Source of the DNA: Myxococcus sp. RHSTA-1-4
GTDB lineage: Bacteria > Myxococcota > Myxococcia > Myxococcales > Myxococcaceae
Assembly: GCF_020037125.1 (NCBI RefSeq)
Contig: NZ_JAIQDG010000010.1
Span: 124,001 to 188,000, forward strand
Length of the DNA: 64,000 bases
Direction of reading: 5' to 3'
Part shown: positions 1-64,000 of the stretch, one piece after another
How the letters are laid out: the number at the start of each line of letters is the position of its first letter
Numbering within the stretch: position 1 is the first letter of the stretch
Notes under the pieces: generated by a model
Told to the model about the DNA's origin: nothing
The model's database searches: none
Seen by the model: only the letters and a program-made list of their open reading frames with translations
Position numbers and translations under genes: made by a program

Positions 1-903
1 AATCAGCGCCCCCATGCCGACCCCATCATCGAGGCTGATGGCCACGGGGGAGGGCACCCATCCGGTACAAAGTTCGAACAGCAGGAGCCCGAGCGCATAG
101 AGGTCGCTCTGCGCGGTCGCTGGTGCGCCAAGCCGAATCTCAGGGGCCATGTAGCGCGGAGTCCCGACGACGCCAGGCACCGCCAATGGGGGGGCGCGCT
201 CCGGGCCCACGAACGAGGCGAGGCCGAAGTCGAGCAGTTTGACCGTGCCGTCGGGCTCCAGGATGGCGTTGCCCGGCTTGAGGTCGCGGTGGAGCACACC
301 GCACTGATGCGCGGCATGCAGGCCACGAGAGAGCCCCACGGCGATGTCGAGCACGCGCTGCCAGGGGAGCGGAGGCCGCAGCTCCGCGAGGCTCTTCCCG
401 TCGACATACTCGTACACGAGATAGGGCCGCCCATCGACCTCGCCACTCCGGAACATGGTCACCACGTTCGGGTGCTTGATGCGAGCGATGGCGCACGCCT
501 CGATGGCGAAGCTCGCAAGCGTCCCCACATCGGGTTGGAGCGCGACGCAGAGTTTCAGTGCCACCCAGCGGTCCAGCGAGGTGTCGCGCGCGAGGTAGAC
601 GGCCCCCATGCCGCCCCGCCCCAACAGCCTCACCAATCTGAACTCGTCCAGCTCCAGGGGCGGCTTCCAGGTGGCGAATGGCCGTGCCGCCGTCCATTCC
701 GAATTCGACGCGCGCCCCGCCTGCATGGTGGCCACTGACGAGGCACGTCCTTGACGCGCATCGCTGCGCACGGCCGCGACCAGGAGTTCACGGCACGCGG
801 AGCACTCGGCGGCATGGCGATGGACGACGGAATTCGCCGCCGTCTCCAACCGGCCCTCGAGCAGCGCGACCACGTCTTCATCGCACAGGCAGCTTGATGG
901 CAA
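1..903 (-). CDS. Ser/Thr protein kinase with N-terminal zinc finger (partial, C-terminus beyond left edge)
   Basis: Hanks-type kinase; about 301 residues are visible and the 3' end lies outside the window. Seen: an HxxxCxxC zinc motif (H30, C34, C37) like that of ZAS anti-sigma factors, a glycine loop GRGGMGAVY, the ATP-binding Lys in VALK (K117), the catalytic loop HRDLKPGN (205-212), DFG (225-227) and the APE segment in YMAPE. All the main catalytic residues are present. The start is a TTG at 903 behind a G-rich Shine-Dalgarno (913-919); no ATG lies in frame upstream. It diverges from a sigma-70 gene, a common myxobacterial arrangement. A sensory or membrane region usually follows the kinase domain in this family but would lie off the window. 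Confidence 0.88.
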   Translation of the reverse strand, partial: MPSSCLCDEDVVALLEGRLETAANSVVHRHAAECSACRELLVAAVRSDARQGRASSVATMQAGRASNSEWTAARPFATWKPPLELDEFRLVRLLGRGGMGAVYLARDTSLDRWVALKLCVALQPDVGTLASFAIEACAIARIKHPNVVTMFRSGEVDGRPYLVYEYVDGKSLAELRPPLPWQRVLDIAVGLSRGLHAAHQCGVLHRDLKPGNAILEPDGTVKLLDFGLASFVGPERAPPLAVPGVVGTPRYMAPEIRLGAPATAQSDLYALGLLLFELCTGWVPSPVAISLDDGVGMGALI

Positions 904-1074
904 TTTCGTGCCCCCCTCGGAACACCCTGAGTGAAGACTCTCACAAAACGCGAGCCATACGGAGAGAACTGGATGCCGCCGCGGCGTGGCCACCACCTTG
1001 TGTCAGACCTCTGTGCGATTAAGCTGTAAAAATCGGCTTCTTGGATAATATGGGGTACTCAGAGGGAGGGGGGC
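904..1074. promoter_or_regulatory. divergent promoter region between kinase and sigma-factor genes
   Basis: This 171 bp gap must carry the promoters of both divergent genes. An AT-rich stretch GATAATAT (1044-1051) resembles a -10 element for the sigma gene, and the G-rich ribosome binding site at about 1063-1073 precedes its TTG start. I saw no clear -35 box and no -24/-12 promoter. Confidence 0.35.
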
Positions 1075-1962
1075 TTGGCATTCGCACCGACATTCCTCGC
1101 ACACACGGGCTGGCACGTCGAAGGGGCCGCGGACCTCGAATGCCTCGAGCGCCTGCTCCTGCGCTTCTGGCGGGAGGGCCGTGACCAATGGCCAGATATC
1201 CCCCTCTCGTCCGACGCGTTCGTTTGTCATCTCGCCGCACATTCCCCGAGGCTGGAGCCAGGGGACGACTTCGAGCGCCTCCTTGCCCAGCTCGTCCCGG
1301 GAGACCTCTACCTCGCCTGCGCTTGCGCCAGGGGCATTCCCGCCGCGCTCTCCGCCTTCGAGCGGCACCACATCGCGGACGTCCCGGCAACGCTCGCGCA
1401 CATGAAGCTCCCCGAGGCAGTGGTCGATGACATCCGTCAGCAGGTGCGCGAGCGGCTGCTGGTGCGCACCGACGAGGCGCCGAAGATAGAGGAGTACTCG
1501 GGCCGTGGTCCTCTCAGCAACTGGGTGCGGGTCGTGTCGCTGCGCACGGCCCTGAGCCTGCTGCGTACGACGCGCGAGGAGGGCTCGGTGAGCGACGCCA
1601 TCCTGGACCTGCTGCCCGACCCCGACGGGAATCCCGAAACAGAGGCCATCCAGCGGCGCTACCAGGACGAGTTCCGTCAGGCGATGGAAGATGCCTTCGC
1701 GGCGCTGCCCAGCAGGCAGAAGTACCTGCTCCGCCTCCACTTCGTGGATCGCCTGTCGACCACGAGGATTGGCGCCCTCTTCAACGTCAACCAATCCACC
1801 GCATCCAGGTGGCTGCGGACCGCGCAGCAGGAAGTTCACGACGCGACCCGGCGCATTCTCAAGGAGCGCCTGGACCTCTCCTCCCGGGAGTTCACGAGCG
1901 TCCTCCGCGCCGTCGAGAGCCAGCTCGACCTCAGCATCAGCCGCATCCTCGCCGAGGGTTGA
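1075..1962 (+). CDS. RNA polymerase sigma-70 family factor (Myxococcales type)
   Basis: A 295-residue alternative sigma factor. The C-terminal third (about residues 205-265) is a region-4 helix-turn-helix: ALPSRQKYLLRLHFVDRLS, then TRIGALFNVNQSTASRWL, the -35 recognition helix. The middle (about 120-185, around LSNWVRVVSLRTAL) looks like region 2. The long N-terminal part has no recognised domain. Length and layout match the Myxococcales-restricted sigma families often encoded next to Ser/Thr kinases. The start is a TTG at 1075 behind a strong G-rich Shine-Dalgarno. The divergent kinase carries an anti-sigma-like zinc motif, so a regulatory partnership is a reasonable inference, but nothing in the sequence proves it. 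Confidence 0.85.
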   Translation: MAFAPTFLAHTGWHVEGAADLECLERLLLRFWREGRDQWPDIPLSSDAFVCHLAAHSPRLEPGDDFERLLAQLVPGDLYLACACARGIPAALSAFERHHIADVPATLAHMKLPEAVVDDIRQQVRERLLVRTDEAPKIEEYSGRGPLSNWVRVVSLRTALSLLRTTREEGSVSDAILDLLPDPDGNPETEAIQRRYQDEFRQAMEDAFAALPSRQKYLLRLHFVDRLSTTRIGALFNVNQSTASRWLRTAQQEVHDATRRILKERLDLSSREFTSVLRAVESQLDLSISRILAEG

Positions 1963-2275
1963 CACTGGCGTTCGCCACGAAAGCCTGTCACAGCGTCAGG
2001 GAAAGTATTCACTCCTGGTGAATGTTGAAAATCTCTGCATAGCTTGACCGCGCCGAGCGTCTTTAGCCTGCGAGCATCCACCGGGAACCGGCACCTCGAA
2101 GTTGCTGTCTCGTGGAAACCCCTGTGTGCGCCCAGGGCCACACTGAATCACCTTGCACACCCCCCTCGACTACAGCCTCGGCGCCGGAGTCCGGCGGCCG
2201 CAATGGCACACGCCCACCCATGGGGTGCTCGCACACCCCGAGGGAATCCCTTACCTGCAAGCAAAAGGAACGCAT
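1963..2275. other. intergenic region upstream of subtilase gene
   Basis: These 313 bp hold no convincing gene. They are less G+C-rich than the surroundings around 2000-2045. I saw no hairpin and no clear promoter boxes. The Shine-Dalgarno of the following gene (AAGGAA) is at its right end. Confidence 0.4.
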
Positions 2276-3664
2276 ATGCCGACAAGACAGACACGTGATG
2301 GCCGCGCCCCGGTGGCGAGGAGCCAGGTCCTGCCGCTGATGGGCATGCTCGCGCTGACCCTGGGCGGCTGTGCGGAGCAGGGCCTCCAGGACACGAGCAC
2401 GCCTCCGGAAAGGCTGGTCAGCCGCGTCGCGCCGCTGAACAAGGCTCCGGCGGGGCTGAGCGTTCCCGGAGAGTACCTCGTGGTCTTCGAGGCGGAGGTC
2501 GGCACGTCGGCAATCGACACCGCGGCGGCCGAAGTCGCCCAGGCCGGCGGGGACAACGCGCTGATGTACCAGTACTCCATCATCCCGGGGTTCGCCGCGA
2601 CGCTGGATGCGACGGAGCTCGACAAGCTCCTCAACAACCCGAGCGTGGCCTACATCGAGGAGAACGCGGTCGTCGGCCTCGGCACCACCTCTCCCAGTCC
2701 GGCTGACGGCATCGACCGCACGGACCAGCGTCTGGGGCGCGACGGGAGCTACGATGACCACGGCCGCAACGGCGCCGGGGTCCACCTCTACGTCCTCGAC
2801 ACCGGCATCAACACCCGGCACTCCGAGTTCACCGGCCGCATCGGCAATGGCTTCACCGCCGTCAACGACGGCCGCGGCGTCGAGGACTGCCATGGCCACG
2901 GCACGCACGTGAGCAGCACGGCCGCGGGCACCCTCTACGGCATGGCCAAGCAGGCCCGAATCCATCCCGTGCGGGTGCTGGGCTGTGGTGGCTCGGGAAG
3001 CTGGGCCGGCGTCATCGCGGGCCTGGATTTCGCCCGTACCGACTGCCGGAACCAGAACGGGCCCTGCGTGGCCAACCTGAGCCTGAGTGGCGGACAGACT
3101 CCAACCGCCAACGCCGCGGTCGCCAATGCCGTGAACGCGGGGGTGACCGTCGTGGTCGCCGCGGGCAATGACAACGTGGACGCCTGCACCCGCTCGCCCG
3201 CGAGCGAGCCCTCGGCCATCACCGTGGCCGCCACCGACGACGCCGACCGGCGCGCGTGGTTCTCCAACTGGGGCAACTGCGTGGACATCTTCGCCCCTGG
3301 CGTGAGCATCCTCGGCGCCTGGGTTGGCGGCACCACGGCCACCGCCTCCATCGACGGCACGTCCATGGCCAGCCCCCACGTCGCGGGCGCCGCGGCCCAG
3401 TACCTGACCGACCATCGCGATGCCCGGCCCAACCAGGTCGAAGCCAACGTCGAGGGCTCCGCGAGCCTCAACTGCGTCTCGGATGTCCGGGGCTCGCCCA
3501 ACTCCTTCCTCTTCAATGACCTGAACCAGGGCAACTACTACTGCAACAACACAACCGCGAGCTGCAAGGGCCTGTGTGGCGGCCCCGGGTACGGCTGCTT
3601 CTGCGAGGAGAGCTGCGTGCTCTACAACGACTGCTGCCCTGACTACGCCGAGGTCTGCAAGTGA
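2276..3664 (+). CDS. S8 family serine protease (subtilase, proteinase K-like) with somatomedin-B-like C-terminal domain
   Basis: An exported subtilisin-like endopeptidase of 462 residues. Order: a signal peptide with a possible lipobox (LGGC, C32); an I9-type inhibitor propeptide (about 60-135, GEYLVVF...VAYIEENAV); and the catalytic domain with D175 (VLDTGIN), H208 (GHGTHV) and S363 (GTSMASPH). The last 33 residues (430-462) have eight cysteines spaced as in somatomedin-B domains, ending CC-x4/5-EVC. The ATG at 2276 was chosen because AAGGAA precedes it and a signal peptide follows at once; an in-frame start at 2153 would add a long unlikely leader. It is the first of four exported proteins on this strand. 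Confidence 0.92.
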
Positions 3665-3717
3665 TGTGAAGCCGTTTCCGCGTCCCCATCCAATTGTCTG
3701 AGTAGAGGAGGTGCAAC

Positions 3718-5583
3718 ATGATGCGAATGCGCCGTTATCTGGTCGTGGGCAGCGCCATCGCCGGTACCTGTCTGAGCCTGCTGTCTGGCTGCACGTCGAA
3801 CCCACAGGAGTCGATGCCGGAGTTCCACGGCCGCAACCAGCAGGGGGTTGGAGAGCCGGGCCGCCTGTCCAAGGCCGAGTGGGCCACCTACATCGCTGAC
3901 CAGCAGTACCTGCACGGCATCGCCAAACCGAACGTCCGCATCCGCCTGAACATGGCGGATGAGGCCCAGTACCGGTTCGCCATGGCGCGGCTCAAGCTCG
4001 CGGGCAAGACGCCGGAGAACTCGCCCTACCTGTTCAAGGTCCTGGCGCAGCGGCGCCAGGACCACCTGGCCCAGGGCTACAAGCCGGGGCTCCTGCCCAT
4101 GGCGGCGAACACCCTCGAGGGCACGGCCGAAATCCAGGAGATGCACGTCATCGAGCAGGCCAGCACCGGTGAGACGACCTCGGCCGCCAATGACGGCCTG
4201 GGCACCGCGACCTCCACCTTCCCCGGCGGCGCCGTCTACACCTACGTCGACACCAGCTACACCGACTCGAGTGGCTTCGCGCTGGGAGACCTGGCCTGGA
4301 GCGAGGAGTTCGACGGTGGCTACAACGTCACCGTGAATGCCACGGGCAACCTGGCCCTGACGACCCTCAAGCGGTACCGGGTCTCGTCCTACAAGGTCGA
4401 GGAGGATCAAGCCGGGAATGTCAATGATTCCTATCTCTTCACCGACGTCGGCCTCGAAAGCGGGCCCGTCGTCAATGAGGCGCCCCGCCTGAGCGCGCTC
4501 ACGGTCCTCGCCCCGCTCGACGTCGCGTTCAACGACAACCTCATCTCGGTGTGTCTGAACCGGACCTGGACGCAGGACTGCGACTATGACCTGACGGGCA
4601 ACGCGACCTCTGTCAAGCTGCCGCTGAAGGGCTCCATCGCCGTCACCAGCAGTCACGTCTTCGACGACGCGGCCATCAACCAGCTCAAGACGGACCTGAA
4701 CCTGGGGCTGGCGCGTCCCGACGCCGGGCACCTCAAGCTGATTCTCACCAACGTGGGCGGAGGCTGTGACGTCACCGACGGCAACACGCTCGTGTCGAAG
4801 ATGAGCCAGTTCTGGAACCGCGTCACCCTGAGCGCGGACAAGAAGACCTTCTCCTGGGACCTGACCGGCACCAACGCCGCGTTCTTCGACGATGGCTGCC
4901 GTCAGGTGCAGGACTCGGCCAAGCTGACCGCGTTCATCACGCTGCCCCTCATCTCGGCCGGCACGAAGTACCGCTCCTCCATCACCCTGAGCAACGACCC
5001 GGCGGCCGTCCGGCCGGACTACGTCTTCAAGAAGATCACCATCACCAACAGCTGCCTGGCGGAGGGCACCGAAATCGAGATGGCGGAGGGCAAGGCGACC
5101 ACCATCGAGTCCGTGAAGGCGGGCGACTCCGTGTCCAATCCCTACAACCCGTCCCTGACGGTCATGGACACGGCCGTGGGCATCGAGACGACGCCGATGG
5201 TGCGCATCCGCAACGAGGCTGGCCGCACCCTGCTGATGACCGAGATGCACCCCATCCAGGTCGTGGCGCGCGGCATGGTCCAGGCCCGCGAGCTGAAGAA
5301 GGGTGACCTGGTCATGACCAGGGCGGGGCCCAGCAAGCTCACCGAGGTGAGCCGCGAGGCCTTCAGCGGCAAGGTCTACAACCTCAAGGTCGGCTCGGTG
5401 GCGGAGAAGTCCACCCTCGGCGAGGACCAGACCGTGGTGTACGCCAACGGCTTCATGGTGGGCGACGGTCAAATCCAGAAGAAGTACGAGTCCATCGCCA
5501 TGACCCGGAAGAGCGGTGACATGCTGGCCCGGCTGCCGAGCCGGTGGCACCGCGACTACCTGCTGTCGCTCCAGCGCAAGTAA
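3718..5583 (+). CDS. lipoprotein with C-terminal Hint (hedgehog/intein-like) domain
   Basis: A 621-residue lipoprotein. Signal peptide and lipobox LLSGC precede an N-terminal region of about 410 residues that I do not recognise. The C-terminal part, from C446, is a Hint domain: SCLAEGTEIEM at its start, IESVKAGDSV, the block-B motif TEMH (T508, H511), AREL-KKGD, FSGKVYNLKV and YANGFMVGDG. C446 and T508/H511 are the residues needed for the first acyl-shift step of protein autoprocessing. A terminal His-Asn pair typical of splicing inteins is not seen; ANG stands near the expected place, so cleavage is more likely than splicing. The start ATG follows AGGAGGTG. The gene lies 53 bp after the subtilase gene and may be co-transcribed with it. 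Confidence 0.85.
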   Translation: MMRMRRYLVVGSAIAGTCLSLLSGCTSNPQESMPEFHGRNQQGVGEPGRLSKAEWATYIADQQYLHGIAKPNVRIRLNMADEAQYRFAMARLKLAGKTPENSPYLFKVLAQRRQDHLAQGYKPGLLPMAANTLEGTAEIQEMHVIEQASTGETTSAANDGLGTATSTFPGGAVYTYVDTSYTDSSGFALGDLAWSEEFDGGYNVTVNATGNLALTTLKRYRVSSYKVEEDQAGNVNDSYLFTDVGLESGPVVNEAPRLSALTVLAPLDVAFNDNLISVCLNRTWTQDCDYDLTGNATSVKLPLKGSIAVTSSHVFDDAAINQLKTDLNLGLARPDAGHLKLILTNVGGGCDVTDGNTLVSKMSQFWNRVTLSADKKTFSWDLTGTNAAFFDDGCRQVQDSAKLTAFITLPLISAGTKYRSSITLSNDPAAVRPDYVFKKITITNSCLAEGTEIEMAEGKATTIESVKAGDSVSNPYNPSLTVMDTAVGIETTPMVRIRNEAGRTLLMTEMHPIQVVARGMVQARELKKGDLVMTRAGPSKLTEVSREAFSGKVYNLKVGSVAEKSTLGEDQTVVYANGFMVGDGQIQKKYESIAMTRKSGDMLARLPSRWHRDYLLSLQRK

Positions 5584-5656
5584 CGGGTCTCCTCATCCGC
5601 GGGAGCCCGCACCGGCGAGCCTCGTGCCGTGCTTCAGGTTCGCCCCAGGTATCGAC

Positions 5657-5697
5657 CGGCCACCCTTCAGGAAACCGAGGGGTGGCCGCGCCCTTTG
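5657..5697 (+). terminator. probable rho-independent terminator after the Hint lipoprotein gene
   Basis: Perfect 9-bp inverted repeat CGGCCACCC (5657-5665) / GGGTGGCCG (5680-5688) with a 14-nt loop, followed by CGCCCTTTGT. Confidence 0.6.
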
Positions 5698-5745
5698 TCA
5701 TCCGCGCCGTATGACTCACCAGCCCAACGCCACGGAGTGAACCTG

Positions 5746-8700
5746 ATGCAGATGCGCACCGTCTTCCTGCTCCCGTTCCTCGTCGCACTCGCAGCCGCGT
5801 GTGGGGACGCCGCTACCCAGCCCGCGGCCGCCGCCGCCCCACAGGTCAGGGCGCTCAGTGCGGAGGCCCTGGCCGAGCGCCAGCGCATCGCGAGTCAGCA
5901 CCTGGCGAAGCCCGCCGCGGCCGTGGCCTCGCTCGCCACGGCGGCGGAGATTGTCACCGCCCTGGACCTTCCTCCCGGCATGGTGACCAGCTCCACCCTC
6001 ACCGCCGCGAACCCCCAGGCGGCCATGGTGGCCCCCGAGTTCGGCAACATCAAGCCACGCAAGGGCAACTCGCTGCTCATCATGAGCACGGGCAACATCA
6101 ACGTCGCCAACCTCCCGGAGCCGGGAACGGACTATCCGCCCGCGGGAGAGGATGGGGACTCCGTCGTCTTCCGGGTCTCACTCAACGTGCCCCGCGGCAG
6201 CAACCGCCTGTCTTTCGACTTCAGGTTCCTGAGCGCCGAGTCGCCTGAGTTCGTCGGCACTTCCTTCAACGACACGTTCACGGTGCGCGTCATCGACGGC
6301 TTCGGGACGCGTGAAGCTGGCATGGCGTCGGTGAACAGCTCCATCTTCTATGACGTGTCATCCACGCGTGCGGCGGGCACCGGGTTCGACACGTTGTTCG
6401 CCGATGACCCATGGGGCGTCGACTTCTTCCCGGCTTCCTACCCACCTGAAGTCCTGTTGTTCCCGGACGCGGGAATCACCGACTTCCGGACCGTCAACGT
6501 GGAGGTGTCCAGCGGAGGGACGGTTACGCTCGAGTTCGAGATTCGCGACCTGGGGGACGGAGTCCTCGACTCCACGGTGGTCGTCGACAACATCTCCTTC
6601 ACGGGCATGGAGGTGGTCGACCCGAACCCGAAGCTCATCCACGAGTTCCTGGGCACCGTCGTGACGGACCCCGGACAGCTCAGTGGCACCGAGGGAATTC
6701 CACCCGTTCAGTACGTGGCGGCTGACGGTGTCACGCAGGTCCTGGTCCGCGCCAAGGTCCCCGGCCCCGGCCAGATGACGTTCTCCCTGGTGGGCGGCAC
6801 CAGCCCCACGAGCGGCGGGCTCGGTGCGGTGGGAACCTCCACCCGCGCCAGCACGGTCACCGTGGACACCGTCCTTGCCGGACCCGGAACGCACTACGCC
6901 TTCGCGCTGTACACGAGTCCCCCGGACTTCGATATCGGCGGCTTCGCGAACGTCTCGAGCCGCCCCATCAGCATCTCCGGACAGTACACTCCCACCACCG
7001 GCACCGGCTTCACGAGCCAGGTGGGGCTCACCATCGTCCGCCCGCCGCTGGTGCTCGTTCACGACATCTGGTCCAGCTGCGCCGCCTGGAGTGGAACCAA
7101 CGGAATCGCCGCGAGCAGCCTCTTCGAGGTGACCTGCGCCGACTACTCCGCGACGAGCGCGGCCAGTCTCGACTCCGAGTCCAACCGGCTCGCGCTCCCG
7201 GACGCCATCAAGGAGGCCCTCCTGGAGATGCGCCTGCGGCAGACCGCTGTCACCCAGGTGGACGTCATCGGCCATGGCATGGGTGGGCTCCTGGCTCGCA
7301 AGTACGTGGATTGGCCCAACTATCGCAGCTTCACCAACTTCGACTCGGGCTCCATCAACCGGCTCATCACCATGAATACCCCCCATGTCGGCACACGCAT
7401 GGCGGACGAAATCGTGAAGATGCGCGAATTCCTCAAGGTGGACCATCCGGAGGTCTGGAACGGGCTCCGCGACCTGCTCGCCGTCAACGGGACTCCCGTC
7501 GAAGTCGCCGGGGGGACGGCCCTCGACGAGCTCCTCACGACGCCCGCATCACCCATCAACAACATCAAGCAGACCGCTGTGCCAACGCATGTCATGGTCA
7601 GCAATGGCGCACAGACCATCGCTCGCACGCAGACCATGGCGTTGTTCCCGGCCAGGTTCAGGATTCTGTATGACAATATCGAACGGCACCATGAATTGAC
7701 GTTCGGGGCCACCGCTATGGTCCGGCAGAAGCTCATTCTCGGTGTGGACAGCATGTTGTTCTGTGGAGACCCGCATGACGGCCTGGTGGCCGATGCGGAT
7801 CAACGGGGCGGTGTGACAGTCGACGCTGTCTCTTCCTTCGCGGTGAGTCAGTCGAATATCGACAGTGATCACTTCGAGCTCACGAACGACCTCCTGCATC
7901 GCAACAGGCTCACCGAATTGCTCAACAGCCCTGTTGGCGGCACGTCCTTCGTGCAGGCCCTTCCCAGCCCGTCCACGCTCCCCCGTGTGAACGGCTGCGG
8001 CGCCCTCACCGTGGGGGCAGCGGGCTCCGCTGACCTCGCGAAGGTGGAGCCCCGCTACGAGGACGGTGTGGACTGGTCCAGTGGCGTCCCCTCGCTCGCG
8101 GGCAACCTGGTCATCACCTCGCCGGCCCCCGGCACCCAGGTCACCCCGGGCGGCACGGTGACGGTGTCGGTCGCTGGCACGGCGGGATTCCAGCCGGCGA
8201 CGGTGTTCATCCTGGGGGGAGGCAACGCGGTCATCATCGAGGCGGCTCCGTTCTCGGCGCAGTTCCAGGTTCCGCAGCAGGCCATCGGCTCGCTCGAGCT
8301 CGCTGCCTTCGGCATCGACGCCCAGGGAATGATTCAGTCCTCTCCGCGCGTCGTCCTGCCCGTGGTTTCGTCGGCCCAGTTGAGCTCCATCCAGGTCCTC
8401 AACGGGGATGCCACCCTTGGCGGCCCGGGCTCGAAGCGGAAGCTCGTGGTGAGTGGCAGGTACACCGACGGCGTGACGCGAGACATCACCTCGCCGGCCC
8501 TGGGAACCGTGTACTCGACCTCGAACCCCAGCATCGCCACCATCACCCCGGATGGAACCCTGACGGGCATCAGCGCGGGAATCGCCACCATCACCGTGCG
8601 CAACGGGGCGGTCTTCACCAGCATCACCGTCACGGTCGGCACCGAGAGCACCGCTCAATGCCTCGAAGTCCGCCTTGGCGAGTACAACCTCTTCGTCCTC

Positions 8701-9417
8701 GAGGACTACCTGCAAGGGAATGAAGTCCGGGGCAAGGTGGCCGCTGGCCGCAACATCTCCCTGGAGAACTTCTCCGTCGGCGCGATGCTCGCCGAGGGCG
8801 ACACCTCCAACGTGCTGGTGGCGGGTGGGAACCTCTATCTCCACAACGGCAGCGTCTGGGGTGACACCCGGTACGGAGGGGCGCTCACGACCGGCACGAA
8901 CGTCACCTATCCTCGCGGCACGGTGGCACGCGGAACCCCCATCAGCTTCGCCTCGCGCGCCAGCTCGCTGCAGACGCTCTCCTCCGAGCTCGCCGTCCTT
9001 CCCGCCAATGGCACCACCACGCTGGAGTCGTGGGGAGGCATCACGCTCAAGGGCACCGACCCCAAGGTGAATGTCTTCAACGTGAATGCCAGCGCCTTCA
9101 CGGGGGCCGTCCTGCTCTCCATCGAGGCCCCCGCGGACTCCCTGGCCGTCATCAACGTCCGAGGCACCTCGGCGCTGTTCACCAACTTTGGCCATGTCTT
9201 CAGCGGCGGCATCGATGAGCGCGGCGTCCTCTTCAATTTCCCAGACGCCACCACCCTCACTGCCTATGGGTATGGTTTCTACGGTACGGTTCTTGCTCCC
9301 AAGGCCAATGTCACCTTCAATGACGGGAGCTGGGTGGGGGGGATGTACGCGCGCTCACTGAAGGGCAACGCAGTCGGGCACATCGCCCGTCTGCGGGATA
9401 CAGACATCTGCAAGTGA
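5746..9417 (+). CDS. large lipoprotein: lipase-like alpha/beta-hydrolase core with Big_2 and choice-of-anchor domains
   Basis: A 1223-residue exported protein. Order: lipoprotein signal (LVALAAACG); a choice-of-anchor-L-like beta domain (about 60-290); an alpha/beta-hydrolase region (about 440-720) with LVLVHDIWSS, VDVIGHGMGGLLARKYVD, MNTPHVGTRMAD and a possible acid/His pair at DPHDG and SDHFEL (H709); a Big_2 domain (about 885-975); and a choice-of-anchor-A-like adhesive domain (978-1223). Where lipases have GHSMGG this protein has GHGMGG: the codon at 7276 is GGC, so residue 511 is Gly, not the nucleophile Ser. It may therefore be a non-catalytic lipid-binding or adhesive protein. The ATG at 5746 follows GGAG at 5734-5737; GTG 5737 is an alternative. 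Confidence 0.85.
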   Translation: MQMRTVFLLPFLVALAAACGDAATQPAAAAAPQVRALSAEALAERQRIASQHLAKPAAAVASLATAAEIVTALDLPPGMVTSSTLTAANPQAAMVAPEFGNIKPRKGNSLLIMSTGNINVANLPEPGTDYPPAGEDGDSVVFRVSLNVPRGSNRLSFDFRFLSAESPEFVGTSFNDTFTVRVIDGFGTREAGMASVNSSIFYDVSSTRAAGTGFDTLFADDPWGVDFFPASYPPEVLLFPDAGITDFRTVNVEVSSGGTVTLEFEIRDLGDGVLDSTVVVDNISFTGMEVVDPNPKLIHEFLGTVVTDPGQLSGTEGIPPVQYVAADGVTQVLVRAKVPGPGQMTFSLVGGTSPTSGGLGAVGTSTRASTVTVDTVLAGPGTHYAFALYTSPPDFDIGGFANVSSRPISISGQYTPTTGTGFTSQVGLTIVRPPLVLVHDIWSSCAAWSGTNGIAASSLFEVTCADYSATSAASLDSESNRLALPDAIKEALLEMRLRQTAVTQVDVIGHGMGGLLARKYVDWPNYRSFTNFDSGSINRLITMNTPHVGTRMADEIVKMREFLKVDHPEVWNGLRDLLAVNGTPVEVAGGTALDELLTTPASPINNIKQTAVPTHVMVSNGAQTIARTQTMALFPARFRILYDNIERHHELTFGATAMVRQKLILGVDSMLFCGDPHDGLVADADQRGGVTVDAVSSFAVSQSNIDSDHFELTNDLLHRNRLTELLNSPVGGTSFVQALPSPSTLPRVNGCGALTVGAAGSADLAKVEPRYEDGVDWSSGVPSLAGNLVITSPAPGTQVTPGGTVTVSVAGTAGFQPATVFILGGGNAVIIEAAPFSAQFQVPQQAIGSLELAAFGIDAQGMIQSSPRVVLPVVSSAQLSSIQVLNGDATLGGPGSKRKLVVSGRYTDGVTRDITSPALGTVYSTSNPSIATITPDGTLTGISAGIATITVRNGAVFTSITVTVGTESTAQCLEVRLGEYNLFVLEDYLQGNEVRGKVAAGRNISLENFSVGAMLAEGDTSNVLVAGGNLYLHNGSVWGDTRYGGALTTGTNVTYPRGTVARGTPISFASRASSLQTLSSELAVLPANGTTTLESWGGITLKGTDPKVNVFNVNASAFTGAVLLSIEAPADSLAVINVRGTSALFTNFGHVFSGGIDERGVLFNFPDATTLTAYGYGFYGTVLAPKANVTFNDGSWVGGMYARSLKGNAVGHIARLRDTDICK

Positions 9418-9423
9418 TGGCGG

Positions 9424-9441
9424 GCCTCGGAATTCCGAGGC
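9424..9441. repeat. 18-bp perfect palindrome
   Basis: GCCTCGGAATTCCGAGGC, fully symmetrical with no loop, in the 48-bp gap between the choice-of-anchor protein gene and the M36 peptidase gene. It could be an operator or the stem of a weak terminator; no T-run follows. Confidence 0.5.
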
Positions 9442-9465
9442 TGGATTGCGACAGTGGGGGCCCGG

Positions 9466-12400
9466 ATGCTCAAAAATCTGAGGAGCCGCGTGTCCATCGT
9501 GATGGTGACGGTGGCATTTTGCACGGGATGTGCGGTGGAGCCCTCCACTGATGCTTCCCCCGGCCTGGGCGTGCGGGCCGGGGGCCTCGCGGATGTCCCG
9601 GGGGACGTGGCCGTCGTCTCCCGGGATGCGGCGCGCAACGTGCCGACGATGGTGTGGGCGGGGCAGGGGCATGGGCGCCCCGCGCTCACGCGGCACACGC
9701 CCGAGGCGGCGGCGCGCCTGTATCTGGAGCGGCATGCGGCGCTGTACCGGCTCTCGCCCGTGGCCCTGGAGGCCGCCTATGTGCATCGGGTCCATGACAC
9801 CGGCGAGGGCGGCATCATCGTGTTCTTCAGGCAGCGCGTGGCCGGCATCGAGGTGGTGCGCAATGAGCTGAAGGTGCTCATGACGCGCGACCTCGAGCTG
9901 GTCGCCATGACGGGAAACCTGCACGACGGAGTGGACCAGGCGCTGGCCGAGGTGGAGAGTCAGGGGGACCGGAGCGCCTTCCAGGCCTCCCCCGCCCAGG
10001 CGGTCCTGGATGCGCTGGGGGACCTGTACGGGCTCTCGCTGGCCAGTGACGTCGCGGTCCAGGAGGTGGGGATGGCCGGGGCGGACCGCCAGCTCTTCGA
10101 CCTTGCTCCCACCAGCGCGGGGAAGAGCTCCGGTATCTCGCTGGTGACCCCCGCTCAGGTCATGCCGGTGTACTTCCCCAGGGCCGACCGCCTGGTTCCC
10201 GCCTACTCGGTGGAGCTCCTCGCGCAACGCCGTGGACGGGAGTCCCGCCGCGGCTACGAGTATGTGATGGCCGCGGACGATGGCGCCACGCTTCTCCGCC
10301 GAGACCGGATCTCCAGCGACGTGTATTCGTATCGAGTCTGGGCGGACCCGGATGGAACCCCTCGTGATGGGCCCCAGGAGGACTACACGCCCCACCCCAC
10401 GGGAGAGCCAGACGGCTACGAGCCGGCCTTCGTGGCCCCCACGGACGTCTTCGTGGACGGATTGGTGCACCCGGACGGAGGGGTGGATTCCTGGCTTCCC
10501 GCGGGCGCGGACCACACCTCGGGCAACAATGTGTTTGCCTATGCGGACCACTACAACCCGGATGGCTACACCGACGGCGGCGTGGACGTACGGGCCTTCG
10601 TGATTCCGAATACCCGCAACTTCCATTTCGACTACGAACACTCCCTGGGGCCGATGGAGCGCGAAAGCCAGACGCATGCCGCGATTGCCCGGCTCTTCTA
10701 TACGACCAATTGGTTGCACGACTATTTCTACGTCTCCGGCTTCAATGAGTCCGCGGGCAACGCCCAGAATGACAACCGGGGGCGCGGAGGGCAGGGCGGT
10801 GACGCCCTGCTCGCCGAGGCCCAGAACCTCGGAACCAATCCCCTGATGCGCAACAATGCCTCCATCTACGTGCCGCGTGACGGCCGGGTTCCCCGGATGG
10901 AGGCGTACCTCTGGCAGATGCCAGAAGAGCGCCACTTCCGGGGCTCGGGCGTCGAGTACACCACCGGCAGGGCGGCGTTTGGCCCGCAGCGGTTCAACCT
11001 CGACTCGCTCCGTCTCGTCCTGGCCAGCAGCGGCACGTCTTCCGCCACTGATGCTTGTCAGCCCCCGAGCAACGACGTCACGGGCGCCATCGTCCTGGCT
11101 GACCGCGGCAACTGCATCTATGAGCTCAAGGCGGTGAACGCGGAGCGCGCGGGCGCGGCCGGGTTGATTGTCATGAATCACATTCCGGGGGGGGCGCCAC
11201 CCGAAATGGCTGACGTGGACCCGACACTCAGCACCCAGCTCCCCACTCTCTCCATCACCTACGAGGCCGGTCAGACACTCAAGGCCCTGCTCGCCGGTGG
11301 CTCCGTCAATGGGAGCATGGCGCGCATCCCCAGCGCCGAGCGGGACGGCGCTCTCGACAACACGGTCGTTGCCCACGAATGGGGGCATCTGCTCCACCTC
11401 CGCCTCGTCGACTGCACTGAGCCCCAATGCAAGGCGCAGAGCGAGGGGTGGGGCGACTTCATCGCCCTCCACATGATGGTCCGGGAGAATGATGGGTTTG
11501 ACGGGACGTACGCAATCGGGGGGTATGCGTCATACATCCTCGGCCAGAGCCCCTACTATGGCATCCGCCGGGCGCCCTACTCGCGCAACCCACTGAAGAA
11601 CGCGCTTCGGTTCCGCCATGTCTCCGATTCGGAGCCGCTCCCCGATGCGCACCCCCTCCGTGACAACGGTGAGGTGAACTCGCAGGTGCACAACGCGGGG
11701 GAGGTCTGGGCGTCCATGCTCTTCGACGGCTACCTCGCCCTGGTTGATGAGGCCCTGCGGTCCGGCCCCCGTCACGAGGCCTTTGTCGCGGCCAGGCGGC
11801 GAATGGCGGATTATGTCGTCGCGGGCATGGCGCTGGCTCCCGTGGACCCGACCTTCACGGAGCAGCGGGACGCGCTGCTCATGGCCGTCCAGGCCAGGGA
11901 CTCCCGAGACATGCTGCTCCTGGCCGAGGCCTTCTCCCGGCGTGGCGCCGGCACCTGCGCGGAGTCTCCGCCGCGAAGGTCCCTCGACTTCACCGAGGTC
12001 AAGGAGAGCACCGGGGTTCGGGCGGACCTGCGGTTCGAGTTCGTGCGGGTGGACGACGGGGTTCGCGCCTGTGACGCCCGGGCCGACGGCATTCTCGACG
12101 CCGACGAGGCAGGAACGCTCCACCTCAAGGTCTCCAATCCGGGCCCCGTGGCCTCCACATCTGGGACTACTGTGACGGTCCAGGCCAACAGGTCGATGGT
12201 GTCGTTGCCCCAGGGGGGAATCCCCCTCCCCACGGTGCCCCCCTTTGGCTCCATCTCGCTGGAGGTCCCCATCCAGCTGACAGCGCCCCTGGAGGGGCCG
12301 CGAGACGTGGAGTTCACCATCACGCTCATCGCCCCCAACTCCTGTCAGGAGCGCACGGAGCAGAAGCACATCGTCAAGCTCGACCATGACCTGGCCCCTT

Positions 12401-13530
12401 CGGCGGGCGATGCGTTCGAGGGCAACACGACATCCTGGCTGACCCAGGTCCTGAGGGGCGGCGAGGACCAGCGCTGGCGGCGGATGCTTGCCCCGTCGAG
12501 CACCCCTGGCGAGGTCAATCACCTCTGGTTCGCGAAGGATGGATATGACGCCGCGGATACCCTGCTGGTGACTCCTCCGGTGAAGGTGGCGGCCGATGCT
12601 CCCTTCCAGATGACCTTCGACCACCGGTATCATTTCGCGTTCACACACGACTCCGAGACGGGCCAGACGTCCTACTGGAATGGAGGGGTCATCGAGGTCA
12701 CCCAGGATGACGGGGCGACCTGGGAGGACGTGAGCGTCTACGTCCAGCCGGGATACGGAGGGACGCTCGACACCACCGTGAGCAACACCCTGGCCGGTCG
12801 ACAGGCGTATGTCGCGCAGAACGCGGCGTGGCCCGGGATGAATGTGAACACCACCCTGGATTTCGGCACGAAGCTGAGCGGGAAGACCGTGCGGCTGAGG
12901 TTCCGCTTTGGCTCGGCCTGGGTCGTCCAGGCCCATGGGTGGGAGATTGACAATGTCTCCCTGACGGGAGTCACCGAGGGGCCATTCGAGGGCATCTTCG
13001 CGGACGCCGGTATCTGCCGTCCTCCTACCGCCAATGCCGGCGCCGACCAGACCGCTCTCTTCGGCGCGGAGGTGACGCTCGATGGCTCGGGGAGCTCAGG
13101 CCCGAATCCCGGGGTGTTGCAGTATTCGTGGGAGCAGCTTCAGGGGCCCCCGGTGGAGTTGCAGGCGAGGGACTCCGTCAGGCCGCGCTTCACCGTGCCC
13201 ACCATCGAGGATGCAGAGCAGCGGACCCTGCGCTTCCAGTTGAGCGTCAGCGACGGCGCCTTCACCGCCACCGACACCGTGACGGTCCAGGCGGAGCCGC
13301 CCAAGGTCGTTGACCCGCCGCCGGACCCGCCAGACCCGCCTGAGCCGCCGAAGTTCATCACGGGGGGGGGAGGTGGTTGCACCATCGGCGCGACAGGGCA
13401 GGAGCCGCCTTCCTCCTGGCCCTTCTGGCTGCTCGGGACGATGGCGTTGCTGGCCAGGTCGCGGCGCCGGCCATGGGGCGCGATGGGCGCACGGCCCGCC
13501 GCGGGGAACGGCGACAGGGCCCTGAGGTGA
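9466..13530 (+). CDS. M36 family (fungalysin) zinc metallopeptidase with PKD domain and MYXO-CTERM sorting tail
   Basis: A 1354-residue exported endopeptidase. Order: signal peptide with lipobox (VAFCTGC); an FTP-type propeptide (about 85-160); an M36 catalytic region interrupted by a protease-associated (PA) insert (about 530-610, IVLADRGNCIYELKAVNAER); the zinc motif HEWGHLLH (H637, E638, H641) and downstream GWGDF; beta-sandwich regions; a PKD-like domain (about 1185-1278); a Pro-rich linker; and a C-terminal GGGGGCTIG (C1305), hydrophobic helix and RSRRR. That tail is the MYXO-CTERM layout processed by myxosortase for surface display. ATG 9466 was preferred over GTG 9454 because the GGGGG run then sits at Shine-Dalgarno distance. 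An exported scavenging or predation role is inferred. Confidence 0.93.
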   Translation: MLKNLRSRVSIVMVTVAFCTGCAVEPSTDASPGLGVRAGGLADVPGDVAVVSRDAARNVPTMVWAGQGHGRPALTRHTPEAAARLYLERHAALYRLSPVALEAAYVHRVHDTGEGGIIVFFRQRVAGIEVVRNELKVLMTRDLELVAMTGNLHDGVDQALAEVESQGDRSAFQASPAQAVLDALGDLYGLSLASDVAVQEVGMAGADRQLFDLAPTSAGKSSGISLVTPAQVMPVYFPRADRLVPAYSVELLAQRRGRESRRGYEYVMAADDGATLLRRDRISSDVYSYRVWADPDGTPRDGPQEDYTPHPTGEPDGYEPAFVAPTDVFVDGLVHPDGGVDSWLPAGADHTSGNNVFAYADHYNPDGYTDGGVDVRAFVIPNTRNFHFDYEHSLGPMERESQTHAAIARLFYTTNWLHDYFYVSGFNESAGNAQNDNRGRGGQGGDALLAEAQNLGTNPLMRNNASIYVPRDGRVPRMEAYLWQMPEERHFRGSGVEYTTGRAAFGPQRFNLDSLRLVLASSGTSSATDACQPPSNDVTGAIVLADRGNCIYELKAVNAERAGAAGLIVMNHIPGGAPPEMADVDPTLSTQLPTLSITYEAGQTLKALLAGGSVNGSMARIPSAERDGALDNTVVAHEWGHLLHLRLVDCTEPQCKAQSEGWGDFIALHMMVRENDGFDGTYAIGGYASYILGQSPYYGIRRAPYSRNPLKNALRFRHVSDSEPLPDAHPLRDNGEVNSQVHNAGEVWASMLFDGYLALVDEALRSGPRHEAFVAARRRMADYVVAGMALAPVDPTFTEQRDALLMAVQARDSRDMLLLAEAFSRRGAGTCAESPPRRSLDFTEVKESTGVRADLRFEFVRVDDGVRACDARADGILDADEAGTLHLKVSNPGPVASTSGTTVTVQANRSMVSLPQGGIPLPTVPPFGSISLEVPIQLTAPLEGPRDVEFTITLIAPNSCQERTEQKHIVKLDHDLAPSAGDAFEGNTTSWLTQVLRGGEDQRWRRMLAPSSTPGEVNHLWFAKDGYDAADTLLVTPPVKVAADAPFQMTFDHRYHFAFTHDSETGQTSYWNGGVIEVTQDDGATWEDVSVYVQPGYGGTLDTTVSNTLAGRQAYVAQNAAWPGMNVNTTLDFGTKLSGKTVRLRFRFGSAWVVQAHGWEIDNVSLTGVTEGPFEGIFADAGICRPPTANAGADQTALFGAEVTLDGSGSSGPNPGVLQYSWEQLQGPPVELQARDSVRPRFTVPTIEDAEQRTLRFQLSVSDGAFTATDTVTVQAEPPKVVDPPPDPPDPPEPPKFITGGGGGCTIGATGQEPPSSWPFWLLGTMALLARSRRRPWGAMGARPAAGNGDRALR

Positions 13531-13570
13531 GGGCTCCTTGGCCCGGGGCAATGCTTCGGGGAGACTTTCT

Positions 13571-13594
13571 CTCCCTGGAGCGCTCGCCAGGGAG
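13571..13594 (+). terminator. hairpin after M36 peptidase gene
   Basis: Perfect 8-bp inverted repeat CTCCCTGG / CCAGGGAG with an 8-nt loop, 41 bp after the stop codon. No T-run follows, so it may be a stability hairpin rather than an intrinsic terminator. Confidence 0.45.
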
Positions 13595-13640
13595 TGCTGG
13601 CAGGCCTGAGCGATTGGCGCACAGCCTCCCGTGAGCCGGT

Positions 13641-13715
13641 GGGCACCGGCCGCGCCGTGGTGTCCGTCGTCGCCGGGCGCGGCGGCGCACCGCCGCGGAG
13701 TTCGTGGTTCCGTAG
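13641..13715 (+). repeat. 75-bp repeat, copy 1: orphan tail of a decayed gene
   Basis: Nearly identical to 14523-14595, with one 2-bp length difference and few substitutions. Translated, it reads GTGRAVVSVVAGRG and then loses the frame that ends copy 2 in EYVVP-stop. No gene body precedes it here, so it looks like a leftover 3' end of a duplicated lipoprotein gene. Confidence 0.7.
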
Positions 13716-13767
13716 CGCTGCCGCGGATTCCGAGGCTCGTGGGGGAGCAAGCCTCGGAGGGTGAGAG

Positions 13768-14208
13768 TCATTCGGCGACCGTGCACACGAATCCAAGCTG
13801 CTCAGCCGCCTCGGAGCACCGCTGGGCCTGTTGACGTTCGCTGACCTCAATGGACGTTGGGGCCGGCAGCGTCAGACGTTCCGCGATTCGGGCCGCCTCA
13901 TCAGGTGCGAATCCACCGTGCGAGCTCAGGAAGAGAGCAAGCGCCCCCCTGTCTTCGGCGGGCCGACACCCGGTGACATAGAGCCGCTTTCCACGAGGCT
14001 CCGCATAGAGCCCGATGTCGATGCCGCGCTCGGACAAGCTCCTGGCTGCGGTCTCGTTCGGCATTTCAACGACCTCGACCGGCCGCGCAACGATGGAGTC
14101 CACCAGCTGCTTGGCCTTTCCGAGTGACAGGTTCAGGTCTCGCCGAAGGAGATGGACGAGGTCCACGGACCGGGGATTCGCCTTCCATCCAGAGAAGAGC
14201 AGTCGCAT
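13768..14208 (-). CDS. hypothetical protein, two L7/L12 C-terminal-domain-like halves
   Basis: A 146-residue cytoplasmic protein beginning MRLLFSGWKANPRSVDLVHL. Residues 12-65 (VDLVHLLRRDLNLSLGKAKQ and on) resemble the alpha/beta C-terminal fold of ribosomal protein L7/L12, where a similar LGLKEAK helix occurs. Residues 85-146 (LALFLSSHGGFAPDEAARIA) could be a second copy of the same fold. No catalytic motif is seen. I do not recognise a function; similar small proteins occur near polymorphic-toxin genes in myxobacteria, but no toxin is adjacent. The start is the first ATG of the homologous-looking region; the frame is open further upstream, where the translation is low-complexity. Confidence 0.65.
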   Translation of the reverse strand: MRLLFSGWKANPRSVDLVHLLRRDLNLSLGKAKQLVDSIVARPVEVVEMPNETAARSLSERGIDIGLYAEPRGKRLYVTGCRPAEDRGALALFLSSHGGFAPDEAARIAERLTLPAPTSIEVSERQQAQRCSEAAEQLGFVCTVAE

Positions 14209-14217
14209 GGCGTTTAC

Positions 14218-14595
14218 TTGACCATCTTCTTCAGTGACCTCGGTGATCTTGTTGGGGCGCGTCTCTTCTGCCTCGGGCTGCTGAGTGCCTGCGGGCCTAC
14301 TCCGACCTCGATGACCATCGAGCCGCTGGAGACGAAGTGCCTGCGGACTCCGGGGCAGAACATCAAGCTGCGGTGGACGAGCTCCGTGACGGACGTGGCG
14401 CTCGTGCAGGACGGCGTGGTGACGGGTGCGCAAGTCCGGGAAGACCACCCTCGGTGTGACGGGCGGCAAGGTGCGCACGGCGATTCCGCTGGACCTCATC
14501 ATCCTCAACACGCTCGACGTGAGGGCACCGGCCGCGCCGTGGTGTCCGTCGTCGCCGGCCGGCGGCGCACCGCCGCGGAGTACGTGGTTCCGTAG
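14218..14595 (+). pseudogene. decayed lipoprotein gene
   Basis: The frame keeps a lipoprotein-like start (LFCLGLLSACGP) followed by TIEPLETKCLRTPGQNIKLR and WTSSVTDVALVQDGVVTGA. Then sensible sequence moves to the next frame (GKTTLGVTGGKVRTAIPLD, about 14426-14515) and back again for GTGRAVVSVVAGRR and EYVVP-stop. This pattern fits two compensating frameshifts near 14415 and 14520. The 5' end overlaps the start of the divergent small gene and has no good Shine-Dalgarno. Its last 73 bp (14523-14595) are copy 2 of the repeat at 13641. The rest of the 14209-14607 interval holds nothing else that I can see. Confidence 0.5.
14523..14595 (+). repeat. 73-bp repeat, copy 2
   Basis: Matches 13641-13715, ending in the same GTGGTTCCGTAG. 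Here the frame closes naturally as EYVVP-stop, so this is probably the ancestral version of the repeat. Confidence 0.7.
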
Positions 14596-14607
14596 GGGCC
14601 GCTCCCT

Positions 14608-15267
14608 TCAGGCCCCAGGGACCGTCCTCTGGCAAAGAGGGACCGCGGACATCCTGTACAGGTCCACGAAGTCCACGACATCGAGCTCAACGCTTTCGAG
14701 GCGCCCCTGCTCAACGCCGCGCCGGTACTCGCCCAGGTACTCCTCACACTCGGCGCGAGATGAGAACAATCCGTTGCAGTTGAGCCTGTGCCCCCACTTC
14801 GGGTCGAAGAAATCCGAGCCAAAGATTCCTTCCCTCAAGAGCGACCCTCCGCCGTACAACACGACGTCCAGGCCCATCCAGTCCCCCGGATTCGCGACCG
14901 GCACCCATCCCTTTACCTTCGCCAGTTCGTTGGAGTGGATGGCGATTACCTCGTTCGCGGCCGCCATCCCCCCGATGAGCTGGAGGCAGTTCGTGATATC
15001 AGACAATTCACCCAGCAGCTCGACTCCGAGCGCGTCCCGGTTGCGCTGGGTGAGTCTGTTCCTGAGGGCAACGACGCTCTCAGCAGGATTCGAGTCGTAG
15101 TACAGCTCGTCCAGGTCAAACCACGGCATTCTATCCACCCCGCCGTAGTAGGTGCTTCCGACCCTGTCGGGGCGAGACGGGAAGACGCCTCGCCCGGCCA
15201 GGTCGTAGTTCTCGTGCGGCCTCCGGACGACCATGAAGCCGCAGACCCGCGTTGGTTCTACTTCCAA
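14608..15267 (-). CDS. hypothetical protein
   Basis: A 219-residue soluble protein with no signal peptide or membrane segment. Composition is globular, with tracts such as MPWFDLDELYYDSNPAESVV, LGELSDITNCLQLIGGMAAA and GDWMGLDVVLYGGG. I do not recognise the family. Start: TTG at 15267, because AGGAGG lies 8 nt upstream; an in-frame GTG at 15294 overlaps that site and is less likely. It sits alone between the decayed lipoprotein gene and the traAB terminator. An immunity-type role is possible from the patchy setting but has no direct support. Confidence 0.65.
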   Translation of the reverse strand: MEVEPTRVCGFMVVRRPHENYDLAGRGVFPSRPDRVGSTYYGGVDRMPWFDLDELYYDSNPAESVVALRNRLTQRNRDALGVELLGELSDITNCLQLIGGMAAANEVIAIHSNELAKVKGWVPVANPGDWMGLDVVLYGGGSLLREGIFGSDFFDPKWGHRLNCNGLFSSRAECEEYLGEYRRGVEQGRLESVELDVVDFVDLYRMSAVPLCQRTVPGA

Positions 15268-15420
15268 AGGTCCTGCCTCCTCACCTGGTGTCACCGAACA
15301 CCTTGGGGGCCCCTTGCAGGAGTGCTTTCAGAGCCTCGGCCCGCCGACGGTTTCGGACTGCATCGCCAGGCCACTTCTTCCGTCAGGGGGCTTCAAAGCC
15401 ATTCTGGGTCCCAAAGGCAT

Positions 15421-15452
15421 GCGCCTCTCCTCCACGGTGAGAGGAGAGGCGC
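15421..15452 (-). terminator. terminator of the traA-traB operon
   Basis: Perfect 11-bp stem GCGCCTCTCCT (15421-15431) / AGGAGAGGCGC (15442-15452) with a 10-nt loop, starting 10 bp beyond the traB stop codon. Confidence 0.75.
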
Positions 15453-15461
15453 GTCACGGGG

Positions 15462-17093
15462 CTACTGCTTTGGAGCGGGGGCCTTGGGCTTGCCCAGTGA
15501 GGGCAGCTTCGGGAAGCGCTTGGACTTCTTGTTCAGGCCCTCCTCCGGGCACGGCGGGCGGGGCCCGTCGCTCGGCGGCTGGATGGTGAACTCGACGCGG
15601 CGGTTGAGCGCCATGCCCTCTTCCGTCTCGTTGTCGGCCAGCGGCTTGCCGCGGCCGAATCCCTGAGAGCACAGCCGCTCCGCCGCCACGCCGCTCTCGA
15701 TGAGGAAGCGCACCACGCTGGCCGCGCGCCGGCGCGACAGGTCCAGGTTGTACGCGTCGCTCGCGCGCGAGTCGGTGTGGCCCTCCACCAGGACGCGGTC
15801 GACCTCCGGGTTCTCGTTCATCACCCGGGCCACCTCCTCCAGGATGGGGAAGGACTCGGAGAGGATGACGTCCTGGTCCGTGGCGAAGTTCAGCTGCTCC
15901 AGGATGACAATCTTGTTCCCGGCCCGCCGCGCCAGCGGGCACCCGTCGCGGCCACGGCTGCCGGCCGGCTCGTCCGGGCACTTGTCGAGCCGGTCCACCA
16001 CGGCGTCGCCGTCGCGGTCCGTGTCCGGGCAGCCCGCGTTGCCCACGGGGCCGGCCACGTCCGGGCACAAATCGCCCTCGCCAATCACCGAGTCCCCATC
16101 CGGGTCCACCGGCGGCGGAGGCGGCGGCGCGGGCTCGGGCGGGTCCTTGAAGCGCTCCAGCGCCTCCCACTCGCGCGTCTTCGCCGGAATCCAGATGATG
16201 GAGGTGAAGAAGCTCAGCGTCGGTGACGCGAGCGAGCATCCGCAGCCCGCGCCACCGCCAAACGTGAAGGTGAGGCCGGTGGAGCTGTACCAGCGCAGGC
16301 CCAGGAGCAGCTCCGCGGGCACCTGCCGGGGCTCGTCGGGCAGCTTCTCCAGTCCCACCGCGCCGTGCACCAGGCCCACGGCGGTGATTCCGCTGCCGCG
16401 GAGGATGGGCACCTCGGTGCCCACGCCGAAGGGCATCATGTCGCCCACCGACGCGCCGCTGAAGACGTGGTCCGGCCGCTTCCAGAAGCCGCCGTTGAGC
16501 GCCAGGAGGATACCGTTGCCGAAGCGGTAGTCCAGCACGAGGCCCGGCGCCCACGTCATCTCCCCGTCACCGGCGAAGGCCTCCTGCGCGCCGGTGGGGA
16601 AGCTCACGTTCAGCGTCAGCGCCGCGCCGAAGCCCTTGCCCTCGGCGGGGCGGCGCAGGCCGGGGATGGCCAGCTTGCCGGTGAGCCGGAGGTCGCCGAG
16701 GACGAAGCTCTCCACGCTGCCTTCGGTGCCGATGACCTCCAGGTTCTGACCGCCCTGCGCGAGGATGAGCGGCATGTCCACGCCCACCTCGGCCCAGTCG
16801 AAGAGGCCCACGCTGGCCATGGCGTCGAGCTGGAGGCGGTTGCCGACGAGGGAAATCTTCCCCACGTCTCCGCCCTCGGGCACCAGCGTCAGCGGGTTGA
16901 GCGAGTAGCTGAAGTACGGGCCACCCGCCACGGACAGGTGAGACAGCGGGCGTGACTGCGTCACGACCACCAGGTCCTGGGGCGTGCCGGACGGGCGGAA
17001 CAACTGCACGTTGAAGCGCGTGTCCGGCTGGGCGGTGGCGGCGGTGGACAGCCCGAGCGCCAGGAAGAGGAGCGGCAGGTGCGAGGGCTTCAT
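15462..17093 (-). CDS. traB: outer membrane exchange protein TraB, OmpA-family
   Basis: A 543-residue envelope protein, partner of TraA in outer-membrane exchange between kin cells. Order: cleavable signal peptide (LFLALGLSTAATAQ); a beta-rich region consistent with an outer-membrane barrel (about 25-310); a Pro-rich linker; two thrombospondin type-3-like calcium repeats (DPDGDSVIGEGDLCPD and DTDRDGDAVVDRLDKCPD); and an OmpA C-terminal peptidoglycan-binding domain (about 405-515, LVEGHTDSRASDAYNLDLSR and GFGRGKPLADN). A Lys/Pro-rich tail follows. The gene follows traA with a 4-bp ATGA overlap, so the two are translationally coupled. The TraB assignment rests on architecture plus the neighbouring TraA; the OmpA domain alone would not identify it. 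Confidence 0.88.
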   Translation of the reverse strand: MKPSHLPLLFLALGLSTAATAQPDTRFNVQLFRPSGTPQDLVVVTQSRPLSHLSVAGGPYFSYSLNPLTLVPEGGDVGKISLVGNRLQLDAMASVGLFDWAEVGVDMPLILAQGGQNLEVIGTEGSVESFVLGDLRLTGKLAIPGLRRPAEGKGFGAALTLNVSFPTGAQEAFAGDGEMTWAPGLVLDYRFGNGILLALNGGFWKRPDHVFSGASVGDMMPFGVGTEVPILRGSGITAVGLVHGAVGLEKLPDEPRQVPAELLLGLRWYSSTGLTFTFGGGAGCGCSLASPTLSFFTSIIWIPAKTREWEALERFKDPPEPAPPPPPPVDPDGDSVIGEGDLCPDVAGPVGNAGCPDTDRDGDAVVDRLDKCPDEPAGSRGRDGCPLARRAGNKIVILEQLNFATDQDVILSESFPILEEVARVMNENPEVDRVLVEGHTDSRASDAYNLDLSRRRAASVVRFLIESGVAAERLCSQGFGRGKPLADNETEEGMALNRRVEFTIQPPSDGPRPPCPEEGLNKKSKRFPKLPSLGKPKAPAPKQ

Positions 17094-19297
17094 CGGGCGC
17101 GGCGCTGGTTGCGAAGGAGCATGAGGCCCGCGGCGAGCAGCACCAGGATGGTGGTGCTTCCGGCAGGGGTGGCATCAGCGGTGGTGCCACAGCAGAAGGC
17201 GCCGCCCTGTGGCTCGGTGCCGGGCTTGCGGCGGCCCCGCTCGCAAGCCTGCGTGGCGGCCGAGCAGTGCTGCACGCCGAGGCAGTCCCCGCTGTCGTCA
17301 CAGGAGGTGGTGCAGGTGTTGGTCGAGGTGTCGCAGGTGCCACCGCAGGGGCAGTGCGCGTCGGCGAAGCACTCGACGCAGGAGACACCGTCGCAGACGA
17401 GTCCCTGCTCGCAGGTCACCGCGCACGCTCCGGCGTTCTCACAGGTGCGGGTCTCCGGGTTGCACTGACCGCTGCCGCAGTCTTCGTCGTTGCGGCAGCC
17501 GACGCAGGCGCTGCCCCGCACGGAGCCGTCGGAGAGGCAGAAGGGGGTGTCGCCCTCGCAGGCGCCGCAGCGCTCGCCGCAGTGCCGGGCGGTGGTGCAG
17601 GAGGAGCACTCGCCGCTGAGGCAGAACTGGCCGTCGCCGCACTCCAGGTCGTTGCGGCACTGGACGCAGACCTCGCCGTCCAGACAGAAGGGGCGGTCGC
17701 CGGGGCACTTCGCGCAGCTGGGGCCGCAGGCGTCGGAGGTGTTGCACTCGGGGACTTCGTCCACGCAGCGGCCGTTGAGCGGATCGCACTTCTGGCCGGG
17801 GGCGCACTGGCTGTCGGTGGTGCACTCGACGCAGGACGGGGACGCGCCGGGCGTCGGCGCCGCGCACTGGGTGCCGTTGGGGCAGCAGTTGCAGGAGTTG
17901 CCCGCGCACGCGTCGTCGGTGGCGCAGGGGGTGCACTGGTTGTCGGCGCAGATTTCTCCGCGCGGGCACTGCGAGTCGTCATTGCACTCGCGGCACTCGT
18001 GGATGGAGGTGACGCAGACCTGGTTGTCGGGGCAGTGCTCGTCCTCGGTGCACTGCACGCAGGTGGCGTTGGGCTCGTCGCAGGCGCCGCCGGGGCAGTC
18101 GCTGTCGTCGTTGCAGCCGGTGCACTGGTTGGTCGCCGTGTCGCAGCGGCCGTTGTCGGGGCAGTCCGCGTCGTCGTTGCAGCCGCGGCACGTGTTGTCC
18201 GTCAGGTCGCAGCGGCCGTTCGGGCACTGGCTGTCTTCGGTGCACTGCACGCACTGGGTGCGGCCGTTGAGGTTGGCGCAGTGGGGCGTGGACTGACCGC
18301 ACGGGGAGCAGGTCTCGCCACAGAAGAGGGACGAGTCGCAGGGAGCACAGAGCGCGGCAGCGTTGCAGTAGTAGAACGAGCCACAGCCGCCGTTGCCGGG
18401 GAGATTGGCGAACTGGCGGTTGCACTGCTCACAGCGGTTGAGGTCGTCCGGGAAGGATGGGCGGCCATTGTCCGAGTGGAAGAAGAGGGTCGGGGGCGCC
18501 AGGATGAAGCCTGCGCCGCTCAGCTTGACCACTGGATTGGTGCTGGCACCCCGCTCGAAGTCCGTGAAGGCTCCCACGAAGGTGGAGAGCTCCAGCGCGG
18601 CATGCTCACTCACCTGCGCATAGAGGATTTCGACCGGATAGAGGCCAGGGTTGTTGAAGGTGACGGTGTTGGTCGTGCGCCACGTCGGCAGTCCCAGTCG
18701 GGGAGGGCGGTTGATGACCTGATACGCCGTCTGGTTCCGGTCGTAGATCGCGAAGGAGACCGCGTCATCCGCGTAGAAGCCGAAGTGGAGCGGCACGTTC
18801 ACCCACTGCGGGGTGATGTTGATGTAGCCGCGATACCGCGCGCCAAAGCCAGCGAACGTCGGGTGCGGAAACGCACAGCCGCCTGTTCCACAACCCTGCA
18901 CCGAGTTCACGAAGTCGCCGTAGCTCGGCTGCTGGATGGTCGGGTCGGTCGGGTCACCCAGCGTGATGTTGTTCGACTGGTCGAGCACCGTGCGCAACAC
19001 GGAGGTAACCCGTCGGGCTCGGGTGTTCTCCATGAAGGCATTCATGCCTCCGACGAAGTTGCTCTCCTCCTGAGGGAACTCCGCACCAGGGTTGTCCGGA
19101 TCGCTCACGACGCTCGACGCCATACACAGGCCGGTGCCAACTTCGCCCGGGGATGGCGCCACGGGAGGGCCGGAGACGACGACTTCCGGCAACTTGGCCG
19201 CCCCCGCGACACCAGCGAGGCACACCGAGAGCACTGTGAGCGCGGTACGCGCGATGCGAAACAAGGGGGGATTCAAGGGGCGAACAGCATGGAACAA
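17090..19297 (-). CDS. traA: outer membrane exchange receptor TraA
   Basis: A 735-residue cell-surface receptor. In Myxococcus, TraA on touching cells recognises like alleles and, with TraB, allows exchange of outer-membrane proteins and lipids. Order: signal peptide (LSVCLAGVAGA); a PA14-like variable domain (about 55-250, GYINITPQWVNVPLHFGFYA); a long Cys-rich repeat stalk (about 285-690) built of units such as CNDDADCPDNGRCDTATNQC; and a C-terminal MYXO-CTERM tail (GGAFCC, hydrophobic helix, RNQRRAR) for myxosortase anchoring. The start is a TTG at 19297 next to a G-run; TTG 19276 and 19264 are alternatives. Allele specificity maps to the PA14-like part, around position 205 in M. xanthus; here 204-205 read Pro-Thr, but alignment is needed. 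Confidence 0.93.
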   Translation of the reverse strand: MFHAVRPLNPPLFRIARTALTVLSVCLAGVAGAAKLPEVVVSGPPVAPSPGEVGTGLCMASSVVSDPDNPGAEFPQEESNFVGGMNAFMENTRARRVTSVLRTVLDQSNNITLGDPTDPTIQQPSYGDFVNSVQGCGTGGCAFPHPTFAGFGARYRGYINITPQWVNVPLHFGFYADDAVSFAIYDRNQTAYQVINRPPRLGLPTWRTTNTVTFNNPGLYPVEILYAQVSEHAALELSTFVGAFTDFERGASTNPVVKLSGAGFILAPPTLFFHSDNGRPSFPDDLNRCEQCNRQFANLPGNGGCGSFYYCNAAALCAPCDSSLFCGETCSPCGQSTPHCANLNGRTQCVQCTEDSQCPNGRCDLTDNTCRGCNDDADCPDNGRCDTATNQCTGCNDDSDCPGGACDEPNATCVQCTEDEHCPDNQVCVTSIHECRECNDDSQCPRGEICADNQCTPCATDDACAGNSCNCCPNGTQCAAPTPGASPSCVECTTDSQCAPGQKCDPLNGRCVDEVPECNTSDACGPSCAKCPGDRPFCLDGEVCVQCRNDLECGDGQFCLSGECSSCTTARHCGERCGACEGDTPFCLSDGSVRGSACVGCRNDEDCGSGQCNPETRTCENAGACAVTCEQGLVCDGVSCVECFADAHCPCGGTCDTSTNTCTTSCDDSGDCLGVQHCSAATQACERGRRKPGTEPQGGAFCCGTTADATPAGSTTILVLLAAGLMLLRNQRRAR

Positions 19298-19344
19298 CCC
19301 CCCGACGGACGCAAATGTTGCGACGCTGAGCGTACTGCGTCACC

Positions 19345-19362
19345 AACCTGACGTGTCAGGTT
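19345..19362. promoter_or_regulatory. inverted repeat upstream of traA, possible operator
   Basis: AACCTGAC-GT-GTCAGGTT, perfect 8-bp arms with a 2-bp centre, 48 bp upstream of the traA start. On the minus strand it contains CTGACA, a possible -35 box, with TACGCT further downstream. Dyad symmetry at this position suggests a repressor or activator site. Confidence 0.45.
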
Positions 19363-19436
19363 CTCCGACTCCCGCGTGACGCCTGGGACACACCGCTGCC
19401 CCTTCTACCCAGAAAACTGAGAGAAATCGGGCACTC

Positions 19437-20507
19437 TCACGCCCTCCGGCAGCTCACGTCCCCGTCCTGGGAGCGGATGAACGCGGCGGTGAGTTCCGTG
19501 CCCAGGGCCGCGCACAGCACCTCGAAGGTCCTCCGCCGCGCCCCACCCACGACGGAGGGCTGGCTCGCGAGTGTCTCAGGGTGTCTCACGAAGATGTTGT
19601 AGCCCACGATGCATCCATCCGCGCGGAGCACCGTGATTCCATCCGTGGCCATCATCCCCCGGAGGAGCTGCGCGGCGGCGCGCACGGCCGTGGAGGAGGC
19701 GTCGCTCGGGTCCGCGTGGTAGCGCTCCAGCATCGCCACCACGTCCAGCGGACGCGGCAGGATGACGCCGTCCACGAACAGCATGGAGCCGGCGCGCTCC
19801 CGGGGCAGCACCGCCACCAGCGCGCCATGCGAGCCCTGCATCACCTCGAAGAGGACGCGCTTGAAGAAGCCCCGTGCCCGCTCGCGGCTGGTGGTGGCCA
19901 CGCCGTCGGTGACGGCATCGGCCAGCTCTTCCAGCACCGCCGGAGGCGAGGACGCGTCCACGCGCGCGCCGGACAGGTACACATGCCGGCACAGTCCGCC
20001 GCTCCCGCGCAGCTCCAGCACGTTGTCCGCGAGCTGGAGCACGCCCACCACGCCCGCGCCACCACCCTCCGCCCGGCGCAGGCGCTCCAGCGGCGTCTCC
20101 GCGAGGGGGAACGGGTCCGTCCGGAAGACGCCGTACGCGAACCCCTCCGGCACCCGCAGCAGGTACAACGCCCACCAGCGGCCCTGTCCCAGGGACGCGC
20201 ACTGCTTCAGTGCCCGTTGAATCGTCGCCCGCGAGCGCGGGCCGATGCCGATGGCGATGGGGTCGTGCCCGCCGAGCTGCGCCAGCATCTGCCCCAGGTC
20301 GTCACACACGAACGCCATGGGGAACAGCGGGGCGCCTTCCTCGCGGTAGCGCGACAGGGTGACGATGAGCTCGCCAATGGCGTCCGCGGTCAGCGCGCAC
20401 GTCATGCGGGCTTCATCGAGGAACGTGCCGACGGCCTCGGTCAGCAGGTGGCGGAACGACAGGACGGGAGGTGGCGAGCCCGGGGCGCCCGGGTCCGAGC
20501 CAATCAT
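19437..20507 (-). CDS. putative sensor protein with DisA_N-like (DACNV-type) domain
   Basis: A 356-residue soluble protein. The C-terminal half (about 205-345) resembles the diadenylate-cyclase-related sensor domains (DACNV class): GALVAVLPRERAGSMLFVDG and later DGITVLRADGCIVGYNIFVR, followed by GARRRTFEVLCAALG. Such domains are predicted to bind rather than make nucleotides. The N-terminal part (20-200) is a mixed alpha/beta region I do not recognise. ATG 20507 was chosen over ATG 20528 because a GGGGG run is at usable distance. Three minus-strand genes (GTPase, XRE, this one) are evenly spaced upstream of traA. The family call is from motif memory and is moderate. Confidence 0.6.
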   Translation of the reverse strand: MIGSDPGAPGSPPPVLSFRHLLTEAVGTFLDEARMTCALTADAIGELIVTLSRYREEGAPLFPMAFVCDDLGQMLAQLGGHDPIAIGIGPRSRATIQRALKQCASLGQGRWWALYLLRVPEGFAYGVFRTDPFPLAETPLERLRRAEGGGAGVVGVLQLADNVLELRGSGGLCRHVYLSGARVDASSPPAVLEELADAVTDGVATTSRERARGFFKRVLFEVMQGSHGALVAVLPRERAGSMLFVDGVILPRPLDVVAMLERYHADPSDASSTAVRAAAQLLRGMMATDGITVLRADGCIVGYNIFVRHPETLASQPSVVGGARRRTFEVLCAALGTELTAAFIRSQDGDVSCRRA

Positions 20508-20595
20508 GACGCCCCCAGCATGGCGCATTGCCGCCGGACGCGCACGGACGGAGTGCGGCCAGGCGTGCCTGCCTGCCCCTTGCCACCCCGGAAGC

Positions 20596-20991
20596 TCAGC
20601 GAGCCTGCCGCTTGAGCGTCACCAGGAACTTGCGCAGGGCCCGCCACTCCTCCGGGTCGAAGCCCTGGAGGGTGCGGATGAGGCGGCGCAGCTCGGGAGG
20701 GTGCTCGGCGTAGGGGGGCGGAGGCTCGGCCACCTGCCAGGGGCCTGGAGGCATGGTGCCGGCGGGCAGGCCCAGCATCCGGTCCGCGGACTCGTGCAGC
20801 ACGTGGCACAGGCGCCAGAAGGTGGGGATGCTGGGGAAGGCCCGGCCCCGCTCGATGCGGCCGTACACCTCGGTGGCCAGGTCGATGCGCTCGGCGACAT
20901 CCGCCTGGGTCAGCTCCTGGCGCACGCGCGCCGCCTGCGCGTTCCTGCCCAGCGTCTTCTTCAGTGACGACTTCTCGCGCTCGCCGAGCAT
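20596..20991 (-). CDS. XRE-family helix-turn-helix regulator
   Basis: A 131-residue DNA-binding protein. Residues 14-70 form an HTH_XRE domain: NAQAARVRQELTQADVAERI, LATEVYGRIERGRAFPSIPT. A Pro-rich linker (AEPPPPYAEHPPEL) joins a short helical C-terminus (RRLIRTLQGFDPEEWRALRK) that may dimerise. The start ATG follows AGGGG. It lies 88 bp upstream of the sensor-protein gene and 140 bp downstream of the GTPase gene, all on the minus strand. Local control of these neighbours is possible. Confidence 0.85.
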   Translation of the reverse strand: MLGEREKSSLKKTLGRNAQAARVRQELTQADVAERIDLATEVYGRIERGRAFPSIPTFWRLCHVLHESADRMLGLPAGTMPPGPWQVAEPPPPYAEHPPELRRLIRTLQGFDPEEWRALRKFLVTLKRQAR

Positions 20992-21131
20992 TGCCCCTGG
21001 CCCATCCTGAAAAGTCCTGGGCGGTTGATACGACTTGATGGATTGGAAGCACAGGACACGCGGAGTGGGGCTGTCCGCCAGACCCGGCAGGTTGCTGTCG
21101 CGACCCGATTTCTCCCGTCGGGAGGCCCGCG

Positions 21132-22874
21132 TCAGGACAGCCCGGTCCGTGCCTCGTCCAGCCGTGCCGCCGTGCGCGTCCAGTCGTCGGCCAGCCCGTC
21201 CAGGTGGCCCAGCACGTCGGAGAAGAAGCGCGTCTCCAGTGCACGCGCCAGGGTGGCCCCGTGCGCGTCCGCCCACTTCCGGGTGACGCGGGCTCGTACC
21301 TGCGCGCCCAGCAAATCCACGAAGCGCTCCATCAGCGGTGTGGACAGGAGCGTGCCTGCCCACACCACCGCGTCGTGGCCGAAGCCACCCGTGGCCACCG
21401 TCACCGCCGCCGCCGCGCCCGACGGCACCGAGTACACCAGCGTCGTCAGCGCCTGGAGCAGCTCCTCGCGCATGCCCCCTTGCAGCTCCGCGGCCACCAG
21501 CTCGCGGCAGAAGGAGTACAGCGTGGCCCGGTCCGCCGCGTGCGCGTGCAGCGGCTCGAAGCCCAGCGGCTCCTCCAGCTTCGCCAGCGTCACCGGGCCG
21601 AAGGCCTCCGCGAGCCTCGCCCGCGTCTCCGCGTCTCCCCGCCACGCGGCCACCTCGGGAGCGAAGGCGTCCACCAGCTTCCGCACGCCGTCCTTCATCG
21701 ACTCGTCCACCGCGAGCGTGGGGGTCTCCGCCCCTTGCGGCTCCGGCCCGGTGAAGGACTGGCGCACCTTGCGGCTCACGAAGGTGAGCGCCGTGGCCAG
21801 CCCGCGGAAGGGCAGCCGCACCCACTTGTGGAAGTGGCTGCGCGCGTCCAGTTCGTCGCGGAAGGCGTCGATGAGGATGTCCGCCGGCACCGCCTTCAGC
21901 GCCGCGTGCGCGCCCACGCCATTCAGCTCGTGACGCAGCCGCTGCCGCAGCCGTTCCGGCTCCTGTGCCGCCCGCGAGGCCGCTCGCGCCACCGCCTCCA
22001 ATTCCGCGCGCGCGTCCGCCAGCGAGGCCTCCAGCGCCCGGGCCTTCAGCTCCCGTGCGTGCTCGGCCTGTCCCAGCAGCGCGGAGAGCGGGGGCCGTCC
22101 GTCCAGTGGCTCCGTGGCCAGCGGCTTCAGCCCCGCTTCCACCTCCGGCTGGTGCGGCGCCAGGTAGCGCGCCATGGGCGGGTGGCCCACGTCGGAGGCC
22201 AGCTTGTCCATGTGCCCGCGCGCCACCTCTTCGCGCGTGGCCTCGTTGTAGACGAGGAGGTACGGCCGCCCGTGCCCCACCGCCGAGCGGAGGAAGTCCA
22301 CCAGCGCGGCGTTCTGGTACGTCTGCCGGCTCACCACGAACACCAGCACGTCCACGGTGACGAGCAGCGCCTCCGCGCGCTCGCGGTTGTCGCGGTACAC
22401 GCTGTCGAAGTCCGGCGTGTCCATGACGAGCAGCCCGCGTGGCACCGCGTCCGCCAGCACCAGGTAGAGCCGCCCCGCCGGGCCCGGCTGGTCCACCGGC
22501 GCCGCGTCGCCGGAGGGCACCGGCACCGTGTCATAGCGCCGCGTGAGGAAGTCCTTCAGCGTCCCCGTCCACGTCTCCGGGTGCGCCGCCGCGAGGCACT
22601 GCTTGGTGAGGCCGCCCTCGGGACGCGCGGGGGAGAGCGCCGCCCCCACCAGCGCGTTGAAGAGGGTGGACTTGCCCACGTTGTTGGGGCCGGCGATGGC
22701 CACCAGCAGCAGGGGCGCGTCGGTGGAGCCCAGGCGGGGGAGCAGGTCTCTCCGCAGGCGCTCGGCCAGGCGGCGCGCGGCGTCCGCGTCCGGGGCCTCC
22801 GGGAAGCGCTCGGGGGCGGGCAGGGCGTCCAGCGCGGACGCGAGGGAGGTGCGCAGGGTGTACGGGTCTCTCAT
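21132..22874 (-). CDS. dynamin-like GTPase
   Basis: A 580-residue GTPase. G1 P-loop GPNNVGKST (62-70), possible switch I around LTKQC, G3 DTPD in LLVMDTPDFDSV. The G4 position reads YNEAT instead of NKxD, so base specificity may be weak. After the G domain come Ala/Glu/Arg-rich helices likely to form a stalk or coiled coil (about 270-330). Near the C-terminus is a hydrophobic, Gly/Ala-rich stretch (TTLVYSVPSGAAAAVTVATG) and a second apolar segment (VVWAGTLLSTPL), which could insert in membrane as dynamin paddles do. Membrane remodelling is inferred from this layout only. ATG 22874 was chosen; GTG 22877 is directly upstream. Neither has a strong Shine-Dalgarno. Confidence 0.78.
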   Translation of the reverse strand: MRDPYTLRTSLASALDALPAPERFPEAPDADAARRLAERLRRDLLPRLGSTDAPLLLVAIAGPNNVGKSTLFNALVGAALSPARPEGGLTKQCLAAAHPETWTGTLKDFLTRRYDTVPVPSGDAAPVDQPGPAGRLYLVLADAVPRGLLVMDTPDFDSVYRDNRERAEALLVTVDVLVFVVSRQTYQNAALVDFLRSAVGHGRPYLLVYNEATREEVARGHMDKLASDVGHPPMARYLAPHQPEVEAGLKPLATEPLDGRPPLSALLGQAEHARELKARALEASLADARAELEAVARAASRAAQEPERLRQRLRHELNGVGAHAALKAVPADILIDAFRDELDARSHFHKWVRLPFRGLATALTFVSRKVRQSFTGPEPQGAETPTLAVDESMKDGVRKLVDAFAPEVAAWRGDAETRARLAEAFGPVTLAKLEEPLGFEPLHAHAADRATLYSFCRELVAAELQGGMREELLQALTTLVYSVPSGAAAAVTVATGGFGHDAVVWAGTLLSTPLMERFVDLLGAQVRARVTRKWADAHGATLARALETRFFSDVLGHLDGLADDWTRTAARLDEARTGLS

Positions 22875-23289
22875 CACCGGATGTCCGCGCGCACCACATC
22901 ACGCGCGGAGGCCCGTGCCCAGGAGACTTCCACTCCGGTGTCGGTCGAGGACAGAGACGGGCGGGGCGCGGGAAGTTGGACCGCGCGAGATGCGCACGCG
23001 AGGTGAGGCGTGGGGGGCAAGGCCGACTCGGGCGCGGTCCCCCTTTTTCCAGCCACGCCTTCTCGCCAGCTCCCGAGCCTGCGCTCCCTCGGCCTTTCCG
23101 ACTGCTGGAACACTGTCATGGACATCACACTCGCTTCTCTACGTTCCCAGGTATTGCGTGCCACGTGAACAGTACGGCGGTCACACCCCTCGTGCTCTGC
23201 TCGAAGCCTGAGCGAAATCCTGCTTGCCGGGAGCTGGACCCGGCGTCTGCCATTGAAACAGGGAATGGCTTGCCTGCCAGGGGGGGCGG
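22875..23289. other. divergent intergenic region between GTPase and T6SS module
   Basis: 415 bp without a convincing gene. It must hold promoters for both the GTPase operon (minus) and the DUF2169 operon (plus). A lower-G+C stretch at about 23105-23200 is the likeliest promoter site for the plus-strand genes; no clear -24/-12 or -35/-10 pair was found. Confidence 0.35.
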
Positions 23290-24294
23290 ATGCCAGGGCA
23301 CATGGAGAACAGGAGTCGCTTCGCTTCGGAAGACTTCCTGTCATGGGACAAGGAGGGGCGCGAGGTGCTGGTGGTATGCGTGGCGGGGCGCTTCGAGCTG
23401 CCTTCCGCCGGGCGCCCCACGACGCAGCCGCTGCGAGTCAGCGAGGCGCAGCGACCGCCGCCTCCGGCCGATGCGTACTGGGGCGAGCCGGAGCATTCGA
23501 GCCCGCGCGTGGAGGGCCAGCGCGTGTACACGCGGCCCGGCACGGACGTGTACGTGAGCGGGCACGCGTGGGCGCCCGGGGGAAGGCCGACACGAGAGGC
23601 AGCGGTGGGCGTGAGGGTGGGCGCGTGCCGGCAGGTGGCGCGAGTCTGGGGCCCGCGAGTGTGGCAGCGAGGTGTGCTGGGTTTGAAGCCCTCCACGCCG
23701 CGAGCCTTCGAGAAGGTGCCGTTGCACTGGGAACTGAGCGCGGGCGGAGCGGGCGCGCCGGACAACCCGGTGGGGTGCGGCGTGTACGCCTCGGTGAGCG
23801 CGGCGGTGGACAGGCCCTTGCCGCAACTGGAGGACCCGGAGCGGCCGTTGGAGAGCCCCACGCAACGGGTAACGCCGGTGGGCTTCGGGCCGGTGGCGCG
23901 GCACTGGCCGTCTCGACGCGCTCTCGCGGGCACATATGACGAGCGGTGGGTGCGGACGCGGGCGCCGCTGTGGCCCGAGGACTTCGACGAGCGCTTCTTC
24001 CAGGCGGCGGCACCGGGGCTGAATGCGGCGGGTGGGCTGCGGGGCGGCGAGGAGGTGGTGCTGGCGGGAATGCACCCGGACGGGAAGGTGGAGTTTCACC
24101 TGCCTCGCGTCCACCTCCAGGTGGAGAGCCGCTTCCGGCGGCGGAAGGAGACGCGGGCGCTGGTGCTGGACGGCGTGCACCTCGAGGTGGACGAGGGCGC
24201 GGTGACGCTGCTGTGGCGCGCGGCGGTGCCGGTGCGCCGGGACCTGGCGGAGTACGAGGGCAGCGTGGTGCGCGAGGAGGAGGGGCGGCCATGA
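23290..24294 (+). CDS. DUF2169 family type VI secretion accessory protein
   Basis: A 334-residue cytoplasmic protein. Features of the DUF2169 family are seen: an N-terminal beta region (LVVCVAGRFELP), the tract ERPLESPTQRVTPVGFGPVA with conserved GFGP, RRALAGTYDERWVRTRAPLW, PEDFDERFFQAAAPG and a C-terminal beta domain LAGMHPDGKVEFHLPRVHLQ. DUF2169 proteins are encoded with VgrG/PAAR effectors and act as adaptors that load effectors on the T6SS spike. The gene is first in a tightly packed set with the KAS-like, PAAR and SUKH genes. ATG 23290 follows a G-run; ATG 23302 is possible. The stop overlaps the next start by 4 bp. Confidence 0.82.
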   Translation: MPGHMENRSRFASEDFLSWDKEGREVLVVCVAGRFELPSAGRPTTQPLRVSEAQRPPPPADAYWGEPEHSSPRVEGQRVYTRPGTDVYVSGHAWAPGGRPTREAAVGVRVGACRQVARVWGPRVWQRGVLGLKPSTPRAFEKVPLHWELSAGGAGAPDNPVGCGVYASVSAAVDRPLPQLEDPERPLESPTQRVTPVGFGPVARHWPSRRALAGTYDERWVRTRAPLWPEDFDERFFQAAAPGLNAAGGLRGGEEVVLAGMHPDGKVEFHLPRVHLQVESRFRRRKETRALVLDGVHLEVDEGAVTLLWRAAVPVRRDLAEYEGSVVREEEGRP

Positions 24295-25334
24295 GCACGG
24301 GCACGCGAGAGGTGGCCGTGGTGGCGGTGGGGGCCTGCACGCCGGTGGGGCTGACGGCGGCGGTGACACGGGCGGAGCGGGCGGCGGGGACGCCGGGCTT
24401 CACCCGGACGGAGGTGCGGGGCGAGGACGGGGAGTCGGTGCGGGCCGCGCGGCTGAGGTTGCTGGAGGCCTGGCTGTCGCGCACTCAGCGCATGGCGGCG
24501 CTGGGGGCGACGGCGCTGGAGGACTGCCTGGCGGCGGTGAAGGGGCGGTGGGCGGACAGCCGGCTGCCGTTGGTGCTGGTGCTGCCGGAGGACGGGCTGG
24601 GCGCCCCGTGGGAGGAGACGGCGCTGAGGGAGGCGCTGGAGGCGGAGGCCCGGCCGGCGCGGCTGGAGTGGGAGGAGGGCCCCTGGAGGGCGGGCCGCGC
24701 GGGCCTCTTCGCGGCGCTGGCGCATGCGCGGCGGGTGCTGCGCGAGGGCCGGGCGCCGTGGGTGCTGGTGGGCGGAGTGGACTCGCTGGGTGACGGGCTG
24801 TCTCTGCGGCGGCTGGTGGAGACGGGCCGGTGCCTCAGCGGTGGGCGCGGGGAGGGGCTGATTCCGGGCGAGGGCGCGGGCTTCCTGCTGCTGGCGCGGG
24901 CGGAGGAGGCGCGGCGCGCGAGGCTGGAGGTGGCCGGGTGGGTGCTGGCGGAGGCGCACGGCCAGGAGGCGCGGCACTTCCGGCAGGAGGCGCCCGGCCG
25001 GGCCGAGGCGCTGACGGAGGTCTTTCGCCAGTTGCGGTGGCACCCGGGCGTGGAGGGACGGCGGGTGGACGTGGTGCTGTCCTGCCAGACGGGGGAAGGG
25101 TACTGGGCGCGGGAGTTCGGCCAGGCGTACCTGCGCAACGCGGAGCTGTTTCCGGAGCCGCTGGTGGTGCGTGAGGTGGCCGAGGGCCTGGGCGACGTGG
25201 GCGCGGCGGCGGGCGCGCTGCAGGTGGCCCAGGGGCTGTACCTGCTGCGCAAGCAGGGCGGAGGGCGAGGGCTGGTGTACGGCGACGCGGACGGGGGCGT
25301 GGTGGGGGCCTGTGTCCTGGAGGTGGCGTCATGA
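24291..25334 (+). CDS. beta-ketoacyl-synthase (thiolase-fold) homologue, T6SS-associated, probably inactive
   Basis: A 347-residue thiolase-fold protein. Recognisable KAS features: N-terminal VVAVGACTPVGLTAAVTR, the second-strand region APWVLVGGVDSLGDGLSL, and GEGLIPGEGAGFLLLARAEE, typical of KAS II-like proteins. The nucleophile elbow, normally TACASG, reads PWRAGRAGLFAALAHA with no Cys, and the HGTGT motif is replaced by SCQTGEGYW. A condensing activity is therefore unlikely. Such KAS-like genes accompany DUF2169 and PAAR-like genes in some T6SS effector loci, where the role is unknown. Overlaps of 4 bp with both neighbours show translational coupling. Confidence 0.75.
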   Translation: MSTGTREVAVVAVGACTPVGLTAAVTRAERAAGTPGFTRTEVRGEDGESVRAARLRLLEAWLSRTQRMAALGATALEDCLAAVKGRWADSRLPLVLVLPEDGLGAPWEETALREALEAEARPARLEWEEGPWRAGRAGLFAALAHARRVLREGRAPWVLVGGVDSLGDGLSLRRLVETGRCLSGGRGEGLIPGEGAGFLLLARAEEARRARLEVAGWVLAEAHGQEARHFRQEAPGRAEALTEVFRQLRWHPGVEGRRVDVVLSCQTGEGYWAREFGQAYLRNAELFPEPLVVREVAEGLGDVGAAAGALQVAQGLYLLRKQGGGRGLVYGDADGGVVGACVLEVAS

Positions 25335-26380
25335 CGACGACGTATGCGAATGGCCGCTCCGTGCTGCACGCGGGGGACGGGAATACCCAGACGGCGGCGG
25401 CGCCGGACGTGTGCAAGACGCCCTCTCCCGGCGGCCCGGTGCCGGTGCCCTACGGGAATGTGGCCAGGGACAGCGATTTGGCCGAGGGCAGCACCTCCGT
25501 GGAGATTGACGGCCACCCGGTGGCACTCAAGGGCAGCTACTTGAGCACCAGTACCGGGGACGAGGCGGGGACGGCGGGTGGAGGACTCGTTTCGTCGAAG
25601 ATTCAGGGACGGGTGGTGTTCCTCACCGCGAGCCTGGACGTGTTGGTGGAGGGCCAGGGCGTGGTGCGGTTCCTGGATACCTTCCTGGCCAACGCCAATA
25701 CCGGCAACACCCTGGGGTTGGTGTACGGCGACCCGCTGGTGGTGCCGAAGGGGAGGGATGGGGAGGAGCCCACATGCGACGCCTGCGGGAAGCCCTTCTC
25801 CGAGCACCCACCGGGCCTGGAGTCCTCCGAGGAGGTGCGCAAGGAGATGCGGCTGCTCGTCCGCGGGCACCAGGCTTCCTTCAAGCAGGCGGTGGTGGAG
25901 AGAGAGAACAAGGGCTTCATGCTGGGGGTGCTCAAGTGCCGGACGCGGGATGGGCGGACCGTCCACCTCCGGGCCATGTCGGGCATGTTCGATAAAGAAC
26001 TCGGCATCGCTCTCGACCCTACCTTTGAGGTGGGACCGAAGATTGATGGGGCGAAGCTCAACAAGGCGATGAAGATTCAGGAGCAGCGGCTCGCCGAAAG
26101 ACCCAGGCATGGCTTCCGCATGAAGAGCTTGAAGGGCGAGAACCCGAACGCCAACCCGCCGGGCAACTGCGCGGCACCGAGGCTGCTGTTGTACGCGATG
26201 GACCGGGGGTGGGAGCCGGTGGAGATGGTGGAGCAGTGGTTTGGCCCCGCCACGGAAGCGAAGGAGCACGGGCAGGAGTACCCGCCGTGCGAGACGTGCA
26301 GGAGGCTGGTGCCGGTGCTGCTGTGCGAGGCGCGGGAGCGGGCCAGGAACGAACCCACCCACGAGGAAGGGCAGGTGTGA
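25331..26380 (+). CDS. PAAR-like (DUF4150) protein with C-terminal deaminase-like toxin domain
   Basis: A 349-residue specialised T6SS effector. Residues 1-135 are the DUF4150 PAAR-like spike tip (CKTPSPGGPVPVPYGN, STSTGDEAGTAGGGLVSSKI, LDTFLANANTGNT). A CxxC finger (CDACGKPF) and linker follow. The C-terminal domain (about 205-349) has GNCAAPRLL (C280) and PPCETCRR (C320, C323), the zinc-ligand pattern of bacterial toxin deaminases with Cys in place of His. The Glu of the usual CAE motif is Ala282, so deamination is uncertain. The next gene is a SUKH immunity protein, a common partner of such toxins. The ATG overlaps the preceding stop by 4 bp. Confidence 0.82.
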   Translation: MTTTYANGRSVLHAGDGNTQTAAAPDVCKTPSPGGPVPVPYGNVARDSDLAEGSTSVEIDGHPVALKGSYLSTSTGDEAGTAGGGLVSSKIQGRVVFLTASLDVLVEGQGVVRFLDTFLANANTGNTLGLVYGDPLVVPKGRDGEEPTCDACGKPFSEHPPGLESSEEVRKEMRLLVRGHQASFKQAVVERENKGFMLGVLKCRTRDGRTVHLRAMSGMFDKELGIALDPTFEVGPKIDGAKLNKAMKIQEQRLAERPRHGFRMKSLKGENPNANPPGNCAAPRLLLYAMDRGWEPVEMVEQWFGPATEAKEHGQEYPPCETCRRLVPVLLCEARERARNEPTHEEGQV

Positions 26381-27120
26381 GGGTGAAGAGCAAGATTGAG
26401 CGCGTCATGGACTTCATGGAGGAGAACTGGCCGGCGCACCGGGCGCCGCTGAAAGGCGCCTCCGCCGAGGACATCGCCGAACTGGCCGCAGAATGGCAGC
26501 GCCCCCTGCCCGAGGACTATGTGGCCTTCCTCCAGCGGATGGGGCATCGCACCGAGGGGCTCAAGTGGTCGGAGCACATCGACTTCCGGTTGGGCACCAT
26601 GCTCCGAAGCCTTCGGTTCCCCCGGGAGAAGCGCATTCTCCCCAAGCGCTACCTCCTCATCGGAGACGACCTCACGGAGGCGGACCTCCGCTATGCGTTG
26701 GACCAGGAGAACCGCTCGGAGGACGGGACTGCGGTGGTCCGCGCCGTGTACAGGATGACAAGTGAATTGGGGCCCGAGCACACGATTCCGGAGGCCACCA
26801 GCCTTGCCGAGCTGCTCTTCAACAACACCTTCCTGTACGAGCGCATCGAGTCACTGCCGCATCGTTCGGGGCACCGCGGGCTTCGGTTCGTGGGCAGGCC
26901 CGAGGAGAAGCAGCCCTTCGAGTCCGTCCTGGAGGAGTTGGGGCTCGCCCGCCACCCGCTCTCCGGCCCTTTCTTCCAGGCCTACGAGTGTGACGAGGGA
27001 AGGGTCGCGGTGCGCTGGAACGAGGGCCAGTACGGCCAAATCATCAGCGCTTCGGAGTCGATCGACTGGCTGAGCATGGTGGGCAAGACGCTCCGTGGCC
27101 GCCTGCCCGTCTGGTTGTGA
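26377..27120 (+). CDS. SUKH (SMI1/KNR4) family immunity protein
   Basis: A 247-residue cytoplasmic protein. The N-terminal part contains the SMI1/KNR4 signature: a helix IERVMDFMEENWPAHRAPLK, then ASAEDIAELAAEWQRPLPED and YVAFLQRMGHRTEGL, with a C-terminal beta/alpha region ending in GRLPVWL. SUKH proteins neutralise a cognate toxin by direct binding, often nuclease or deaminase domains. The start GTG at 26377 overlaps the toxin stop codon (GTGA), and GAGGAAGG lies 7 nt upstream, so toxin and immunity are coupled. GTG 26383 is an alternative. The pairing with the upstream toxin is inferred from position. Confidence 0.8.
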   Translation: MRVKSKIERVMDFMEENWPAHRAPLKGASAEDIAELAAEWQRPLPEDYVAFLQRMGHRTEGLKWSEHIDFRLGTMLRSLRFPREKRILPKRYLLIGDDLTEADLRYALDQENRSEDGTAVVRAVYRMTSELGPEHTIPEATSLAELLFNNTFLYERIESLPHRSGHRGLRFVGRPEEKQPFESVLEELGLARHPLSGPFFQAYECDEGRVAVRWNEGQYGQIISASESIDWLSMVGKTLRGRLPVWL

Positions 27121-27143
27121 CAATCCCCGCACAAGAGGAATCC

Positions 27144-28409
27144 ATGGGCTCCCTGTCCAGACACCCCGGAGCGGAGGACTTCCTGCGCGAGCTGGGTGAG
27201 GTCCACCTGTCGGAACTGGAGTTCCTGCTCGCTCAGCGCCTGCGCCACCTGCGCAACCCCGAGGTACCCTGGCCCAGGGTGGGACTGCTGGAGGCGCGGG
27301 CCCTGGCCCACGCCGAGGCGCTGCACGCGGGAGGCGCGGGAAGTCTCGTGCTGGCCCGCGCGGCCCTCGCCGAGGAGGACGCGGACCGGGTGCGTGCTGG
27401 CGCCTACGCGCTGGCCCTGCACGGGCCCGTGGGACTGGAAGAAGCGGTCCACTCCCTGTCCCAAGCCCCCGAGGAGTGGCTTCCCGCCCACTTTGAAGCC
27501 CTGGCCCTGGTGCCCCCTCCCCGCGTCGCTCCCGCCCTCATGGCCCTCCTCGACTCGCCGCGTCCCGTCGTTCGCGCCTCCGCGGCCCAGGCGCTGGGCT
27601 GGAGTCGGGAAGGAGAAGCCACGCGCCTGCTGCCCCTGCTGAACGATGCAATGGTCCCGGTGCGTGAGGCGGCCGCGCTCGCCCTCGCGCGCCTCCGGTA
27701 CACCCCCGCGCTGCCGCTCCTGGAGAGTCTGTCCCTCCGCGTTCCTCCGGACGAGGCCGCCGGGTTGCTGCGCGCCGCCCTCCTGCTGGGCTCCTCCAGT
27801 GCGCTCGAGTGGGCACGGCACCTGTGCGCCACCTCGTGCCCACCCCCCTCGTCGCTGGTGGAGCTGCTGGCCCTCGCTGGAGACGAGCGGGACGTGACAC
27901 GGCTTCAACGGTGGTTGGTGTCGCCCACGCTCACGGCTCCCGCCCTGCGCGCCCTGGGCATTCTCGGCGTCCCCTCCACCGTGCCGCTGCTGCTCGAATA
28001 CCTGGAGTCTGCGGACGCGGCGCCGGCCGCGGCCCAGGCGCTGGCCCTCATGACGGGCGCTCCCCTGCTGCGCGAGGAACGCCTGCGCGGCGAGCTCGAC
28101 GAAGAAGGGGAGGAGCCCTCGGGCCCCCGGGTGACGTTGCCCCTGACCGACCCCGAGCCGTGGCGGCAGTGGTGGAAGGAGCACCAGGTCCGCTTCCGTC
28201 AGGCCATTCGCTGGCGGCACGGTCAGCCCTTCAGCACGGCCCTCTGCCTCGCGGAGCTGAAGGATTCGCGCAGCCCGCTGGACGTGCGGACCCGCGCCGC
28301 CTCGGAGCTGGCCCTGCACTCCCGCCGCTCCTTCGGCTTCGAGCCGGATTGGCCCGTGGCTCGCCAGAAGCAGGCCCTGCTCAGCGCCCATCCCGAGCTC
28401 ATGGGGTGA
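27144..28409 (+). CDS. HEAT-repeat protein (TIGR02270-like), T6SS-associated
   Basis: A 421-residue, all-helical soluble protein. Repeats of about 30 residues are visible from about 125 to 330 (ALMALLDSPRPVVRASAAQA; LLNDAMVPVREAAALALARL; LLEYLESADAAPAAAQALAL). The C-terminal part (WRQWWKEHQVRFRQAIRWRH, SFGFEPDWPVARQKQAL) matches my memory of TIGR02270-family proteins found near T6SS loci. The start is ATG 27144, because AAGAGGAA precedes it; a GTG at 27117 overlapping the previous stop is possible. It directly follows the immunity gene and is the last of the module. Confidence 0.75.
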   Translation: MGSLSRHPGAEDFLRELGEVHLSELEFLLAQRLRHLRNPEVPWPRVGLLEARALAHAEALHAGGAGSLVLARAALAEEDADRVRAGAYALALHGPVGLEEAVHSLSQAPEEWLPAHFEALALVPPPRVAPALMALLDSPRPVVRASAAQALGWSREGEATRLLPLLNDAMVPVREAAALALARLRYTPALPLLESLSLRVPPDEAAGLLRAALLLGSSSALEWARHLCATSCPPPSSLVELLALAGDERDVTRLQRWLVSPTLTAPALRALGILGVPSTVPLLLEYLESADAAPAAAQALALMTGAPLLREERLRGELDEEGEEPSGPRVTLPLTDPEPWRQWWKEHQVRFRQAIRWRHGQPFSTALCLAELKDSRSPLDVRTRAASELALHSRRSFGFEPDWPVARQKQALLSAHPELMG

Positions 28410-28538
28410 TGTGTGCCTGCCCGGCCAGGGGGCACCTCCTTCCAAGCACCCACAGCCAGTATCCCTCACTTGCCTCCCGGCCCATACGCTGGGCAACCTC
28501 GTACCCCGCATCTCACCCAGTTCAACGAGGGTAGCCCC

Positions 28539-29918
28539 ATGCGCATCCCCGCCTCCTGCCTGCTCCTGCTGGGGCTCGTCGCCTGCACCGCCGCCAACAC
28601 GAACGTGCCCGTGGACGCGGCCCACGCCGGCTCTCCGCTGCCGTTCATCGAGGACGACTACAGCCGCGCGCTCGCCGAGGCGAAGGCGAAGGGGCTGCCC
28701 CTCTTCGTCGACGTCTGGGCGCCGTGGTGCCACACCTGCCGCTCCATGAAGGCGTACGTCCTGTCGGACAAGGCGCTGGCCCGCCACTCCGGCCGCTTCG
28801 TCTGGCTGGAGGTGAACACCGACCTGACGCGGAACGCCGCCTTCCAGGAGAAGTACCCGGTGGAGTTCTGGCCCACGCTGTATGTCATCGACCCGCGCCA
28901 CGAGAAGGCCCTGCTGCGCTTCGCCGGCAGCGCCACCGTGGCCCAGCTGGAGCGGCTCTTCGAGGACGGCGAGCGCGCATACAAGGGAGGCGTCACCGGC
29001 GCCGAGGCGCTGCTGGCGCGCGGCGACGCGCTGTACGGCGAGGGCCGCTCCGCCGAGGCCGCCGAGACGCTGACGGAGGCCCTGGCCGAGGCGCCCGCCG
29101 ACTGGTCCCGCCGGGGCCGCGCGGTGGAGTCGCTGCTGACGGCCCTGTACGGCGCGAAGCAGTACGAGCCGTGCGCGCGCAAGGCGCTGGAGGAGCTGCC
29201 GAGGACGCCGCGCTCGCTGTCCTGGGCCAACGGCGCGTTGATGGGGCTGACGTGCGCGCTGGCGCTGCCGGCGGACCATGCGGCGGCGAAGGAGCTGCGC
29301 GGCGCCACCGAGGCGAAGGTGGCCGAGGCCCTGGCGCCGCCGGCCATAGAGATGGCGGCGGATGACCGCTCCGGCCTGTACGAGGTGCGCGTGGAGGCGC
29401 GCGAGGCGGAAGATGATGAGGCCGGCGCGAAGGCCCTCGCCGGGGAGTGGCTGACGTACCTGGAGGGCGAGGCCGCGAAGGCGCCCAACCCGGACGCGCG
29501 CTCCGTCTTCGACTCCCACCGCATGGTGGCGGCGATGAAGCTGGGCGCGCCCGAGCGCGTGATTCCGGCGATTGAACAGAGCGAGAAGGACCTGCCCCAG
29601 GACTACAACCCGCCCGCGCGGCTGGCCACGCTGTACCGGCTGCAGGGGCGGCTGGCCGACGCGCTCGCCGCGAGCGACCGCGCGTTGGCCCGGGTGCAGG
29701 GGGCCCGCCGCCTCACGGTGCTCTCCGGCCGCGCGGACATCCACCTGGCGCGGAAGGATTCCGCCGCCGCGGCGAAGACGCTGGAGGAGGCCATCGCCTT
29801 CGCGAAGACGCTGCCCTCCTCGCAGGTGTCGCCGCGCGCGGTGGCAGGGCTGGAGAAGAAGCTCGCGGGCATCCAGGCCGAGGCGGCGCAGCCCCAATCC
29901 TCGGCCGCGCCGAAGTAG
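28539..29918 (+). CDS. thioredoxin-fold lipoprotein with C-terminal TPR-like helices
   Basis: A 459-residue lipoprotein. Signal and lipobox (LLLLGLVAC) are followed by a thioredoxin-like domain (about 30-150) with the active site WAPWCHTCRSM, the cis-Pro region FWPTLYVIDP and a helical tail. From about 155 to 440 the protein is Ala/Glu-rich helical with TPR-like units (ALLARGDALYGEGRSAEAAE; LATLYRLQGRLADALAASDR). A periplasmic disulfide or reductase activity on envelope proteins is likely, with the helices binding partners. The start ATG follows GAGG. It lies 129 bp after the T6SS set and may be independent. Confidence 0.83.
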   Translation: MRIPASCLLLLGLVACTAANTNVPVDAAHAGSPLPFIEDDYSRALAEAKAKGLPLFVDVWAPWCHTCRSMKAYVLSDKALARHSGRFVWLEVNTDLTRNAAFQEKYPVEFWPTLYVIDPRHEKALLRFAGSATVAQLERLFEDGERAYKGGVTGAEALLARGDALYGEGRSAEAAETLTEALAEAPADWSRRGRAVESLLTALYGAKQYEPCARKALEELPRTPRSLSWANGALMGLTCALALPADHAAAKELRGATEAKVAEALAPPAIEMAADDRSGLYEVRVEAREAEDDEAGAKALAGEWLTYLEGEAAKAPNPDARSVFDSHRMVAAMKLGAPERVIPAIEQSEKDLPQDYNPPARLATLYRLQGRLADALAASDRALARVQGARRLTVLSGRADIHLARKDSAAAAKTLEEAIAFAKTLPSSQVSPRAVAGLEKKLAGIQAEAAQPQSSAAPK

Positions 29919-29927
29919 CCCCGGCCT

Positions 29928-31082
29928 TCAGCCCGCGGCGCGAGCGGCGGCGCGGGCGTCCAGGTCGAACAGCTCGAAGTCCTCGGGCGGGCACTCGCGC
30001 ATGCCCCCGTCGGTGAAGACGAGCACCGCCTCGTCCGGCCCCGCCGGCGGGGGCGCGCCGTGCGCGTAGCCCACGCGCACCCCATCCGTGACGAGGTACC
30101 GCACCACGCCGTCGCGCGCGCCCGACGGGCCCAGGCCCAGCAGCTCCCGGATGCGCTTGTCGCGCGAGTGTCCCACCACCTGCGTCAGTCCCTCGGGCAG
30201 CCGCCGGGGGTCGAAGCGCCGGCGGGGCGTCTCCCGCACGCGCCCGGCGTCCCCCGGCTTCAGGCTGGGGCGCTGGTAGAAGATGCCCACGCCCTCACCG
30301 CTGGCCGCGTCGCCCGGGCGGTGCAGCCCCGGAATCACGAGGGGACCCTCCCTCCACGCCGCCACCGCCGAGTCCACCGCCGCGTTCAGCGCCTCGGCCA
30401 CCGCGCCCGCGTCCGCACGGCGCGCATGCGGCAGGCCCGTCACGTCCAGGTCCTCGTGGGTGACGCCCGCGTGCAGCACCAGCAGCCCGGGGCCCGCCGC
30501 GTGCGCCGTGCGGAAGCGCTTCACGCGCAGCAGGTGCTCCACCCAGGCGCGCTGGGCCTCGCGGAAGTTGCCGAAGTCGCGCGCCACCAGCTCGGCGGTG
30601 GGGACCGCGGGCCAGCGCGCGAGGAAGGCACGCTCCGCGGCCTCGTCCGTGTCTCCGCCCTGGTACGCCCGGTCCGCCTCCGCCTGCGCGGCGGCGAAGG
30701 TGGCGTCGGTGAAGCCGGCCAGCTCGCCCACGCGGCCCAGGTCGTGGTTGCCCAGCAGCATCACCGCCTGGTCCGCCGGGTGCGCGGCCAGCCACGCCAC
30801 CAGCGCCAGCCCGCTGGCCGCCACCGGCTCCCGCTCGTGCGGCCTGCCCCAGTCGAAGTGGTCGCCCACCGAGACGAGCTGGACCTCGGGCCGCAGCCAG
30901 CCGTCGTCACCCAGCAGCCCGTGGTGCGCGAGGATGGCCAGCACGCGGTCCAGGTCCGCCTGCGGGTCGCCCATGGCGAGCCGCCGTGTGCGGGGACGGC
31001 CGTCGGCGGGCGTGGAGTGGGGGCCCTTCGCCACGGCCTCGGCGGCGCGGGCGAGGGCGGCCTGGATTCGGGCGTCGTTCAC
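29928..31082 (-). CDS. calcineurin-like metallophosphoesterase
   Basis: A 384-residue cytoplasmic phosphoesterase. Metal-binding motifs in order: GDPQAD (about 38-43, replacing the usual GDxH), VSVGDHFDWG (GDxxD), LLGNHDLG (GNHD) and VLHAGVTHED (an H-containing motif). A C-terminal VVGHSRDKRIRE supplies the last His region (GH). The layout resembles PPP-type phosphatases and ApaH-like enzymes. The GTG start overlaps the stop codon of the upstream luxR-type gene by 4 bp (GTGA), so the two are coupled. The substrate is unknown. Confidence 0.85.
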   Translation of the reverse strand: MNDARIQAALARAAEAVAKGPHSTPADGRPRTRRLAMGDPQADLDRVLAILAHHGLLGDDGWLRPEVQLVSVGDHFDWGRPHEREPVAASGLALVAWLAAHPADQAVMLLGNHDLGRVGELAGFTDATFAAAQAEADRAYQGGDTDEAAERAFLARWPAVPTAELVARDFGNFREAQRAWVEHLLRVKRFRTAHAAGPGLLVLHAGVTHEDLDVTGLPHARRADAGAVAEALNAAVDSAVAAWREGPLVIPGLHRPGDAASGEGVGIFYQRPSLKPGDAGRVRETPRRRFDPRRLPEGLTQVVGHSRDKRIRELLGLGPSGARDGVVRYLVTDGVRVGYAHGAPPPAGPDEAVLVFTDGGMRECPPEDFELFDLDARAAARAAG

Positions 31083-32203
31083 GAGGTCTGGAAGAAGCGG
31101 GCGATGAGCGCCGAGCGGCTCTCCACCTGGGCCTTGCTCAGCAGGTGGGTGACGTGGACCTCCACCGTGCGCTCGGCGCAGCCCAGCCGCGCGGCGATGG
31201 CCTTGTTCGTCTCACCCTGGACGATGTGGGTGAGCACCTCGGACTCGCGCTGCGTGAGAGACCAGCGCGCCGACAGCGCATGCACGCGCGCGGCGGCGCT
31301 GGACGCGGTGCCCGAGTCGATGGCCAGGTAGTGCGCGGGCAGTCCCGGGGTGCGCAGCGGGGTGAGCGTCAGCGGGCCCGAGCAGGGAATGCCCTGGGCG
31401 CCGCGCTTGAGCTGCTCCATCAACTCCGGCTCGCCGCGCTCCAGCCGCACCCGTCCAGCGCTGTTGGCGTGCACCACGCGGCCGCTCGCGCTGACCACCC
31501 AGGCCGCGCGGCCCAGCGCCTCCATCGCCACCTCCAGCGCGGTGGTCATCAGCCCCGACTCGCGCAGCCGCGTCTCCATGGTCAGCCGCCGCTGCAGGGC
31601 CGGGGTCAGCGCCTGGAGCAGCCGCTGCTCGCGCTCGTTGAAGGGCTCCTCGCGGCCGATACCCACCCAGCCCAGCAGGGCGGGGCCCTCGCACACCAGC
31701 GTGCGCAGCCAGGCCATGTTCTCCACGCCGAGCTGCCGGAACACCGCGCCGGAGCGGGCGCTCACCCGCTCGCGGATGGCGTCCAGCTCGTTCTCGCTCA
31801 TCCCCAGCCGCCGCCCCACCTCGATGGCGGGCAGGTCCGGCAGCGGCATGTGCCGCGCCTCCGTCTCCGCCAGCGAGCGGAAGTGGAGCGCCCTGTTGCG
31901 CTGCGCCGGCTCGGGCCGTGCCGGATCGAACCAACCCCACGGGTCACCCAGCGCCGACATGGAGCCGTCCAGCACCCCGTGCACCGTCGCGCTCGGCAGC
32001 GGGAACCCCGAGAAGTGGGAGTAGCTGGCGTGGTAGCGCTCGGGTCCTACATCCACCCCGTACGCCAGGGCGCGTTCGGCCTTCATGGCCTCACGCAACG
32101 CGCCCAGCACGGTCGGGAGCGACTCCGCGCTGGGCTCGGCCTCCATCAGCAGGACCTCCAGGTCCGCCAGCAGGCCTTGCTCCTCGGAATTCAAACGAAT
32201 CAA
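31079..32203 (-). CDS. LuxR-family transcriptional regulator
   Basis: A 374-residue regulator. The C-terminal 65 residues are a LuxR helix-turn-helix: WSLTQRESEVLTHIVQGETN, KAIAARLGCAERTVEVHVTH. The first 300 residues form an unrecognised, probably sensory region with PAS/GAF-like character (FNEREQRLLQALTPALQRRL; AWVVSASGRVVHANSAGRVR). No receiver aspartate motif is seen, so it is not a classical response regulator. The start is a TTG at 32203. No Shine-Dalgarno is visible, but TATACT lies just upstream and could be a -10 box, which would make the message leaderless. It is coupled to the phosphoesterase gene downstream. Confidence 0.82.
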   Translation of the reverse strand: MIRLNSEEQGLLADLEVLLMEAEPSAESLPTVLGALREAMKAERALAYGVDVGPERYHASYSHFSGFPLPSATVHGVLDGSMSALGDPWGWFDPARPEPAQRNRALHFRSLAETEARHMPLPDLPAIEVGRRLGMSENELDAIRERVSARSGAVFRQLGVENMAWLRTLVCEGPALLGWVGIGREEPFNEREQRLLQALTPALQRRLTMETRLRESGLMTTALEVAMEALGRAAWVVSASGRVVHANSAGRVRLERGEPELMEQLKRGAQGIPCSGPLTLTPLRTPGLPAHYLAIDSGTASSAAARVHALSARWSLTQRESEVLTHIVQGETNKAIAARLGCAERTVEVHVTHLLSKAQVESRSALIARFFQTS

Positions 32204-32398
32204 GATTGGCGGAGTATATCCCCAGGGCCAGGGCTGTCGTCACGGGAGACCCGGGCCGCGGACGGTTTGGATCGGCCGGTGCCCCGGGTGGAAGCCGACC
32301 CGACGGGTTTCCCTGATGGAAATGCGGCCCCGCAAGCAGGGACACTTGGAAATGTCGGCTCCCGGGGGGGAGGGCCGCATCCGCGGTGCGTTGTGAGC

Positions 32399-32435
32399 GC
32401 GCGCCGGGTGCCCGGCCTTCGGGCACCCGGCGCGC
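32399..32435 (-). terminator. very strong GC hairpin after the small membrane-protein gene
   Basis: Perfect arms GCGCGCCGGGTGCCC (32399-32413) / GGGCACCCGGCGCGC (32421-32435), 15-16 bp, loop about 5-7 nt. It lies 28 bp beyond the minus-strand stop at 32464. There is no T-run; it may end transcription or protect the 3' end of the mRNA. Confidence 0.7.
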
Positions 32436-32463
32436 AGCTCCTTCCGCCAGCACTCCCGTGGCG

Positions 32464-32811
32464 TCACGCCGGGCGCAGGAAGCGGGGGAGTCGCTCTGCC
32501 GGCACCACCCGCTGGAGGAAGTGCAGCGCGCCGAGCCCCAGGTACGCCAGGCCGAACGCGAGTGTCGCCCAGCCAATCCACGCGCTGAGGTCGCTGTCGC
32601 CCAGGCCGACCAGTCCCCAGATGGTCAGCGCCACGCCGACGGCCCAGGGCATGCCGGTGCGGAAGTGGGGGCCGCTGAAGGCGGCGCCGAGCGCGAAGAG
32701 GCCCGCCGCGAGGACGCCGAAGCCGAACCACGAGGGCTCGCCGGTGGGGAAGAGCTCCGCGAGGGCCAGCAGCACGGTGAAGAGTCCGAGGATGGAGAGT
32801 CCCAGGGTCAT
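32464..32811 (-). CDS. small integral membrane protein
   Basis: A 115-residue inner-membrane protein with about four hydrophobic segments: LGLSILGLFTVLLALAEL, WFGFGVLAAGLFALGAAF, PWAVGVALTIWGLVGL and WIGWATLAFGLAYLGLGAL. The C-terminus is basic (RLPRFLRPA), consistent with a cytoplasmic end. No family is recognised. It follows another small membrane protein (32824-33408) after 12 bp, so the two probably form one transcript ended by the hairpin at 32399. Confidence 0.78.
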   Translation of the reverse strand: MTLGLSILGLFTVLLALAELFPTGEPSWFGFGVLAAGLFALGAAFSGPHFRTGMPWAVGVALTIWGLVGLGDSDLSAWIGWATLAFGLAYLGLGALHFLQRVVPAERLPRFLRPA

Positions 32812-32823
32812 CGGGCGTGCTCC

Positions 32824-33408
32824 TCACACCTCACGCACGGGGCCGGTGGGCGGGCTCGCTCGCACCTCCGCCTCTTCGCGAGTCACTGTCTCCGTCATCA
32901 CGGAGGGACGGGCCGGAGGAACGCCGCCGGGCACGGGGGCTCGAGATGCGCTGACGGCCGCGGGCACGCTGTAGGGGAACTCGCCCGTGAAGAGCGGACG
33001 GCTGACCGCGCCGGCCACCGCGCCGATGAAGGTGCCGATGACGTGGAGCACGGTCCAGCCCCAGAAGCCCAGTCCATAGAAGAGGTACGAGGAGTTGTTC
33101 CGGGTGATGATGGTCATCAAGAAGATGATGGCGGGCACCGCGATGGAGGTCACCACGGCCGCGCCGAGCGCGCGCTTCATCCGGCCCGCGTGGTAGCCGC
33201 CGAAGGTGCCGCCCAGCAGGCCGTTGAAGAGGGGAAGCCAGAAGGTGACGAGGCTGGTGATGACCATCGTCAGGATGCTGCCGACGAGGATGCTGCGCTT
33301 GAGGACGAAGCCCTCGGGCTTCATGCCCACGTCCGAGGGCAGCTTGGCGTGGAACCACTCGCTTGGGGACTCCACGGCGGCGGGGGGGATGGGGGTGTTT
33401 TCGACCAT
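32824..33408 (-). CDS. membrane protein of unknown function
   Basis: A 194-residue membrane protein. A soluble N-terminus of about 35 residues precedes roughly three to four transmembrane segments (SILVGSILTMVITSLVTFWL; ALGAAVVTSIAVPAIIFLM; YGLGFWGWTVLHVIGTFIGA), with a GGTFGGYHAGRM loop between the first two. The C-terminal 50 residues are Pro/Ala-rich and probably disordered. I do not recognise the family. ATG 33408 was chosen because GGGAG precedes it and the hydrophobic pattern starts soon after. It is first in a two-gene operon. Confidence 0.78.
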   Translation of the reverse strand: MVENTPIPPAAVESPSEWFHAKLPSDVGMKPEGFVLKRSILVGSILTMVITSLVTFWLPLFNGLLGGTFGGYHAGRMKRALGAAVVTSIAVPAIIFLMTIITRNNSSYLFYGLGFWGWTVLHVIGTFIGAVAGAVSRPLFTGEFPYSVPAAVSASRAPVPGGVPPARPSVMTETVTREEAEVRASPPTGPVREV

Positions 33409-33666
33409 GGCTCGTTGCTCCCGTGGGGGTGGCTGAAGAAGCGCGCTGGATGTCGATGCCCATGAAGTTGGGACGGCGGCGGGAACGCGGAAGGGCCGCC
33501 AGCCGCATCGGGGGGCGGGCCACCCCGCGGGCCCTGGGGCGCTCGCCCGGGAATCCGGCACCGTGTGGGGCGGAGAGAAGATGCGCACCAGACCTGGCGG
33601 GCGGAGGACCCGCGGCTATGCTGCCGCGCCCGGTTGCCCCCTCTCACCCCGCCCGGAAGAACGCCC

Positions 33667-34158
33667 ATGAACCTCCGCCGCACGCTGCTGTCCGCCGTCC
33701 TGGCCTCCACCGCCCTGCTGTCCGCCTGCTCGCTGAGGCCCCACTACAGGGACGTGGTGCGGCCCGGCCCCTCCGAGAGCGCGGCGGGACAGACGGTGGC
33801 CCTGCGCGTGGTGGACGCGAAGACGAACCGGCCGGTGCCGGGCGCCCGGGTGCTCGCCGGCGAGACCCGCTCGCGCCTGTCCGCCACCAGTGACGCGGAC
33901 GGACTGGTGACGCTCCAGGTGTCCAACGAGCTGCTGCGGGAGAATCCGCTGGTGGAGGTGGTGCTGCCCGCGGGCGTGCGCTCCTACCGGCTGGAGCTCG
34001 TGCCGTCGGGACAGGCGCCCGCGCCGGAGGCCACGCCCGAAGCGCCGGCCACGTCCGAAGCGCCGGCCACGCCCGAGGCCCCCGCCGTGCCCGCGGCTCC
34101 GGAGACGCCGGCCGGCACGGCGCCGGTGGCCCCTGCCTCGCCCGACGCCGGCACCTGA
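33667..34158 (+). CDS. lipoprotein with Ala/Pro/Glu-repeat tail
   Basis: A 163-residue lipoprotein. Signal and lipobox STALLSACS, then a beta-sandwich-like domain (about 40-115, VALRVVDAKTNRPVPGARVL, TSDADGLVTLQVSNELL) resembling carboxypeptidase-regulatory/Ig-like folds. The last 45 residues are a low-complexity repeat of the type EAPATSEAPATPEAPA, probably an extended linker in the envelope. Start ATG with GGAAG upstream. It is convergent with the dienelactone-hydrolase gene 27 bp away. No specific function is apparent. Confidence 0.8.
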   Translation: MNLRRTLLSAVLASTALLSACSLRPHYRDVVRPGPSESAAGQTVALRVVDAKTNRPVPGARVLAGETRSRLSATSDADGLVTLQVSNELLRENPLVEVVLPAGVRSYRLELVPSGQAPAPEATPEAPATSEAPATPEAPAVPAAPETPAGTAPVAPASPDAGT

Positions 34159-34185
34159 GCCGGCGCCGTCAGGGCCGCGCGGGGC

Positions 34186-34860
34186 TCAGCCGAGCTTCGC
34201 GCGGAGGAAGTCCACGGTGCGCTGCCACGCCTTCTCGGCGTTGTCGCGCGAGTAGACCTCCGGGCGCGTGTCGTTGAAGAAGGCGTGGCTGGCGTCGTAG
34301 CGGTGAAGCTCCGCCGGGATGTTGGCGCCCTTCAGCTTCTTCTCCAGCACGTCCACGCGGTCCGGCGTGCACCAGTCATCGTTCCGCGCGAAGTGGCCGA
34401 GCACCGGCGCGCGGATGCGGGTGACGTCCACGCCGCTCTCGGGGGGAATGCCGTAGAAGGGCACGGCCGCGTCCAGTTGTGGGTCGTTCGCCGCCGCCAG
34501 CAGCGTCAGGGCGCCGCCCATGCAGAAGCCCATGATGGCCACCTTCGTGCCCGGAGCGCGCTGGCGCAGCGCCTCGGTGGCGGCGCGCAGCTCCGCGGCG
34601 GCCCTGCCCCAGTCCAGCGCGCCCAGCAGCTTGTCGGCTTCCTTCGGGTCCTTCGTCACGCGGCCGCCGTAGAGGTCCGTCGCGAAGACGGTGAAGCCCT
34701 CGCGCGCCAGCCGGTCCGCGATGCCACGGATGTGGTCATTGAGTCCCCACCACTCGTGGACGAGCACCACCGCGCCGCGAGCCGGGCCGCCGGAGGCCTC
34801 GCTGAGATAGCCCGTCACTTCCTGGCCCTGCTTGCCGGTCAGCTTCGTCTGTCCCGCCAT
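34186..34860 (-). CDS. dienelactone hydrolase family protein
   Basis: A 224-residue alpha/beta hydrolase. The catalytic triad typical of dienelactone hydrolases is visible: nucleophile Cys113 in GFCMGG, Asp in ARNDDWCTPD and His in YDASHAFFNDTRPE. N-terminal GAVVLVHEWWGLNDHIRGIA supplies the E/W-containing oxyanion region. Length is the family norm. These enzymes hydrolyse lactones or esters in aromatic degradation, but in this setting the substrate is unknown. The gene stands alone; its stop is 27 bp from the convergent lipoprotein gene. Confidence 0.88.
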   Translation of the reverse strand: MAGQTKLTGKQGQEVTGYLSEASGGPARGAVVLVHEWWGLNDHIRGIADRLAREGFTVFATDLYGGRVTKDPKEADKLLGALDWGRAAAELRAATEALRQRAPGTKVAIMGFCMGGALTLLAAANDPQLDAAVPFYGIPPESGVDVTRIRAPVLGHFARNDDWCTPDRVDVLEKKLKGANIPAELHRYDASHAFFNDTRPEVYSRDNAEKAWQRTVDFLRAKLG

Positions 34861-34934
34861 GCGTGCACCCCTTGGTGGAAAGAGAGGGGCGCAGCTTAGA
34901 CGCGCGCTGGCGGCGCGAGGGCGGGAATGACGGC

Positions 34935-35270
34935 TCAGGTGAACCAGCGCACCAGCCGCTTGCCCTGCATCTTCCGGTACGCCTCCAGGCGGAGGCGGAA
35001 GTCCTGGGTGACGTTCGTGAAGCGCACGCCGTAGCGGCCGCGCACGCGCTCACCGGCCGCCCGCTGCGTCCACACGATTTCGCCCTGGAACGGCAACTCC
35101 TCTTCGCCCACGGCGATGGAGCCCTCCACGGCCGTGCCCGGCTTCAGCGGCTGGAGCATGTCCGCGCAGAAACCTCCCTCGGACACGTCGTGCGTGTAGA
35201 CAGGCAGCATCCCGCGCAGCCGGACCGTGAGCCGGTGCGCGAAGCGGGGCTGGGTGCGTGGCAGGTGCAT
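34935..35270 (-). CDS. PilZ domain protein
   Basis: A 111-residue protein that is essentially one PilZ domain. The two c-di-GMP-binding motifs are seen: RFAHR (RxxxR, residues 9-13) and DVSEGG (D/NxSxxG). The C-terminal part GEIVWTQRAAGERVRGRYGV then FTNVTQDFRLRLEAY completes the barrel and helix. Binding of c-di-GMP is therefore likely. It diverges from a Gre-like gene across a 126-bp gap containing an inverted repeat. ATG 35270 is the first start that gives the standard domain boundary. Confidence 0.85.
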   Translation of the reverse strand: MHLPRTQPRFAHRLTVRLRGMLPVYTHDVSEGGFCADMLQPLKPGTAVEGSIAVGEEELPFQGEIVWTQRAAGERVRGRYGVRFTNVTQDFRLRLEAYRKMQGKRLVRWFT

Positions 35271-35286
35271 ATCCGTGATTCTGCCA

Positions 35287-35307
35287 TTTTCCAGGCGTGT
35301 TGGAAAA
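35287..35307. promoter_or_regulatory. inverted repeat between pilZ-type and gre-type genes, possible operator
   Basis: TTTTCCA-N7-TGGAAAA, perfect 7-bp AT-rich arms in an otherwise GC-rich gap, 17 bp upstream of the PilZ-gene start and 90 bp upstream of the Gre-like gene. Could bind a regulator acting on both divergent genes. Confidence 0.4.
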
Positions 35308-35396
35308 GAGGGCGCCTCGCCGGGCGGGCAGGGAGGCGGGCCCGGGGCTACAAATCCACGGAAGGACTGAGAAATCTCCCGGAGGTGGAGGCGGGC

Positions 35397-35900
35397 ATGT
35401 CGAAGGCGTTCACGAAGGAGGACTCGGGCGGGGAAGAGGTACTCCCCGTGCGGCCGCGTCCGGCGTCGGGTGAGAAGCGCTACATCACTCCGGAGGGCTA
35501 CCGGGCGCTGCAGGAGGAGTTGCTGGCCTCGCAGGGGCCGGACACCGGGGCGGAGGGGCTGACGCCGCTGGAGGCGGGAGTGCGCCGCAAGGAGCGCGAG
35601 CGGCGGGCGCAGCAGCTCGCGGCGGTGCTGGAGGAGGTGCGGGTGGTGGAGCCGGACGCGGCGCAGGCCGGTCGCGTCTTCTTCGGCGCGTGGGTGGAGC
35701 TGGAGGACGAGGACGGGGGCCGGGTTCGCTACCGCATCGTCGGCCCGGATGAGGCGGACGTGAAGGCGGGGCGGCTGAGCGTGGAGTCCCCGCTGGCGCG
35801 TGCGCTGCTGGGCAAGGAAGTCGGAGAGGCCGTGCAGGTGGAGCGGCCCCGGGGCGCGGTGGAGTACACCGTGACGCGGGTGGACTACGCGGCGCATTGA
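35397..35900 (+). CDS. GreA/GreB-family transcription factor, atypical
   Basis: A 167-residue protein. The C-terminal domain (about 95-167) is a Gre FKBP-like domain: FFGAWVELEDEDGGRVRYRI, VGPDEADVKAGRLSVESPLA, ALLGKEVGEAVQVERPRGAV. N-terminal YITPEGYRALQEELL starts the coiled coil as in Gre proteins. However the acidic tip usually written GDLSENAEY is missing; the loop reads GAEGLTPLEAGVRRKERER. The Asp and Glu that stimulate RNA cleavage are thus absent, and a Gfh- or Rnk-like modulating role is more likely than classic anti-backtracking. ATG 35397 follows GGAGGTGGAGG. Confidence 0.8.
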   Translation: MSKAFTKEDSGGEEVLPVRPRPASGEKRYITPEGYRALQEELLASQGPDTGAEGLTPLEAGVRRKERERRAQQLAAVLEEVRVVEPDAAQAGRVFFGAWVELEDEDGGRVRYRIVGPDEADVKAGRLSVESPLARALLGKEVGEAVQVERPRGAVEYTVTRVDYAAH

Positions 35901-35990
35901 GGGTTGGCGCGCGGGCTCACAAAAGCAGGCTGGCGGGCCTGCGCGCGGTTATGTTGCGCGCCCGTCACTCCTCCTCCTGGAGCCCTGAAC

Positions 35991-36908
35991 ATGAGAAGCC
36001 TCCTGGCCGTGCTGGTGGCAGTCCCCTCGGTGGCGCTGGCGCAGCTTCCAGACCCCGCGAAGGCGCAGGTGACGAGCAGCCCCGTCGCCGGCAACGTGCA
36101 CATGCTGATGGGCGCGGGCGGCAACATCGGCGTGTCGGTGGGGCCGGACGGCCTGCTCATCGTCGACGACCAGTTCGAGGTGCTGGCGCCGAAAATCAAC
36201 AAGGCCTTGGACAAGCTGAGCAAGGCGAAGATTTCCTACGTGCTGAACACGCACTGGCACTTCGACCACACCGGCGGCAACGGGGTGTTCGGGCGCGAGG
36301 GCCGCATCGTGGCGCACCGCGAGGTGCGCACGCGCCTGCTGGTGGGCGCGGACATGGGCGCGTTCGGCGTGATTCCTCCCGCGAAGAAGGAGGCGCTGCC
36401 GGTCATCACCTACGACACGGGCATGTCGCTCTACTTCAACGGCGAGGAGATTCGCCTGACGCACCTGCCGGCGGGCCACACGGACGGTGACACGCTGGTG
36501 CACTTCACGGGCTCGAACGTGGTGCACATGGGCGACCACTTCTTCGTGGATTCGTTCCCCTTCATCGACCTGAAGAGCGGCGGCTCGGTGGAAGGCTACC
36601 TGCGCAACATCGAGCAGGTGCTGAAGACGCTTCCGGCGGGAGCGAAAATCATCCCGGGCCACGGGCCGCTGGCGGGGCGCGAGGAACTGGAGCGCTTCGT
36701 GGCGACGATTCGTGAGTCGGTGACGCTGGTGCGCGCGAAGCGCGAGGCCGGCAAGACGCTGGCGCAGGTGAAGGCGGAGGGGATGCCGGAGAAGTTCAAG
36801 CCCTGGGGCGCCGGCTTCATCAATCAGGACATGTGGCTGGAGACGGTGTTCACCAGCCTCGAGCAGAGCGCCGCCGCCGCGAAGGCCCGGGCGGTGGATA
36901 CCAAGTAG
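35991..36908 (+). CDS. metallo-beta-lactamase-fold hydrolase, exported
   Basis: A 305-residue exported MBL-fold protein. Signal peptide (LLAVLVAVPSVALA), then the metal motif HWHFDH (H88, H90, D92, H93), HLPAGHTDGDTLVHF with the third His, MGDHFF with the bridging Asp, and the last His in IIPGHGPL. All zinc ligands are present. The family includes class B-like lactamases, SoxH/quinoprotein relatives and other hydrolases; the sequence does not fix a substrate. Start ATG with GGAG upstream. It is convergent with the methyltransferase gene. Confidence 0.87.
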   Translation: MRSLLAVLVAVPSVALAQLPDPAKAQVTSSPVAGNVHMLMGAGGNIGVSVGPDGLLIVDDQFEVLAPKINKALDKLSKAKISYVLNTHWHFDHTGGNGVFGREGRIVAHREVRTRLLVGADMGAFGVIPPAKKEALPVITYDTGMSLYFNGEEIRLTHLPAGHTDGDTLVHFTGSNVVHMGDHFFVDSFPFIDLKSGGSVEGYLRNIEQVLKTLPAGAKIIPGHGPLAGREELERFVATIRESVTLVRAKREAGKTLAQVKAEGMPEKFKPWGAGFINQDMWLETVFTSLEQSAAAAKARAVDTK

Positions 36909-36941
36909 TCCGAGCGAGTCCCCGGGGCCTGACCGCGACGC

Positions 36942-36961
36942 GGCGGGCCCCGCGGGCCGCC
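36942..36961. terminator. possible bidirectional terminator between convergent genes
   Basis: GGCGGGCCC (36942-36950) / GGGCCGCC (36954-36961) with one bulged base and a 3-nt loop, between the stops of the MBL gene and the methyltransferase gene. No T-run. Confidence 0.4.
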
Positions 36962-36965
36962 ACGC

Positions 36966-37682
36966 TCACCCGCGCGTGGCGATGACGGTGCTGAGCGGCG
37001 TGAAGGGCTCGGGGAGGATGCCGTCGCGCACCTCGACGGTGAAGCCCTCCGCTTCGAGCAGCGCGCGGGCGCGAGGCACCAGGAACGTCAGGTAGTACAT
37101 GACGAACGGCGGCTTCCAGAGGGCGTTGCGCACGCGCATGGCCGCGTTGAAGCCCTTGGCCAGCCAGAAGCCCGGGTGCAGCTTCGACGGCGGGTGCGAC
37201 GTGACGAAGACGAAGCGGCCCCCGGGGCGCAGCGCGCGGGCGATGCCACGCACGAGCCGGGGCTCGTCCTCCTCGAGGATGTGACCGAAGGCGCCGAAGC
37301 TGGTGACCAGGTCGAACTCGCCGTCGAAGGGCAGCTCGCGCGCGTCACCGCGGACGAACTCGAAGCGCGCGGAGCCGGGGGCCCCGGAGAGACGGCGCGA
37401 GGCCTCCTCCAGCATGCCCTGGCTGAGGTCGAAGCCGACGACGCGCTCCCGCGCGAGCGGCCGGAGGAAGCGCATGGCGGCGCCGGTTCCGCAGCACACG
37501 TCGAGCGCGCTGCCGATGGACCCGGGCGGCCCCACCTGTTCGATGGCGGCCTTGAGCACCGGGTCCGGCGTGCGGAAGGGCGTGTAGTCGAACTTGGGAG
37601 CGAGCAGGTCATACCCGTGCTCGACGGAGGAGAGGGCCTGGACGGCCAGCTCCCGGAGGGTGGGCCCTTGGCGGTGGAACAT
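36966..37682 (-). CDS. class I SAM-dependent methyltransferase
   Basis: A 238-residue enzyme. Motif I ALDVCCGTGAAMRFL binds SAM; acidic strand end VVGFDLSQGMLEEA; VRGDARELPF; motif IV region DLVTSFGAFGHILEEDE; then ALRPGGRFVFVTSHPPS. The C-terminal part has a hydrophobic tract (FVMYYLTFLVPRARALLEAE) as in UbiE/MenG-like lipid-quinone methyltransferases, but the substrate cannot be told. ATG 37682 was chosen because GGGAGG lies 4 nt upstream; in-frame upstream ATGs give a longer but less supported N-terminus. Confidence 0.87.
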   Translation of the reverse strand: MFHRQGPTLRELAVQALSSVEHGYDLLAPKFDYTPFRTPDPVLKAAIEQVGPPGSIGSALDVCCGTGAAMRFLRPLARERVVGFDLSQGMLEEASRRLSGAPGSARFEFVRGDARELPFDGEFDLVTSFGAFGHILEEDEPRLVRGIARALRPGGRFVFVTSHPPSKLHPGFWLAKGFNAAMRVRNALWKPPFVMYYLTFLVPRARALLEAEGFTVEVRDGILPEPFTPLSTVIATRG

Positions 37683-37810
37683 GGTGCCTCCCATGTACCG
37701 CATCCCTGGCGGGCGCAGGTGGCGCGGTGGGAGGCAATGCCGGGCACTGGAAGTTGGAGGCCGCGAGCCGGCGCCGCGAGCCGGGGAGGATGGGCTAGGC
37801 TGCACGCTCC

Positions 37811-38920
37811 ATGCGCCGTGCCGCCGCCGTCGCCTTCCTGGCGCTTCTCCCCCTGTCCTGCCGTGAAGAGCGGCTCGTCCCGTCCCTGCCTCCGGGCTTC
37901 CACGTGGACACGTATGCCCAGCGCTCCGCCTCGGCGGTGGACGTGCTGTGGGTGGTGGACGATTCGGGCTCCATGGCGCCGCGGCAGGAGGCGCTCGCGC
38001 GCAACTTCCAGGCGTTCATCTCGCTGTTCCGCGAGGGGCGCATCGACTTCCGGATGGGCGTGGCGACGACGGACATCTTCACGCGTCCGGGGGAGCTGGT
38101 GGGCGAGCCGCGAATCCTGACGCCCGGCACGCCGGACCTGGAGCGGGCGTTCGGGAACAGCGTGAGGGTGGGCACGCAGGGCAGCGCGTACGAAGCGGGG
38201 CTGGAGGCTGCGAGCCGGGTGCTGGAGCGCCAGGCTCGGGAGAACGCGCCGGTGCTGGAGGCGCGGGCGGCGTGCGAGTCCGGCTGCTCCACGGAGGCGT
38301 GCCGTCAGGACTGCGCGGCGGCGCACCCGGTGGCCTTCCTGCGCCCCGAGGCGTGGCTGTATCTGGCCTTCGTGACGGACGAGGATGACCGCTCTCCGTA
38401 CGAGGTGCGCACGTACTGGCGCGCGTTCGAGCAGGTGAAGGGGATTGGAAATGATGGGACGGTGGTGGCGTCGGCCATCATCGGGGACGTGCCGGCGAAC
38501 GGCTGTGGCGCGGAGCCGGGGACGCGGTATGCGGAGCTCGTGACGCTCACGGGCGGTGAGCTGGGGAGCATCTGCGACGCGGACTTCGCGGACACGCTGC
38601 GCACGCTGGCGACGAGCGCGGTGGGACTGCGGCGCACGTTCGCGCTGGAGCAGCCGCCCAGGCCGGACTCGCTCCGGGTGCGCGTGCGCTATCCCTGCGG
38701 CACGGCCGAGGAGTCAATGCGCGGCTGCGAAGCCGTGGACCGCACGGCCTGCGAGGGCCAGCCGGCGGAGGCGCTGGACGTGGTGTGCACGCCGGTGCGG
38801 GGAGGGCCCGATGGGTGGACCTATGAGCCGGCGCGGCGCGGGGTCTACTTCGCGGGTGACTCCGTCCCCGGGCTCGGCGCGCGGGTGGAGCTGGAGTACG
38901 TGGAGGAGGGCGCGTCGTGA
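37811..38920 (+). CDS. VWA-domain lipoprotein (gene 1 of lipoprotein operon)
   Basis: A 369-residue lipoprotein. Lipobox LPLSC (C17), then a von Willebrand A domain (about 43-280) with the metal-adhesion motif DDSGSM (D50, S52, S54), VATTDIF and FVTDEDDRSPYE supplying the later metal ligands. Several cysteines (CESGCSTEACRQDC) suggest disulfides in an insert. A short C-terminal beta domain follows. Such proteins bind ligands through Mg2+ and act in adhesion or complex assembly. The stop overlaps the next start (GTGA), the first of four tight junctions in this operon. The order VWA, ASH/PKD, Cys-rich/PPC, TIG, Cys-rich suggests one surface complex. Confidence 0.85.
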   Translation: MRRAAAVAFLALLPLSCREERLVPSLPPGFHVDTYAQRSASAVDVLWVVDDSGSMAPRQEALARNFQAFISLFREGRIDFRMGVATTDIFTRPGELVGEPRILTPGTPDLERAFGNSVRVGTQGSAYEAGLEAASRVLERQARENAPVLEARAACESGCSTEACRQDCAAAHPVAFLRPEAWLYLAFVTDEDDRSPYEVRTYWRAFEQVKGIGNDGTVVASAIIGDVPANGCGAEPGTRYAELVTLTGGELGSICDADFADTLRTLATSAVGLRRTFALEQPPRPDSLRVRVRYPCGTAEESMRGCEAVDRTACEGQPAEALDVVCTPVRGGPDGWTYEPARRGVYFAGDSVPGLGARVELEYVEEGAS

Positions 38921-40392
38921 GTCGTCGTGTCACGTCTTCCCGCGCGCCCGTGCGTCCCGGTGTCCTCCTTCTCTCGCTCCTCTGTCTCATCGGTGCCGCC
39001 TGTGGTGGTGACGGGCCTCCGCGCCCGGTGCTTCCCCGCTGGGTCGTTCCGGAGCCGGCGCTCGACTTCGGACCGGTGCCCGCGCTCAACGAGCGCACGG
39101 TGTCACTGCTGCTGGTGAACGCGGGGCGCGCGCCACTGCGGGTCCTCGGAGTCGCCGTGCGCGGAATGGAAGTTCCATTCCGCGTGGTCGCCGCGCCGGA
39201 CGAGGTCGCCGCGCAGAGTGAGGCCCCCGTGAGGCTGGCCTTCGTCCCACCACGAGAGGCGGCCTACACGGCGACGCTGGAGCTGCACACGGATGACCCG
39301 GAGCACGGCACGGTGGAGGTGTCCCTCCGGGGAGAAGGGCGCACGGCGGCGGTCATCGAGGTGGAGCCCGAGCAGCTCGACTTCGGCCGGGTGGCGGAGG
39401 GGAGCGCGGCGGTGCGGACCTTCACCGTGCGCTCGCGAGGCAGCGCGCCCCTGGTGCTGGAGGAGCTCGGCCTCGCGAGCGGGACGCCCGCCACCTTCGA
39501 GCTGGTGGGCTCCACGCGAACGCCCGCGGTGCTGGACGTAGGAGGTGAGGTCCAGCTCACGGTGCGTTATTCGGCCCCCCTGGGAGCGCCGCCGGAGGCC
39601 GCGAGCGGCACCCTTCGCCTGCGGACCACGGACCCCGGGCACCGCGAGGCCACGGTTGCCCTGCGTGCGTGGGGGAACCGCGCGCCCATGTCCATCGTGA
39701 CGGCACCTGGGGAGAGCGTGCCGGGAGCCGAGGTGGTGCTCGACGGAGCCGGCTCGGTGGACCCGGATGGGGATACGCCGCTCACGTACCAGTGGGTGCT
39801 GCGCGAGCGGCCCGTGGGAGCACAGGCGAGCCTCTCCCAGCCGGGAGCAGCGAGCACGATGCTGCGCCTGGACCCGGTGGTGCCGGGGGCGTACGAGGTG
39901 GAGCTGCACGTGACGGATGCGGCGGGGGCTCGGAGTCTCCAGCCCGCTCGCGCGCGCGTGGTGGCGGTGCCCGCGCAGCGGTTGCTGGTGGAGGTGTCGT
40001 GGAACAACGCGGTGACGGACCTGGACCTGCACGTGCTGCGCGGCACGGACGTGGTGCCAGGCTCCGTGCCGGAGGACTGCCACTACGCGAACCCGCGTCC
40101 GGACTGGGGCGCTCCCGGCCCGGAGGAAGACCCGGAGCTGTTGCGAGACCGGCTGACGGGATACGGGCCGGAGGTGTTCGGCTACGAGAGCCCCGCGCCG
40201 GGGACGTACCGGGTGGCGGTGGTGCTGGCCCGGGAGAATGGGGCGGTGGACCCGCGCAGCGAGGCCACGGTGCGCGTGTACGACCGGGGCGTGTTGAAGG
40301 GCGAGTACCGCCGCACACTGGCGAAGCAGGGCGACGTATGGGCGGTGGCGGACGTGCAGTGGCCGGCGGGCATCGTCACGGAGGTGCCGTGA
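38917..40392 (+). CDS. lipoprotein with ASH-like (choice-of-anchor D), PKD and DUF2135-like domains (gene 2)
   Basis: A 491-residue lipoprotein. Lipobox GAACG, then two ASH/HYDIN-type beta domains (about 45-145, PALDFGPVPALNERTVSLLL; 145-250, LDFGRVAEGSAAVRTFTVRS), a PKD-like domain (about 255-350, LDGAGSVDPDGDTPLTYQWV) and a C-terminal YfaP/DUF2135-like domain (NNAVTDLDLHVLRGTDVVPG; TGYGPEVFGYESPAPGTYRV). All are extracellular beta modules without catalytic motifs. The GTG start overlaps the previous stop by 4 bp; the next ATG overlaps its own stop by 1 bp (TGATG). Confidence 0.84.
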   Translation: MSRRVTSSRAPVRPGVLLLSLLCLIGAACGGDGPPRPVLPRWVVPEPALDFGPVPALNERTVSLLLVNAGRAPLRVLGVAVRGMEVPFRVVAAPDEVAAQSEAPVRLAFVPPREAAYTATLELHTDDPEHGTVEVSLRGEGRTAAVIEVEPEQLDFGRVAEGSAAVRTFTVRSRGSAPLVLEELGLASGTPATFELVGSTRTPAVLDVGGEVQLTVRYSAPLGAPPEAASGTLRLRTTDPGHREATVALRAWGNRAPMSIVTAPGESVPGAEVVLDGAGSVDPDGDTPLTYQWVLRERPVGAQASLSQPGAASTMLRLDPVVPGAYEVELHVTDAAGARSLQPARARVVAVPAQRLLVEVSWNNAVTDLDLHVLRGTDVVPGSVPEDCHYANPRPDWGAPGPEEDPELLRDRLTGYGPEVFGYESPAPGTYRVAVVLARENGAVDPRSEATVRVYDRGVLKGEYRRTLAKQGDVWAVADVQWPAGIVTEVP

Positions 40393-41882
40393 TGCCGCCC
40401 ACCTCCTGCCTCGCCCGAGGCCTGCGCGTCCTGCTCGTGACGGCTCTCCTTGCCGCCTGCTCATCGGAGCCCGCGAAGCCCGTGCCCGACGCGGGGCCCA
40501 GGGCGACCGCCTGCGAGCACCGCGAGGACTGCGAGGGAGGCCAGGTCTGCGGCGCGGAGGGCTTCTGCGGCCCCTGCGAGTCCAGCGGCCAGTGCCGGCT
40601 CAAGGAACACTGTGAGGTGGAGTCGCGCGTCTGCACCCTGCGCGACGGATGGGGCGCCGACTGCACGGCCAGCACGGACTGCGCGCTGGGCATGTGGTGC
40701 CGCCAGGGACTCTGCCGGGCCCGGCCGGACGTGGTCCTCTGCCCTTCGGGGACGCGGGCCGAATGTCCCTCGGGCCAGCGTTGCAACGGGGTGAGCCTCG
40801 TGTGCGAGGAGGACCTGGGCTGCGCCGAGGACGCGGACTGTGGCGCGGAGGAGCGCTGCAACACCGGGCTCCACGCCTGCGTCCCCCGCTGCACCGAAGC
40901 CACGGCCTCCCGGGTCTGCGCGTCCGGCGAGCGCTGCGCGGACGGCCGGTGCGTTCAGTGCGAGGCGGATGCGGAGTGCGGCCCGGGGCTCCTCTGTGAC
41001 GCCGCGGGGCGCTGCGCGGCGACACCGCGTTGCTACTCGGACCGGGACTGCGCGGTGCCCCTGCTGTGCCACGTGCCGAGCGGAGCGTGCCTGCCGCGGC
41101 CTCCGCCGTGTACCTCGGATGATGGCTGTGCCGCGGACCAGCGATGTGACGTGGGCACCGGGACGTGTGTGCCGAGGGCCTGTCAGCCGGACACGCTGGA
41201 GCCCAACGACACGGCCGCCACCGCGTATGCGGTGAGCGCGAGCCGCTATCCGGGGCTCACCCTCTGCCCGGACGACGCGGACCACTTCTCCATCTCACTG
41301 GAGCGCGGCGACCAGCTCGGGGTGAACGTGGAAGCGGACGCCTTCGCGGAGCCCGCGTTCTCCACCTCGATTCAGGACGCGAGCGGCAGGGTGCTCGCAT
41401 CGGGACGCTTCCTGGCAACCCATGTCGCCGCGGTGCCCGGCACCTATACCGTGCGCATCGCCGCGCGAGGGAGCGAGCCTCGCGCCTACGACGTCGGCTT
41501 CTTCCTCTCGCGGGGAACGCCTTGTGACGACGACCTCCACGAGCCCAACGACACCCCGGGCACGGCGAAGGCGCTGTCGGAGGGCACTCCCGTGGAGGGG
41601 ATGCTCTGCCCACGGGACCAGGACTACTTCCGGCTCACGGTGCCGGAGGGGAGGGGTGTGCGCGTATCGCTGTCGCATTACATCGCCGCGAATGGCCTGC
41701 TGCGCCTGTGTCTGCTCGGCGCGGATGCAAGCTCGGAGCTGGGATGCTCCACCGAGCCCACGGGGGCGGTGGTCTCACTTCCCGCATCTGTCGCTGGGGG
41801 ACGGGCGCTCACCGTGCGAGTCACCGGAGATGATGCCCGAGCGGTGAATGGCTACACGCTCCAGGGGGAGTTGCTGCCATGA
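40392..41882 (+). CDS. Cys-rich lipoprotein with two PPC-like domains (gene 3)
   Basis: A 496-residue lipoprotein. Lipobox LLAACS, then a Cys-rich stalk (about 35-265) made of short repeats such as CEHREDCEGGQVCGAEGFC and CEADAECGPGLLCDAAGRC, the same style as in TraA at 17090-19297. After it come two PPC-type beta domains, each opened by EPNDT (LEPNDTAATAYAVSASRYPG; HEPNDTPGTAKALSEGTPV). The PPC family is often on secreted peptidases, but no peptidase is here. Coupled to gene 2 by a 1-bp overlap and to gene 4 by ATGA. Confidence 0.83.
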   Translation: MPPTSCLARGLRVLLVTALLAACSSEPAKPVPDAGPRATACEHREDCEGGQVCGAEGFCGPCESSGQCRLKEHCEVESRVCTLRDGWGADCTASTDCALGMWCRQGLCRARPDVVLCPSGTRAECPSGQRCNGVSLVCEEDLGCAEDADCGAEERCNTGLHACVPRCTEATASRVCASGERCADGRCVQCEADAECGPGLLCDAAGRCAATPRCYSDRDCAVPLLCHVPSGACLPRPPPCTSDDGCAADQRCDVGTGTCVPRACQPDTLEPNDTAATAYAVSASRYPGLTLCPDDADHFSISLERGDQLGVNVEADAFAEPAFSTSIQDASGRVLASGRFLATHVAAVPGTYTVRIAARGSEPRAYDVGFFLSRGTPCDDDLHEPNDTPGTAKALSEGTPVEGMLCPRDQDYFRLTVPEGRGVRVSLSHYIAANGLLRLCLLGADASSELGCSTEPTGAVVSLPASVAGGRALTVRVTGDDARAVNGYTLQGELLP

Positions 41883-41887
41883 GTCGC

Positions 41888-42030
41888 CTGGCCTCGGCCG
41901 TTCATCCTTCCGAAGGGCCATGCACTCCCGGCGGGACGGATGCCATGAATCACGGGCACCCGCTTCCGCGGCTGGCCACGGCCGTCCATCCTTCCGAAGG
42001 GCTGCGCGCTCCGAGCGGAGTCGCCGCCAT
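41888..42030 (+). repeat. 84-bp period duplication of a translation-start region
   Basis: Two copies of about 60 bp, beginning CTGGCC at 41888 and 41972, share ATCCTTCCGAAGGG and each ends in a purine-rich patch plus an in-frame ATG (41945 and 42029). In frame they repeat the peptide RLA(S/T)AVHPSEG. The duplication gives the TIG gene three possible starts (41879, 41945, 42029). Confidence 0.7.
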
Positions 42031-45000
42031 GTGCCCGGAGCGTCTGTCTTCTCGCCGCGGCGGCGTCCGGCCGTGCGCGTGGCCCCTCCTCCTCGTGTTG
42101 CTCGCCGTCCTACCCACGCTCATCGCCTGCGGAAACACCCCGCGTCCGCCAGGAGCTCCGTCCGACGCCGGCCTCACCGACGCGGGGACAGGAGAGGACG
42201 CGGGCACGAACCCGGACGCGGGCACCCTCGGAGACGCCGGCTCACTCCAGCCTCCGGCCCTCCTTTCAGCCCTCCCGTCGAGAGGTGAGAGCGGAGGCGG
42301 AACCTGGGTGAGGCTGAAGGGCAGCGGCTTCCTCCAGGGCGTGGCCACGACGGCCACGGAGGCCGCCAGGCGCACGGTGCTGAAGGTGGGGGGACGTGAC
42401 GTGCGGGACGTCCAGATCATCGGCGACACCGAGCTGGACCTGCGCACTCCACCGGGAACGGCGGGGCCCGCGAGCATCACCCTGGAGAACCCGCGAGGCC
42501 TGGCCACCTGCGAGGACTGCTTCACGTACGTCGACACCTTCGACCTGCTCGGCCTCTCGCCGGCAACGGGAGCCCTCTCCGGCGGCAACACGGTGACGTT
42601 GGTGGGCACGGGCTTTCCATCCGCCCCCGGCCTCCAGGTCCTCTTCGGGAGCACGGCGAGCCCCGCCGTCACACGTATCTCCTCCACCGAGCTTCGCGCC
42701 GTGGTGCCCCGGGGACGCAGCGCGGAGCCCGTGGACGTGAGGGTCCACGGGCAGGGGAGTGGAGGCGTGCTCCGGCGCGCATACCGCTACATCGAGGACA
42801 CGCGAGTCGCGGACCTCACTCCGCTCACGGGGCCTCAATCCGGAGGCACGCAGGTGGTGCTCACCGGTCAAGGCTTCGAGGGCACGGCCTCGGTCCTCTT
42901 CGGAGGCACGCCCGCGCCCATGTTCCAGGTGGACGCCCCCTCACGAATCACGGTGACGGCGCCACCCGGCCCGGGCCCGGGTGCCGTGGACGTACGAGTC
43001 ATCACCCCGCGAGGTACGTGGACGGTCCGCAACGGCTTCACCTACGAGGATGCGCAGGGTGGCCCCTTCACGCTGCACGGCGTCTTCCCGCACGTGGGCG
43101 CGAGGGAGGACGGAACGGTGACCCTCACGGGCAGCGGTCTGGATGCTCCCGGGCTCGTGGTCTCCTTCGGAGGCACTCCGGCCTCGCTCCTCGCCGCCAC
43201 ACCCACCACCGCCACCGTCACCGTGCCCGCGCGAGGCAACCTGCCACGCACTGTCCCCGTGAGCGCCACGGCCGGCACCGCGAGCGCGAGCCTCCCGGAG
43301 GGCTACACCTTCCGCCTCACGCTCTCCCGGCTCACGCCTGAGGCGGGCCCCTCCACCGGAGGCACTCCGGCCGTGCTCGAGGGAGAGTCCCTGCCGCCAG
43401 ACGCGGTGGTGCGAGTGGGCGCGCTCGAAGCCACGGTGACGGCGGCGCCCACGGAATCGCGGCTCCACTTCACCACGCCACCAGGAGGCGCGGGCCCGCA
43501 CTCCCTCCACGTTGCCTCCGCGAGCGACCCGGAGGACGAGGTGCTCCTCCCTGAGGCCTTCACCTACGAGGCTCCGCTCATGCTCGCCCAGGTGGAGCCC
43601 GCACGAGGGGCCATCGCGGGAGGCACGCGGGTGACGGTACGAGGCGCCGGCTTCGTCGAAGGCACCACCGTCACATTCGGAGGTGAGCCCGCGACGGACG
43701 TGCAGGTGCTGGACGCCCACACCCTGGCCTGCCGTACGCCCGCTTCCCGCACGCAAGGCCCGGTGGACGCCGCCGTCGCACTCGGAGCCACCACCGCCAC
43801 GCTCCCCGAACTCTTCACGTACTTCGACCCTCGGGGCCCGGGAGGACTCTCCGGCGCACCGCTCACGGGGACGCTGAACGTGACGGTGCTCGACACCTCG
43901 TCCGGGGCGTACGGGCAGCCGGTGCCGGGCGCGAGGGTGATGCTCGGCACGGACCCGGCGACGCCGCTCCAGGGGCTCACGGACGAGCGAGGCCAGCTCA
44001 CGCTCTCGGACGCGCGGATGGTGGGGGCGCAGGTGGCCACGGCCTTCAAGGAGGGCTACGACGCGGTGACGGTGGCGGGCATCCGCGCGGAGAACCTGAC
44101 GGTGTACCTGCGCAAGCTCGGCAGCGACGGAGACCCGGGCAACCCGCCCGAGCCTCCACGCGCCGCCATCTCCGGACGCGTGCGGGGCTTCAAGCCCCCG
44201 CGTCCCCTCGGCCCGGGAGAGGTGCTGGAGGCGCGAGTCTTCGTGGCACAGCCGAGTCCGGCCTCGGGTCCTCCCTTCGCCGGCCCCGGTGACAGGCGGG
44301 CGGACACGTGGCGGGTGCGCGAGGAAGGCGGCACATACCGCGTCCACACCCAACCCGGAGTCCGCGCGGTGTACGCGGTGCTGGGCGTGCTGAAGGACGA
44401 GACGGACTTCGCGCCCTACCTGCTCGGCATCCGCCGTGGCATCGCGGCCTCGTCCACGCGCGTCGCGGAGGGACAGGACGTGGTGCTCGACATGCATCTG
44501 GACGTCACCGCGCCACTCTCCGTGGAGGGCCCCATCACCGTGGGGGGACAGCCCGCGCTGCACCAGGTGTACGCCTGGCTGGACCTGGGCGCGGAGGGGC
44601 TGGTGCCACACCCGCACAACTGGGGCACGGGCACGCGCTTCTTCTCCACCATCGAAGGCCCGGGGCCGAGCCTCACCTTCCCCGGCCTGCCACGGGTGGA
44701 CGGCGCGAGCCTCCTGTTCCTCGACCTGCTGCGAGGCACCACCACGTATCCGCAGGGCCTGCTCTACCATCGCCAGCCCGGGGACCTCGGGGCGGGCCTG
44801 ACGCTCGGGCCCATGCTGCCGCTGCCCGTCTTCACCGAGCCCGCCTCAGGGAGCCGCTTCGCCGGAGTGGTGGCCTGGAACCCGGGAGCCTCCATCGCCG
44901 TGCCGGACGTGCAGCAGCTCACGCTGGTGGCGCTGGGCGAAGCCCCCGGCATCCGTTGGACGGCCATCCTGCCCGGAGGAGAAACGCGGGTGACGCTGCC

Positions 45001-45175
45001 GGCGCCCGCGCTGGAGGTGCTGCGCGCCGGGCTGCCCGAGGGCACGCGCCTGCGAGCCGACCTCTCCACGGCGCGGGTGCCCCGCTTCGATTACGCGCAG
45101 TGGGCGTACGACACGCTGTCGCCCGCGGCGTGGACGGCCTACGTGCTGGGCCGCTCGGAGGTCTTCGACCCGTGA
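42029..45175 (+). CDS. lipoprotein with multiple IPT/TIG domains (gene 4)
   Basis: A 1048-residue surface lipoprotein. Signal and lipobox LPTLIACG, an Asp/Ala/Gly linker, then about six IPT/TIG immunoglobulin-like domains (residues about 80-610), each with a GGT/GGN turn and a GxGF strand (SGGNTVTLVGTGFPSAPGLQ; SGGTQVVLTGQGFEGTASVL). A carboxypeptidase-regulatory-like domain follows (GQPVPGARVMLGTDPATPLQ) and then beta regions of unknown type. ATG 42029 was chosen because GGAG precedes it and the signal peptide begins at once; the in-frame ATG at 41879, overlapping the previous stop, would put 50 repeated residues before the signal peptide. GTGA overlap with gene 5. Confidence 0.8.
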   Translation: MCPERLSSRRGGVRPCAWPLLLVLLAVLPTLIACGNTPRPPGAPSDAGLTDAGTGEDAGTNPDAGTLGDAGSLQPPALLSALPSRGESGGGTWVRLKGSGFLQGVATTATEAARRTVLKVGGRDVRDVQIIGDTELDLRTPPGTAGPASITLENPRGLATCEDCFTYVDTFDLLGLSPATGALSGGNTVTLVGTGFPSAPGLQVLFGSTASPAVTRISSTELRAVVPRGRSAEPVDVRVHGQGSGGVLRRAYRYIEDTRVADLTPLTGPQSGGTQVVLTGQGFEGTASVLFGGTPAPMFQVDAPSRITVTAPPGPGPGAVDVRVITPRGTWTVRNGFTYEDAQGGPFTLHGVFPHVGAREDGTVTLTGSGLDAPGLVVSFGGTPASLLAATPTTATVTVPARGNLPRTVPVSATAGTASASLPEGYTFRLTLSRLTPEAGPSTGGTPAVLEGESLPPDAVVRVGALEATVTAAPTESRLHFTTPPGGAGPHSLHVASASDPEDEVLLPEAFTYEAPLMLAQVEPARGAIAGGTRVTVRGAGFVEGTTVTFGGEPATDVQVLDAHTLACRTPASRTQGPVDAAVALGATTATLPELFTYFDPRGPGGLSGAPLTGTLNVTVLDTSSGAYGQPVPGARVMLGTDPATPLQGLTDERGQLTLSDARMVGAQVATAFKEGYDAVTVAGIRAENLTVYLRKLGSDGDPGNPPEPPRAAISGRVRGFKPPRPLGPGEVLEARVFVAQPSPASGPPFAGPGDRRADTWRVREEGGTYRVHTQPGVRAVYAVLGVLKDETDFAPYLLGIRRGIAASSTRVAEGQDVVLDMHLDVTAPLSVEGPITVGGQPALHQVYAWLDLGAEGLVPHPHNWGTGTRFFSTIEGPGPSLTFPGLPRVDGASLLFLDLLRGTTTYPQGLLYHRQPGDLGAGLTLGPMLPLPVFTEPASGSRFAGVVAWNPGASIAVPDVQQLTLVALGEAPGIRWTAILPGGETRVTLPAPALEVLRAGLPEGTRLRADLSTARVPRFDYAQWAYDTLSPAAWTAYVLGRSEVFDP

Positions 45176-46314
45176 ACCGCCACTGTCGCCATTCGTGGCT
45201 CCTCCCGCTGCTGCTCGTCCTCGCCGCCTGCCGGGAGGACCCGCCCGCGGGGACCACGGCCTGTGGCGCGGACTCGGACTGTGGCGCGCCGGCGGAGGCC
45301 TACCGCTGCGACACGGAGACGCGCGCGTGCCGCTGCCGCACGGACACGGCCTGCGGCCCGAGCGAGCTGTGCAACGCCGCGGGCTTCTGCCAGGACCGCG
45401 CGGGCTGTGAGTCGAACGCGGACTGTGGTGACGCCTCCCTCTTCTGCGACACGAGCACCGGCACCTGCCTGACACGAGGCCGCTGCACCACGGACCTGCA
45501 CTGCCCGCTGGGCGAGGTATGCGACGTCTCGCGCACCACCTGTGTGTCCGGCTGCCGGAGCGAGGGCGACTGCCCGGGCACGGCCTGCCGCTGCGCGGAC
45601 GCGCCCTGTCTCTGTGACGCCACCACCCCCGAGGGCCGCGCCGCCTGCGCGTTGGGCGTCTGTGACGCGTCCTTCTGCGCGGACGAACAGGACTGCGCCT
45701 TCGGCGAGCGCTGTGGCGCACCCACCACCGGCGCCCCACGGAGTTGCTACAGCGACTTCGACCCGGTGCGCCGCCCCTACTGCGCGAGCTGTACGTACGG
45801 CGGGGGCCTCCAGGTCTGCGGGCGAGGCGCGAACTTCTGCCTGCGTGAGAGCGCGAGCCCGGGCAGCGCGTACTGCGGCGTGGACTGCTCGGAGGGGCAG
45901 GGTTGCCCGAATGGCTACCAGTGCGCGGACGTGGTGGTGGCCTCGAGCCGTGCGCGCTGCCGCTCGGATGCGGAGTGCGCGCCGGTGCCCTCGTTGTCCT
46001 GCCGCGAGGACGCGGACTGCGGGCGCGGTGGGCGCTGCGTGAAGGAGCCGGGACAGGAGTCCGGCGCGTGCGCGGGCCGCTGCGCGGTGGAAGAGGGAGA
46101 CGTGGAGGGCTTCTGCACCTGCCAGCAGGACATGGACTGTGTGCAGGACGCGTGCAGTCAGGGCACGTGCACGGTGAGCCGCCGCGCCTGCGTGGGGGAT
46201 GCGGACTGCCGGCCCATCCGCTGCGTGGACTCCGGAGGGGTCCGCGGCTGCCTCGTGGGACAGAACTGCGCCCCCGGAGAGGGGCTGACCTGTGCGGAAG
46301 TCGTACCTCGCTAA
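45172..46314 (+). CDS. Cys-rich lipoprotein (gene 5 of operon)
   Basis: A 380-residue lipoprotein. Lipobox VLAACR, then almost the whole protein is Cys-rich repeats: CGADSDCGAPAEAYRCDTET, CESNADCGDASLFCDTSTG, CTTDLHCPLGEVCDVSRTTC, CREDADCGRGGRCVKEPG. It resembles the TraA stalk and gene 3 but has no sorting tail and no PPC domain. A rod-like disulfide-bonded spacer or binding protein is likely. The GTG start overlaps the previous stop. A weak terminator follows, so this is the last gene of the operon. Confidence 0.82.
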   Translation: MNRHCRHSWLLPLLLVLAACREDPPAGTTACGADSDCGAPAEAYRCDTETRACRCRTDTACGPSELCNAAGFCQDRAGCESNADCGDASLFCDTSTGTCLTRGRCTTDLHCPLGEVCDVSRTTCVSGCRSEGDCPGTACRCADAPCLCDATTPEGRAACALGVCDASFCADEQDCAFGERCGAPTTGAPRSCYSDFDPVRRPYCASCTYGGGLQVCGRGANFCLRESASPGSAYCGVDCSEGQGCPNGYQCADVVVASSRARCRSDAECAPVPSLSCREDADCGRGGRCVKEPGQESGACAGRCAVEEGDVEGFCTCQQDMDCVQDACSQGTCTVSRRACVGDADCRPIRCVDSGGVRGCLVGQNCAPGEGLTCAEVVPR

Positions 46315-46315
46315 A

Positions 46316-46338
46316 CCCGCCTGTTTCCGGGCCTTTTT
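46316..46338 (+). terminator. weak terminator of the five-lipoprotein operon
   Basis: CCCG / CGGG short stem with an 8-nt loop, immediately followed by CCTTTTTG, directly after the stop codon of the last lipoprotein gene. Confidence 0.4.
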
Positions 46339-46450
46339 GCCCATGGCGCCGGATGTCCTACCCGGCGAGGGGAGGCCGGACGGCGCGCATTGAATGTTCG
46401 GAGGGGAGCCCCGTCAGAAGGTGCAAGCAGGACGATGGAGGTTGAACGAC

Positions 46451-46975
46451 ATGGCTCTCAAGACCGGTATCGCGTCCCTGGTTCTCGGCTCCCTTCTCTT
46501 CTCCACGGCGGCTCTGGCGGATGACAACAAGAGCGTGCGCGACTGGGCGGGCGAGGAGGCCGAGCGCCGGCAGAACGGCGGCAACTACCGGGATGACCGG
46601 TACGACGACCGCGACGACGACCGCGACTACCGCGACAACCACAACCACCGGGGTGGAGGCCGCGTCGAGGTCCATGTCCATGGTGACTCGTGCCGCCATG
46701 GTCCCGCCCCGCTGCCCCCTCCGCGGGCCCGTGGCCGCTACGAGCTGCAGACGGTGAGCCGCTACGTCGAGGGCCGCTACGAGCAGGTGTGGGTCCCCGA
46801 GGTCTGCAAGGAGCGTCAGCGCCGGCACTCGCGCGTCACCAAGTGCCGCGGCGGCTACTACGAGCAGCAGTGGGTGCCCGGCCGCTACGAGCAGGTGCAG
46901 GAGTGGGTCTGGGTGTCCTACGGGAATGACAGCGGCTGGCGCAACCGCGCGCACGCCGCCAGCTACTACCCGTAG
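46451..46975 (+). CDS. small secreted protein with Asp/Arg-rich region and WVPG repeats
   Basis: A 174-residue exported protein. Signal peptide (IASLVLGSLLFSTAALA), an Asp/Arg/Tyr-rich low-complexity stretch (DDRYDDRDDDRDYRDNHNH), then a domain with repeated YVEGRYEQVWVPEVC and YYEQQWVPGRYEQVQEW. Three cysteines may form a disulfide or bind metal. The charged tract could bind cations or surfaces. I do not recognise a family. ATG 46451 follows GGAGG. It is followed by a strong terminator and is probably monocistronic. Confidence 0.8.
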   Translation: MALKTGIASLVLGSLLFSTAALADDNKSVRDWAGEEAERRQNGGNYRDDRYDDRDDDRDYRDNHNHRGGGRVEVHVHGDSCRHGPAPLPPPRARGRYELQTVSRYVEGRYEQVWVPEVCKERQRRHSRVTKCRGGYYEQQWVPGRYEQVQEWVWVSYGNDSGWRNRAHAASYYP

Positions 46976-46992
46976 CGAAGACGGTTTCTGAA

Positions 46993-47025
46993 TCGGGGGA
47001 AGTACCGCTGTCGGGGGAAGTACCG
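46993..47025. repeat. two 15-bp direct repeats
   Basis: TCGGGGGAAGTACCG at 46993-47007 and again at 47011-47025, 18-bp period, between the small secreted protein gene and its terminator. Confidence 0.6.
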
Positions 47026-47033
47026 GGTATCGC

Positions 47034-47080
47034 GGGGCGTGCCGGACGACGGGGGTCGTCCGGCGCGCCCCTCGCCTTTT
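47034..47080 (+). terminator. strong rho-independent terminator
   Basis: 17-bp arms (47034-47050 and 47055-47071) with one G-T wobble, a GGGG loop, and TCGCCTTTT after the stem. It ends the transcript of the small secreted protein gene and insulates the pteridine cluster. Confidence 0.8.
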
Positions 47081-47119
47081 CAGGTCCCCGGTGTCTTTCC
47101 CCTCGGGGCCTGTTAGTGA

Positions 47120-47854
47120 ATGCGCCTCATGGGGACCGCATTCATCACCGGGGCCGGCATCCGCATCGGTAGCGCGGTGGCCCGGGCCCTTGGCCGCGCC
47201 GGCTATGACCTGGCGCTCCACGCGAACCGCTCCGTCGGCTCGCTCGGGACGTTGGCGGAGGAGCTCCGGGCGCTCGGCCGCCGTGTCACCCTCCATGCCG
47301 CCGACCTGAGCCAGCCGGACGCGGTGGACGCGCTCGGCGCCCGGGTGCGCGAGGCGTGGCCCGCGCTGGACGTGGTGGTCCACAACGCGGGCCTCTTCGA
47401 GCGCGTGGACTTCGCCTCCATCTCCCGGAGCCAGTACCGCACCATGATGGCGGTGAACCTGGACACGCCCTTCTTCCTCACCCAGGCGCTGCTGCCCGCG
47501 CTGCGCGCCGGGAAGGACCCGCTGGTGGTGCACCTCACCGATATTGGCGGAGAGCGGCCGGTGAGCCACTACGCGCACTATTCCGTGAGCAAGGCGGGGC
47601 TCATCATGCTCACCCGCGCGCTGGCGGTGGAGCTGGCCCCGCACGTTCGGGTCAACGCCATCTCGCCGGGCACGGTGGCCTTTCCCGAGGACTTCGACGC
47701 GGAGGCCCGCGAGGCGGTGCTGAAGCGGATTCCCATGGGCCGCGAGGGCACCGTGGAGGACATCGCCCGCACCGTCGTCTTCCTCGCCCGGGAGGCGCCG
47801 TACATCACCGGGCAGGTCATCGCGGTGGATGGCGGCAGGAGCGCACAGCTATGA
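47120..47854 (+). CDS. pteridine reductase (PTR1/FolM-type SDR)
   Basis: A 244-residue short-chain dehydrogenase. The cofactor motif TGAGIRIG fits TGxxxRxG, characteristic of pteridine reductases and FolM rather than the usual TGxxxGxG. Asp in LTDIGGERP stands exactly 13 residues before the catalytic Tyr of YSVSK, the spacing of the PTR1 Asp-Tyr-Lys set. NAG (VVHNAGLF) and ISPGTV are also present. It should reduce dihydro-pterins or folates with NADPH. The next gene encodes a dihydroneopterin aldolase and overlaps by 4 bp, which supports the pterin assignment. Confidence 0.8.
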   Translation: MRLMGTAFITGAGIRIGSAVARALGRAGYDLALHANRSVGSLGTLAEELRALGRRVTLHAADLSQPDAVDALGARVREAWPALDVVVHNAGLFERVDFASISRSQYRTMMAVNLDTPFFLTQALLPALRAGKDPLVVHLTDIGGERPVSHYAHYSVSKAGLIMLTRALAVELAPHVRVNAISPGTVAFPEDFDAEAREAVLKRIPMGREGTVEDIARTVVFLAREAPYITGQVIAVDGGRSAQL

Positions 47855-48690
47855 GCGGAGAGCAGCCCTTCCACCCACCCGTGGTCACCACGCCGCGGGG
47901 CCGGCCGCTGGACGTCATCGAGCTGCGGGGCCTCACGGTGGACTGCATCGTGGGCGTCTTCAACCGGGAGCGCCTCGCGGCCCAGCCGCTGCGGCTGGAC
48001 GTGGCCCTCTTCCTGGACACGCGCGACGCGGCGGCGGGCGGCAGGCTGGCGCACACGGTGAACTACGGCCGGCTCGCGGGCGAGCTGCGCTTCCTCCTGG
48101 AGGCATGCCGCTTCGAGTTGCTGGAGTCCGCGGTGGAGGCGGTGTGCCGCTACGTGCTGGCGCCGCCCACCGAGGATGTGCCCCGCGCGCAGGTACAGGC
48201 GGCCACGGTGCGGGTCACCAAGCCCCAGGCGCTGGGTGGGCTCGCGGTGCCGTCGCTCCAGATTCACCGCACCGCGGAGGAGATGCAGTACACGCGGGAG
48301 GACAAGGTGTTTGGCCGCGTGGACATCATCCACGAGGGTGCGGGTTATGGCGTCTACCGGCTGCGCGTGAGGCCGGGCGGAACCATTCCCACGCACGTGC
48401 ACCGGCAGATGGAGGAGAGCGAATTGGTGCTCGGCCCCGGGCTGCTGCTGCAAGGGAGGCCGGTGGAGCGGGGCATGGCCTTCCACTGGCCGCGAGACTT
48501 CCCGCATCGCTACGACAACCCGACGGCCACGGAGCAGACGGTGCTGTGCGTGGACCGGCCGCGCTTCATCGTCTCGGACGAGGTGGAGACGGAGCCGCCC
48601 CCGGAGGGACTGGCCCCCGTCACGGGCGTCTCCTACTACCCGAACGAGGCGCCCGTGGCTCCGGGCTCTCCCGCGGAGCGGAGCCCGTGA
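47851..48690 (+). CDS. dihydroneopterin aldolase (FolB) fused to a cupin domain
   Basis: A 279-residue fusion. Residues 18-138 are a FolB domain: VIELRGLTVDCIVGVFNRER with the conserved Glu, VNYGRLAGELRFLLE, ELLESAVEAVCRYVL and VRVTKPQAL with the catalytic Lys. From about 145 comes a cupin: HRQMEESELVLGPG with THVH upstream and FHWPRDFPHRYDN downstream, giving the metal-binding His/Glu set. FolB makes 6-hydroxymethyl-dihydropterin for folate; a cupin fusion is unusual and might bind or modify a pterin. Overlaps of 4 bp with both SDR genes show an operon. Confidence 0.82.
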   Translation: MSGEQPFHPPVVTTPRGRPLDVIELRGLTVDCIVGVFNRERLAAQPLRLDVALFLDTRDAAAGGRLAHTVNYGRLAGELRFLLEACRFELLESAVEAVCRYVLAPPTEDVPRAQVQAATVRVTKPQALGGLAVPSLQIHRTAEEMQYTREDKVFGRVDIIHEGAGYGVYRLRVRPGGTIPTHVHRQMEESELVLGPGLLLQGRPVERGMAFHWPRDFPHRYDNPTATEQTVLCVDRPRFIVSDEVETEPPPEGLAPVTGVSYYPNEAPVAPGSPAERSP

Positions 48691-49466
48691 GCGCGACAGG
48701 CACGCGGAAGGTGCTCGTCACCGGCGGAGGCACCGGCATCGGCCGGGCGGTGGCGGAGGCGCTGCTGCGCGAGGGTGGGCAGGTGGTGGTGACGGGCCGG
48801 CGCGCGGAGGTGCTGGACTCCCTGGCGCGGGCCTGGCCGGGGAAGGCCTTCGCACTGCCATGTGACCTGACCTCACCGGAAGCGCGCGAGGGGCTGTTGC
48901 GCCGCGCCGCCAGCCTGCTCGGAGGGCTGGACGGCTTCGTCCACAGCGCGGGGCAGGTGGTGCACCAGCCGCCGGGCCACATCGGAGAGGACGCCCTGCG
49001 TGCGCAGCTGGAGGTCAACCTGGTGGCGCCGCTGCGGCTGGGAGAGCAGGCGCTGGAGGTGCTGGAGCCGGGTGGGGCGCAGGTCTTCGTGGCGTCCACG
49101 CTGGCCACGCGGCCCATCGTCACCAGCGCGGTGTACAGCGCGGCGAAGGCGGGGCTGCTCCAGGTGATGAAGGTGCTGGCGCTCGCCGGGGCCGCACGGG
49201 GCGTGCGTGCCAGCGCGGTGCTGCCGGGCGTGGTGGAGACGGACATGACACGCGAGGTGCGGCTGGCGCCCGGTGAGGCCCCGCTGCCGGAGCCCGAGCA
49301 CGCGCGGCGCCAGGAAGCCCAGCTCGCGGGCCTGCGGGCGCTGCACCCGCTCGGCCGCCTCGGCCGCCCCGAGGACGTGGGGGAAGCAGTGCGTTATCTC
49401 CTGGGCGCTCCCTGGCTGACAGGGGCCGAGCTGGTGCTGGATGGGGGGCTACTGCTCCGCGAATGA
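48687..49466 (+). CDS. short-chain dehydrogenase/reductase
   Basis: A 259-residue classical SDR. Cofactor motif TGGGTGIGRA, early Arg in VTGRRAE suggesting NADPH preference, VHSAG (NNAG equivalent), Ser in FVASTLATRP and the catalytic YSAAK. C-terminal GAELVLDGG is the usual FabG-like end. The substrate is unknown; the setting beside FolM- and FolB-type enzymes suggests a pterin or related compound. The GTG start overlaps the previous stop (GTGA). Confidence 0.82.
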   Translation: MSATGTRKVLVTGGGTGIGRAVAEALLREGGQVVVTGRRAEVLDSLARAWPGKAFALPCDLTSPEAREGLLRRAASLLGGLDGFVHSAGQVVHQPPGHIGEDALRAQLEVNLVAPLRLGEQALEVLEPGGAQVFVASTLATRPIVTSAVYSAAKAGLLQVMKVLALAGAARGVRASAVLPGVVETDMTREVRLAPGEAPLPEPEHARRQEAQLAGLRALHPLGRLGRPEDVGEAVRYLLGAPWLTGAELVLDGGLLLRE

Positions 49467-49485
49467 GGCGCGGTATGTAGCGGCG

Positions 49486-50238
49486 ATGGTCCTCGACAGG
49501 CGCATTCAGCTTTTCGTGGTGCTGGCGGGCGTGTTCGTCACCTCGCTGGTGGTGGGCGACATCATCGGGGTGAAGCTGTTCGAGGTGAAGCTGGGGCCGG
49601 TGGTGGCGGTGATGTCCATCGGCATGCTGCCCTTCCCCGTGACGTTCCTCCTCACGGACATCCTCAACGAGTTCTACGGAAAGAAGGCGGCACGGTTCAT
49701 CACCTTCGTGGGCTTCTTCATGGCCATCTTCGCCTTCACGGTGATTGCCATCGCCGTGCGGGTGCCGTGGGCCCCGCTGACGCGCGCTCCGGACTTCTCG
49801 GGCACGGTGGAGGGCGCGTTCAACAACGTCTTCGCCGGCTCGCAGCGCATCCTGGTGGCGTCGATGTTCGCCTATCTGGTGGGCCAGCTCTGCGACATCG
49901 CCCTCTTCAACCTGCTCAAGCGAATCACCCACAACAAGCTGCTGTGGCTGCGGGCGACGGGCTCCACGCTGGTGTCGCAGCTCATCGACACGGTGGTGGT
50001 GCAGTTCGTGGCGTGGACGAACGTGCTGCCCACCGAGACCATCCTGAGCATCATCTACACGTCCTACGCGGTGAAGCTGCTGGTGGCGGTGGGGCTGACG
50101 CCGTTCATCTACCTGGGCCACGCCTTCGTGGAGCGCAAGCTGGGCATCAAGCCGGTGGTGCTCGGCGAGGATGGCGAGCCCGTCGAAGCGCCCGCCAGCG
50201 CCGCCACGCCCGCGGACGCCACCTCTCGCGCTGCTTGA
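49486..50238 (+). CDS. yhhQ: YhhQ-family queuosine-precursor transporter
   Basis: A 250-residue inner-membrane protein with about six transmembrane segments. Family features: VVLAGVFVTSLVVGDIIGVK, PFPVTFLLTDILNEFYGKKA (the conserved TDxxNExYG motif), VGQLCDIALFNLLKRITHNK, WLRATGSTLVSQLIDTVVVQ. YhhQ/QPTR proteins import queuosine precursors such as preQ0/preQ1. A QueD homologue for de novo synthesis is encoded at 57989-58351. The last 30 residues are an Ala/Pro-rich cytoplasmic tail. Start ATG 49486, 20 bp after the SDR gene. Confidence 0.85.
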   Translation: MVLDRRIQLFVVLAGVFVTSLVVGDIIGVKLFEVKLGPVVAVMSIGMLPFPVTFLLTDILNEFYGKKAARFITFVGFFMAIFAFTVIAIAVRVPWAPLTRAPDFSGTVEGAFNNVFAGSQRILVASMFAYLVGQLCDIALFNLLKRITHNKLLWLRATGSTLVSQLIDTVVVQFVAWTNVLPTETILSIIYTSYAVKLLVAVGLTPFIYLGHAFVERKLGIKPVVLGEDGEPVEAPASAATPADATSRAA

Positions 50239-50308
50239 GGCGGCGCCCCGTCGCTCACGGCACCAGGCGCTGGATTCGGAGCTCGACGCGCACGGGCCCC
50301 GCTCGTAC

Positions 50309-51754
50309 TCAGAGCGTGTACATGTACGCGACCAGGTCCTGTTTCTCCTGCGGGGTGAGCCGCAGCCCCAGCACCAGGTTGAAGTACTCGACGGTGTCGT
50401 CGAGCGTGAGCAGCCGGTCGTCGTGGAGGTAGGGCGGGCTCTCCTTGATGCCGCGCAGCGGGAAGGTCTTGATGGGGCCGTCCCGGGACGCCATGCGGCC
50501 GTTGATGAGCACCGGCTCGTAGAAGCGCTCCACCTTCAGGTCGTGCATGAAGTTGTCGCTGAAGATGGGAGGGGCGTGGCACTCCGCGCAGCGGCCCTTG
50601 CCGAAGAAGACCTTCTCCCCGCGCAGCTCCTGCTGGGTGGCGAGGCCGGGGATGAGCCTGCCGAAGACGTCGAGCTTCGGCGCCGGTGGGAAGTCGAGCA
50701 GCTCCTGGAACTCGGCCATGTCGTGGACCTGGCTGGGACGGTCCAGGGTGTTCACCCCCTTCTTCATGGCGACCACGGGGTCGCCGTCGAAGTAGGCGGC
50801 GCGCTGCTCGAACTCGGTGAAGTCCTCCACCGTCTTCAGCGCCCGCTGCGAGCCGAACAGGCGCTGCTGGGAGACCCCGCGCAGGCTCGGTGTGTCGATG
50901 CGCTTGCGGAAGGGCTGCGGCCGGATGTCTCCCACCAGGTGGGTCGCCGCGTTGGTGTGGCCATTGACGTGGCAGTCGAAGCAGGTGACGCCCATGCTCG
51001 GCTTCAGGCTGCGGCGGTCACTGGTGAGGTTGAACTGCTGCTGGGCGAACGGCGAGACGAGCAGCCGCAGCCCGTTGAGCTGCTTCGGCGTGAGCACGCC
51101 GTCGAAGAGCCGGAAGAAGTTCTGGTTGGTGACCAGCTCGCCCCTGGACACGTCGCCGAGGTCGGGGCGGGTGGTGAGGAAGATGGCCGGCGGGAACTCC
51201 GGGAGGAAGTGGTCGGCGAGGTCGAAGTCCAGGTCGAACCGGGTGAGGTCTCTCGCCTCCTGCTTCTGGATTTCCTTGATGTGGAACGCGGGGAACAGCA
51301 TCCCGCCCTCTTCGTGGTTCGGGTGCGGGAGCGGGAGGAAGCCCTTCGGCCACAGCCCGCGGCGCTTGATGTCCTCCGGCTTCATCTGGGCGAGCTGCTC
51401 CCAGCTCACTCCGGAGGGCAGCTTCACCCGGACGCCACCCTGCACCGGCTTGCCGCGGGTCATGGTGACGCCCTTCACCGGCCGGTTGGACAAGTCGTAG
51501 CGCTCCTCGAGGAGGGCCCTGTGCCGGGGCGTGGCCTTCGCCTTCGCCGCGAGCCCCTTCTTGTGGATTTCCTCGAAGGACTCCTCGATGGCCACGGGGA
51601 TGTAGCTCGTCTTCGCACGGAGGGGCACCGGGGAGCCCCTCTCCGGCTGCTCCGGCTTGTCCAGGGAGGGGGCCTGCGCCTGGACCGCTGCTGCCCAGGT
51701 GATGGCCATGGCCGTGCCCGCCGCGGTCAATACTCCGGCCCACAGTCCTCTCAT
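50309..51754 (-). CDS. dihaem cytochrome c (cytochrome c peroxidase/MauG-like)
   Basis: A 481-residue exported protein. Signal peptide (AGTAMAITWAAAVQAQA), a first haem-binding motif CFDCH and a second CAECH, separated by about 130 residues, as in the dihaem peroxidase family. DGPIKTFPLRGIKESPPYLH resembles the typical C-terminal TPxLRNV...PYFHDG region with axial ligands, and LHDDRLLTLDDTVEYFNL matches the end of the family. It should reduce peroxide or carry out MauG-type oxidation in the periplasm; which one cannot be told. ATG 51754 follows GGGAGGACG. Convergent with the transporter gene. Confidence 0.85.
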   Translation of the reverse strand: MRGLWAGVLTAAGTAMAITWAAAVQAQAPSLDKPEQPERGSPVPLRAKTSYIPVAIEESFEEIHKKGLAAKAKATPRHRALLEERYDLSNRPVKGVTMTRGKPVQGGVRVKLPSGVSWEQLAQMKPEDIKRRGLWPKGFLPLPHPNHEEGGMLFPAFHIKEIQKQEARDLTRFDLDFDLADHFLPEFPPAIFLTTRPDLGDVSRGELVTNQNFFRLFDGVLTPKQLNGLRLLVSPFAQQQFNLTSDRRSLKPSMGVTCFDCHVNGHTNAATHLVGDIRPQPFRKRIDTPSLRGVSQQRLFGSQRALKTVEDFTEFEQRAAYFDGDPVVAMKKGVNTLDRPSQVHDMAEFQELLDFPPAPKLDVFGRLIPGLATQQELRGEKVFFGKGRCAECHAPPIFSDNFMHDLKVERFYEPVLINGRMASRDGPIKTFPLRGIKESPPYLHDDRLLTLDDTVEYFNLVLGLRLTPQEKQDLVAYMYTL

Positions 51755-52029
51755 GTCGTCCTCCCTGGTGGCGGGGCCCGTCCCTCCCCGCGGTGCGGTG
51801 GGTCGACCTTGAAAGGACACTCTGGCGATGGGAAGGCGGCCGGAGTCGCATCTGTCCGTCACCCAACCCGTGTGTGCCCGGAAGCGTTTCCTCCTGGTCG
51901 GAAGTCCCCAACACGCCCCTCACCGGCTACGGGTGGTGCGGGAGACAGGTCCTGGCAATCCCTCTTGGCCCGGTGGGGCGAGTTGTGGTCAAAGCTGCGG
52001 CCGTTTTCGCAACCTCACAGGAGAACCCC

Positions 52030-52359
52030 ATGGCCAAGAAGGCATCGACGTCCGCGACCAAGCCCCCCTCCAAGTCCGAGCTCCTCCTCAAGATTTCGGA
52101 GGAGACCGGGCTGGCCCGGAAGCAGGTCTCCGCGGTGCTCGACTCCCTGGCGGCGCAGATGAAGAAGAGCCTCGGCGGCAAGGGCCCGGGCCTGTTCACG
52201 GTCCCTGGCCTGATGAAGGTCAAGGTCATCAAGAAGCCGGCCACCAAGGCTCGCAAGGGCATCAACCCCTTCACCGGGCAGGAGACCGTCTTCAAGGCCA
52301 AGCCGGCCCGCAAGGTCGTCAAGGTCCTGCCGCTCAAGGCCCTGAAGGAAATGGTCTGA
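52030..52359 (+). CDS. HU-family DNA-binding protein
   Basis: A 109-residue nucleoid protein. A Lys/Ser-rich N-terminal extension (AKKASTSATKPPSKSE) precedes the HU fold: helices LLLKISEETGLARKQVSAVL, then the beta region FTVPGLMKVKVIKKPATKAR and KGINPFTGQETVFKAKPAR, where NPxTG is the conserved DNA-bending arm motif. It is a divergent HU of the type common in myxobacteria and may also bind RNA or act as a nucleoid organiser. AGGAGA precedes the ATG. A bidirectional hairpin follows. Confidence 0.88.
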   Translation: MAKKASTSATKPPSKSELLLKISEETGLARKQVSAVLDSLAAQMKKSLGGKGPGLFTVPGLMKVKVIKKPATKARKGINPFTGQETVFKAKPARKVVKVLPLKALKEMV

Positions 52360-52368
52360 GACAGGCCC

Positions 52369-52399
52369 GACGCGCCCCTCGCGCCGCGGGGGGCGCGTC
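52369..52399. terminator. bidirectional terminator hairpin between HU and hydrolase genes
   Basis: Perfect 10-bp arms GACGCGCCCC (52369-52378) / GGGGCGCGTC (52390-52399), 11-nt loop, between two convergent stop codons. No long T-run on either side. Confidence 0.65.
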
Positions 52400-52402
52400 G
52401 CC

Positions 52403-53317
52403 TCACCCGCCCTGCCGCACCAGCGGGGTGAGGATGTCCTTCCAGTGCGAGTAGATGGAGAAGTGCCCGCCGCCGGCGAGGAAGTGGGGCACGGCGCGCG
52501 GAATCCGCGTGGCCAGGTACTGCCCCATCTGTGGCGGGACGATGCTGTCCCCTTCCCAGTACCAGAGGTCCACGTCGCAGCGGATTTCCTCCAGTGGCAC
52601 CTCCCACGGGGACGCGAGGATGTGCGCCTCGCGCCGCATGCCCGCCACGCCGTTGCGGGTGGCCTCGCGGCGCCAGCCCTGCACCTGCCTGGCGATGAGC
52701 GGGTCCGCCAGCACGGCGCGGTCGTCCGGGGACGCATGCGCCAGCACCCCGTCCAGCGCGCGCTTCGGGTTGGCGCGCACCTGCCGGTCATGCATGGCCA
52801 TCAGCGGGTGCAGCAGCCACTCCGGCCAGGCCGCCATCGCATACGCGTTGCGGTAGTCCTTGTTCACGCCCTCCATCGCCCCCGGCCGCCTCAGCGGAGC
52901 GGCGCCGGAGACGATGGCCGCGCGGGTGATGCGCGCACCCAGGCGCCATGCGCAGGCCGCCACGTACGGCCCGCCCGCGGACACGCCCATGATGGCGAAG
53001 CGGCCCACCCTCAGCGCGTTGGCGAGCTGCTCGAGGTCGTCCGGAAAGTCGAGCAGCGTGCGCCCGGGCTGGTAGTCCGACAGCCCGTAGCCCGGCCGGT
53101 CCGGGGTGATGAGGCGCACTCCCAGCCCGTACGTGAGCCGGTCATCCGGGTGCCGCATGTACCGGGAGCCCGGGTTGCCGTGGATGAAGAACACCGGCAG
53201 GCCGTCCAGGTCTCCGGCCTCGACGTACGCGAGCCGCCGCCCGTCCTTCAGGCGGATGGCTCCCTCGCGGACCTGGACTCCTGCTCCCGTTGTCTCTGTG
53301 TCCGTGCTGGAAATCAT
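52403..53317 (-). CDS. alpha/beta-fold hydrolase
   Basis: A 304-residue hydrolase. FFIHGNPGSR forms the oxyanion region, GVSAGG holds the nucleophile Ser, an Asp lies in YWEGDSIVPPQ and the His in GGGHFSIY. Length and motifs match the haloalkane-dehalogenase/epoxide-hydrolase-like superfamily, with no hint of substrate. It starts (ATG 53317) inside the last codons of the PHA-synthase gene (ATGA overlap), so it belongs to that operon; a role in polyester or lipid turnover is inferred only from this. Confidence 0.83.
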   Translation of the reverse strand: MISSTDTETTGAGVQVREGAIRLKDGRRLAYVEAGDLDGLPVFFIHGNPGSRYMRHPDDRLTYGLGVRLITPDRPGYGLSDYQPGRTLLDFPDDLEQLANALRVGRFAIMGVSAGGPYVAACAWRLGARITRAAIVSGAAPLRRPGAMEGVNKDYRNAYAMAAWPEWLLHPLMAMHDRQVRANPKRALDGVLAHASPDDRAVLADPLIARQVQGWRREATRNGVAGMRREAHILASPWEVPLEEIRCDVDLWYWEGDSIVPPQMGQYLATRIPRAVPHFLAGGGHFSIYSHWKDILTPLVRQGG

Positions 53318-54438
53318 GGCTCCATCGTCTTCGAGCGTGCGCCAATCCACGACGCGATGGAAGGCCACACCACGGTGGCGCCCTTGCTGGAGGCGGACAA
53401 CCCGATGTGGCCCACCGGGTAGCGCCGCGTCTCCGTGTCCTTCGACGCCACCAGGGACGGCAGCGGCTCGCTCATGGGGGGCAGGGCGATGCTGTCCTGC
53501 TCGGCGATGACGTTGAGCACCGAGCACTGGATGCGGCCCAGGTCGATGCGCTGGTTCCCCACCTCCATCTTCCCTTGAGGGAAGAGGTTCTGCTGGTAGC
53601 AGTCCTTGATGTACTGGCGGTAGACCTCGCCGGGGAAGGGCACGGGGTCCGCGCCCCAGCGCTCCATGGCGAGGAAGGTGGTGACGAAGTCCGGGTCGTC
53701 GATGCGGCGGCACACCTCCAGCCAGCGGGTGAGCCGCTGCACCGGCGCGGCCATGAGGAAGCCGCTCTCCAGCACCTTGGTGGGCACGTTGCCGTAGGCG
53801 TCCACCAGCGAGTCCACGTCGAAGTGGTCCGCCGACGTCCACAGCGTGTAGACGCCGCCCTTGCTGAAGTCCACGGGCGTGGCCTGGGCCACCAGGTTGC
53901 GCACGCCCTCGGGGTAGAGGGACGTGTAGGCCAGGGACATGGTGCCGCCCATGCAGTAGCCGTAGAGGGTCAGCTCGCGGCTCCTGCTCACGCGCAGCGT
54001 CCACTGCACGGCGGTCTGGATGACGCCGCCCAGCAGCTCCGCCCAGTCCATGCGCTCCTCGTTCTGCCCGGGCACGCCCCAGTCGATGGCGTACACGTCG
54101 AAGCCCGCATGCGTGAGGTGCTCGATGAGGCTGCGGCCCGGGAGGAAGTCGAGGATGTACCAGCGGTTGATGAGCGAATAGACGAAGAGGATGGGCGTGC
54201 GGTAGCGCCGCCGGGGCGAGGCGTAGCGCAACAGGCGCATGCTGCCGCGCGTGTACACCACCGTGTGGGGCGTGGCGCTGATGGGCGGGATGCGCACGCC
54301 GGACGCCCGCTCGATGAGGGGCTTGAGGTACGGGTACGGGTTGAGGGGCCGCGCCTTGAGGACGCGGGCGACGGCGGCCGTGAGGTCGAACCGGCTCGTG
54401 ACGAATGAGCGGAGACGCTGGGTGGTGGACGCGGTCAT
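53314..54438 (-). CDS. phaC: poly(3-hydroxyalkanoate) synthase subunit PhaC (class III-like)
   Basis: A 374-residue alpha/beta hydrolase-fold polymerase. The lipase-like box GYCMGG carries nucleophile Cys162; Asp is in VIAEQDSIALP and His in PVGHIGL. PILFVYSLINRWYILDFLPG and DVYAIDWGVPG are typical of PhaC. The size fits class III or IV synthases, which need a PhaE or PhaR partner; the preceding gene could fill that role. The enzyme joins 3-hydroxyacyl-CoA units into storage polyester at the granule surface. Gap of 1 bp to the upstream gene, 4-bp overlap with the downstream hydrolase. Confidence 0.88.
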   Translation of the reverse strand: MTASTTQRLRSFVTSRFDLTAAVARVLKARPLNPYPYLKPLIERASGVRIPPISATPHTVVYTRGSMRLLRYASPRRRYRTPILFVYSLINRWYILDFLPGRSLIEHLTHAGFDVYAIDWGVPGQNEERMDWAELLGGVIQTAVQWTLRVSRSRELTLYGYCMGGTMSLAYTSLYPEGVRNLVAQATPVDFSKGGVYTLWTSADHFDVDSLVDAYGNVPTKVLESGFLMAAPVQRLTRWLEVCRRIDDPDFVTTFLAMERWGADPVPFPGEVYRQYIKDCYQQNLFPQGKMEVGNQRIDLGRIQCSVLNVIAEQDSIALPPMSEPLPSLVASKDTETRRYPVGHIGLSASSKGATVVWPSIASWIGARSKTMEP

Positions 54439-54439
54439 G

Positions 54440-54895
54440 TCAGGCGCTGCGCGTGGACGAAGCGCGCCCCTTGCGCTGGGGCTCGCGGGTTTCGGGAGCG
54501 GAGCTTCCGGCCGGGGTGGCCGCGGCCTCCGGCGGGTGGACCAGGTCCACCACCGTCTCGAGCTGGATGCCGAGCGCCTCGACCTGGTCGTGCATCCGGC
54601 GGAGCTGGTCTCTCAGCTCCTTCACCTCGGAGGGCGTGGGCAGGCGCAGGGTGCGCAGGGTGCGCTCCACCAGTCCCCGGCGGCGGATGCGGACATTGAA
54701 GCCCTGGCGCATGAGGGTGCCGCTGACGCGCAGGTAGGTGGGGCTCTCGATGACTCGCGCGACCACCTTCGTGAGGCCCTGCTCGGCACGGGTGAAGACC
54801 TGGCCGGTGCGGGTCCGCGGGTGGGTGAGGTGCCCCAGCATCTTCAGGCCGCGGGCGAGGAGCCCCTGGTTGGGCGGTGGGTGCGACTGACTCAT
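54440..54895 (-). CDS. probable PHA synthase partner subunit (PhaE/phasin-like)
   Basis: A 151-residue, mostly helical protein. Basic N-terminal half (FNVRIRRRGLVERTLRTLRL), then a coiled-coil stretch (SEVKELRDQLRRMHDQVEAL, GIQLETVVDL), and an Ala/Pro/Ser-rich tail. It has no catalytic motif. The gene stops 1 bp before phaC starts, so the products are probably made together. Class III synthases need a PhaE subunit, whose conserved C-terminal helix is similar to the coiled-coil here; a phasin-type granule protein is the alternative. Confidence 0.7.
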   Translation of the reverse strand: MSQSHPPPNQGLLARGLKMLGHLTHPRTRTGQVFTRAEQGLTKVVARVIESPTYLRVSGTLMRQGFNVRIRRRGLVERTLRTLRLPTPSEVKELRDQLRRMHDQVEALGIQLETVVDLVHPPEAAATPAGSSAPETREPQRKGRASSTRSA

Positions 54896-54956
54896 GGAGG
54901 GGAGATTATCCCAAGGAGGGCAGGGACGGGCCGGGGCGCTCTGGACCCCTGGGGGC

Positions 54957-55520
54957 TCAGCGCTCCCAGAGAGAAGCCAGCTTCAGGGGCAGGGCCTCGA
55001 AAGGCTCGGCATGGACCACGGCATTGCCTGTGTGCACGCCGAGCCTCTGCCAGTCTCCGCCGTGCAACCGGTAGACCTCCAGCGTCTGGAGGCGTGGGTC
55101 GATGAGCCAGAGGTGCCTCACGCCCTCGCGGGCGTACACCGCCATCTTCTGATTCCGGTCCAGTGCCGCGGTGGAGGGGGACAGCACCTCGCAGAGCCAG
55201 TCAGGCGCGAGCTCCGCACCGACGACATCCGGCATCTCGGGCATACGCTCGCGGCGCCACCCCGCGAGGTCAGGCCTCAGCACATTTCCATTCAGATGGA
55301 GCCGGGGCTCGAAGAGAATCAGCCAGCCACCAGGTCCTGTTTCACCCTCTTCTTCATCAAAAGGGCCAATCCTCTTGAGGAGCCGGGTGGCCGCGCGGCT
55401 GTGGATGAAGCGTGGCCCGGGGCTCACATACAGCTTGCCGTCGATGATTTCACCGGTGACCTCTGGAGGGAGGCGCTCCAGCTCCTCGTAGATGCTCTCC
55501 GTCCGCGGCTTGTCGCTCAT
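54957..55520 (-). CDS. Uma2 family endonuclease-like protein
   Basis: A 187-residue protein with a PD-(D/E)XK fold. Seen: EIIDGKLYVSPGPRFIHSRA, the acidic residue in VLRPDLAGWRRE, and LCEVLSPSTAALDRNQKMAV holding the E-x-L-S pattern, then YAREGVRHLWLIDPRLQTLE. These are the Uma2 (DUF820) signatures. Such proteins are abundant in myxobacteria and cyanobacteria and often have no known target. ATG 55520 follows GGGGA; ATG 55544 is possible. Confidence 0.85.
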   Translation of the reverse strand: MSDKPRTESIYEELERLPPEVTGEIIDGKLYVSPGPRFIHSRAATRLLKRIGPFDEEEGETGPGGWLILFEPRLHLNGNVLRPDLAGWRRERMPEMPDVVGAELAPDWLCEVLSPSTAALDRNQKMAVYAREGVRHLWLIDPRLQTLEVYRLHGGDWQRLGVHTGNAVVHAEPFEALPLKLASLWER

Positions 55521-55680
55521 GTCCCCAGGATGGGGCCCCGCCATGGTCCTCGCAAGCCGCTCCTCCCCCTCCACATGGATGTCTTCGCTCATGTGTCCAG
55601 CATGCACCAGACCTCTGACATCCTGAGCGAGTCAAGAGATGCTGCGGGTTGTTCTGGAGTTTCTCGGCCTCGCCCACTGC

Positions 55681-56703
55681 TCACTTCGCCGAGGCGTAGC
55701 GCTCGAACGTCCGGGGGATGCCCTTGTCCTCGCCGACGTCCTGGAAGGTGACGGGGATGCTGTCACCGCCCTTCTCCACGACGAAGTGGATGTGGCCGGT
55801 GAGGCTGTTGCCCACGTTGCCGACCTCCGCCAGCGGCTGCCCCTGTTTGACGTCGTCCCCCTCCGCCACCTTCGCGCTGTCCGTCCGGATGTGCAGGTAC
55901 TTCGCCACGGTGCCGTCGTCGTGCCGCACCTGGATGGAGTTGTTGGGTTTCTTCTTTCCGTTGCCCTCGAAGTCGTCCTGGACCTTGAGCACCGTGCCGC
56001 CACGGGCCGCGAGCACCGGGGTGCCGCACTGGCGGCGGAAGTCCCAGGCGTGCTCCTCGTCGTCCTTGTGATTGAAGGACGAGTTGTTGCCCTGGATGAT
56101 CCACGAGCGCTCCCCGTCGGGATACGGGAGCTGGTAGGGCGAGCTGTTCGCCGTCGGGTAGGCCGCCGAGTCGATGGAGCCGCGCAGCATCAGCCACGCG
56201 ACGAGCCAGACCACGCCCCACAGCCCGTACACCACCGCTCCGGTGACGGCGAGCGTCTTCCAGCCATGAAGCATTACGTTCCGCCCCCCACCCCGAGCGA
56301 GGACCGGCGCGACGAACCACGCCACGAAGCAGAGCGCGCTGCCCACCAGTCCACCCCAGTGATACAGCCCCGCCAGCCACACGGGGCCGCAGGACGCGAA
56401 CGCCCCGAAGCCGAACGCGAACGCCGTGACGATGGACAGCAGCGCACCGGCCAGCGAGAGCGTGTTCGTCCAGAAGAGGGTGGCGCCGAACAGGTTGTCG
56501 TCACCCCGCCGGACCGCGAGGGCACGCCGCAGCCCGTGCAGGAGGAGCAGGATGAAGACGCCCCAGGCCACGAGCGCCACCACCGCCGTGGGCACCATGG
56601 GGCCATCACCCGTGAGGCCGGCGAAGGACACGCCGAACATCACCCCCGCGTAGACCATCAGGAGGATGAGGAGGGCCGAGGCCACCGTTCCGTAGGTATT
56701 CAT
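55681..56703 (-). CDS. membrane-anchored M23 family (LytM) peptidase
   Basis: A 340-residue protein. The N-terminal 190 residues hold about five transmembrane segments (ASALLILLMVYAGVMFGVSF; VALVAWGVFILLLLHGL; AGALLSIVTAFAFGFGAF; GLVGSALCFVAWFVAPVLA; AVVYGLWGVVWLVAWLML). The C-terminal part is a LytM domain: NHKDDEEHAWDFRR with the first zinc His and Asp, GTPVLAARGGTVLKV, and GHIHF with the HxH pair. All zinc ligands are present, so peptidoglycan or peptide hydrolysis outside the membrane is likely. ATG 56703 follows GGGGGAA. Confidence 0.86.
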   Translation of the reverse strand: MNTYGTVASALLILLMVYAGVMFGVSFAGLTGDGPMVPTAVVALVAWGVFILLLLHGLRRALAVRRGDDNLFGATLFWTNTLSLAGALLSIVTAFAFGFGAFASCGPVWLAGLYHWGGLVGSALCFVAWFVAPVLARGGGRNVMLHGWKTLAVTGAVVYGLWGVVWLVAWLMLRGSIDSAAYPTANSSPYQLPYPDGERSWIIQGNNSSFNHKDDEEHAWDFRRQCGTPVLAARGGTVLKVQDDFEGNGKKKPNNSIQVRHDDGTVAKYLHIRTDSAKVAEGDDVKQGQPLAEVGNVGNSLTGHIHFVVEKGGDSIPVTFQDVGEDKGIPRTFERYASAK

Positions 56704-57009
56704 CGCGTTCCCCCGTACGCGCGGGCCCCGGGCAGCGGGCCGCCGCGCATGTCTTCTCATGGAGGAAACGGCGGGACGCGCGTGGTGCCCTCCGGGAACA
56801 GGGGCCATGAACGGTCAGGGGCTTCCCGGCATGCCCCGCCACTCACGGGCGGTCCGAGCGCGAGCCACTCGCCCGGTGCCCGCCCGAGTGGGTCTTCAGG
56901 AGCGCGTGCCGCTCGCCCAGGTGAGTTTTCAGGAGCGCGGGAGAGCCGCTCCGGAACGCGCCCGCACGAGCCGCCCGAGCGCCCGCTCCGGAACACGCCC
57001 GCGCGAGCC

Positions 57010-57113
57010 CCCGAGCGCCCGCTCCCGTGTGACACCCGCCCCGGGGCCGCACCCGAGCGCCCGCTCCCGTGTGACACCCGCCCCGGGGCCGCACCCGAGC
57101 GCCCGCTCCCGTG
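57010..57113. repeat. 42-bp tandem repeat, 2.5 copies
   Basis: Unit begins CCCGAGCGCCCGCTCCCGTG and ends CCGGGGCCGCA. Copy 1 57010-57051 and copy 2 57052-57093 are identical; copy 3 (57094-57113) is partial. The length is a multiple of 3. Confidence 0.9.
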
Positions 57114-57133
57114 GGTGCGTCACACGGGAGGCG
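57104..57133 (-). terminator. hairpin downstream of SDR gene
   Basis: CTCCCGTG and CACGGGAG arms with about a 9-nt loop, formed by the last repeat unit and the sequence after it, about 55 bp beyond the minus-strand stop at 57189. No T-run. Confidence 0.4.
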
Positions 57134-57188
57134 CGGACATGCGAGCACGGCCTCGGGCGCCATCCCGCTCACGCGGGACGGGCGCGGC

Positions 57189-57935
57189 TCAGCCCCGCTT
57201 CACCGGCAGCGGCCCGAAGGACTGCGCCACCGGCATCAGGGACATGACGTTGATGTTCACGTGCGCCGGGCGCGTCGTCACCCAGTGCACCGCGTCCGCG
57301 ATGTCCTCGGGCGTCAGCGGCTGGGTGTTGGCGTAGACGGACGCGGCGCGGGTGTCGTCGCCGCGGAAGCGGACGTTGGAGAACTCCGTGCCGCCCACCA
57401 GTCCGGGCTCGATGTCCGTCACGCGGACGGCGGTGCCGTGGAGGTCCGCGCGCAGGTTGAGGCTGAACTGGCGCAGGAAGGCCTTGGTGGCGCCGTACAC
57501 GTTGCCGCCGGGGTAGGGGTACTCGGCGGCCACCGAGCCCATGTTGACGATGTGGCCCCGGTTGCGAGCCACCATGCCGGGCAGCACCGCGTGCGTGCAG
57601 TACAGGAGCCCCTTCACGTTGGTGTCCACCATCACGTCCCAGTCCTCCACGCGCGCCGACTGCGCCGGGTCCAACCCCAGCGCCAGGCCCGCGTTGTTGA
57701 CCAGCACGTCCACCTCCGCGAACTCCGCCGGCAGCGAGCGCACCGCGCGCTCCACCGCCTCGCGGTCCGTGATGTCGAGCGTCACGGGGAGCAGCCGCTC
57801 CCCCAGCTCCGCCCGCATGGCCTCCAGCCGCTCCGTCCGCCGTCCGGTGGCGATGACGCGCGCCCCGTCCTGGATGTAGCGGCGAGTGATGGCCAGCCCG
57901 AACCCGGCGGTGGCCCCGGTGATGAGCACGTTCAT
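57189..57935 (-). CDS. ydfG: YdfG-like SDR (3-hydroxy acid / L-allo-threonine dehydrogenase)
   Basis: A 248-residue classical SDR. MNVLITGATAGFGLAITRRY binds NADP, GRR at the second strand favours NADPH, LVNNAG, MGSVAAEYPYPGGNVYGATK holds the Ser-Tyr-Lys set, and IEPGLVGGTEFSNVRFRGD is a YdfG family signature. C-terminal THVNINVMSLMPVAQS-type ending (here AHVNINVMSLMPVAQSFGP) matches too. YdfG oxidises L-allo-threonine, serine and 3-hydroxy acids. ATG 57935 follows GAGGG. It lies 53 bp downstream of queD on the same strand. Confidence 0.88.
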   Translation of the reverse strand: MNVLITGATAGFGLAITRRYIQDGARVIATGRRTERLEAMRAELGERLLPVTLDITDREAVERAVRSLPAEFAEVDVLVNNAGLALGLDPAQSARVEDWDVMVDTNVKGLLYCTHAVLPGMVARNRGHIVNMGSVAAEYPYPGGNVYGATKAFLRQFSLNLRADLHGTAVRVTDIEPGLVGGTEFSNVRFRGDDTRAASVYANTQPLTPEDIADAVHWVTTRPAHVNINVMSLMPVAQSFGPLPVKRG

Positions 57936-57988
57936 GTGGTTGCCCTCGTGGTCGATTCCCGGGGCGCTACATCGCACGGGCGGCGGGT

Positions 57989-58351
57989 TCAGTCATCCTC
58001 GCCCTGATAGACGCAGCCGCTGGTGCAGGTCTCCCGGACCACCACCCGGCTGAGCAGGGGGAGGGTGGGGCGCAGGCGCTTCCATATCCACCGCGCCAGG
58101 TTCTCGCTGGTGGGGTTCTCCAGGCCCTCGACCTCATTGAGGTAGTAGTGGTCCAGCCGCTGCCGCAGGGGCTCGAAGGCCTCCTTGATGTCGGAGAAGT
58201 CCATCACCCAGCCGGAGCGCTCGCCCACCGGGCCTCGCACGTGGATTTCCACCCGGTAGCTGTGCCCATGCAGCCGGCTGCACTTGTGGCCGGCGGGCAC
58301 GTGGGGCAGCCGGTGGGCGGACTCGAAGGTGAATTCCTTGAAGATGTCCAA
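57989..58351 (-). CDS. queD: 6-carboxytetrahydropterin synthase (QueD)
   Basis: A 120-residue enzyme of the PTPS/QueD family, which converts dihydroneopterin triphosphate to 6-carboxy-tetrahydropterin on the queuosine/preQ0 path. Zinc-binding His in FESAHRL and LHGHSY, catalytic Cys in [28 protein letters not shown], and [16 protein letters not shown] with the conserved Glu. The start is a TTG at 58351 because AGGAG lies 5 nt upstream and the protein then begins at the usual point of the family ([12 protein letters not shown]). A YhhQ-type transporter gene is 8 kb away; no other que gene is in the window. Confidence 0.9.
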
Positions 58352-58429
58352 GCCGTCTCCTGAAGCGCGGAGGCAGCGCGGCTCCCTCGCACGCGCTCTC
58401 CGCATCCCAGGGGAACGCACGGCCCCGCC

Positions 58430-58660
58430 ATGAGCATGGCGACACCGTCCGCCCACGCCCACGTCCGCCCGCTCCCGCCCAGGCCGGCCGTCTTCCGCCT
58501 GGACGGCGCGGACATGGGCTTCGCGGACTGGAGGGCGGGCAGCGGCCTGGACCGCCGCCTGGGGGCCGCCTCGCCCGCCCGGAACGCCGGGCTGGCGCTG
58601 GGGCTGACCTGGTGTGGGACGGCGCCGGACCTGGGTGCCTTCGAGTCGGACTGCCCCTGA
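58430..58660 (+). pseudogene. 3' remnant of a secreted parallel beta-helix protein gene
   Basis: A 76-codon frame whose second half reads [20 protein letters not shown], then [17 protein letters not shown]-stop. SPAxNAG...DLGAFE is the standard C-terminal end of right-handed beta-helix/choice-of-anchor-Q proteins. The hundreds of upstream residues such proteins need are missing. The rest of 58352-58715 holds only the start region of the kinase gene. Confidence 0.55.
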
Positions 58661-58715
58661 GCCATCAGGGCGTGTAGAGTGGGGGTCCCCCGCCCTCAAG
58701 GACCCCACCTCCCAC

Positions 58716-60681
58716 GTGTCGTCCTCGCTGGAATTCGCTCTCGGCATCACCCTGGTGCCCCCCGACTCGCCCGCGCGTGAGCCGCTGGCGGCTTCGGCCG
58801 CGCGTGCGGGCCTGCGGGTGGTATCCGGCCTGGAAGAGGCCTCCCTCGCCCTGGTGGACCTGAGCCTGCCTGGCAGCGGCCCCGCCGTGCGGGCCCTGCT
58901 CGACGGCCCCCGCGCCTCCAGCCTCACCCTGGTGGCGCTGGTGGAGCCGGGCGAGCGCGGCTTCGCCGCCGCCGAGGCCCTCAGGCCCGTGGACGTCCTC
59001 ACCGTCCCGCTGGCCACCCACGAGCTCGCCTGGCGGCTCCAGCGCGCCGCCGCGCGCCACGTGGAGCGCGAGGAGCAGGCGCGCAGCCAGGAAGACCTGT
59101 CCCTCCTGCTGGAGTTGACGGCGGAGTACGCGGAGACCTCCGACGTGGAGGCGCTCCTGCACGGCGTCACCCGCCGGCTGGCGGAGAAGCTGGACATCGC
59201 CCGCGCCACGCTGGTGATGCTGGGCCGCAACGCCGACGAGGGCATCATCGTCGCCGCCAGCGACGACCCGGCCCTCAAGGACCTGCGCATCGAGCTGTCG
59301 CGCTACCCGGAGATCCGCGAGGTGATGCGGACCGGCAAGCCGGTGGTGATGCAGGAGGCGTCCACGCACCCGCTGCTGGGAGACGTGGAGCGCCGGGCGG
59401 TGGCCGCTCGGGGCATCCACGCCATCGCCGCGCTGCCGCTGCCCATCCGCGGCCAGGTGCGGGGCGTGCTGCTGGTGCGCGCGGCGGGCACCCGGCGCAC
59501 CTTCACCTCGCGGGAAATCGACTTCCTCACCACCGTGGCGCACGCCACCGCCGTGGCGCTGCGCAACGCGTCCGTGCTCCAGTCCGTGCGCGGGCAGACG
59601 GAGGCGGAGAAGACGGCCCGCCTCGCCGCCGAGGAGCAGGCCGCCTCGTTCAAGCCCTACCAGCTCTTCTTCGCGCACGTCAGCGAGGGCGTGGCCATCC
59701 TCGACGACAAGGCCTGCGTGCTGTCGCTCAACCCGTCGGGCGCGGCCATGCTGGACATTCCCGCTCCCGAGGCGCGCGGCCGCCACCTGCACCAGATTAC
59801 CCAGCCGGTGGACGAGTGCGTGCTGATGGAGCTGGTGACGACGGCCGCGCAGGGTGACGCCCGCTCCGGCGTGGACGTGGAGGTGTGCACCGCCGCGGGC
59901 CGCCGCCTCACGCTGTCCATGTCCGCCGCGCCCCTGCGCGACGAGGACGCCGCCACCATCCTCTCCTTCCGGGACGTCACCGACGCGCGCAAGCTGGAGT
60001 ACGAGCTGCGCCAGACGAAGGACTTCCTGGAGCGGCTCATCGACTCGTCGGTGGACGCCATCATCGCGGCGGACCTGAAGGGCCGCATCATCCTCTTCAA
60101 CAAGGGCGCGGAGGCCATGTGCGGCTACACCGCGCAGGAGGCCCTCGGCCTCTCCGTCCAGCAGCTCTATCCGCCCGGCGTGGCCAAGAAAATCATGGCC
60201 ATGATTCGCAGCCCGGAGCATGGCGGCAAGGGCCGGCTGGCCCTCACCCGCGAGGAGCTGGTGCACCGCTCCGGCGAGCGGGTGCCGGTGAGCATGACGG
60301 CCTCCATCGTCTACGAGGGCGGCCGCGAGGTGTTCAGCGTGGGCATCTTCACGGACCTGCGCGCGCGCATGCAGCTCGAGCGCAAGCTGTCGGACGTGGA
60401 GACGCGGCTGGAGGAGAGCGAGAAGAGCGCGGTCATCGTCGCGCTCGCCGGCACCGCGGCGCACGAGCTGAACCAGCCGCTCACCTCGGTGATGGGCTAC
60501 GCGGAGCTGCTCAAGCGCAAGCTGAAGGAGGAGGACTTCGCCTGGAAGCCGGTGGACATCATCTACCGCGAGGCGGAGCGCATGGCGGAGATCGTCCGGA
60601 AGATTGGGAAGATCACCCGCTACGAGACGAAGTCGTACATGGGGGCGCAACAGATTCTCGACCTGGACAAGGCCACCTCCC

Positions 60682-60692
<11 letters not shown>
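58716..60692 (+). CDS. sensor kinase-like protein with GAF-PAS-PAS-HisKA, lacking the ATPase domain
   Basis: A 658-residue soluble signalling protein. Order: a receiver-like pseudo-domain (about 5-125, [12 protein letters not shown] and [10 protein letters not shown], where the receiver Lys is replaced); a GAF domain (about 140-300); PAS 1 (about 325-440, [20 protein letters not shown]); PAS 2 (about 445-565, [20 protein letters not shown]); and a HisKA helix pair with H583 in [18 protein letters not shown]. The protein ends 75 residues after H583 with no N, G1 or G2 box, so it cannot bind ATP by itself. The next gene overlaps by 11 bp and encodes a complete kinase, which could supply the catalytic domain. 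Start GTG 58716. Confidence 0.83.
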
Positions 60693-62598
<1,906 letters not shown>

Positions 62599-62602
62599 GC
62601 GG

Positions 62603-62683
62603 CCATTCCGGCTTCGGCCCCCCTCGGGTGTTGGGGCCTTGCCCCCAGCATGCCAGCCCCCGGGCCGCCGGTAACCGGAATGG
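62603..62683. terminator. nested inverted repeats between convergent genes
   Basis: Outer arms CCATTCCGG (62603-62611) / CCGGAATGG (62675-62683); inside them TTGGGG / CCCCCA forms a second stem. The position right after the kinase stop suits transcription termination. Confidence 0.5.
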
Positions 62684-62746
62684 AGCGTCCGTTCCACGAG
62701 ACCTGCGGCGTACAGCGCGGGGCAGTCCGTTCTGGTGGAGTACGGC

Positions 62747-63565
62747 TCAGCGCGCCGCCATGAGCGCGTTGAGCTCGGGATAGGGCATGGCGCCCTCGGT
62801 GGGCAGGGCGGCGGCGCCGTCGCGAAGGAAGGCCCTGGCCAGCGAGGCCGCCCGGCCGAACAGCGCTTCGGGGATGGCCGACCCCGCGCTCAGCCGCCGG
62901 ACTCCCATCGACTCGAGCTCCGAGGGAGAAGGCAGGCCGGGGCGTGCCATCACGTTCAACGGCAGCCGCGCCGCCGAGGCAATCGCGCGGATTTCCGCCG
63001 CGTCCACCACACCCGGGACGAAGAGCCCATCCGCTCCCGCGGCGCGGTAGCGCTCGGCGCGCGCCAGCGCCTCCTCGACCTGGCGCCCCTTGGGCGCAAG
63101 TCCGCGCAGGTAGACGTCCGTGCGGGCGTTCACGAACAGGTCCACGCCGAGCCGGACGCCAACGCGCTTCACCTGCTCAATCTTGGCGCAGAGCAGGTCC
63201 GGCGTACCGGAGCCGTCCTCGAGGTTGATTCCCACCGCGCCGGCATCGAGCACCGTGGCGACGGCTTCGCCCACGGCGGCGGGGTCGTCCGAGTAGCCGC
63301 CCTCCACGTCTACGCTGAGCGGCACGCGAAGCACGCGGGAGATTTCCGCCACCGTCGTGGCCAGCACCCGCACCGGCAGGTGGTTCCCATCCGGGTACCC
63401 GTGGGCCCAGGCCACTCCGGCGCTGGTGGTGGCAACCGCCTTCGAGCCCAGGCTCTCCATCAGCCGCGCGCTTCCGGCGTCCCAGGCATTGGTGAGGAGC
63501 AGCAGTCCTTCGGTGTGCAACCGGCGAAACACCTGGGCATGGCTCATGGCGTGCTGCGAGGTCAT
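62747..63565 (-). CDS. isocitrate lyase/PEP mutase-fold protein
   Basis: A 272-residue enzyme of the ICL/PEP-mutase superfamily. N-terminal LLLTNAWDAGSARLMESLG, the strand VPLSVDVEGGYSDDP and GAVGINLEDGSG hold Mg2+-binding acidic residues, and NARTDVYLRG is conserved. The superfamily makes or breaks C-C or C-P bonds next to a carboxylate. The KKCG motif of true isocitrate lyases is not seen, so it is one of the small oxaloacetate- or phosphonate-related members; substrate unknown. ATG 63565 follows GGAAG. Confidence 0.82.
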   Translation of the reverse strand: MTSQHAMSHAQVFRRLHTEGLLLLTNAWDAGSARLMESLGSKAVATTSAGVAWAHGYPDGNHLPVRVLATTVAEISRVLRVPLSVDVEGGYSDDPAAVGEAVATVLDAGAVGINLEDGSGTPDLLCAKIEQVKRVGVRLGVDLFVNARTDVYLRGLAPKGRQVEEALARAERYRAAGADGLFVPGVVDAAEIRAIASAARLPLNVMARPGLPSPSELESMGVRRLSAGSAIPEALFGRAASLARAFLRDGAAALPTEGAMPYPELNALMAAR

Positions 63566-63612
63566 GGGGCTTCCTTCCTTTGGGTGTACGGGTGCCGTCG
63601 GCGGTGGAATCT

Positions 63613-64000
63613 TCAGCGGGTGAATGGCAGGAGCGGCTGGGCGGCGCCGTGGCCCTCGTGCGCCAGCAGCCAGCGCTTCCGCTCGATTCCGCCGCCATAG
63701 CCGGTGAGCGAGCCATTGGAGCCCACCACGCGGTGACAGGGCACGACGATGCCCACGGGGTTCGCGCCGTTCGCGAGCCCCACCGCGCGCACGGCGGAGG
63801 GCCGGCCGATTCGTCGCGCGAGCTCGGCGTAGGACACGGTCGTCCCGCAGGGGATGTCACGCAGCGCCGCCCAGACCGACCGCTGGAAGGGTGTTCCGCC
63901 AGTCTCCACCGGCAGGCGGGTGATGACGCCCAGGTCTCCCTCGAAATAGGCGGCCATCGCCTTCGTGAGGCCATGAGGGTCTCGTACCGGTTCAAGCGCG
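63613..64000 (-). CDS. ogt: methylated-DNA--protein-cysteine methyltransferase (partial, N-terminus beyond right edge)
   Basis: The visible 128 residues are the C-terminal domain of an O6-alkylguanine repair protein. Signatures: [50 protein letters not shown] with the alkyl-accepting Cys in PCHRV, and [15 protein letters not shown]. The frame stays open to the window edge ([19 protein letters not shown]), so the real start is outside; the in-frame ATG at 63957 would cut into the usual domain. Ogt versus Ada cannot be decided from this part. Confidence 0.9.

Follow-up and report, generated by a model that had tools for sequence, protein, structure and literature searches.

The window, i.e., the whole stretch of DNA analysed in this work (64,000 nucleotides from Myxococcus sp. 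RHSTA-1-4), belongs to a genome of 11.2 Mb, in a genus whose other members range from 9 to 13.5 Mb. It harbors five consecutive genes, hereafter A to E, with the following features:

37684..37810, no strand: divergent intergenic region upstream of gene A, with a methyltransferase on the minus strand starting near 37683
37811..38920, plus strand: gene A, MIDAS/VWA lipoprotein of 369 aa
38917..40392, plus strand: gene B, lipoprotein of 491 aa with two Ig domains of the ASH/HYDIN type, PKD, and a conserved domain at the C-terminus
40392..41882, plus strand: gene C, Cys-rich (44 Cys) and PPC-like lipoprotein of 496 aa
41879..45175, plus strand: gene D, six IPT/TIG domains and an FnIII/Ig-like beta C-terminal region (43820-45175)
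45172..46314, plus strand: gene E, Cys-rich lipoprotein of 380 aa, with 56 Cys in conserved spacing
46319..46332, plus strand: terminator-like stem, then CTTTTT, just 3′ of E (consensus match only)

The five open reading frames and the four junctions reported in the preliminary description were confirmed from the sequence, the genes overlapping through GTGA (A/B), TGATG (B/C), ATGA (C/D), and GTGA (D/E) according to the reading of the open reading frames. Translational coupling favors co-expression and is no proof of a fixed stoichiometry. No sigma-70-like site was found 5′ of gene A (37684..37810), and the terminator-like stem after E represents one hit, with 1.4 expected by chance; downstream, E is followed by a gene whose small product looks exported, and by two SDR genes. 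When D is read from the ATGA overlap in the window genome, about 80 residues precede the lipid cysteine of its signal peptide, and this N-terminal stretch contains an internal near-duplication (AVHPSEG); in the relatives, reading D from the -4 start yields a normal signal peptide. The ATG at 42029 appears to be a better start for the signal peptide of D, and the functional start in the window genome may be located there.

The presence of a lipobox in each of the five products, previously read from the window, is sustained by the aligned orthologs, all of which keep the lipid cysteine (A 22/22, B 23/23, C 21/21, D 18/18, E 19/19); this includes A, whose lipobox in the window (PLSC) is atypical and whose lipid cysteine is C17 (conserved in 22/22 orthologs). 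The orthologs also share numerous other cysteines of C and E. Inspection by eye of the C-termini of A to E (EEGAS, TEVP, GELLP, EVFDP, and EVVPR) revealed no MYXO-CTERM (myxosortase) signal. No enzyme family was retrieved for any of the five products by the domain searches, in accordance with the previous claim that the set lacks enzymes.

Concerning A, the Pfam match of the window protein is weak and below threshold (VWA_2, E = 0.021). The MIDAS residues are D50-S52-S54 (DxSxS), T86, and D190; among 22 A orthologs, T/S86 and D190 are conserved in all, D50 in 21, S52 in 20, and S54 in 19. The motifs are degraded in four distant orthologs (L060, L062, L063, and L064), so that metal-dependent binding is not universal. 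The family model NF052240 (MIDAS family adhesin) matches the window protein with 40.9 bits (E 1.4e-10; below the curated cut-off of 700 bits) and, weakly, all 22 orthologs (best E 1.2e-18), whereas NF033765 (CglD) gives 28.8 bits (E 2.6e-7; below the cut-off of 400 bits) and remotely matches 21 of the 22. The curated cut-offs of both models rule out that A is CglD or Bd0875 itself; judging from the sequence matches, A is homologous to the MIDAS family adhesins of NF052240.

The AlphaFold model of A (22 orthologs; pLDDT 88) has a VWA fold, which is inserted between an N-terminal strand (beta 30-36) and C-terminal strands extending to residue 365; this assignment is based on the predicted secondary structure and on a full-length alignment to integrin beta heads. 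The latter, in which a hybrid domain holds the inserted VWA, are the best Foldseek matches; the SpaC pilus adhesin is also among the hits. Superimposed on integrins over the whole chain, A gives a TM-score of about 0.4, an rmsd of about 10 Å, and an identity of 10-14%, values that make the domain type of A secure and its domain arrangement not. A sequence search of solved structures with the A and E profiles gave no match. Between MIDAS motifs 2 and 3, A has a variable, Cys-bearing insertion (approximately residues 140-178). In the Bdellovibrio proteins Bd0875 and Bd1483, which have a lipobox, both termini build a small beta domain that houses the inserted MIDAS domain (PMC11003981). The same layout in A, together with the conserved MIDAS residues, points to a metal-dependent binding head as its most likely role.

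The domain assignments of the preliminary description were mostly retained: VWA in A, ASH and PKD in B, six TIG in D, and the Cys-rich nature of C and E were recovered, while the DUF2135-like call on the C-terminus of B is weak (3/23 orthologs, best E = 0.0033), and PPC in C depends on orthologs only (13/21, the window protein not being matched; the region follows the 44-Cys part). The C-terminal domain of B is nevertheless conserved (DLDLH...GYGPE). D is all beta: its six TIG domains (E 2.4e-56) have the plexin and MET TIG arrays as their closest solved structures, and its C-terminus consists of about 450 residues in FnIII/Ig-like modules; the model of this region resembles nothing more specific than generic FnIII/Ig chains, at very low TM-scores, and thus no specific function is assigned to it. 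No Pfam family was found for E. ASH, PKD, TIG, and PPC are generic modules. Judging from their domains, B to E (A being set aside) are folds suited to binding or spacing, and none of them has a catalytic domain.

The conservation of the set was analyzed by running the profiles of A to E over 195 genomes of the phylum, A orthologs having first been sought in 61 genomes and their neighborhoods retrieved. A set was considered intact when a single contig carried all five genes in the order A-B-C-D-E; intact sets were counted by hand, the loci of class f11 were checked by open reading frame and profile, and records titled Bdellovibrionales (including L088) were left out as evidence outside Myxococcota. 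The intact order, with the strand also maintained in distant relatives, was found in 45 of the 195 genomes, belonging to ten families: 11 are from the same genus, 18 from the rest of the family, 11 from other families of the order, 2 from another order of the class (f10), and 3 from another class (f11). The doubt whether the five genes might be scattered in relatives was thereby settled in favor of the unit. The identity of the orthologs in intact sets falls to about 31-38%, and overlaps of -4 or -1 persist at most junctions in loci across the order. For each of the five genes dN/dS is 0.22-0.33, which implies purifying selection on all five; these values and the recurring overlaps, taken together, indicate that the arrangement is not due to chance. 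Most partial sets are interrupted by contig ends; true rearrangements were detected in two small-genome relatives, with A inverted in one (G054) and ABC separated from DE in the other (G050). In addition, C and D are fused through a deletion in G012, a second D is present in L058, and two E genes in L062 and in several loci of class f11. According to these data, it is well supported that A to E form one conserved unit.

In distant families, the set is split according to a regular pattern: A with one or several E-like genes after it (L164, L165, L167, L168, L170, L172, L183-L186, and L193), often with ATGA overlaps between the two in L183-L186; B adjoining C (L163, L166, L169, and L171); D alone (L175, L191, and L194) or preceding E (L190). 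Over the 195 genomes, C and D are both present in 72, C only in 4, D only in 3, and neither in 116, so that 72 of the 79 carriers share the two genes, with the limit that the genomes are not phylogenetically independent. That C and D still co-occur when the set is split argues for a joint function more strongly than adjacency by itself. CglD-like proteins carry ASH repeats similar to those of B and an A-type VWA in a single chain; ASH being a generic module, this fusion is a moderate hint of a contact between A and B. The divergence of the five genes is also correlated; since shared ancestry accounts for this correlation, it was not counted as a sign of contact.

On the whole, the products of A to E are probably subunits of one outer-membrane surface complex for adhesion or recognition. 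Of the adhesive apparatus previously proposed, the conserved unit, the lipoprotein nature of all its members, and the adhesion-type MIDAS fold of A stand; the physical complex, its outward orientation, the roles of the subunits, and the adhesive function are what we infer from them. In such a complex, A would serve as the binding head: its MIDAS/VWA domain, framed by a small beta domain and tethered by a lipid, would contact a ligand via a metal ion. This ligand might belong to a prey cell, a kin cell, or a substrate. E would be the closest partner of A; B and C would form a second pair, and D a long scaffold or stalk made up of the chain of six TIG domains with fibronectin-like beta modules at its end. 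Each subunit would have its own lipid anchor, the disulfide-rich C and E would stiffen the assembly outside the cytoplasm, and the gene overlaps would keep the subunits co-produced.

The same data might be explained by five co-regulated envelope lipoproteins that form no complex, for instance a coat or a periplasm-facing layer. Co-regulation alone can conserve an operon, and sequence cannot give the orientation across the outer membrane; however, co-occurrence survives the separation of the set into loci of A-E, of B-C, and of D, and an order maintained over ten families with stable overlaps exceeds what is usual for mere co-regulation. We regard this explanation as unlikely.

A special case of the surface complex, to which we would assign a similarly low probability, is a prey-contact apparatus working like Bd0875, which is needed for correct prey invasion by Bdellovibrio (PMC11003981). 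This possibility draws on the matches of NF052240 to all 22 A orthologs (best 1.2e-18), on the combination of lipobox and inserted VWA common to A and Bd0875, and on the carriers belonging to a predator-rich phylum; the insertion of A (~140-178) may be loosely comparable with the Bd0875 cap, which we consider a lead only. On the other hand, A scores 40.9 against 700 bits, far under the curated cut-off, the set is missing in many genomes of the genus and family that presumably belong to predators, and Bd0875 is not described as needing partners of the B to E type; moreover, three other Bdellovibrio MIDAS proteins showed no prey phenotype (PMC11003981).

Still less probable is a role in gliding, in which A would adhere to the substrate as CglB or CglD does, and B to E would link it to the outer-membrane Glt/Cgl complex. 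The remote similarity of A to CglD (NF033765, E 2.6e-7, 21/22 orthologs), the fusion of ASH and VWA in CglD-like proteins, and the description of CglB as a VWA surface lipoprotein adhesin acting in gliding within an outer-membrane complex (PMC12288465, PMC13104615) are in line with this idea. Nevertheless, no motor or Glt gene is found among the locus neighbors examined, and a true CglD is encoded elsewhere in the window genome (G000:C46, 1965 bits). Over the 195 genomes, CglD exceeds its cut-off in 103, and the set (scored by D) is present in 75; both occur in 46, CglD only in 57, and the set only in 29. In the genus itself, CglD is present in 27/27 genomes, 16 of which lack the set. The distribution of CglD, hence, does not track that of the set, and this disfavors a gliding role. 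VWA regions of the window genome (L176-L179) were considered as CglB candidates and discarded, as they gave no A-E profile match and none was identifiable as CglB.

As for the genus, the block is present in 11 of the 27 genomes and absent from 16, in either case as one piece, and the flanking genes are still neighbors in the genomes without it wherever a comparison was possible. Orthologs of A to E are absent from all genomes of the genus measuring 9.0-9.5 Mb. At the empty site of G020, the two flanks meet within about 11 bases; on the right side, the alignment begins inside E, whose last 48 bases are retained and encode its C-terminus (APAEGLTCVEVAPR); this remnant represents a deletion scar. 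Other genes occupy the slot in G011 and G017, those of the latter including aldo/keto reductase-like and LysR-like ORFs. MBL and downstream flank genes surround the operon in three loci of two other genera (L173, L200, and L201), and neither integrase nor transposase is found inside the block. In view of the scar and the shared flanks, our preferred reading is that the block is ancestral at this site and was lost repeatedly, rather than being a recent cassette. A horizontally moving block inserting at one site would fit the patchy and clean presence (11/27) between conserved flanks, but it is rejected on the evidence of the scar, the parts of the same flanks found in the two other genera and the lack of integrase or transposase, and is very improbable.

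A broader and more tentative possibility is that the surface complex is an ancient bacterial adhesion receptor of Myxococcota, repeatedly lost whole, in which an integrin-beta-like A, a plexin-like D, an Ig/PKD-like B, and the disulfide-rich C and E would act as five separately lipid-anchored subunits, such parts being combined on receptor chains in animals. If the surface complex is real, it would provide a compact, genetically testable contact or adhesion system in a predatory and social phylum, in which MIDAS adhesins would act together with four lipoproteins dedicated to them. The absence of the set from the genomes of M. xanthus size (9.0-9.5 Mb) in the genus may explain why the standard model did not reveal it; close relatives with and without it (e.g., the window genome and G020) represent natural pairs for comparison.

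No description of the five-gene set was found in the open-access literature, and neither this nor the family cut-offs (NF052240 and NF033765) pointed to a named system, as the preliminary description had stated. Bd0875 and Bd1483 (NF052240, model length 378) share with A the lipobox and the inserted VWA/MIDAS domain; they are described as single adhesins (PMC11003981), whereas A comes with four other lipoproteins whose genes are coupled to its own and, as seen above, scores well under their cut-off. MIDAS lipoprotein adhesins are already known; what would be new here is the four putative dedicated partners. CglD (NF033765) likewise has an A-type VWA and is predicted to be a lipoprotein of the outer membrane, in a single chain of about 1,100 aa compared to the 369 of A and with a different distribution. 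CglB resembles A, by description only, as a VWA surface lipoprotein within an outer-membrane assembly, but its described partners are Glt proteins rather than ASH/PKD, TIG, or Cys-rich lipoproteins.

SpaC-type pilus tip adhesins belong to covalent, sortase-built Gram-positive pili and have no lipobox. In common with A, their adhesive head is a VWA/MIDAS domain framed by beta structure; they differ from it in the sortase-built covalent pilus and in the lipobox that A bears. Lastly, the fold of A is near that of integrin beta heads and the TIG array of D near those of plexin and MET; this likeness is an analogy only, the folds being distant, and A to E differ from these receptors in being bacterial, separate, and lipid-anchored subunits.

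In one genome of the genus (G020), the whole A-E lipoprotein operon is absent from its site, where only the final 48 bases of E are retained (locus L196, contig C4, near base 783010); this remnant is a deletion scar. In two others, G011 (L198) and G017 (L199), about 2.2 kb with other genes replaces the operon between the same flanking genes, and the G017 slot includes aldo/keto reductase-like and LysR-like ORFs. In L036 (G012, contig C76), a deletion joined C and D into a single frame of 908 residues, comprising the Cys-rich/PPC part followed by the last TIG domain and the C-terminal part; this fusion could be either genuine or an assembly error.

In distant families of the phylum, A and E form two-gene pairs, adjacent or overlapping (L183-L186 and L193), which may represent the system in its minimal form. 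A single A-type VWA is also present, together with several ASH repeats, in each of the CglD-like single chains, two of them in the own genome (L180 on C101 and L181 on C57), separate from its true CglD on C46; at L195, two such chains lie in tandem.

Within the N-terminus of D (window 41879-42140), the AVHPSEG... segment is nearly duplicated, resulting in a longer stretch ahead of the signal peptide. The D protein of L039 likewise carries a long extension at its N-terminal region.

Elsewhere in the window, GC skew peaks at 0.267 in the 24-26 kb stretch, where an ORF (25331-26380), read by eye, resembles a protein of the PAAR-like DUF4150 kind from a type VI secretion region.

The alignment of the A proteins (A1) revealed a Cys-bearing insertion at about residues 140-178 of the window protein, separating MIDAS motifs 2 and 3 and absent from several families; it bears a loose resemblance to the cap in Bd0875, the Bdellovibrio MIDAS adhesin of prey invasion.
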